A stretch of 26,906 nt of DNA from a virus: the IMG/VR virus record IMGVR_UViG_3300035157_000407, positions 1 through 26,906 of that record; one strand, written 5' to 3'. The translations under genes were made by a program, and so were the position numbers. A model generated the notes under the pieces. It ran no database searches. It saw only the letters and a list, made by a program, of their open reading frames with translations, and was not told where the DNA came from. This document shows positions 1-26,906 of this stretch, in pieces. Numbering within the stretch: position 1 is the stretch's first letter; every line of letters begins with the position of its first letter.

Positions 1-494
1 TAAAGAAAAATTATAAAGTTATTCTCAAGGACACACTTGAAGCAGACGATGCACTAGGTATCTATGCAACTAAGTACCCGGGAAATATTATTGTCTCTCC
101 TGACAAGGACATGAGACAGATCCCCGGTAAGCTATATGACTTTAAAGAAACTGTGGAGATTACACCAGATGAAGGAGCTAGATGGCATCTCATTCAAACT
201 ATGGCAGGAGATAACACTGATGGTTACTCGGGTGTCCCGGGAATCGGTGTCAAGAAAGCAGAGAAAATCTTTAATGAGAAAGGATATACATGGAAAGCAG
301 TCGTTGAAACTTTTATAGAAAAAGAACTGACTGAAGAAGATGCGTTGATTAACGCACGACTAGCAAGAATTTTAACTACTGACGACTACGACCATGAAAA
401 AAGAGAACCGATCCTCTGGAGCCCCTTGGGACAGTACAAAATTGACTCTCCATCAGGACTTAGAGATGAGAGAGATCCAGTTAGCACTGTATGA
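1..494 (+). CDS. T7 gp6-like 5'-3' exonuclease, 3' part only
   Basis: The reading frame is open from the window edge (first full codon at position 3) and shows the last 163 residues. The visible order fits the 5' nuclease/FLAP family: an acidic stretch with EADDALG, then SPDKDMRQIPG, then GDNTDGYSGVPGIGVKKAEKI, which is the helix-three-turn-helix DNA-binding and metal-site region (Asp residues of GDNTDG). In T7 this enzyme degrades host DNA to recycle nucleotides and removes RNA primers. The neighbours fit: it lies just before DUF3310 and ribonucleotide reductase genes, i.e. the nucleotide supply block. The N-terminal half lies upstream of the window, so total length cannot be judged. An ATG at 111 is internal to conserved sequence and is not the start. 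The next gene overlaps its 3' end. Confidence 0.9.
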   Translation, partial: KKNYKVILKDTLEADDALGIYATKYPGNIIVSPDKDMRQIPGKLYDFKETVEITPDEGARWHLIQTMAGDNTDGYSGVPGIGVKKAEKIFNEKGYTWKAVVETFIEKELTEEDALINARLARILTTDDYDHEKREPILWSPLGQYKIDSPSGLRDERDPVSTV

Positions 495-606
495 AATAGA
501 TAAAGAAACAATGATAGAGCTATACATGCGGCTACAAGAACAGGTTTTCAAACTAAATAATTTAATTGCACCACTCTTACATGAAGCAAAAAAACGAAGG
601 TCCTGA
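466..606 (+). CDS. Small helical hypothetical protein, 46 aa
   Basis: A 46-residue ORF begins inside the 3' end of the exonuclease gene in another frame. The ATG at 466 is preceded by AGGA (455-458) at a suitable distance, so it is preferred to the ATG at 394, which would lie deep within the exonuclease gene. The protein starts MREIQLALYEIDK, looks entirely alpha-helical with regularly spaced Leu/Ile and ends in a basic KKRRS tail. No catalytic motif, membrane segment or signal peptide is visible. Its 3' end overlaps the DUF3310 gene by 26 bases, in line with the packing of this region. Function is unknown; a small regulatory or nucleic-acid-associated protein of the replication block is only a guess from context. 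Confidence 0.6.
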   Translation: MREIQLALYEIDKETMIELYMRLQEQVFKLNNLIAPLLHEAKKRRS

Positions 607-793
607 CTACTACCAGAGAGGGAACATAGAAGTATGGGATTTTATTAGAGATCAATCCCTGAACTATCACCTTGGAAACGTAATCAAATATATATGTCGT
701 GCTGGATATAAGGACAACGACTTAAAAGATTTAAAAAAAGCTGCCCATTATTTACTAAATGAAATCGAAAATAGAACCCAACTGGATAGCTAG
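581..793 (+). CDS. DUF3310 protein (T7 gp1.7-like nucleotide kinase family)
   Basis: The 70-residue product carries the DUF3310 signature: PDYYQRGNIEVWDFI, then LNYHLGNVIKYICRAGYK, then a helical KDLKKAAHYLLNEI. In T7 the C-terminal part of gp1.7, a phage nucleotide kinase acting on dGMP and dTMP, belongs to this family; stand-alone small versions are common in marine phages and their enzyme activity is not established. The ATG at 581 is chosen because the domain begins only eight residues later; an in-frame TTG at 566 would add only five residues. No clear Shine-Dalgarno sequence precedes it, so it probably relies on translation of the upstream gene, which it overlaps. Its own end overlaps the reductase alpha gene by 35 bases. 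A dNTP supply role is inferred from family and neighbours. Confidence 0.8.
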   Translation: MKQKNEGPDYYQRGNIEVWDFIRDQSLNYHLGNVIKYICRAGYKDNDLKDLKKAAHYLLNEIENRTQLDS

Positions 794-2165
794 GACTGGT
801 CGAGTCCAAGCATGGATTGATAATCCACAAGATCGTCTACCCGTAAGCTGCACCATTTTTAACGTGCAGGATTCAATGGAAGGACCTGATGGAATCGAAG
901 CAAGCTGGAGATTTGTGTCGCATGCTCTGCGATTTGGAGCAGGAGTTGCGGTCCACCTGTCGGAACTTAGACCCAGAGGAACAACAACAAATAAGGGACC
1001 TGATTCACTTGTTGCAAGTGGACCAGTCTCATTCGGAAAAATCTACTCAACATTAAATGAAATACTTAGGAGGGGGGGCACATTTAGGAACGGTGCTTGC
1101 GTTTTGCACCTTGATATTAATCACCCCGACATTCTTGAGTTCGTGTTCACGGAAAGACACGAGCTCCCATGGGTCAAACGATGTGTTGACCTCACCCCAG
1201 ACCTCTGGCGTGATGCAAACCCTGAAACAAAGGAAGGAATACTTAGAGGAATTGCAGCAGGGGACATTTGGCTCAACAAAATAAAATATGACAGAAAAGG
1301 AAAAAGGATCCGAAGTAATGTCTGCTTGGAGGTTTATTTGCCCTCACGTGGAACGTGCCTCTTACAACATATCAATTTGTCAGCCTGTCGTATCGGCGAC
1401 ATACGACCAGCTTTCGCTAAAGGTATGTCGGAGCTGTGCGATCTCCATGGCAAGACAGGTGTTGGTGAATCTGGAGAGTATTTAAAACCAAAACACGACA
1501 GACAAGTAGGACTAGGAATGCTTGGCTTAGCTAATTTCTTAGCCAACAACAAAATTACATATGCCCAGTTTGGCGAAGCTCTCGAAGCCATTAATAATGG
1601 TGGGAGCTACGATGGTTACGCAGGATTAGCTGCTCGCGAACTATTTCTGGGCATAGAAAATGCAGCTAACATAGCTCGAGAGAACCACATGGAAAGAGCA
1701 TTTGCTATTGCTCCAACCGCTAGTTGTTCTTATAGAAGTAGAGACCTTCATGGCTTTACTGCTACACCAGAAATAGCACCTCCTATCAGCAGAGTAGTTG
1801 ATAGAGATTCAGGTGAATTTGGTGTCGAGCAAGTGAATTATGGAAATGTAGAGATCGCATCTGAAGTCGGATGGGAGAGTTATAAAAAGGTAGCTGATCA
1901 GATAATGATCATGCTAGATAAAACAGGATTGCTTCATGGCTATAGCTTCAACAGTTGGAGTGACATGGTGACTTACGATGAGGCATTTATAGAAGAGTGG
2001 TTAAACTCACCACAAACTTCTTTATATTATGCCTTGCAAGTAATGAATGATACTCAGGATAAAACAGATGCTTACGCAGCAATTGACCAGTCCGAAGTTG
2101 ACAATTACTTAGCAGACATTATGAGTAATAAACCAGATGAAATAGCTTGTGACTGTCAACAATGA
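759..2165 (+). CDS. nrdA: Class I ribonucleotide reductase, alpha subunit (compact phage form)
   Basis: This subunit reduces ribonucleotides to deoxyribonucleotides with the beta subunit encoded just downstream. Of 468 residues the catalytic set is visible: C31 (LPVSCTIFNV) and C200 as the substrate-reducing cysteine pair; N187, C189 and E191 in SNVCLEV as the thiyl-radical and acid/base residues; the phosphate-binding loop near 318-325 (APTASCSY); and a C-terminal C464/C466 pair in CDCQQ for shuttling electrons. Y423-Y424 in SLYYAL match the tyrosine dyad of the class I radical pathway, which B12-dependent class II enzymes lack. There is no N-terminal ATP-cone, and the protein is far shorter than E. 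coli NrdA (about 760 aa). The ATG at 759 is used because the first cysteine block begins about 27 residues later. Related cyanophage enzymes were long annotated as class II; the beta gene and tyrosine dyad argue for class I. Confidence 0.9.
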   Translation: MKSKIEPNWIARTGRVQAWIDNPQDRLPVSCTIFNVQDSMEGPDGIEASWRFVSHALRFGAGVAVHLSELRPRGTTTNKGPDSLVASGPVSFGKIYSTLNEILRRGGTFRNGACVLHLDINHPDILEFVFTERHELPWVKRCVDLTPDLWRDANPETKEGILRGIAAGDIWLNKIKYDRKGKRIRSNVCLEVYLPSRGTCLLQHINLSACRIGDIRPAFAKGMSELCDLHGKTGVGESGEYLKPKHDRQVGLGMLGLANFLANNKITYAQFGEALEAINNGGSYDGYAGLAARELFLGIENAANIARENHMERAFAIAPTASCSYRSRDLHGFTATPEIAPPISRVVDRDSGEFGVEQVNYGNVEIASEVGWESYKKVADQIMIMLDKTGLLHGYSFNSWSDMVTYDEAFIEEWLNSPQTSLYYALQVMNDTQDKTDAYAAIDQSEVDNYLADIMSNKPDEIACDCQQ

Positions 2166-2875
2166 ATCCTTATTTAAAATTACTGTCCCGGAAAAGATCT
2201 TGGACACCAGTACAAACATCTAAAGGAAAATTAAAAGAAGGTGCAGAAGAAACCATCTACCGTGCTCTTGCAATACGCCATATGGAGTTACCAGTCGGCG
2301 AGTTTATTACAGAAGCACTTGATAAAAATGTTCCCGACTCTGCTAGAGCACTTCTAGAGTCAAATGTAAAAGACGAGATCAAACATGATCTTGCTCTTGG
2401 CTACATCACCAACGCACTAGGCGTAGATGAAAAAGCCGAAGCCGAAGCATTACGCTTACGTGCAGCGTGGGAAGAACATCCAGATCACACAATACTTAAA
2501 GCATTAGTAGCTGAGAGAGCAATCTTTTTTGTACTACTACCATTCTTTAGGTTCTGTGGTGACGCAGGATTGAGAACAGTATCAGCAGATATATCTAGAG
2601 ATGAGCAAGTGCATGTCGCTGCTAACTCTCTTGTATGTGCAGAGCTAGGACTCAAACCTAGTCAGTCCTTAGACAAACTAAGGAAGGCAACTATCAATTG
2701 GGTAATGCAACCTTTAAAACAAAGTTCCGATAGATATTTGGACAAAAAATTTTGGCTCGATGCAAGCGACAGACTTATGTACGAAGGCAAAGCACCAGAA
2801 TTTTCTCAGACCAAGGCAGCTAGAATGCCTGCATTTTTTGAACACTCGAATGTCAATCTCCCTCAATACTCTTAA
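2162..2875 (+). CDS. nrdB: Class I ribonucleotide reductase, beta subunit (radical generator)
   Basis: This 237-residue ferritin-like protein starts within an ATGA overlap with the alpha gene, so the two subunits are translationally coupled. Dimetal ligand motifs are present in order: an acidic residue near E42 or E47 (MELPVGEF), E72-x-x-H75 (DEIKHD), E118 (AERAIFF) and E148-x-x-H151 (RDEQVH). The C-terminal NLPQYS supplies a tyrosine (Y236) like the one that carries the radical to the alpha subunit. The odd point is that the residue four after H75, where E. coli NrdB has its radical tyrosine (Y122), is leucine L79. Tyrosine-free beta subunits are known in class Ic and Id enzymes that use manganese-containing cofactors, so an unusual metal cofactor is likely. 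At 237 aa it is shorter than most bacterial NrdB proteins (over 300 aa). Confidence 0.88.
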   Translation: MNPYLKLLSRKRSWTPVQTSKGKLKEGAEETIYRALAIRHMELPVGEFITEALDKNVPDSARALLESNVKDEIKHDLALGYITNALGVDEKAEAEALRLRAAWEEHPDHTILKALVAERAIFFVLLPFFRFCGDAGLRTVSADISRDEQVHVAANSLVCAELGLKPSQSLDKLRKATINWVMQPLKQSSDRYLDKKFWLDASDRLMYEGKAPEFSQTKAARMPAFFEHSNVNLPQYS

Positions 2876-3035
2876 GCTTCACAACGATAGGCTTGATGAG
2901 TTATTAAAGAAGTTAGAACAGAACTTCGGGTGGAAACCAATTCACCCAAAAGAACCAATCGAATCAATTATGTATAGGGCTGGACAAGCCAGCGTAATTG
3001 ACTTTATTAAATCAATAGAAGAGGACGAAATCTAA
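2850..3035 (+). CDS. Conserved small hypothetical protein, 61 aa
   Basis: The ORF starts at an ATG inside the last codons of nrdB and ends in a TAATG overlap with the next gene. An earlier ATG at 2760 in the same frame lies deep in nrdB and is not preferred. The product has a helical N-terminal half (KLHNDRLDELLKKLEQNFGW) and a C-terminal segment with IMYRAGQASVIDFIKSI followed by an acidic tail. The MYRAGQ-type segment recurs, as far as I recall, in small genes upstream of the portal gene in T7-like marine phages, but no function is known. No membrane or export signal is seen. Its place between the reductase and the virion genes does not decide between a metabolic and a structural role. Confidence 0.65.
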   Translation: MSISLNTLKLHNDRLDELLKKLEQNFGWKPIHPKEPIESIMYRAGQASVIDFIKSIEEDEI

Positions 3036-3298
3036 TGTGTATGGGCGGCGGCGGACCTTCCGCACCACCACCATTACCTCCTGCTCCACCACCCCCATTA
3101 CCTCCTGCGCCAACCGCGCCACCTCCTGATCCAATAATCAAGGACGTGAACCCACAGGTAAAGAGAGCTAAGGATGATCGTGGTAACAAGAATAAAAACC
3201 AGTACTCAAAAGGTACAGGATCACTCAGGATTAAATTAAATCCTAAAGTAAATACAGGTAACACTGGAACTGCTGGCGGTGGGGGACTTAACCCATAA
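3035..3298 (+). CDS. Pro/Gly-rich T7 gp7.3-like virion protein
   Basis: This 87-residue protein begins MCMGGGGPSAPPP and continues with a proline-rich stretch to about residue 35, then a basic middle (KRAKDDRGNKNKNQYSKGTG), then SLRIKLNPK and a glycine-rich end GGGGLNP. Position directly before the portal gene, size, basic middle and the Ser-Leu-(Arg/Ser) plus Gly-rich C-terminal pattern resemble T7 gp7.3, a small virion/tail assembly protein. The similarity is one of pattern rather than clear homology. It is joined by TAATG overlaps to both neighbours, so it is probably made in step with the portal. The very biased proline codons give a long antisense open frame here, which is an artefact. 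The assignment is an inference from synteny. Confidence 0.7.
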   Translation: MCMGGGGPSAPPPLPPAPPPPLPPAPTAPPPDPIIKDVNPQVKRAKDDRGNKNKNQYSKGTGSLRIKLNPKVNTGNTGTAGGGGLNP

Positions 3299-4872
3299 TG
3301 ACAGCCCGTGAGAGATACAATCAACTGGTAACAGATCGACGACAATTCCTAGACAAAGCCGTTGATTGTTCAAAACTCACGTTACCTTATTTAATTCAAG
3401 ACGATACATCTTCAAGACCTACACACGAAACTTTAAATATTCCGTGGCAATCAGTAGGAAGTAAGTGTGTGGTAGGGCTTGCGGCAAAACTCATGCTCGC
3501 AATTCTACCTCCACAATCTTCCTTCTTTAAACTACAACCAAGAGAAAGTAAGTTATTAGGTGAAGATTTACCTCCAGAAGCAATGTCAGAGATGGAGCTA
3601 TCTTTATCAAAGATGGAGCGAATGGTCATGGACTATGTTGCTGCATCAAATGACAGAGTTGTTATACACCAAGCACTTAAACATTTAATTGTTGGTGGTA
3701 ACGCATTGTTATTTATGGGTAAAGATGGTATTAAAAACTATCCGCTTAATAGGTATGTCGTTAATAGAGATGGAAATGGTAACGTCCTAGAAATAGTTAC
3801 AAAGGAATTGATAAGTCGAGACGTACTCGGTTATGACCTTCCGGTCAAACAACCCAACACGGGTATCGACGAAACAAAAGGTAGTCATACTGATGATGTC
3901 GAAGTTTACACGTGCGTGAAACTACAAGACGGCAGATGGGTATGGTACCAAGAAGTAGATGACATGATAATTCCCGGGTCACGTAGTACAGCTCCAAAGA
4001 ACGCAAGCCCTTGGCTCGTTCTCACCTTTAATTCGGTAGATGGAGAACAGTACGGTCGTGGCAGAGTTGAAGAGTTCCTTGGGGACTTGAAATCTCTTGA
4101 AGGATTATCACAAGCTCTAGTGGAAGGAGCTGCGGCAGCCTCGAAAGTAATCTTTCTGGTCAGTCCATCTTCAACCACAAAGCCAGCCACTATTGCAAAG
4201 GCTGGAAATGGAGCCATCGTGCAAGGTAGGGCAGAGGATGTCCAAGTAGTTCAGGTAGGAAAAACAGCAGATTTTTCTACAGCAGCTCAAATGTCACAGA
4301 CTATAGAAAGAAGATTACTTGAAGCTTTCTTAGTGATGAATGTTAGAAATGCAGAAAGAGTTACAGCAGAAGAAGTAAGACTTACTCAGCTAGAACTTGA
4401 GCAACAACTTGGAGGAATCTTTAGTTTGTTAACTACATCTTTCCTCATACCATATTTAGATAGAACACTATTAGTTCTACAAAGAACTGGTGAAATACCT
4501 AAGTTACCTAAAGATATTATTAGACCAACTATAGTTGCTGGTGTAAATGCTTTAGGAAGAGGTCAAGACAGAGAAGCTTTAACTATGTTTATGCAAACAA
4601 TTGCACAAACTGTAGGACCAGAAGCTGCAATGAATTTTATAAATCCTTTAGAAGCAATTAAGAGATTAGCTGCGGCTCAAGGTATAGATGTATTAAATCT
4701 AGTTAAGACACCTGAACAGCTACAAGGTGAGAAGGAAGAGATGGAACAGAAGCAACAACAAGCAGTGCTTCTACAACAAGCTGGTCAGTTCGCTAACTCA
4801 AAGTTAGCTGACTCAGAAAACTTACAAGGCATGATGCCACAAGGAGAACAACAACCACCACAACCTGAATAA
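3298..4872 (+). CDS. Portal protein (head-tail connector, T7 gp8-like)
   Basis: At 524 residues it matches the size of T7 gp8 (about 535). It would form the dodecameric ring at the capsid vertex through which DNA is packaged and to which the tail binds. Typical features are the start MTARERYNQL, the region QSVGSKCVVGLAAKLMLAILPP near residues 50-75, the conserved NALLFM segment near residue 140, and the central FLGDLKSLEGLSQALVEGA helix. The C terminus is Gln- and Glu-rich and probably flexible. The gene follows the gp7.3-like gene by a TAATG overlap and passes to the scaffold gene by another, reproducing T7 order. No frameshift or truncation is seen. Confidence 0.93.
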   Translation: MTARERYNQLVTDRRQFLDKAVDCSKLTLPYLIQDDTSSRPTHETLNIPWQSVGSKCVVGLAAKLMLAILPPQSSFFKLQPRESKLLGEDLPPEAMSEMELSLSKMERMVMDYVAASNDRVVIHQALKHLIVGGNALLFMGKDGIKNYPLNRYVVNRDGNGNVLEIVTKELISRDVLGYDLPVKQPNTGIDETKGSHTDDVEVYTCVKLQDGRWVWYQEVDDMIIPGSRSTAPKNASPWLVLTFNSVDGEQYGRGRVEEFLGDLKSLEGLSQALVEGAAAASKVIFLVSPSSTTKPATIAKAGNGAIVQGRAEDVQVVQVGKTADFSTAAQMSQTIERRLLEAFLVMNVRNAERVTAEEVRLTQLELEQQLGGIFSLLTTSFLIPYLDRTLLVLQRTGEIPKLPKDIIRPTIVAGVNALGRGQDREALTMFMQTIAQTVGPEAAMNFINPLEAIKRLAAAQGIDVLNLVKTPEQLQGEKEEMEQKQQQAVLLQQAGQFANSKLADSENLQGMMPQGEQQPPQPE

Positions 4873-5672
4873 TGGCAGAAACTTTATCATATGATAATAC
4901 TCCTGAAACAGAAGTACTTTCCTCAGAGGAACAGGATTCTCTTGAAGTAGGAGAAAAGTTAGTAGCAGAACAAGAACAACTACTAGCTGGTAAATATAAA
5001 AATGCTGAAGATTTAGAAGCAGCATACTTATCATTACAAAAGAAACTTGGAAGAAACGACGAAGAAGAGTACGAAGAGTACGAAGACGAAGAAGGATATG
5101 AAGAGGGAGAAGGAAGTGATGAGGAGGTATCTGATTTCGCTCCTGCGATCAATCTAATCAACGAAGCATCAAATGAATATTATGCAAATGATGGTGCCTT
5201 GAGTGAAGAAACAATTTCTAGATTTACAGAAATGAGCAGCCAAGATTTGGTTAATGCTTATATGGAAATGTATGAAAGTGGACAAGTTAATCAAGCACAA
5301 GTTGCAGAGATGTCTGACGCTCAAGTTAACAGCGTTATGAATGCAGCAGGCGGAGAATCTAATTACAACACAGTAGTTGAATGGGCTGCCAGCAATTTAT
5401 CTGACAGACAGATTGATGCTTTCGATTCAGTAGTTGACTCTGGTAATCCAGCAGCTATTGGAATTGCTTTCCAAGGATTACAATCAGCGTACCAAGAAGC
5501 CAATGGCTACGAAGGTCGCATGCTACAAGGACGTGCTCCCTCCTCTGCTGGAGAAACATTTAGATCTCAGGCAGAGCTTGTAGCAGCTATGGGAGACCCA
5601 CGCTATGACAATGATCCAGCTTACAGAGCTGATGTCGTAGAGAAACTAAACAATTCAGATCTAAATTTTTAG
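4872..5672 (+). CDS. Capsid assembly (scaffolding) protein, T7 gp9-like
   Basis: This 266-residue protein lies between portal and capsid genes, as in T7. It has the expected features of a scaffold: very acidic, helical, low in aromatic residues, with GKYKNAEDLEAAYLSLQKKLG near residues 40-60 and a strongly acidic stretch around 64-90 (repeats of Glu with Tyr, Asp and Gly). The C-terminal third carries a DPRYDNDPAYRADVVEKL segment of the kind seen at the ends of podovirus scaffolds, where capsid contact usually occurs. It would guide the major capsid protein into procapsids and then leave. Its ATG overlaps the portal stop (TAATG). After it, the T7 order is interrupted by the hli-psbA cassette before the capsid gene. 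Confidence 0.9.
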   Translation: MAETLSYDNTPETEVLSSEEQDSLEVGEKLVAEQEQLLAGKYKNAEDLEAAYLSLQKKLGRNDEEEYEEYEDEEGYEEGEGSDEEVSDFAPAINLINEASNEYYANDGALSEETISRFTEMSSQDLVNAYMEMYESGQVNQAQVAEMSDAQVNSVMNAAGGESNYNTVVEWAASNLSDRQIDAFDSVVDSGNPAAIGIAFQGLQSAYQEANGYEGRMLQGRAPSSAGETFRSQAELVAAMGDPRYDNDPAYRADVVEKLNNSDLNF

Positions 5673-5674
5673 CA

Positions 5675-5800
5675 ATGTCTTTTTTAAATAAAATAAGTAA
5701 AAGAAATATTGAACTAATTAAAGCAAAGGTTGAAGCTGGAATGGCTACCGAAGCTGATAAAAAATTACTTCAAAAATATAATCAGAAAAATGCGAACTAA
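5675..5800 (+). CDS. Small basic hypothetical protein, 41 aa
   Basis: Two bases after the scaffold stop codon an ATG opens a 41-codon frame ending at a TAA that overlaps the start of hli by 11 bases. The product starts MSFLNKISKRNIELIKAKV and reads [20 protein letters not shown] at its end: basic, probably two short helices, without membrane segment. It fills what would otherwise be an unused gap, it begins right after the scaffold stop and it overlaps hli, so it looks like a real coupled gene rather than spacer. No family is recognised. It may be carried along with the photosynthesis cassette, but no functional link is visible. Confidence 0.55.
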   Translation: MSFLNKISKRNIELIKAKVEAGMATEADKKLLQKYNQKNAN

Positions 5801-5981
5801 AGATTTAGATACGTTATTAACTAACGAATACCCTTACGAACCACCTATACAGGTATTACCAAAACAAAAAATCATGACACCAGAAGCAGAAAGATTTAAT
5901 GGCTGGGCAGCAATGCTTGGCTTCGTAGCAGCACTAGGTGCCTACGTTACAACCGGTCAAATTATCCCGGGTGTATTTTAA
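5790..5981 (+). CDS. hli: High-light-inducible protein (Hli)
   Basis: The 63-residue product has a hydrophilic N terminus and one transmembrane helix with the chlorophyll-binding signature [14 protein letters not shown] (residues 32-45), followed by the phage/Prochlorococcus-type end TTGQIIPG. Hli proteins sit in the thylakoid membrane, bind chlorophyll and carotenoid and protect photosystems from excess excitation. Tryptophan replaces the arginine of the canonical ExxNGR motif, as is usual in this subgroup. The ATG at 5790 is chosen because a longer in-frame version from 5730 would lie inside the preceding 41-aa ORF. The stop overlaps the psbA start (TAATG), so Hli and D1 are probably produced together during infection. 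Confidence 0.93.
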
Positions 5982-7060
5982 TGGCTGCAATCTCACTACA
6001 AAGAGAAAGCAGTAGTAACTGGCAGAAGTTTTGCGAATGGGTCACAAGTACACAGAACCGTCTCTACGTGGGATGGTTTGGTGTCCTTATGATACCTTGC
6101 TTACTAGCAGCCACTACATGTTTTATACTCGCCTTTATCGCAGCACCGCCTGTTGATATAGATGGCATACGTGAACCAGTATCAGGTTCGTTGTTGTACG
6201 GAAACAACATTATTTCAGGAGCAGTAGTCCCTAGCTCCAACGCAATTGGATTGCACTTTTACCCGATCTGGGAAGCTGGCACTTTGGACGAGTGGTTATA
6301 TAACGGCGGACCATATCAGCTCATTATCTTCCACTTCTTAATAGGAGTACTTGCATATGCAGGAAGACAATGGGAACTCTCATACCGTTTAGGAATGAGA
6401 CCTTGGATCTTTGTAGCATACACAGCTCCAGTATCAGCAGCTTTAGCTGTTTTTTTAGTTTACCCTTTCGGACAGGGGAGTTTTAGTGATGGTATGCCTC
6501 TTGGTATCTCTGGTACTTTTAACTTTATGTTCGTATTCCAAGCAGAACATAATATACTCATGCACCCATTCCATATGGCTGGTGTTGCTGGGGTATTCGG
6601 TGGATCTCTTTTCTCTGCTATGCACGGAAGTTTGGTTACTTCCTCACTTATTGCAGAAACATCAGAGGAAGTCTCACAGAATTATGGTTACAAGTTTGGG
6701 CAAGATGAAGAGACATATAATATTGTCGCTGCACACGGGTACTTTGGGAGATTAATTTTTCAATATGCTTCTTTCAATAATTCTCGTTCTTTACATTTCT
6801 TTCTTGCTACTTTCCCAGTGGTTGGCATATGGCTTACCTCCATGGGAATCTGCACTATGGCTTTCAACCTTAACGGTTTTAACTTTAACCAATCAATAGT
6901 TGATAGCAATGGAAAAGTAGTTCCTACTTGGGCGGATGTAGTTAACAGAGCTAACCTCGGATTTGAAGTTATGCACGAGCGTAACGCTCACAACTTCCCA
7001 CTTGATTTGGCTTCGGCTGAGTCAACACAAGTTGCACTATCAGCACCCTCAATAGGATAA
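5981..7060 (+). CDS. psbA: Photosystem II reaction-centre protein D1
   Basis: Full-length D1 of 359 residues. All key residues are in place: Y161 (redox tyrosine YZ), H190 beside it, H198 (P680 ligand), H215 and H272 (non-haem iron), S264 in the QB pocket, and D170, E189, H332, E333, H337, D342 and A344 of the oxygen-evolving cluster. Cleavage after A344 would remove a 15-residue tail ending SAPSIG. Residue 130 is glutamine, as in the D1:1 type rather than the high-light E130 type. The protein replaces fast-turning-over host D1 in the thylakoid so that photosynthesis continues during infection. It is coupled to hli upstream and to a 42-aa ORF downstream by TAATG overlaps. No intron or interruption is present. 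Confidence 0.98.
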
Positions 7061-7188
7061 TGTCACATCAAAATGAAGGAGGTTGCTTCGGTAAAGCAAG
7101 CGTCACCCGTTATGGCTTTTATGAAGAAGAGGAAAAAAAGAAAGAAACTGATAAAGAACTTTCTAACTCTGATAACTCTGATAACTAA
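7060..7188 (+). CDS. Small acidic hypothetical protein, 42 aa, coupled to psbA
   Basis: The ATG overlaps the psbA stop codon (TAATG), the same arrangement used between most neighbouring genes here. The 42-residue product starts [20 protein letters not shown], followed by EEEEKKKE and a Ser/Asn/Asp repeat (SNSDNSDN) at the end. It is soluble-looking, with one cysteine, no membrane segment and a disordered tail. A competing frame from an ATG at 7073 gives 63 residues but lacks coupling, has a very basic unnatural composition and runs through the riboswitch, so it is not preferred. No family is recognised. The coupling suggests it is made whenever D1 is made. Confidence 0.55.
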   Translation: MSHQNEGGCFGKASVTRYGFYEEEEKKKETDKELSNSDNSDN

Positions 7189-7229
7189 TATCTTTATCAT
7201 TTCAGGTGTCACCCGACACTGGCAACCAC

Positions 7230-7283
7230 GTCCGTTCATCCCTTCGGGGACGCATGACTCCTAAGCATGGAACGGGGCTTAGG
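7230..7283 (+). promoter_or_regulatory. Glutamine-II (downstream-peptide) riboswitch
   Basis: The aptamer elements can be paired by eye. P1 is CCGTTC (7232-7237) with GAACGG (7270-7275). Within it a TCCC-TTCG-GGGA hairpin occupies 7239-7250, followed by the conserved-looking GCATGACTCC (7252-7261). A perfect 7-bp pseudoknot forms between CCTAAGC (7260-7266) and GCTTAGG (7277-7283). This layout, with CGTTCAtCC at the start and GAACG near the end, matches the downstream-peptide RNA family, shown to bind glutamine and related to the glnA RNA. The family characteristically precedes very short genes in cyanobacteria and cyanophages. The pseudoknot ends six bases before the Shine-Dalgarno of the 20-aa ORF at 7301, so ligand-dependent control of translation initiation is the natural reading. 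The sign of regulation cannot be told from sequence. Confidence 0.88.
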
Positions 7284-7288
7284 TATAT

Positions 7289-7293
7289 GGAGA
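7289..7293 (+). promoter_or_regulatory. Shine-Dalgarno controlled by the riboswitch
   Basis: GGAGA at 7289-7293 lies seven bases before the ATG at 7301 and six bases after the pseudoknot strand of the glutamine-II riboswitch. It is a good ribosome binding site and decides the start of the micropeptide. Folding of the pseudoknot would limit ribosome access to it, which is the probable control point. Confidence 0.75.
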
Positions 7294-7300
7294 TTTACTA

Positions 7301-7363
7301 ATGTCTTGCACAACAGTAACCTACGTATATCGTGGCGTGTCTTACACAAGAATAGTCAAATAG
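7301..7363 (+). CDS. DUF4278-like (PirA-like) 20-aa micropeptide
   Basis: A 20-codon ORF with a good Shine-Dalgarno sits directly behind the glutamine-II riboswitch. The peptide begins MSCTTVTYVYRGVSY and ends with a short basic tail. YRGVSY is the core of DUF4278, a small cyanobacterial domain found in PirA, a protein that binds the nitrogen regulator PII and changes flux into arginine synthesis. Riboswitch-linked DUF4278 micro-genes are known in marine cyanobacteria and phages. The phage peptide is shorter than PirA and may be only the core strand pair. The inferred role is to bias host nitrogen metabolism through PII or a related partner; there is no direct evidence in the sequence beyond the motif and the RNA switch. 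Its last codons overlap the 5' side of the T-arm-like RNA element. Confidence 0.75.
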   Translation: MSCTTVTYVYRGVSYTRIVK

Positions 7364-7398
7364 GTGACCTAGGGGAGGTTCGACTCCTCCCTATTCAA
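7349..7398 (+). other. tRNA T-arm-like structured RNA element
   Basis: GGAGG (7374-7378), a seven-base loop TTCGACT (7379-7385) and CCTCC (7386-7390) make a perfect 5-bp T-arm with the tRNA T-loop consensus TTCGANT. The following CTATTC (7391-7396) pairs with GAATAG (7350-7355), as an acceptor stem would. Only 18 bases separate the 5' acceptor strand from the T-arm, room for one small hairpin (TAGG-TGA-CCTA, 7361-7371) but not for D and anticodon arms. It is therefore not a tRNA gene. It could be a tRNA remnant, a tRNA mimic that attracts a processing enzyme, or chance. The 5' strand lies within the end of the 20-aa ORF, so ribosomes would disturb the fold. Confidence 0.5.
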
Positions 7399-7430
7399 TC
7401 TGGCTAAAGCCCTCTGAGGAGGATACCTTT

Positions 7431-7469
7431 ATGCCGTCGACGGTGGGAAAAGACCACAAATCTCAATGA
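7431..7469 (+). CDS. Possible 12-aa leader peptide with a very strong ribosome binding site
   Basis: GAGGAGG (7416-7422), the best Shine-Dalgarno of this interval, lies eight bases before an ATG at 7431 that opens a 12-codon frame (MPSTVGKDHKSQ, then TGA). It could be a leader peptide, or the remnant of a longer gene: I recall cyanophage micro-proteins starting MPSVGK-like, but this one stops early. The purine stretch can also pair with TCCTCC (7385-7390) in the T-arm-like element, so the two structures compete. Expression is not shown by the sequence alone. Confidence 0.3.
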   Translation: MPSTVGKDHKSQ

Positions 7470-7502
7470 GTCTAAGTAAGACTCCTATAATTCTAACGTT
7501 AG
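7468..7502 (+). promoter_or_regulatory. Hairpin, -10-like TATAAT and palindrome before the capsid gene
   Basis: GAGTCT (7468-7473) and AGACTC (7479-7484) form a 6-bp hairpin with a five-base loop. Directly behind it is TATAAT (7486-7491), a perfect bacterial -10 box, then the palindrome CTAACGTTAG (7493-7502). No good -35 box stands 16-18 bases upstream, so host sigma-70 use would need help or the match is accidental. This would be a sensible place for a promoter boosting capsid expression. The hairpin lacks a T tract and is not an intrinsic terminator. From 7503 to the capsid ATG only AT-rich leader is seen, with no clear Shine-Dalgarno. Confidence 0.3.
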
Positions 7503-7537
7503 GAACGACAATATATACCTTTAAATTTTAACCAAAA

Positions 7538-8695
7538 ATGGCACAACAAAATACAGGTGCTTCTCAGGCAGCCAAGCTAACCCGTCCGGGTTCGCTGAAT
7601 GCTGGTACTGATGCTAGAGCACTGTACTTAAAGCTGTTTAGTGGAGAAATGTTCAAAGGCTTCCAGCATGAGTCAATAGCTCGTGACTTGGTAATGAAGA
7701 GAACATTGAAGAATGGAAAATCTCTACAGTTCATCTACACAGGTAGAACAACTGCTGAGTTCCATACGCCCGGAAACAGCATCATGGGTAACAGTGATGG
7801 TGCACCTCCAGTCGCAGAAAAAACTATTACATGCGACGACCTATTAATATCTAGTGCATTCGTATATGAGCTAGATGAAACACTTGCACACTATGAATTA
7901 CGTGGTGAGATCTCTAAGAAGATCGGCTACGCATTAGCAGAGAAATATGACAGACTCATCTTCAGAGCTATTGCTAAAGGTGCAAGACAGGCTTCTCCAG
8001 TAGGAAAAACAAGTTCATTTAGAGAACCCGGCGGAACACAAATTCAGGTTGGTTCTGGTACTGGTGCTAATTCTGATGCGTATGATGCAGGCAAACTTGT
8101 AACAGCATTCTACGATGCAGCAGCAGCACTAGACGAAAAAGGAGTTTCAGGTCAAGGCAGAGTAGCCGTCCTAAACCCTCGTCAGTACTACAGTTTGATT
8201 CAAGACATAGGTCAAAACGGTCTTATCAACAGAGACGTACAAGGTACATCATTACAGTCAGGTAATGGAATCATTGAAATTGCAGGCATCAAGATCTACA
8301 AATCAATGAACATCCCATTCTTATCTAAGACTGGTGTAGCTTATGGCGGAACTACAGGTGTAACAGCTCCCGGTAATCTAGGAGATTTCGTTGGACCAGC
8401 TATAACTGATGGACAAGCTTCAGTTACAGGACTAAACAACAACTACGGTGCGGCTAACGCATTTGCTACATCTTGTGGATTAGTTTTCCAGAAGGAAGCA
8501 GCAGGGGTTGTAGAGGCTATTGGACCACAGGTTCAGGTAACTTCAGGCGACGTATCAGTTGTATATCAAGGTGACGTAATCCTTGGAAGACTAGCTATGG
8601 GTGCAGATTTCCTAAACCCAGCAGCTTGTGTTGAGCTACATGCAACAAGCACAGCTCCAACAGCATTTGGTACTTCATATCCAGCAAACGCTTAA
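7538..8695 (+). CDS. Major capsid protein (T7 gp10-like)
   Basis: The 385-residue product builds the icosahedral shell in the HK97 fold. It has a T7-type N-terminal arm and E-loop region: SLNAGTDARALYLKLFSGEMFKGF near residues 18-42, then SLQFIYTGRTTAEFHTPG, followed by the DDLLISSAFVYELDE segment and the long helix LRGEISKKIGYALAEKYD. It is slightly longer than T7 gp10A (about 345 aa). It lies after the scaffold in the T7 order, separated from it here by the hli-psbA cassette and the RNA-rich interval, and is followed at once by a strong terminator, as gene 10 is in T7. The ATG at 7538 is the only good start; its leader is AT-rich and without an obvious Shine-Dalgarno. No gp10B-like frameshift signal was recognised. 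Confidence 0.94.
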   Translation: MAQQNTGASQAAKLTRPGSLNAGTDARALYLKLFSGEMFKGFQHESIARDLVMKRTLKNGKSLQFIYTGRTTAEFHTPGNSIMGNSDGAPPVAEKTITCDDLLISSAFVYELDETLAHYELRGEISKKIGYALAEKYDRLIFRAIAKGARQASPVGKTSSFREPGGTQIQVGSGTGANSDAYDAGKLVTAFYDAAAALDEKGVSGQGRVAVLNPRQYYSLIQDIGQNGLINRDVQGTSLQSGNGIIEIAGIKIYKSMNIPFLSKTGVAYGGTTGVTAPGNLGDFVGPAITDGQASVTGLNNNYGAANAFATSCGLVFQKEAAGVVEAIGPQVQVTSGDVSVVYQGDVILGRLAMGADFLNPAACVELHATSTAPTAFGTSYPANA

Positions 8696-8711
8696 TTTTT
8701 ATTTTTTATAC

Positions 8712-8736
8712 GGGAGCTTCGGCTCCCCTTTTTTTT
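8712..8736 (+). terminator. Intrinsic terminator after the capsid gene
   Basis: A GGGAGC stem (8712-8717), TTCG loop and GCTCCC (8722-8727) are followed, after one C, by eight T residues (8729-8736). This is a textbook rho-independent terminator, placed like the T7 terminator between genes 10 and 11. It should reduce transcription of the downstream tail genes relative to capsid. The T tract ends on the base before the ATG of the next gene. Confidence 0.93.
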
Positions 8737-9354
8737 ATGACTACTCAATTAAACACCGATACCGAACTATCCGCAGTGAACTCTATCTTGGGTAGCATTG
8801 GTCAATCTCCAATAACATCTTTAAATCTTCAAGCTCTGCAAAATCCAGAGATATCAATGGTACATAACATATTGATGGAAGTAACTAAAGATGTACAGAA
8901 TGAAGGATGGCATTTTAATCAGGAAGAACACGTATTAAGATCACCTGATGCTAATGGTAATTATTTAATACCTAATAACTATTTACGATTCGACGTAAGC
9001 GACGGATTGTACGACAGAACTAGAGATGTTGTTAAAAGAAATGGAAAGCTTTACGACAAAGTAGAACATACTGATGTTTTCTCTGGTGACTTATATTTTG
9101 ACATTACTTATTTGTTTGATTTCGAGGATATACCTTCAGCAATACAACGCTACATAATATCTAGAGCTTCAGTTAGAGCAGCTACTCAAGTTGTTTCTAG
9201 TCAAGAGTTAGTACAGCTACTTCAATTAGAAGAAGCAAAAACTTTAGCGTCTGCTGTTGAATACGATTGCGAACAAGGAGATCACACCTTCTTTGGATTT
9301 CCACATGATAGTAATTACAGATCTTATCAACCTTACAAAGCACTTATTAGATAA
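8737..9354 (+). CDS. Tail tubular protein A (T7 gp11-like, tail adaptor)
   Basis: The 205-residue protein is close in size to T7 gp11 (196 aa). It begins MTTQLNTDTELSAVNSIL and continues GSIGQSPITSLNLQ, the typical start of this family, with NEGWHFNQEEHVL near residues 50-65 and a helical C-terminal half. It forms a ring that binds the portal and carries the nozzle protein gp12. It is followed by the gp12 gene with a TAATG overlap. The start codon lies directly on the T tract of the terminator and no Shine-Dalgarno lies at normal distance, so translation must use read-through transcripts and a weak or A/T-rich initiation region. Confidence 0.92.
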   Translation: MTTQLNTDTELSAVNSILGSIGQSPITSLNLQALQNPEISMVHNILMEVTKDVQNEGWHFNQEEHVLRSPDANGNYLIPNNYLRFDVSDGLYDRTRDVVKRNGKLYDKVEHTDVFSGDLYFDITYLFDFEDIPSAIQRYIISRASVRAATQVVSSQELVQLLQLEEAKTLASAVEYDCEQGDHTFFGFPHDSNYRSYQPYKALIR

Positions 9355-12300
9355 TGGCAAACGTTACACAAACTATTCCAAATTTAACTCAGGGTATATC
9401 ACAACAGCCTGATGAATACAAAGTTCCGGGTCAAGTTAGTGACATGATTAATGCCTTACCTGACGTTACACAAGGTCTACAAAAAAGACCGGCTGGAAAG
9501 TTTGTGGCATCTTTGAGTGATGGAACAAACAACGCATTCTCAACAGGTAAATGGTTTCATTATTACCGTGATGAAGGAGAACAATACATTGGTCAAGTAA
9601 TAAGAAATACTGGTCAGGCTGATGATGGAAAAGTCAGAATGTGGAATTGTTTAACTGGCGATGAACAAACCATAGTTAATGCAATAGGAAATGACTCCTA
9701 CTTAATACATACAGGTGACGAAGATATACAAACACTAACTCTAAATGACTACACTTACTTCAATAATAGAAATATAACTGTAGAGATGGATTCAACTATT
9801 GAACCTCTCAATAATTTTGGTAAGGAAGTCTTTATTGAATTAAAAAAAATAGCATATGCCAACCAGTATTCATTAAATGTTTTTGATGATACTTCAACTC
9901 GAACCACTACAACAGCTACAAGAATAAGAGTAGACTTGGTTAGATCCAGTAATAATTACTGCTCTGTATCTGGAGATCAAAATGGTTTCATGTTACCCCA
10001 TGCTGATAGAGGTGCTGCTGTAGGAACCGGAGGTAATACTAGATGTGGTGAAAATGCTGGAGACGGAAGAGATGCTTTTGCTCCTAATGTAGGCACTCGT
10101 ATATTTTCTATAAATAGTGGAGAACAACTTGTAGATGATAATGCTATTGGAGGTATAATCCAAGGTACTGGAGGTTCTGCAGATTATATTTCAAATCAAA
10201 ATTATGCCTACACTGTTGGTATTTATAAAAGACAGGTAGGAGCTGAATATGCTTTTAGTACTACCACAGGTGAATATACTGTTAGGACAGTAGATGCAAG
10301 TGGTAATTTAGTAGCACATGGACTAAGTACTGGTGATCAACTTTATTTAGATTTTGTTAGTGGACCCGGTGTTGATGAAACAAAAACTATTACAGTTGTA
10401 TCTAGTTCACAATTTAGATTTACACCTACTACAGCTCTTTCATCAGATGTTACTTATTCAGATAATAGTGGTGCAGCTTACAACGTAAATTATTCAGAAA
10501 CGAACCAACCTGATAGAAAAAATCTTTTCTTTAAAATAGCTACTACTGGTCAATCAGTACCTTATGGTTCTGGTTCAAACGTTGTATACCAAGCTAGATA
10601 CACCACAACATATGACCTTTTACATGGTGGAGAAGGTTGGCAGCTAAATGATTACTTCTATGTTTGGATGAAAGATGCTTTCTATAAAATAACTATAGAA
10701 GAAATTAGTACGTCTAATGTACAAGCAAATTTAGTTTTATGTAGACCTACACCAACACCATTTAACGTACAAACTACTATCACTGCTGATAGTATTCTTG
10801 GTGATATAAGAACAGAAATATTAGCTGCTAAAGATTCAAATGGCACTCCTTATTTCCAAGCTTCTGACGTAACAATTGTAGGTACTGGATTACATATAAA
10901 AAGAACTGGAGATAATTTTAATGCGTCTACACCTGTAGGTGAACTAATTAATGTTGTTTCTGGAAAAGTAAATAATGTAGGTGATTTACCATCTCAATGT
11001 GTACATGGAATGGTTGTTGAAGTAGTTAATAGTGATGCTGAGCAAGATAATCATTTTGTAAAATTCTTTGGTAAACAAAGAGCTGACGGTACATACATGG
11101 ATGGTCAAGGTTCATGGGAAGAATGTGCAAAACCCGGCAGAACAATAAGATTTAAAAGATCAACAATGCCAATTGTTCTTATACGTACTGCCGATGGTAA
11201 TTTCAGACTTACAGAATTAGATGGATCAACTTATGGTTTAGCAAGCTTACAAACAGCAGCTACATTTACTTCTACAACTGCAAATAATACAGTCACTGTT
11301 ACTCAAACTAATCATGGTTTTATTGATGAAGATCTTGTAAATATTGAAAGTAACGATTTAACAAATGGGCAATTTGAAATTACAAAAATAGATGCTAATA
11401 CATTTACTTACGAATCTGCTTCAAACGAAGGTGCTCATACAGCAGTAGCCTGTACTATTGGACAAGCATTTGCAGCTCCCCAATGGGATGATGCCCTAGT
11501 AGGTGATGAGGTAACTAACCCAGAACCTTCATTTGTAGGAAAACATATTAGTAAAATGCTGTTTTTTAGAAACAGATTTTGCATGCTTTCTGATGAAAAT
11601 ATCGTCATGTCCCGTCCGGGAGATTTTACTAATTTTTGGAATAAGTCAGCTATACAATTTGTAGCTAGTGACCCTATTGATATATCAGCTAGTTCAGGAT
11701 ACCCAGCAGTTTTACATGATGGCATCCAAACTAACACAGGTTTAGTTTTATTTTCTTCAAATCAACAATTCATGCTGACTACCGATAGTGACGTATTCAG
11801 CCCTACCACCGCTAAGATAAATGCTCTTTCTACTTACAACTTTAATTCTGCTACAAACCCTATCTCTCTTGGCACTACTATCGGGTTCTTAGATAACGCC
11901 GGTAAGTTTTCAAGATTTTTTGAGATGGCATCTCTACAAAGAGAAGGTGAACCAGAACTTATTGAACAAAGTGCAGTTGTTTCTAAGTTATTTGAAAAAG
12001 ATTTAAAACTAATATCTAACTCCAGAGAAAACTCAGTTATTTTCTTTAGTTCAGAAGATACTACAACCATGTATGGTTATAGATATTTTGACAATATTAG
12101 AGAAAGAAAATTAGCTTCATGGTTCAAATGGGATGTAACAGGAAATATTAAGTATCACTGTATGCAAGACGATAACTTATTTGTAGTTGTCGAAAATAAT
12201 AGCAAACATCAATTGCTGAAGTATGCAATAAAAATGGATGCTAATACTACTTTAATATCAGGGAACAGAGTACACCTTGATCATTTGATGGAGATCCCAA

Positions 12301-12899
12301 TTAATATACCTAATTCTCAACCGACAGCTCCAACAGTTACTTACAACGCTACAACTAAAAAATCGACATTTGCTAAGCCAGTTGGTTTAGAAAGTTCTAA
12401 TCAATTAGTTGCTTATGATGAAGGTACAGGTACTAACTTAGGTAGATATGGACTTATAACTGTTAATGGATCTAATTTAGAACTAGATGGTGATTGGAGA
12501 AATGAAATATTTTATATTGGATATCAATTTACTATGAAAGTTGATCTACCAACTATCTATGTAGCACGATTAGAAGGAGAATCTTACAGATCAGACACTA
12601 GAGCAAACACTATTATTCATAGAGTTAAGTTTGCATTCGGTCCTGTTGGTTTATATGAAGCAACTTTAAATAGAACTGGTAGAAACTCATATACAGAATT
12701 ATTTGAAGTAACAGATGCTAATACATATTCAGCTAATACAGCAGCAATAAGAAACGACAATAAATTATATTCAGTCCCTGTTTACGACAGAAATACAAAC
12801 GTAACTTTAACAATTAAATCAACACACCCAGCTCCAGCAAATATTAATTACTTGGTATGGGAAGGAGCTTACAACAATAATTTTTATACTCGTGTTTAA
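9354..12899 (+). CDS. Tail tubular protein B (T7 gp12-like, tail nozzle), enlarged
   Basis: The N terminus NLTQGISQQPDEYKVPGQ with NALPDVTQGLQKRPAGKF is the hallmark of the gp12 nozzle family; SYLIHTGDEDI and, later, KHISKMLFFRNRFCMLSDENIVMSRPGDFTNFW are also family features. The protein forms the hexameric nozzle below gp11. It is 1181 residues long compared with about 794 in T7. The extra length includes two similar beta-rich modules, near residues 305-360 (VAHGLSTGDQLYLDF, QFRFTPT) and 634-692 (QTNHGFIDEDLVNIE, TFTYESA), each with the pattern of a position-independent Ig-like insert. It is coupled to gp11 by a TAATG overlap. The reading frame is intact. Extra domains may decorate the nozzle or contact fibres. 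Confidence 0.92.
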   Translation: MANVTQTIPNLTQGISQQPDEYKVPGQVSDMINALPDVTQGLQKRPAGKFVASLSDGTNNAFSTGKWFHYYRDEGEQYIGQVIRNTGQADDGKVRMWNCLTGDEQTIVNAIGNDSYLIHTGDEDIQTLTLNDYTYFNNRNITVEMDSTIEPLNNFGKEVFIELKKIAYANQYSLNVFDDTSTRTTTTATRIRVDLVRSSNNYCSVSGDQNGFMLPHADRGAAVGTGGNTRCGENAGDGRDAFAPNVGTRIFSINSGEQLVDDNAIGGIIQGTGGSADYISNQNYAYTVGIYKRQVGAEYAFSTTTGEYTVRTVDASGNLVAHGLSTGDQLYLDFVSGPGVDETKTITVVSSSQFRFTPTTALSSDVTYSDNSGAAYNVNYSETNQPDRKNLFFKIATTGQSVPYGSGSNVVYQARYTTTYDLLHGGEGWQLNDYFYVWMKDAFYKITIEEISTSNVQANLVLCRPTPTPFNVQTTITADSILGDIRTEILAAKDSNGTPYFQASDVTIVGTGLHIKRTGDNFNASTPVGELINVVSGKVNNVGDLPSQCVHGMVVEVVNSDAEQDNHFVKFFGKQRADGTYMDGQGSWEECAKPGRTIRFKRSTMPIVLIRTADGNFRLTELDGSTYGLASLQTAATFTSTTANNTVTVTQTNHGFIDEDLVNIESNDLTNGQFEITKIDANTFTYESASNEGAHTAVACTIGQAFAAPQWDDALVGDEVTNPEPSFVGKHISKMLFFRNRFCMLSDENIVMSRPGDFTNFWNKSAIQFVASDPIDISASSGYPAVLHDGIQTNTGLVLFSSNQQFMLTTDSDVFSPTTAKINALSTYNFNSATNPISLGTTIGFLDNAGKFSRFFEMASLQREGEPELIEQSAVVSKLFEKDLKLISNSRENSVIFFSSEDTTTMYGYRYFDNIRERKLASWFKWDVTGNIKYHCMQDDNLFVVVENNSKHQLLKYAIKMDANTTLISGNRVHLDHLMEIPINIPNSQPTAPTVTYNATTKKSTFAKPVGLESSNQLVAYDEGTGTNLGRYGLITVNGSNLELDGDWRNEIFYIGYQFTMKVDLPTIYVARLEGESYRSDTRANTIIHRVKFAFGPVGLYEATLNRTGRNSYTELFEVTDANTYSANTAAIRNDNKLYSVPVYDRNTNVTLTIKSTHPAPANINYLVWEGAYNNNFYTRV

Positions 12900-13050
12900 T
12901 ATCACCCTTACTGAACAAGAAGTACGTATCTATATTCAATGGCTTAAAAAGAACAAGATGTACAAGGGAATGAAATTACCACTAGGTAATCCTTGGGAAT
13001 CTTGGATGCAAGAAACTATTGAAAAATTACAAACTGCTTTAAATGAGTAA
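12892..13050 (+). CDS. Small hypothetical protein, 52 aa, GTG start
   Basis: A frame from GTG at 12892, overlapping the gp12 stop by eight bases, runs 52 codons and overlaps the next gene by eight bases. The product reads MFNITLTEQEVRIYIQWLKK at the start, has PLGNPWESWMQETIEKL in the middle and ends helical. An ATG at 12958 would give a 30-residue version. The even coverage of the gap between gp12 and the gp13-like gene, and the ordinary amino-acid composition with several tryptophans, favour the longer form as a real gene. No Shine-Dalgarno is visible before the GTG, so coupling to gp12 is assumed. No family is recognised. Confidence 0.55.
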   Translation: MFNITLTEQEVRIYIQWLKKNKMYKGMKLPLGNPWESWMQETIEKLQTALNE

Positions 13051-13474
13051 ATACATTCACCCAGCAACATTGGAAGCTGCTCTTCGAGTGGCTTCTAATT
13101 TATTACCAGAAGATTATTCAGAAGTAAAAGAAGGTCATGGACATGACCCTTTGACTGCATTAGTCGTAGGTTTTCATACTTCCGATTCAGTCTATTTTAC
13201 TAATCCAAATGACGAGATATGTGGCATGGCAGGAGTCCATAAAAATGGACAAATATGGATGCTATGTACCCCAGCAATTTTAGATTTTCCACATACATTT
13301 GCTAGAGAAGCAAGAAGATATGTGAGGTCGAGAAACGAAAAGTTACTGTGGAATTTTGTTGACGAAAGAAACAAAGTCCATATCAAGTTACTTAGGTTTT
13401 TAGGTTTTAAATTTCTTAGAAGATTTCCCTACGGACCAAACAATTTATCCTTTATAGAATTTTGCCGTGTGTAG
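13043..13474 (+). CDS. T7 gp13-like internal protein, acetyltransferase-like fold
   Basis: The 143-residue protein lies between the nozzle and gp14-like genes, as T7 gene 13 does, and is of similar size. Segments NDEICGMAGVHKNGQIWMLCTPAILD, FAREARRYVRSR and VHIKLLRFLGFKFLRRFPYGP correspond to the T7 gp13 pattern, which resembles a GNAT acetyltransferase core. In T7, gp13 is needed for proper assembly of the internal core but is not a main virion component. Whether it still binds acetyl-CoA is not evident: a clear Q/RxxGxG/A loop was not found. The start is an ATG within the last codons of the 52-aa ORF, and its 3' end overlaps the gp14-like gene by eight bases. Confidence 0.8.
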   Translation: MSKYIHPATLEAALRVASNLLPEDYSEVKEGHGHDPLTALVVGFHTSDSVYFTNPNDEICGMAGVHKNGQIWMLCTPAILDFPHTFAREARRYVRSRNEKLLWNFVDERNKVHIKLLRFLGFKFLRRFPYGPNNLSFIEFCRV

Positions 13475-14087
13475 TGCAGCAGCGATAGGACCAGCAGTGG
13501 GAGCAGTAGGCTCCGCAATGCAAGCGTCCGCAAACAACAAACATAAGAAGAAGATGTATGAGCATCAACTTAGAGTCAGAGAACGTAAGTGGATGCAAAC
13601 TCGAACAACTTATGCAAGTAAAAAAGTTCAGTTTCAACAAGAAGTCAATCTTTCAAATATGGCAGCTCAACGAGCTTATACAAGAACACAACAACAACTT
13701 AATAATGCTAAGTCTTTAGCAATCTTGCAGAATCAAGATGACTTTAAAAAGATGCTACAAAGCGAAGGAATGATTGAAGCTAAGGCAGCAGAACGTGGAG
13801 TTAGAGGTGCAAGTATAGCTAGATTATTAGTTATGAACAAAGGTGAATTTGGCATGAGTCAAGCAATGAGAGCAAGAGGTTTAACTCAGGCTGGTTACGA
13901 CGCTAAAGCAGTTAATGCAGATGTTAATAGACAGCTAAAATCACAATTAAATAGATCATTTGGAAAAGTTGCTATTCAACCTATCCAAGACTTTGCGCCA
14001 CCACCACCTCAAATGGAAAACGTAGGTTTAACATTCATGATGGGAATGGGTAATGCAATAGGTGAAGGTATAGCCGGGAGAAAATAA
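13467..14087 (+). CDS. Internal virion protein B (T7 gp14-like)
   Basis: The product is 206 residues, close to T7 gp14 (196 aa). It starts at a GTG overlapping the previous gene and reads MCSAAAIGPAVGAVGSAMQ, a small-residue hydrophobic N terminus, then a long helical, basic middle, and the RGVRGASIARLL segment near residue 110 that is characteristic of this family. On infection gp14 is ejected first and forms the outer-membrane part of the DNA translocation channel. The GTG start is supported by the Met-Cys N terminus typical of the family and by the overlap. A proline-rich stretch (FAPPPPQMENVG) precedes the glycine-containing C terminus. It is coupled to the next gene by TAATG. Confidence 0.85.
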   Translation: MCSAAAIGPAVGAVGSAMQASANNKHKKKMYEHQLRVRERKWMQTRTTYASKKVQFQQEVNLSNMAAQRAYTRTQQQLNNAKSLAILQNQDDFKKMLQSEGMIEAKAAERGVRGASIARLLVMNKGEFGMSQAMRARGLTQAGYDAKAVNADVNRQLKSQLNRSFGKVAIQPIQDFAPPPPQMENVGLTFMMGMGNAIGEGIAGRK

Positions 14088-16150
14088 TGATTCCAAATTA
14101 TCAAATAACAAATCAGTCAGTTACTCCAGAAGAAATCGTTGATATTATTCCAGAACAGGAAAAGTCTGACAGACAAGTACAAGAAAACGAAGAAAGATAT
14201 TTTGAACAGCTCAAACAACGAGGCGAAGAAAAGCTTAGAAACGATGAAAAAATGTGGGATGGTTTAACACAACTGTCTTCTACATTAGGAAAAGTAATTC
14301 AACAAAAACACGAGAAATATAGAGAAGATAGAGAAGCAGAAATAAAACTAGACATATTAACAAGAGGTGTTAGTCCAGAACTAGAAGCAGAATGGAGAGG
14401 TGAAAGAGATAGTCTTTTTGAAAGTGATATAGCTACGCAAGAGTTTGCATCTAATTACGAAGCAGAAACTGGTGATTTTATAACTGCCACAGAATTTCGT
14501 AAGATGGCTGGTTGGGAACAGTATATGGTTCAAGAGCAATATGCTATTCAAAAAGCTAAAGGCTACGACCAATTTGTTTATCAAGCTTATGAAACTACAA
14601 CAATAGATGTTATTAGAGATGGTAAACAAGTAACGCTTAGCCACAAAGATAATCTTTCTCCATCTGAACAAGCAGCTTTAGATCAAAAAATAAAGTTTGA
14701 ATATGCAAAGCAATTTGCAGGATTAAATGATGCTATGGTTGCTGCTGTAGTTAAACCAGAAATAGATAAGTTTGATGAAGCTAGAAGAAGAAAACAAGCA
14801 GAAGAAAGAGAAAAGAATTATCAAGCAGATATAGCAGCTTCTGATAGTAGAATGATTGCTACAGGTTTTGCAGTTGCTAATCCAGAAGATGGACACCAAC
14901 TTGCACATAACTGGGCAGCTAGATATGCAGCTAGAAATAGAACAACACTTGGAGCTGGTAGAAGAGCTTTTGCAGATAACCTAGTAAGTTTAGTTGAACA
15001 GAATGTCATAAGTTATCCAGAAGCTATTGCTATTGTTAATCACGAAATTACAGCTAGAGATGGTTCTACTAAGACAATGACATCTTGGAAAGAATGGGCA
15101 GGATTAGATAGTGAATTAGTTGCTGCTGCTAAACTCGGTAATGATGCAATAGAAGAAACAAGAACCAATAATATAGAAGCTGATTTGCAAGTTATTAAGT
15201 CCAGAGATAATTGGACTAACGAGCAAAAAACACAACTCATGGCAATCTATAAAAATAAATATGATGGTTATGTTCCTACAGAATTATCTGATGCACTAGC
15301 TGGTCATATGGAAGATTGGCAAGCTGAAGACATGATTGAAAAATCAATGCGCTATCAAGATGGTGTATATGATTTTGAAATGGCTAACGTAAGTACAGAT
15401 ATGTTTAATAAACATAAGGATAAGATACTTTCTACTGGATCAATGCTTCCCGGAACTGAACAATATGAGACTGCTGCTAAGTATTTAAAGTCTTATACAG
15501 ATAGAGGAACTGGAGATACCTTTGGTACAACTGAAACTGCTTCAATAGAGTGGTTAAATCTATATGGAAACTTAGAAGAAGTATTTAATAAAGCTTACAA
15601 GGCTGAGTTAATGCAAAATGGGCAAGTAGTTAGTACGCCTCCTGAAGCTATGAAAGCTGGTAGGAGAGCTGTTGAAGAAGTGCTAGGTGATTCAATGACA
15701 GTTACTAGAATGATGGACTCTAACCTTACACCGTCAGATAACTCATACAGCAAACAGATACAACTTAGTATGACTCAATCTGCTGGCGGTAAATGGAAAA
15801 GTCAACCAATCTCTGCTGACAGTAAAAGTAAAGCTGAGCTATTAGCTTGGTATAAGACACCATTAAAACAGTCAAAAGACATACCAGACTATTACAGAGA
15901 CGTAGCTTTAAGATTAGGTATCAATCCTATAGATTTAGCTAACGCACAAGTAGGTCAGTTGATGGAAGGAGAGACTCCAGAACTAACAAAAGAGCAAAAA
16001 TATAACAGTACAGTTTTAAATTATATTTATAAGTTTCCTACTCGCTCACGTATAACAAGAGCAAGAGTAATACACGAAACAAAAGATCAAGACCAAAACG
16101 TAAAAACATCCATTTTTAATAAAAAAGCTTTAGTAAGACAAGACCAGTAA
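14087..16150 (+). CDS. Internal virion protein C (T7 gp15-like)
   Basis: The 687-residue protein lies between gp14- and gp16-like genes and is comparable to T7 gp15 (747 aa). It is charged, mostly helical and without membrane segments, fitting a core protein that is ejected and builds the periplasmic tube with gp16. Segments such as GDFITATEFRKMAGWEQYM (near 126-145) and the repeated Glu/Lys-rich helices to residue 250 support a coiled, elongated structure. Assignment rests mainly on order and size, because gp15 proteins are very divergent. The start overlaps the gp14 stop (TAATG). The C terminus is basic. A 46-base gap follows before the next ATG. Confidence 0.82.
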   Translation: MIPNYQITNQSVTPEEIVDIIPEQEKSDRQVQENEERYFEQLKQRGEEKLRNDEKMWDGLTQLSSTLGKVIQQKHEKYREDREAEIKLDILTRGVSPELEAEWRGERDSLFESDIATQEFASNYEAETGDFITATEFRKMAGWEQYMVQEQYAIQKAKGYDQFVYQAYETTTIDVIRDGKQVTLSHKDNLSPSEQAALDQKIKFEYAKQFAGLNDAMVAAVVKPEIDKFDEARRRKQAEEREKNYQADIAASDSRMIATGFAVANPEDGHQLAHNWAARYAARNRTTLGAGRRAFADNLVSLVEQNVISYPEAIAIVNHEITARDGSTKTMTSWKEWAGLDSELVAAAKLGNDAIEETRTNNIEADLQVIKSRDNWTNEQKTQLMAIYKNKYDGYVPTELSDALAGHMEDWQAEDMIEKSMRYQDGVYDFEMANVSTDMFNKHKDKILSTGSMLPGTEQYETAAKYLKSYTDRGTGDTFGTTETASIEWLNLYGNLEEVFNKAYKAELMQNGQVVSTPPEAMKAGRRAVEEVLGDSMTVTRMMDSNLTPSDNSYSKQIQLSMTQSAGGKWKSQPISADSKSKAELLAWYKTPLKQSKDIPDYYRDVALRLGINPIDLANAQVGQLMEGETPELTKEQKYNSTVLNYIYKFPTRSRITRARVIHETKDQDQNVKTSIFNKKALVRQDQ

Positions 16151-16182
16151 CTACGGTTTATTGGCTTTCTTTAAAGCTAATA

Positions 16183-16196
16183 TTTACCGAGGTAAA
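16183..16196 (+). promoter_or_regulatory. Ribosome binding site in a small inverted repeat
   Basis: TTTACC (16183-16188) and GGTAAA (16191-16196) are exact inverted repeats directly before the ATG at 16197, and the GAGG at 16189-16192 lies in their centre. This Shine-Dalgarno decides the ATG start of the gp16-like gene in preference to an in-frame TTG at 16161. The tiny hairpin (five pairs, four-base loop) could weakly limit initiation. Confidence 0.5.
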
Positions 16197-19100
16197 ATGA
16201 ACGAAGAATTTGACCCCACGATAGAGATAGGTATCTCTGGAATGGGAATGTCCGAAGAGGAGACTGCTGCGGCAGTTGCAAACATACAAGCTGCTGATGA
16301 ACAAAAAGCTATCAACAATGAAACTGAAGAAAGCAAAGAAGTAGTAGCAGAAGAAATAGCTAAACCAGAAGGTCACACAATAGGAGACTACGCAGCCGAT
16401 ACTTTGATTGGTGCTGGATCTGGATTTAGAAAAGGTATAGGAAATATAATTACAGCTCCTGAAAGAGTCATTGATTATTTCAATGGCGAAATGGCAGAAG
16501 AAGAAGCAACTGAAGAAGGTTATCAACCTGAATGGGATGACTTTATGTATGGTGACGGAGACCCTATTGTCACTAAAACATGGTGGGGTGATGTTGTTGA
16601 ATCAATTGCTGAAGTTGGAACTACTGCTGGTTTAACTCTTGGAGTTGGCGGTAAAGTTCTAGGAGTATCTAAAGGAGTTGCTGCTGCAAGAACACTAAGT
16701 AGCACAATGGCAGAAGGTGCTTTAATTGGAGGCACATATTCTTTATTAGATCAAAACGAAACAGGCGATCAAAATAATATTTTGGGACAAATAGCTGAAA
16801 GATATCCAATGTTAAATACTCCATTGGCAACTAATGATGCTGACAGTCCTGTAATGAGAAAGCTAAAGTTTGTTGTTGAAGATCTTGGAATAGGTGCTGT
16901 ATTTGATGTAGCTTTATTTAAGTTTTTACCTATAGCTGGTAAAGGAATACAACAGTTTGGAAAGACTACTGTTAAAGGAACTGATGCTGTTGTTGGAGGT
17001 GCACAAGACCTCAGTTCAGGATTAGGAAAACTTAGAGATGAAGTAATTGCAGCAAATCCAGAAGATTTAACTGGAGTTGGTCAACAAGTTAGAAATGTAT
17101 TAGATACAGATATTGACAGCATACGTAGTGACTTTGCTGAATACACACAATCTAGAAGAAACAGTGTAGAAGCACAAACTAGAGAAAGTGTTAAGGCACA
17201 ATTAAAAGAACCCGGAGTACGTTTTCCAAAGAATGAACCGATTGGCTCAAGAGAGTTAGGAAACTCTACCTCTAACCACTCAGCAAAAGATGTTGATAAA
17301 GCTATCAAACAAAAGAAAACTGAGTTTGGTAATGAAGATGGTCATGTAGGTTCTATGACTTCTAACCAACAAATAGAAGATGTAGCTAAAGGAAAGAAGA
17401 AACCTGAAGATCTAGTAAAAGCAATATTAGGTGACTTTAAAGGTGAAAAATATATGGAAGGCTTACAACAAACTGCTAGAGAAACTGGAAGAAGTTTAAA
17501 CGAAGTTGTTGCTGAAAATATGGCAATCTTTAAAGATATTTATGAAGGTAGAAACACAAGTGAATTTACTTCTCAACAGTTTTACGAAAGACTTTTAAGA
17601 GATAAAACAGAAATAAAAGCAGCTTTTAAAGATCCTAAAACTGGAAAAGTTACTCAAGAAACTATCGCTACCTATGTAAAGCCAGAATATATAAAAGCAT
17701 TAGACATGATAAATGTTTCTTTGTTTAATGATATTCAAGGTCAAAGTTTAGTTGGTAGAGAGTTAGCTGATATTACAGACATAAAAGATATAGATGGACC
17801 AGTTCATCATCTTGTAGATAAGTTAATTGCTGGTTTACGTCTAAGAAAAGAAGCAAGTTCACTTGTATCAGAACAACTATCAGACTTTGGTCTTAGTCGT
17901 ACTAAAGGTATAAGAAGAGGCACTCAAGTATCAGGTGATTTTAAAACTCTTAAACAGTTTAAAAAAGCTGTAGCTGATGCCAAAAAAGCTGCTAGAGAAG
18001 CGAACGAAAAGAAAGTACAAGAAAGTATTGATGCCTTCCGAATGGCAATGGAACTTACACCTGAAAACGGTGGTGATGATTTATTTAAAATTGTCTTTGA
18101 AGGTATTTCTATGGCAGACGGTGTTCATACTCTTGATGATCTTGACGTATTTATGCGTAAGAAAATGAGAGGTGGATACTTTGGTGATGTTAAAAAGACT
18201 GGTGCTTTATTAAGAGAGATGGGAACTATGTTTACTCATAGTGTTTTGTCTGGACCAAAAACATCAGTCCGCGCAACTTTAGGTACAGGTACTGCAACTT
18301 TCACAAGACCAATGGCAATGACCATAGGTGCTGCAATGAAAGGTGATATGGTAACAGCAAGAGCTGGTTTGGCATCTCTAAATGCTATGCGTGAAGCTGT
18401 GCCAGAAGCTTTTACATTGTTTAAAAAAAGACTTAATGGTTATTGGTCAGGAGAACTTTCAACTCTTAAAACTAGATATGTTGAAAGAAATAAATTAGAT
18501 GACCAATGGAAATTGTACGGTACTTGGGCAGAACAAAGAGGTAATAAAAAAGATAAAGCTTTATTCCGATTAGCAAATATGATCCGAGGAATGAATGATA
18601 GTAGTTTACTTACTTATTCAACTAAGATCATGGCATCTACTGACGATGCTTTTAATTTAATTATTGGTAGAGCTAAAGCAAGACAAGACGCATTTTTAGA
18701 AGCTGCTGCAAAGTTACCAGATGGAAATTTCCAAAACTTTGATTCTCAATTCTTTAGAGATCAAGAAGATATATTTAATAGTAAGATCTTTGATTCTGAA
18801 GGAAACTTAACAAACAAAGCTGCTGAATTTGCTAGACAAGAAGCTACTCTTACAGCTCCTTTAAAAGGTTTTGGTAAAAACTTAGCTAATGCGTTTGATA
18901 ATGCACCTTGGGCTAGACCATTCTTCCTATTTGCAAGAACTGGAATTAATGGTTTACAACTTACTGCTAAACATACTCCCGGTTTTAACTTCTTAGTTGA
19001 TGAATTTAATCAGATAGCTAGAACTCAACCCGGTATGGATCTTGGTCATTTAAAAGAATATGGTATTGAAACTGCTCAAGATTTAATTAATGCTAAAGCT

Positions 19101-20159
19101 GTACAGAATGGAAGATTAGCTATAGGTTCTGGCGCATTATTTATGGCATCTATGGCGTATCTAAATGGTAACTTGCATGGCAATGGACCTACAGATAGAA
19201 AGCAAAGACAAGCATGGATGGACATGGGATGGAAACCAAGAACTATAAAAATTGGTGACGTCTGGGTTAACTATGATGCCTTTGAACCTTACAACCAAAT
19301 ACTTGCATTAGTAGGAGATATAGGAGATCACCAAGAATTAATGGGTGAAGAATGGGCTGAGGATAGATTAGCTAAATTAGCAATGGCATTAGCTGGTACT
19401 GCTACAAGTAAATCTTACTTAGCTGGTATGCAATCATTTGTTGATTTGTTTTCTGGGCAGCCCGGACAGCAGTCAAGAATTGTTGCTTCTCTAATGAATA
19501 ACACAGTTCCTTTATCTGGTCTTAGAAATGAGATTGGTAAAGTACTCACACCATATACAAGAGAATTAGGTTCTGATTTGTGGAGTTCTATTAGAAATAG
19601 AAACTTAGCAACTGAAAATATTGCAGGAGATCCATTACCTATCAAATACGACATCTTAACTGGTCAACCAATCAAAGATCATATTTTCCCTGTAAGAATG
19701 TTTAACGCAGTTTCACCTGTGAACTTTAACTTAGATTATTCACGTGGAAGAGAGATGCTATTTAATAGTGGCTACGACATGAGAACTTCTACATATTCAG
19801 CTCCAGATGGAACAGATTTATCTGACAGTCCAAAGATTAGATCCATGTTTCAAAAAGCAATAGGCGATCAAAACCTACTAGCTAAGTTTGATGCTATGGC
19901 AGATGATCCAACAATACAAACATCTATTGCTGAAATGGAATGGCATAAAAAGAATGGTATGAAAGATGTTGAACCTAAATCATTCCCACACTACAAACGA
20001 ATTAAGAGAGAGTTTGACCGAGCTAAAAAAAAAGCTTGGGCAACTATTAAAAATGAGAACGACGTTCAAAAACTTATTCGAGAAGAAAGAGAACAAACTT
20101 TAAAAAATAGAAAAGCAAACAGAGGCACGATAGACGCAATCTTGGAGTTGCCTAAATAA
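16197..20159 (+). CDS. Internal virion protein D (T7 gp16-like)
   Basis: At 1320 residues it equals T7 gp16 (1318 aa) in size and has its place in the order after gp15. It would be ejected, insert in the cytoplasmic membrane and help pull in DNA. The N terminus is acidic and probably disordered (to about residue 58), followed by glycine-rich hydrophobic segments near 60-90 and 138-184 (AGLTLGVGGKVLGVSKGVAAA). The middle is helical and charged; another hydrophobic segment lies near the sequence RLAIGSGALFMASMAYLNG. A transglycosylase (SLT) domain, present at the T7 gp16 N terminus, was not found. The ATG at 16197 is chosen for its GAGG; a TTG at 16161 would add 12 residues. The end is strongly basic and charged. 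Confidence 0.85.
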   Translation: MNEEFDPTIEIGISGMGMSEEETAAAVANIQAADEQKAINNETEESKEVVAEEIAKPEGHTIGDYAADTLIGAGSGFRKGIGNIITAPERVIDYFNGEMAEEEATEEGYQPEWDDFMYGDGDPIVTKTWWGDVVESIAEVGTTAGLTLGVGGKVLGVSKGVAAARTLSSTMAEGALIGGTYSLLDQNETGDQNNILGQIAERYPMLNTPLATNDADSPVMRKLKFVVEDLGIGAVFDVALFKFLPIAGKGIQQFGKTTVKGTDAVVGGAQDLSSGLGKLRDEVIAANPEDLTGVGQQVRNVLDTDIDSIRSDFAEYTQSRRNSVEAQTRESVKAQLKEPGVRFPKNEPIGSRELGNSTSNHSAKDVDKAIKQKKTEFGNEDGHVGSMTSNQQIEDVAKGKKKPEDLVKAILGDFKGEKYMEGLQQTARETGRSLNEVVAENMAIFKDIYEGRNTSEFTSQQFYERLLRDKTEIKAAFKDPKTGKVTQETIATYVKPEYIKALDMINVSLFNDIQGQSLVGRELADITDIKDIDGPVHHLVDKLIAGLRLRKEASSLVSEQLSDFGLSRTKGIRRGTQVSGDFKTLKQFKKAVADAKKAAREANEKKVQESIDAFRMAMELTPENGGDDLFKIVFEGISMADGVHTLDDLDVFMRKKMRGGYFGDVKKTGALLREMGTMFTHSVLSGPKTSVRATLGTGTATFTRPMAMTIGAAMKGDMVTARAGLASLNAMREAVPEAFTLFKKRLNGYWSGELSTLKTRYVERNKLDDQWKLYGTWAEQRGNKKDKALFRLANMIRGMNDSSLLTYSTKIMASTDDAFNLIIGRAKARQDAFLEAAAKLPDGNFQNFDSQFFRDQEDIFNSKIFDSEGNLTNKAAEFARQEATLTAPLKGFGKNLANAFDNAPWARPFFLFARTGINGLQLTAKHTPGFNFLVDEFNQIARTQPGMDLGHLKEYGIETAQDLINAKAVQNGRLAIGSGALFMASMAYLNGNLHGNGPTDRKQRQAWMDMGWKPRTIKIGDVWVNYDAFEPYNQILALVGDIGDHQELMGEEWAEDRLAKLAMALAGTATSKSYLAGMQSFVDLFSGQPGQQSRIVASLMNNTVPLSGLRNEIGKVLTPYTRELGSDLWSSIRNRNLATENIAGDPLPIKYDILTGQPIKDHIFPVRMFNAVSPVNFNLDYSRGREMLFNSGYDMRTSTYSAPDGTDLSDSPKIRSMFQKAIGDQNLLAKFDAMADDPTIQTSIAEMEWHKKNGMKDVEPKSFPHYKRIKREFDRAKKKAWATIKNENDVQKLIREEREQTLKNRKANRGTIDAILELPK

Positions 20160-20192
20160 AATCCACCGCCAAACTAAAAAGTTAGAAAACAA

Positions 20193-22649
20193 ATGGCGAC
20201 AACCGAAGAATACAAAAATGGTGGGAGTGCATCCTACTCATTTTCAATTGAAAAAATAAAAGACGAGGATATTAAAGTTTCTGTAGATGGTACAGATTTA
20301 ACCTATACAGCAACTAATCCTCCTGCACAGACAACTGAATACACAGTCAATGGTTCTAACATAATATTCAAGCAAGCTTCTGTATCAGGCTCCGCAACTG
20401 GTGGAGTCCGTATATATAGAGAAACTGCATTAGAAAATGCTGACTCAGCAACCTTTGTTGCTGGTTCTTCTATAAGAGCTGCTGACTTAAATGCAAACCA
20501 TAAATTAATAAAATTTGCAGCCCAAGAGCAAAATCAAAAAATAGTAACTGCTGACATAAAAGATAGTCAGATTACTTCTGCAAAAATACTAGACGGAACT
20601 ATTGTAGATGCTGATGTAAATGCTTCAGCAGCTATTGCTGGTACTAAAATCGCGCCTGATTTTGGTTCGCAAAATATAACAACTACTGGAAATATATCTA
20701 CCAGTGGAACAATTAATAATTTAACAACTACAGAAGTTGCGATATTAGATGGTGCAACTGTTAATACGACTGAGTTAAATACATTAGACGGTATAACCGC
20801 ATCTACAGCAGAATTAAATATTCTTGATGGTGTAACAGCAAGCACTGCTGAAATAAATACACTTGATGGAGTAACTGCTTCTACTGCTGAAATAAATACG
20901 CTTGATGGAGTAACTGCGTCAACATCAGAAATAAATACACTCGATGGAATTACAGCATCTACAGCAGAATTAAATATTTTAGATGGTGCAACAATTTCAA
21001 CTACACAGTTAAATAATCTACAAAATATTGAGCCTGCTGCAAAAGACGACCAGACAGCAGCAGAGATAAGGGCACTTGTAGAATCTGCTACTGACAGTAA
21101 TGTTTTTACAGATGCAGATCACACTAAATTAAATGGTCTTGGTACTTTAAATGCTTTATCAGATGTAAATACTGCTGGTGTAGCTGACGACAAAATATTA
21201 AAGTATGATGCTTCTGTTTCACAATTTATTATTGCCGATGAAAGTACTGGTAGTGGAGGTAGTTCTACGTTTACAGGACTATCCGATACTCCTACTAACT
21301 TTGGTAGTTCTGCTGGTAAAGTACTAAAAGTAAACTCAGGAGAAACAGCTCTTGAATTTTCTGATGCTGATGTTGTAGCTGACAGTTCTCCTCAACTTGG
21401 CGGTAATTTAGATGTACAAGCAAGTGAAATTACTACAAGCACAACTGACGGAAATATTAAATTAGCTCCTAATGGTACAGGAAAAGTAGAGATAAAAGGT
21501 AATGGTACTAATGATGCTCAAATAGTTCTTAACTGTGGCAACAACAGTCATGGTCAAGTAATTAAAGCACCACCTCATAGTGCTGGTGTAAGTAACACAT
21601 TTACTTTACCAACTACTGATATAAGTAACCTTGGTGGTGGTACTCACTTTTTAAAGACTACCTCGGCTGGACAAGTATCTATTAGTAGTGCCGTTCATTA
21701 TGAAAACGGCAACCATATAAATATGGCTTCTGGTAAGAATATTTATTTTGGTTCTAATAATGGAATAATTTTTGATTCTGATAATAGTAATATTTACGAA
21801 ATATATATAAAAGGACCAACTACTCTTACTAAAGATAGTAATTTTACACTTCCAGAAGATGGTGCACAAGGAACTTTTTTAAAAACTGATGGTTCTGGTG
21901 TTTTATCATTTGGATCTACTATGTACGAGTACACTAGCGGAACTAATAGTTATGGCTGGGAAGTTGGAGATATTATTATTGAAGGAACTCCGGACACTGG
22001 TCAAAGTACAAGTAGTGCTAATGTTATTCATTGGGATAAAAGTCAAAAAACTCTTGATATAGGAGATGGAATAACAACAAAGTTTGGTTTTGGACAAATA
22101 GCACAAAAGGATTCTGCTAGTACTACTAATCAAGCCGTAGCTGGTAACTCAACCATAATTTCAAGTACTGCTGCTAATTGCGACATACTTATAAGTCCCG
22201 GTATTGGTCATTTATCTATTGGTGCTGATAACGTAAATAGCGAAGTTGCTAAATTTCAACCACCTGTTAATGGAGCTAATCAAGACGGTTATGTTGAATT
22301 AAAATGGGCACATCAGGCTGGAAATTCAGGCGTCCAAAGATTACTAACAACTTCTACTGGTTTAAGTTTAACTGGTCATATGATTCCATCTGCTGACAGC
22401 ACATATGACATTGGTACTACCTCTGTTAGATGGAAAGATATTTATGCAGATACCTTATATGGAGATGGATCAAATCTAACTGGTGTAAATCCAACAGTAG
22501 CTAATGGATGTATATATGAAAACAGTATAGAGATAACATCAGATCACACAACAAGTACAACTAAGAACTCCATGAGTGCTGGTCCTATTACCATCGCTAA
22601 CAACGTCACTCTAACAATCCCAAACAATAGCGTTTACACAATAGTTTAA
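20193..22649 (+). CDS. Tail fibre protein with T7 gp17-type N-terminal anchor
   Basis: The 818-residue protein starts with the T7 tail-fibre anchor domain (about residues 1-150: SFSIEKIKDEDIKVSVDG, GVRIYRET, FVAGSSIRAADLNANHKLI, AAQEQNQ), which attaches the fibre to the tail. A 13-residue repeat region follows (179-282), then repetitive beta-rich shaft sequence, and a C-terminal part with DSTYDIGTTSVRWKDIYADTLYGDGSNLTG, the segment that normally precedes an S74 or other tip domain. Here the gene ends some 60 residues later without one; the S74 domain is in the next gene. The fibre would recognise the cyanobacterial surface. A 33-base gap without clear features, except a small AACT/AGTT inverted repeat, precedes it. 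Confidence 0.88.
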   Translation: MATTEEYKNGGSASYSFSIEKIKDEDIKVSVDGTDLTYTATNPPAQTTEYTVNGSNIIFKQASVSGSATGGVRIYRETALENADSATFVAGSSIRAADLNANHKLIKFAAQEQNQKIVTADIKDSQITSAKILDGTIVDADVNASAAIAGTKIAPDFGSQNITTTGNISTSGTINNLTTTEVAILDGATVNTTELNTLDGITASTAELNILDGVTASTAEINTLDGVTASTAEINTLDGVTASTSEINTLDGITASTAELNILDGATISTTQLNNLQNIEPAAKDDQTAAEIRALVESATDSNVFTDADHTKLNGLGTLNALSDVNTAGVADDKILKYDASVSQFIIADESTGSGGSSTFTGLSDTPTNFGSSAGKVLKVNSGETALEFSDADVVADSSPQLGGNLDVQASEITTSTTDGNIKLAPNGTGKVEIKGNGTNDAQIVLNCGNNSHGQVIKAPPHSAGVSNTFTLPTTDISNLGGGTHFLKTTSAGQVSISSAVHYENGNHINMASGKNIYFGSNNGIIFDSDNSNIYEIYIKGPTTLTKDSNFTLPEDGAQGTFLKTDGSGVLSFGSTMYEYTSGTNSYGWEVGDIIIEGTPDTGQSTSSANVIHWDKSQKTLDIGDGITTKFGFGQIAQKDSASTTNQAVAGNSTIISSTAANCDILISPGIGHLSIGADNVNSEVAKFQPPVNGANQDGYVELKWAHQAGNSGVQRLLTTSTGLSLTGHMIPSADSTYDIGTTSVRWKDIYADTLYGDGSNLTGVNPTVANGCIYENSIEITSDHTTSTTKNSMSAGPITIANNVTLTIPNNSVYTIV
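20727..21038 (+). repeat. Eight tandem 39-bp units coding a 13-residue fibre repeat
   Basis: Within the tail fibre the pattern T-(A/T/S)-E-(L/I)-N-(T/I)-L-D-G-(V/I/A)-T-A-S occurs in eight consecutive units (residues 179-282), the first and last degenerate. The 39-bp DNA units differ mainly at synonymous sites, so the protein repeat is kept while the DNA has drifted. It probably forms a regular triple-stranded shaft. Tandem units of this kind allow length change by recombination. Confidence 0.85.
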
Positions 22650-22651
22650 TT

Positions 22652-23125
22652 ATGGCAACAACAATAAGTGGATCAGGTGGGATTACTACATCTCAATCTG
22701 GCTTAGATAGTACTGACTATTTAAAATTTACTGATAATACACAACTAGATATATTTATAAATAACAGCAACGAATTTAGATTTAAATCTGATGGTGAATT
22801 CCATGCAGATGGTGACATAGTTGCTTTTTCAACTACAGTCGCATCTGATGAAAATTTAAAAAAAAATATTGCAACAGTTACTAAGGCTCTAGAGACAGTA
22901 GAAGCTATACGTGGTGTAACTTACGACTGGAAACGTGACGGAAAAAGTAGTGCTGGGGTTATTGCTCAAGAAGTACAAAGTGTACTACCTAAGTTAGTAA
23001 AAACAAACGAAGTATTAGATGGTACCGAAGGTTTTTTAACAGTTAATTACCACGCCCTAATTGCGTACCTTATCGAATCAATAAAAGAATTATCAGCTCG
23101 AGTAAAAGTATTGGAGGCTAAGTAA
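22652..23125 (+). CDS. Stand-alone S74 intramolecular chaperone (fibre tip) protein
   Basis: The 157-residue protein carries a complete peptidase S74 domain from about residue 60 to the end: SDENLKKNI (S65 and K70 as the probable Ser/Lys pair), KALETVEAIRGVTYDWK, AGVIAQEVQSVLPKLV, FLTVNYHALIAYLIESIKEL and a final coiled coil. Such domains trimerise and fold phage fibres or spikes and then usually cut themselves off before the serine. Usually they are fused to the fibre C terminus. Here the domain follows the fibre gene after two bases and in another frame, with only a short beta-rich N-terminal part of its own (KFTDNTQLDIFINNSN). It may cap a small separate fibre tip or act in trans on the fibre. 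The ATG is unambiguous. Confidence 0.9.
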   Translation: MATTISGSGGITTSQSGLDSTDYLKFTDNTQLDIFINNSNEFRFKSDGEFHADGDIVAFSTTVASDENLKKNIATVTKALETVEAIRGVTYDWKRDGKSSAGVIAQEVQSVLPKLVKTNEVLDGTEGFLTVNYHALIAYLIESIKELSARVKVLEAK

Positions 23126-24013
23126 ATGGCAATTACTAGCTCAGGAGAAATAAAATATTCTGATATACAAACTGAATTTGGTGGAAGCAATCCTATTGCT
23201 ATTTCTGAGTATTACTATAATGCTTCTGGTTATATAACTAACAGTGCATTTCCTGCAAGCGGTGAATATAAATTATCTAGATTTTATGGTGCTGCTAATG
23301 TAACAGAAGAAACTATAAGTTCTACTACAACAGATCTTGTTCTTGCAACACTTTTTGGAACCAATTGGGCAGCAAACGGACCTAAAATTTTAACTATAGA
23401 TAGTGGTGTAACGATTGGAGCCACAGTAGGCAATCCAGCTATACTTGTTTCTTCTGGCATGGGTGGAACATTAGTCATTAATAATGCTGGAACTATTACT
23501 GGGCATGGAGGTACTTCTGGTGCTGCTAGTGGTAATGGAAGTGTTTGTAGCCCGGGTAGACCCGGAGGTGACGGAGGTGACGGAGGGCACGGCATTTCAG
23601 TTGCATCTACTGGAGTTACTGTAAACAACACTGGCACAATATCTGGTGGCGGTGGCGGCGGTGGCGGCGGTGGTGCTGGCGAAAGAGGTAGAAGACAAAT
23701 ATTCAACACTTGGTACACGCCTTCTGGTAAACCCGGAACTGCTGGAGGTTTAGGTGCTGGTTACAACCAAGCTGCTACCACTGCATCAACTCCACAAACT
23801 GGATCCTATTCTGGTTCTGGTGGTAGAGGTGGAGCTGGTGGAGCTTTAGGTACTGCCGGGGCTGATGGTAATAATGGCGGTGGCACAAGTACAGCAAGTT
23901 GTTCAGTCGGACTAGGCGGTGACGGTGGTGCAGCCGGTGCTGCTATTTCAAACGGTGGAGCTAGTTGGACAAACGGCACTACTACCGGAACCTATCACGG
24001 TGCATATACATAG
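23126..24013 (+). CDS. Glycine-rich adhesin-like virion protein
   Basis: This 295-residue protein starts MAITSSGEIKYSDIQTEFGG, then PIAISEYYY, a module common at the N terminus of marine phage structural proteins. After a beta-rich part (TIDSGVTIGATVGNPAILV, TLVINNAGTITG) it becomes glycine-rich, with GGDGGDGGHG, ten consecutive glycines at 23645-23674 and several further Gly-rich blocks, interspersed with VNNTGTISGG. This recalls the polyglycine-sandwich receptor-binding adhesins of T-even phages (gp38 type), where short variable loops between glycine stretches choose the receptor; homology is not shown. The gene begins directly after the S74 gene. A long antisense frame here is a by-product of the glycine codons. 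Confidence 0.75.
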   Translation: MAITSSGEIKYSDIQTEFGGSNPIAISEYYYNASGYITNSAFPASGEYKLSRFYGAANVTEETISSTTTDLVLATLFGTNWAANGPKILTIDSGVTIGATVGNPAILVSSGMGGTLVINNAGTITGHGGTSGAASGNGSVCSPGRPGGDGGDGGHGISVASTGVTVNNTGTISGGGGGGGGGGAGERGRRQIFNTWYTPSGKPGTAGGLGAGYNQAATTASTPQTGSYSGSGGRGGAGGALGTAGADGNNGGGTSTASCSVGLGGDGGAAGAAISNGGASWTNGTTTGTYHGAYT

Positions 24014-24023
24014 GAATTAAATT

Positions 24024-24719
24024 ATGAGTTCAATAAAATTAAAACATTCAGGTGGCAATAGCGTATCGCTTAACCCACCAACTGCTGCACCAAACCCCTC
24101 AAGTGGTACTGAATTAGCTTTAAAGTTACCTAGTACCTACGGGTCAAACGGTGAAGCTCTTCTTGGTGATGGTGCAGGCAATTTATCATTTGGAAGTGTT
24201 ACTCCAGCAGCCGGTTCAATAGCTCAATCACAGCTTGCAACAGGTGTAGGAGGTAAAGTTATTCAATGTAAATATCATCAATGGAATACAGTAACAAGTA
24301 CTACATCTACAACTGGTGAAGAAATAGATTCTGGTTTGCGGATTACTTTTACACCAATTAAAAATGATAGTTTAATAGTGTACGACGGAAGAATATATGT
24401 TGGTTGTGGTAGTAGCGTAGTATCAGTTTTACAGTTAAAAAAAAGTGATTATACAGACATGTCTAGTCCAAGTACTGTTTATTCATGGAGAACTGATATA
24501 ACCACAAGTTACAACCCTGCTAACACACAAATATATAACGGATCTGGAACTATGATTTCCGCCAACTTAAGAGTTATGGAAACTTCTGGAAGTACAAATC
24601 AAAGAACATATTCTCCTTGGTGGATGACTAGCTCTTCAACAATTTGGAACAATTCTTACAACGCTGAAGGTAATTATGTAGGTACTTCAACAATACTTAT
24701 ACAGGAGATAGTGTTATGA
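24024..24719 (+). CDS. Fibre-like virion protein
   Basis: A 231-residue protein with a good Shine-Dalgarno (AGGA at 24012-24015) that decides its ATG. The N-terminal part SSIKLKHSGGNSVSLNPP and LPSTYGSNGEALLGDGAGNLSFG is a module repeated in phage fibre and spike proteins and is similar to a segment of the large fibre (FLKTDGSGVLSFG). The rest (from about residue 75) is a single beta-rich domain with many Ser/Thr and aromatic residues (KYHQWNTV, FTPIKNDSLIVYDGRIYVG, SPWWMTSSS). It is probably a small receptor-binding or decorating protein. The exact role is unknown. The stop is joined to the next gene by ATGA. Confidence 0.7.
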   Translation: MSSIKLKHSGGNSVSLNPPTAAPNPSSGTELALKLPSTYGSNGEALLGDGAGNLSFGSVTPAAGSIAQSQLATGVGGKVIQCKYHQWNTVTSTTSTTGEEIDSGLRITFTPIKNDSLIVYDGRIYVGCGSSVVSVLQLKKSDYTDMSSPSTVYSWRTDITTSYNPANTQIYNGSGTMISANLRVMETSGSTNQRTYSPWWMTSSSTIWNNSYNAEGNYVGTSTILIQEIVL

Positions 24720-25027
24720 TTTATGATCACGAGGCTATAAGAAGAGCATATCCAGAAGTTACAGGCATTACTGATGGAGGAGAAATAAGAACTAAAGACG
24801 GTAAAATTTATACTTACGGTTTTGATGTAGCTCAAGATGATATTGATATTGCGCGAGTAGAAATAAATGCCGAACTTGCTGCCACAAAATATCAAAAAGA
24901 TAGAGCAGCAGCTTATCCATCAATAGCAGATCAATTAGATATGCAATATTGGGACAAAAAAAATGGTACAACAACTTGGGTCGATGCCATTGCAAAAGTA
25001 AAAACAGATTATCCTAAACCATCATGA
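24716..25027 (+). CDS. Small tail-associated protein with a YPSIADQLD motif
   Basis: The 103-residue protein starts in an ATGA overlap. It reads IYDHEAIRRAYPEVTGITDGG, then a helix (DIDIARVEINAELAATKYQKDRAAA), then YPSIADQLDMQYWDKKNGT followed by TTWVDAIAKVKTDYPKP. The C-terminal YPS-x-x-DQLD-x-x-YWD segment is, from memory, common in short proteins or domains near phage tail fibre genes and is loosely related to tail fibre assembly chaperones. It is soluble and helical, unlike its beta-rich neighbours, which supports a chaperone or assembly role, but this is inference. It ends in an ATGA overlap with the next fibre-like gene. Confidence 0.65.
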   Translation: MIYDHEAIRRAYPEVTGITDGGEIRTKDGKIYTYGFDVAQDDIDIARVEINAELAATKYQKDRAAAYPSIADQLDMQYWDKKNGTTTWVDAIAKVKTDYPKPS

Positions 25028-25758
25028 GTAGTAAAATTGTAGTAGACGCAATAAAATCAAACTCTGCGACTACTGATGCTATTACTTTAGATAGTAGTGG
25101 CACCGGTGTTTACAAAGCAACTTCTGTAGAAACACCGAATATAAAACACGCTAGTTCATCTAGTAATAATATTGTTTTAGCTTCTGATGGTTCAGTAAGT
25201 ATTCCAAGCCTTACATTACCAGCTAAAACTTCTGGAGAAACAATAGAAAAAATTGTTGGAGTTTGTGACGGTAGAACTGTTACAGGTAAATCAGGTAGTT
25301 ATACATTAGAAAACGTAACTGCAAAATATGAACCTGATACTACATATTCAGACCTAACGGGTTCTTCAATTTCATACACGCCACCTACAGGAACAAAAAC
25401 TGTAATTTATAAGTTTCATGCATGCCAAAACAGAGATGGTGCTGGTCAAACTTTGTGGCATGCAAAATTTATGATAGATGGTGTTGAAGCTTCAAAATAT
25501 AGGTTTAGTAGATACAGTTATTATGGATCTCCCGGTTATATAGACTTTAAGTACGTCATTGACTGTAATGCAAGTGCTACTGATGCAAGTGCTGACTATG
25601 CTAGATTTACATCATGGACAAGTGCTAAAACTCTTAAAATTCAAGTTAGAACATACGATGGTAGTAATATAGCGGAATTTCATGATACAAGGTATTGGGA
25701 TGGAGCTACGGCAAGTCACTTAGTGCTACCAAATTTAGAAATTGAAGCACTAGCTTAA
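25024..25758 (+). CDS. Second fibre-like virion protein
   Basis: A 244-residue protein starting SSKIVVDAIKSNSATTDAITLDSSGTG, a fibre-type N-terminal module with short beta repeats (SSSNNIVLASDGSVSIPSLTLP), followed from about residue 75 by a beta-sandwich-like domain (SYTPPTGTKTVIYKFHACQ, LWHAKFMIDGVEASKYRFSRYSYYG, HDTRYWDGATASHLVLPNLEIEALA). It shows the same two-part design as the protein at 24024, so both may be small alternative receptor-binding or decorating proteins. It is translated with the preceding gene (ATGA) and the following one (TAATG). Function beyond a virion role is not shown. Confidence 0.7.
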   Translation: MSSKIVVDAIKSNSATTDAITLDSSGTGVYKATSVETPNIKHASSSSNNIVLASDGSVSIPSLTLPAKTSGETIEKIVGVCDGRTVTGKSGSYTLENVTAKYEPDTTYSDLTGSSISYTPPTGTKTVIYKFHACQNRDGAGQTLWHAKFMIDGVEASKYRFSRYSYYGSPGYIDFKYVIDCNASATDASADYARFTSWTSAKTLKIQVRTYDGSNIAEFHDTRYWDGATASHLVLPNLEIEALA

Positions 25759-26138
25759 TGGACTTACCAACTTTAGTACTACCTAAAGCCCCAAAATTAG
25801 AAAGAATGACATTGACCATTCCAACGGCTGATGTCCCTTATTACAAACCAATGGTGGTTCCTCCCAGTGATTTAAGACCACCTAATGGTGTTAAAGCTGA
25901 TACTAAAGAAGAAGCACCTACCGGTATTAGACAAGTAAAGATACCAATCATAGATAGACAAGTACCTTTACCAGAAAACGAAATATTAATTACTGCTAGT
26001 ACAACAGCAGTAGTTTCTGTAGCAGCCACCCTTACAGCTACAGCAGCATTTAAGTGGGTAGTTACTGCACTTAAACCAATATTGAAAACAACATGGAAGA
26101 AATTAAGCCAATCAAAGGGCAACCAAAAAGTTTCCTAA
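25758..26138 (+). CDS. Proline-rich protein with one membrane segment
   Basis: The 126-residue protein opens with a proline-rich region (DLPTLVLPKAPKLERMTLTIP, then YYKPMVVPPSDLRPP) and a central IDRQVPLPENEILI, followed by a hydrophobic Ala/Thr/Val stretch at about 77-101 (TTAVVSVAATLTATAAF) and a basic tail (KPILKTTWKKLSQSKGNQK). One transmembrane helix with the basic end inside is likely. I recall closely similar proteins in T4-like cyanophages at a comparable spot near structural genes, but no function is established. It is joined to the previous gene by TAATG and overlaps the following gene by 46 bases. A virion or membrane-acting lysis-related role is possible. Confidence 0.65.
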   Translation: MDLPTLVLPKAPKLERMTLTIPTADVPYYKPMVVPPSDLRPPNGVKADTKEEAPTGIRQVKIPIIDRQVPLPENEILITASTTAVVSVAATLTATAAFKWVVTALKPILKTTWKKLSQSKGNQKVS

Positions 26139-26404
26139 AAAAGCTCAAAGAAAACGTAGACGATCATGAAGAACAGATGGCGATACTTGGTGCAGCAGTG
26201 CGCCTTGGTGTTGTTATTTGGAGTGGCTTCATAATTACACTAAGTTATGTTGAGCTGCCAATGATTAAAAAGTCAGCTACAGCAGGCGATATCACGTTCG
26301 TGGCTTCGATTTTTACGGGTGCGCTCGCAACTTTCGGACTGTCTACGGGCAATGGTAAGAAGAATGGAAACGGTAACGGAACAACAACAAAACCAAAAAC
26401 ATGA
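26093..26404 (+). CDS. Two-helix membrane protein, holin candidate
   Basis: The 103-residue protein has a charged N terminus (KGQPKSFLKKLKENVDDHEEQ), two hydrophobic segments near residues 33-53 (AAVRLGVVIWSGFIITLSYV) and 66-85 (ITFVASIFTGALATFGLS), and a hydrophilic tail rich in Gly, Asn and Lys. Size, two helices and charged ends fit a class II holin, which would let the endolysin reach the wall, and T7 also has its holin (gp17.5) after the tail fibre gene. However no endolysin, spanin or terminase gene is visible next to it, and similar small membrane proteins are known in cyanophages without assigned role. It ends in an ATGA overlap with a secreted-protein gene. Confidence 0.6.
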   Translation: MEEIKPIKGQPKSFLKKLKENVDDHEEQMAILGAAVRLGVVIWSGFIITLSYVELPMIKKSATAGDITFVASIFTGALATFGLSTGNGKKNGNGNGTTTKPKT

Positions 26405-26757
26405 AGAAATGGATTCTTCTCTTAGCTCTGTTATCACCCAGCATAGCGAGAGCAAACACAATTACTCCTCAGTTCACACAAGGGAGTATGAACAGTACGA
26501 CAACAACAACTCAGACAATTCAGGAGACAATAAACCAAGAAGTCTTTGGAGCCGAGGTAAAAACTTGGTCTGGAACAAATGTAACAGCTTCAGGAGATAT
26601 TGCAGATCCGGCAACAACCTTCAGCTTAACAACTCCCGGAGCAGACTTTCAGTTAGAGATAACAGAAAGAGCAGCAGGACTAATCGAGACAATCGACACA
26701 GTTCGCACTATAGATACAGACTCTACTACTACTTCTTACTCAGTCTTCTCACAATAA
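26401..26757 (+). CDS. Small secreted protein with signal peptide
   Basis: The 118-residue product begins with a clear Sec signal peptide (MKKWILLLALLSPSIARA, cleavage before NTITPQ). The mature part is Thr- and Ser-rich: TQGSMNSTTTTTQTIQETI, then VKTWSGTNVTASGDIADP, ATTFSLTTPGADFQLEITERA and a C terminus ending TTSYSVFSQ, with no cysteines and no lipobox. It would be exported to the periplasm or released. Proteins with this ANTITPQFT start are, from memory, widespread in marine cyanophages and of unknown function. The start overlaps the holin candidate stop by ATGA. Nearly its full length is also open in another frame (see next entry). Confidence 0.7.
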   Translation: MKKWILLLALLSPSIARANTITPQFTQGSMNSTTTTTQTIQETINQEVFGAEVKTWSGTNVTASGDIADPATTFSLTTPGADFQLEITERAAGLIETIDTVRTIDTDSTTTSYSVFSQ

Positions 26758-26906
26758 GTCCAGCATACGCTGATACAGATCCAGAAAATAATAATGTAAG
26801 TAACCCAGTCGCCGCAGCTACTGGAAATGTGACCAATCAGGCAGTGCAATTTCAGAACAATGGAGCACCGTCTAGACAACAATATGGTCCAAACATAAGC
26901 TGCAAC
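26409..26906 (+). CDS. Partial protein with internal export-type segment, overlapping the secreted-protein gene
   Basis: A frame open from ATG 26409 to the window end (166 codons, no stop) lies almost entirely across the secreted-protein gene. Its first part is Asn/Ser/Arg-rich (for example EYEQYDNNNSDNSG and NRKSSRTNRDNR), as expected for a shifted reading of Thr-rich codons, so that part may not be translated. From about 26723 it turns into a convincing export segment, YYYFLLSLLTISPAYA, followed by DTDPENNNVSNPV and NVTNQAVQFQNNGAP, then SRQQYGPNISCN at the edge. The latter resembles a conserved cyanophage protein that I recall next to the secreted-protein gene. No ATG or GTG lies between 26409 and the hydrophobic segment, so the true start is unclear. 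Confidence 0.6.
   Translation, partial: MDSSLSSVITQHSESKHNYSSVHTREYEQYDNNNSDNSGDNKPRSLWSRGKNLVWNKCNSFRRYCRSGNNLQLNNSRSRLSVRDNRKSSRTNRDNRHSSHYRYRLYYYFLLSLLTISPAYADTDPENNNVSNPVAAATGNVTNQAVQFQNNGAPSRQQYGPNISCN

Follow-up and report, generated by a model that had tools for sequence, protein, structure and literature searches.

What do four small, overlapping genes at the 3' end of a viral contig, each encoding a putative membrane or exported protein, do for the phages that carry them? The window analysed here is the whole 26,906-nucleotide stretch of IMG/VR record IMGVR_UViG_3300035157_000407. We confirmed the four overlapping frames (g1 to g4) that the initial annotation had proposed, at the same place and on the same strand (Table 1), with overlaps of 46 nt (g1/g2), 4 nt (g2/g3) and at least 193 nt (g3/g4). 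At roughly even odds (about 50%), our sequence comparisons suggest that the set is a cyanophage lysis module for the cyanobacterial envelope, common to T7-like and T4-like cyanophages, that shows no sequence similarity to known holin-endolysin-spanin cassettes.

Table 1 Features of the four-gene set in window coordinates.
Feature	Position (nt)	Strand	Description	Basis or relatives
g1	25758..26138	+	126 aa, proline-rich; one C-terminal membrane helix (nt 25983-26039), then basic tail	phrog_9426; related to T4-GC234
g2	26093..26404	+	103 aa, two-helix, holin-like	PF20048 DUF6450 (E 2e-31); T4-GC218 relative
g2 helices	26180-26236 and 26291-26347	+		hydropathy
g3	26401..26757	+	118 aa, predicted exported	phrog_650; T4-GC236 relative
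g3 first long predicted strand	26482..26550	+	residues 28-50	structure model
g3 second long predicted strand	26677..26748	+	residues 93-116	structure model
g4	26409..26906	+	predicted exported; -1 frame of g3; 3' part cut off by the contig end	phrog_848; T4-GC235 relative
g4 candidate starts	ATG 26409 (8 nt past g3 ATG), TTG 26565	+		sequence
g4 signal-peptide h-region	26721..26771	+	LYYYFLLSLLTISPAYA; spans g3 stop codon (26755-26757)	by eye
g4 mature protein	from 26772	+		predicted

Relatives of g2 were present in 428 phage records (tblastn) and those of g3 in 33, and the S-SM1 relative of g4 gave matches in 443 records, with podoviruses among the matches listed; all three counts include GenBank/RefSeq duplicates. 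Since relatives recur in many phage records, the four frames are not chance. Hydropathy identified one segment in g1 (residues 76-94) and two in g2 (30-48 and 67-85), and the 19-residue maxima of g3 (1.28) and g4 (0.87) both lay below 1.4. Read by eye, g3 and g4 each carry a signal peptide (ARA/NT and AYA/DTD, with the slash at the cleavage site), in line with the initial description of a signal-peptide protein and a second exported protein; however, the window copy of g4 has no ordinary start close to that peptide, and its N-terminal frame lies mostly inside g3. The window copy of g3 scored 24.3 bits against PF19847 (DUF6322), below the Pfam cut-off of 30.6, and the S-SM1 copy scored far above it; a conserved S[VI]FSQ motif forms the C-terminal end of g3. 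PADLOC returned no defence-system match to the set. A scan of genome contigs recovered 18 loci; they come from single-cell assemblies of cyanobacteria and from MAGs or assemblies assigned to several phyla. On a general look, rather than contig by contig, these loci resemble phage contigs, and a host origin of the set was rejected.

The initial annotation placed the same kind of set in cyanomyoviruses, rightly so: we found homologues of all four genes in T4-like cyanomyoviruses, namely T4-GC234 (g1), T4-GC218 (g2), T4-GC236 (g3) and T4-GC235 (g4). The g2 link was obtained by tblastn, g3 and g4 share PHROGs with S-SM1 T4-GC236 and T4-GC235, and the S-SM1 g4 relative matched P-GSP1 at E 4e-13 (tblastn). 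For g1, hhalign against T4-GC234 gave a probability of 97.2 (E 3.3e-11) over 63 columns, in the C-terminal helix region only. T4-GC414 and T4-GC219, candidate counterparts of g3 and g4 from the gene order after T4-GC218, were ruled out by the protein sequences. We observed neither a failure of the genes to co-occur in another phage family nor unrelated assigned functions, either of which would have spoken against a shared unit. The claim that such a unit had not been described did not survive, as T4-GCs 218, 219, 234, 235 and 237 are already in print as a possibly mobile cluster, with no function assigned in the passages that treat it (Sullivan et al. 2010, PMC3037559). The same passages place a 'plasmid stability protein', T4-GC414, with the cassette and report S-PM2 as the sole cyanomyovirus of 16 without it. 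In T7-like loci, tblastn of T4-GC 219, 237 and 414 against a few kb of flank gave matches in 0 of 237. As for a unit kept together across families, the genes are conserved near each other, but the T4-like layout is not collinear: in S-SM1 and several contigs g3-g4 face g1 and g2, unlike the collinear T7-like set. The T4-like cassette is alike in the frame relation of g3 and g4 and in the nested start.

This nested arrangement was examined across both families. In all 318 pairs analysed, g4 occupies the -1 frame of g3. The pair set excludes 17 loci with another g3 terminus (8 of these were inspected, and in all 8 the g4 frame has a start codon), and P-RSP2 has no match to the pair-set motif. 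Most loci have in-frame stops upstream of g4, and a start codon follows the last of these in every one of the 80 sequence clusters, which come from both phage families, compared to ~10 clusters expected from synonymous shuffles. The same rule held for 218/218 and 48/48 distinct sequences, with identical g3 counted once; 19 pairs without a resolvable g3 start were excluded from the survey and the shuffles. From these start-codon statistics, the g4 start appears to lie inside g3. This feature is new relative to the Sullivan et al. 2010 cassette, and the passages on that cassette make no mention of it. The g3/g4 pair would be one more nested gene pair that is widely conserved, and its start sites are discrete and shifting. 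The constant -1 frame and the missing ordinary start near the signal peptide of the window g4 would also fit a programmed -1 frameshift that yields one g3-g4 fusion protein rather than two, and we suspected this early on. The stops, always followed by a start codon, make such a fusion highly improbable, as does the divergent g4 of S-CAM7, which is encoded separately with its own signal peptide; on the start-codon survey and shuffles, the fusion was rejected.

The genomic position of the module may bear on its role. In T7-like phages it lies directly upstream of the terminase small subunit gene (TerS) in 168 of the 169 loci with more than 1200 nt downstream. P60 has the order fibre, gp36, endolysin gp37 (phrog_181, E 2.8e-31), two small genes that by eye contain hydrophobic stretches, and TerS; the layout of S-CBP42 is identical. 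We found the S-CBP42-type endolysin on 54 contigs, 17 of which also carry TerS (P60 and S-CBP42 included; some others are near-identical). On these 17, the endolysin sits 199-833 nt upstream of TerS, and g2, g3 and the g4 core are all absent (17/17). In this comparison the g4 matches of L391 and L396, which cover only residues 172-236 of the annotated P-GSP1 g4, were set aside. The T7-like module occupies the slot just upstream of TerS in which other T7-like cyanophages have an endolysin, and is therefore a good candidate for a missing cell-lysis system. The initial annotation had noted neither this replacement nor the nested g4 start. The module and the P60/S-CBP42 lysis cassette (phrog_181 endolysin plus small genes) share the slot between fibre and TerS, but the latter has a recognisable endolysin and, at the tblastn threshold applied, no sequence in common with the module.

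The distribution of the module was also compared with that of endolysins, using a search for dedicated endolysins of two families (phrog_181 and short-frame PF00959 lysozyme); the hydrolase families covered overall were few. Neither was present in nine g3/g4 carriers (P-SSP7, P-RSP2, P-GSP1, S-RIP2, S-SM1, P-SSM4, S-SSM7, Syn9 and S-TIM5). An endolysin or lysozyme of these families was found in 8 of 9 records without g3 (P60, S-CBP42, S-CREM2, S-N03, S-B68, S-PM2, ACG-2014f and S-CAM7, the last two by tblastn), a count in which the records are related and six of the eight were picked for having an endolysin. The ninth, P-SS2, has a C39 peptidase but neither the module nor a member of the two endolysin families. 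In S-PM2, a PF00959 lysozyme, a C39 peptidase and an RlpA-like gene lie close together with a small membrane gene on the opposite strand; the carrier P-GSP1 gave a borderline C39 match (E 2.7e-6), and a divergent DUF6450 persists in S-B68 and S-N03, which have neither g3 nor g4. The exclusion between module and endolysin is not strict, because on contig L416 g3, g4 and g1 adjoin an endolysin, and S-CAM7 combines a lysozyme with a divergent, separately encoded g4-like protein. In the relevant passages of Kongari et al., Prochlorococcus/Synechococcus phages make up 20 of 91 spanin-less phages. This list includes carriers but does not single them out, since it names the non-carriers P60, S-PM2 and P-SS2 as well, and the same passages raise the possibility that cyanobacteria simply have fragile outer membranes.

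We then compared the four proteins with the known lysis classes. In size and topology g2 fits a holin (103 aa, two membrane segments); its family matches were PF20048 DUF6450 and function-less PHROGs only, none of them a holin family. The T7 spanin genes 18.5/18.7 sit near the terminase genes, a position similar to that of the module. As in these genes and in the two-component spanin Rz/Rz1 of lambda, the second exported gene of the g3/g4 pair appears to begin inside the first in another frame, consistently so across the pairs and clusters surveyed above. Starts of Rz/Rz1-type spanins are also often mis-annotated, as stated in the relevant passages of Kongari et al. In contrast to such spanins, g3/g4 lack a lipobox, an N-terminal membrane anchor and any sequence match, and g4 reaches far past g3. 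No o-spanin lipobox Cys was found at the cleavage site, as g3 has no conserved Cys and the mature g4 of locus L050 starts with ETDPE. Nor was there an i-spanin N-terminal membrane helix, with no segment above 1.4 in g3 or g4 and a C-terminal helix in g1. Hydrolase-type matches were absent for g1-g4 in Pfam and NCBIfam, and for g1, g3 and g4 in PDB sequences.

Structure prediction modelled g3 as an extended beta-hairpin with strands of 23 and 24 residues that are very polar. Foldseek matched this model to phage tail proteins (Andhra, E 1e-4; P68, 0.03; phi29, 0.05) and to the lysenin, CDTb, iota-b, PA and aerolysin pores (E 0.02-0.1), and VIA-align reached Z 4.3 at best. The best PDB matches are beta-barrel toxin stems and tail barrels, from which g3 differs in its polar strands, in Z scores no higher than this and in having no match in a PDB sequence search. 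The VIA-align listing for g3 contains no spanin or endolysin chain, which shows little. A viral-structure search with g3 returned mainly its own cyanophage relatives, followed by weak mixed matches including lower-collar proteins, and no convincing match came from solved-structure sequence searches with the g4, g3 and g1 profiles. The g4 model was of low confidence (pLDDT 64.6); TolC-family chains recurred among its weak fold matches (E 0.66-3.2), which is uninformative, and were absent from VIA-align (Z ≤2.5). The only invariant cysteines of g4 are four, at mature positions 44, 100, 123 and 143, and because of these g4 is probably disulfide-bonded. T4-GC234 also has four Cys at ≥90%, and the Cys conservation in both proteins suits the periplasm.

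If the set acts in lysis, g2 would be the holin and would permeabilise the inner membrane at lysis time, and g1 would be an inner-membrane protein with its C-terminus inside and its proline-rich N-terminal part in the periplasm. The g3 and g4 proteins, made from overlapping frames, would leave the cytoplasm by the Sec route and come together in the periplasm; there, the beta-hairpins of g3 may assemble at or in the outer membrane with g4 as partner. After holin triggering, the set would disrupt the outer layers, the job of endolysin and spanins elsewhere.

Of the roles first put forward (lysis, exclusion or virion surface), an envelope or lysis role is the best reading. The long beta-hairpins that the g3 model resembles in phage tail proteins, and the location of the T7-like genes downstream of fibre genes, would suit surface proteins of the virion or its tail. 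Since the assembly of tailed virions is cytoplasmic, the Sec-type signal peptides of g3 and g4, read by eye, argue against a virion-surface role, and pore-forming toxin stems score like tail proteins, so that we regard it as very unlikely. Superinfection exclusion or envelope remodelling, in which the exported pair, together with the membrane proteins, would modify the periplasm or the outer membrane and thereby block injection or adsorption by other phages or ease host envelope stress, is unlikely but deserves more weight. The export signals and the cyanophage-centred distribution, with only 18 genome-contig loci, fit it equally well, and the module is missing in the lytic phages S-PM2 and P60 and so dispensable in principle. 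Signs of mobility, as accessory functions would show, are described for the T4-like cluster in the passages of Sullivan et al. cited above. It leaves unexplained, however, why the T7-like module uses the endolysin slot and why its distribution is nearly complementary to that of endolysins.

It is also possible, though unlikely, that lysis is conventional, with an unrecognised endolysin elsewhere in the carriers and the module supplying only the holin and an outer-membrane part in place of spanins. L416, with module genes plus an endolysin, and S-CAM7, with its lysozyme and divergent g4, would be of this kind, and PSSP7_050 gave a weak 'endolysin' PHROG match (E 9.8e-10). Against this, scans of 10 of the 58 annotated P-SSP7 proteins found no cell-wall hydrolase domain in Pfam and nothing beyond that weak match in PHROGs. 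P60 gp48, before the large terminase, is similar to PSSP7_050 in size (a comparison of size only), yet P60 has a separate endolysin. This alternative is itself a narrower form of the lysis-module reading.

Taking the lysis-module reading further, a bolder and less likely possibility is a laterally shared mode of lysis in at least two distant lineages of ocean cyanophages, neither the usual endolysin-dependent nor a spanin-based one. Its components would be a holin-like protein, an inner-membrane tether rich in proline, and the nested pair of exported proteins, with the beta-hairpin protein oligomeric in the outer membrane. If true, outer membranes would be disrupted by a system of a new class, and many 'spanin-less' cyanophages would have their missing lysis route. 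No lysis role for the set was found in the literature searched, a scope outside which subscription papers, supplements and preprints lay; searches for DUF6450, DUF6322 and three PHROG names returned no paper, and g1-g4 are not named in the relevant passages of Thompson et al. 2016. With a specific four-gene candidate, cyanophage lysis of Prochlorococcus/Synechococcus can be tested directly in T7-like cyanophages, whose genetic engineering has been published (PMC8776855). In at least six genomes (P-SSP7, P-SSP2, NATL2A-133, S-RIP2, S-RIP1 and S-TIP37) the g4 start is annotated 3' of the signal peptide, and its correction therefore matters for any experiment.

The window derives from a T7-like cyanopodovirus, with P-GSP1 and P-SSP7 as the closest annotated relatives for the module region (P-GSP1 DNA identity 75% over 91% of the query). 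The reading frames confirmed the four serially overlapping genes that the initial annotation had placed at 25758-26906, encoding a proline-rich one-helix protein (g1), a two-helix protein (g2) and two exported proteins (g3 and g4), together referred to as the module. Genes 42-45 of P-SSP7 follow the same g1-g4 order, and their annotations read one-helix, two-helix, possible signal-peptide and hypothetical protein. Elsewhere in the window, a short gene and then a psbA-like D1 gene, identified by eye and of a kind usual in cyanopodoviruses, occupy 5730-7060, and a glycine-rich protein is encoded at 23126-24013 within the fibre region.

Table. Coordinates of the module genes in the window
Gene	Position	Remarks
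g1	25758-26138	overlaps g2
g2	26093-26404	overlaps g3
g3	26401-26757	overlapped by g4
g4	-1 frame of g3, past contig end	candidate starts ATG 26409, TTG 26565

We compared 318 pairs of g3 and g4, taken from the window, named phages and four scans of viral contigs. In all 318, g4 is in frame -1 relative to g3, and in the loci inspected the hydrophobic stretch of g4 spans the g3 stop codon. Upstream of the g4 signal peptide, a stop codon within g3 usually interrupts the g4 frame, and this stop is followed, still ahead of the signal peptide, by an ATG, GTG or TTG in 218/218 distinct T7-like and 48/48 distinct T4-like g3 sequences. After synonymous-codon shuffling within each g3 (200 shuffles, which control codon pairs and relatedness incompletely), the same start was seen in 11.3% and 14.3%, respectively. 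When sequences were clustered by shared 9-mers, the start was present in 62/62 T7-like and 18/18 T4-like clusters (7.4 and 2.6 expected); the third reading frame, used as a control, had such a start in 4/80 clusters. Start sites are discrete in both groups: in T7-like phages they lie mainly 21, 36, 63 or 68 codons upstream of the g3 stop codon, in T4-like phages mainly 45 or 54-58 codons upstream of it. The g4 frame is open through the entire g3 in 67 of the 218 distinct T7-like sequences (1.2 expected), or by cluster in 15/62 T7-like (0.2 expected) and 0 T4-like; the window, too, has such an open frame, and an ATG follows the g3 ATG by 8 nt in 70 of 72 T7-like loci of this kind. These start-codon statistics leave the choice among candidate g4 starts unfixed, and translation of g4 from within g3 is well supported by them. 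Database g4 starts are often too late, and that of P-SSP7 gene 45 falls after the signal peptide. One divergent g4 relative, a weak match in S-CAM7 (L462, record 31560-31802), is encoded separately and exported, having a start codon and signal peptide of its own, and adjoins another exported protein ending TESSTFSR.

The suggestion that the set is common to T7-like and T4-like cyanophages was borne out by tblastn, PHROG and profile comparison. The T4-like side of this link was partly known beforehand: the passages on this cassette in Sullivan et al. 2010 (PMC3037559) group T4-GCs 218, 219, 234, 235 and 237 into a cluster of unknown function that shows signs of mobility and is found in all of 16 cyanomyoviruses except S-PM2. 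We found g2 (PF20048 DUF6450, E 2e-31) to match 428 phage records, all cyanophage or 'marine' by the first word of the name. Both g3 (E 8e-36) and S-SM1 T4-GC236 (E 8e-59) fall in phrog_650, and both g4 (E 6e-21) and S-SM1 T4-GC235 (E 5e-130) in phrog_848; tblastn with the latter protein reached 443 phage records, P-GSP1 among them (E 4e-13). The C-terminal helix regions of g1 and T4-GC234 aligned over 63 columns (profile comparison probability 97.2, E 3.3e-11). In the stretches of DNA covered, a match to T4-GC218, the g2 counterpart, was present in 227/237 T7-like loci and in 203/203 where >700 nt upstream of g3 is present. Among 62 T4-like loci, T4-GC234 was found in 60, T4-GC237 in 58 and T4-GC218 in 54; unlike the T7-like layout, g3-g4 here face g1 and g2. 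The g2, g3 and g4 families all occur in five of eight records tested (Syn9, S-TIM5, P-SSP7, S-SM1 and P-RSP2), with g2 distant from the g3/g4 pair in S-TIM5, whose record is not classified under Kyanoviridae; none of the three was found in S-PM2, P60 or P-SS2. In S-SSM7, a second match to the g3 family, a weak one (E 9.6e-6), precedes g3 and lies within a gene annotated T4-GC237 (L463/L464; record 181690-182166 and 182400-182615), which suggests that the exported gene was duplicated in T4-like phages. Relatives of g4 also appear in genomes of unrelated bacteria, e.g. Nonlabens xiamenensis contig NZ_RMVE01000006.1 (L452; 188,235 bases), and look like co-binned or co-assembled cyanophage contigs.

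In P-SSP7 the fibre gene is followed by five small genes, then by g1-g4, a further small gene and gene 47, which matches the terminase small subunit (TerS). P60 is a T7-like cyanopodovirus that lacks the module. Its fibre gene is followed by gp36 (endonuclease-like, under the Pfam cut-off), by gp37, an endolysin (phrog_181 lysis, E 2.8e-31), by a pair of small genes, of which gp38 matches Rz very weakly (E 0.03), and by TerS; the S-CBP42 layout resembles it. TerS lies downstream of the module in 168/169 T7-like loci with room, at a median distance of 416 nt over 221 T7-like loci. Of 54 S-CBP42-type endolysin loci in viral contigs, 17 also contain TerS, 199-833 nt downstream of the endolysin, and none of these 17, some of them near-identical, has g2, g3 or the g4 core. 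In the few kb covered at each locus, this endolysin was not found at any of the 240 T7-like or 80 T4-like module loci. In T7, holin and spanin genes lie near this terminase region.

A phrog_181 search of 16 records matched only P60, S-CBP42, S-CREM2, S-N03 and S-B68. The lysozyme family PF00959 was found in a 169-residue frame of S-PM2 and in 641-1456-residue frames of S-SM1, S-CREM2, S-B68 and S-N03, the latter interpreted as proteins of the tail or baseplate. The S-PM2 lysozyme has relatives in ACG-2014f (inside a 405-residue gene), where neither g3 nor g4 was found when looked for, and in S-CAM7 (annotated lysin), where a g3 search found none. A dedicated endolysin of the families searched was thus present in 0/9 g3/g4 carriers vs 8/9 records without g3 (Fisher P 0.0004, counting related phages as independent, with six of the eight picked for their endolysin before g3 testing). 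S-CBP42, S-CREM2, S-N03 and S-B68 were searched for g3 with positive controls and for g4 in a search that returned no match of any kind; S-N03 and S-B68 keep a divergent DUF6450, with S-CREM2 below the cut-off. Exceptions were seen: P-SS2 has neither the module nor a dedicated endolysin of these families, and a viral contig (L416:3903-6705) holds g3, nested g4, a convergent g1 and a g2-like frame, the last recognised only by eye, as well as a P60-type endolysin 1 kb away. C39 peptidase matches were obtained in S-PM2, P-SS2, S-CREM2, S-N03 and S-B68, and borderline in the carrier P-GSP1; DPBB/RlpA matched S-PM2 only. A weak point of the carrier comparison is PSSP7_050, which gave a weak endolysin PHROG match. 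In S-PM2, an endonuclease-like gene, the C39 peptidase, the PF00959 lysozyme, the RlpA-like gene and, on the opposite strand, a small membrane gene cluster at ~115.2-117.8 kb (L378:415-3015).

The most economical reading, a testable one to which we assign a probability of about 0.5, is that the module serves lysis. In its favour are the slot that the module shares with endolysin cassettes, the nearly complementary distribution, a location behind the fibre gene, where T7-like phages have their late region, the presence of a two-helix protein, and export of the other three proteins to the periplasm. Its main rival is that the module excludes other phages. The part of Kongari et al. 2018 (PMC6139136) that lists 91 spanin-less phages includes P-SSP7, S-SM1, Syn9, P-SSM4 and S-SSM7, and 20 of the 91 infect Prochlorococcus or Synechococcus; P60, S-PM2 and P-SS2 are also on the list yet are without the module, so it motivates the lysis question without deciding it. 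The proteins g1 and g3/g4 agree with the first suggestion that Kongari et al. make, but they lack the lipobox and the N-terminal anchor of true spanins.

In g1, a single C-terminal helix is followed by a basic tail, which makes the proline-rich N-terminal part probably periplasmic. Four cysteines are conserved in at least 90% of 20 T4-GC234 sequences, which suits a periplasmic side; g4 has four cysteines invariant among 63 sequences. The g3 model (pLDDT 84, pTM 0.38) shows an extended beta-hairpin whose strands are 23 and 24 residues long. Against the PDB it resembled phage tail proteins (Andhra, E 1e-4) and pore-forming toxin stems (E 0.02-0.1), with VIA-align Z ≤ 4.3, likenesses that may reflect just a common arrangement; the g4 model was poor (pLDDT 64.6). 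In P-GSP1 (L003:4831-5547), the last ~50 residues of the annotated g4 match a distinct family, phrog_2738, and two endolysin-type contigs have similar sequence upstream of TerS (L391:7284-7439 and L396:5448-5654); this stretch is perhaps a separate small gene.
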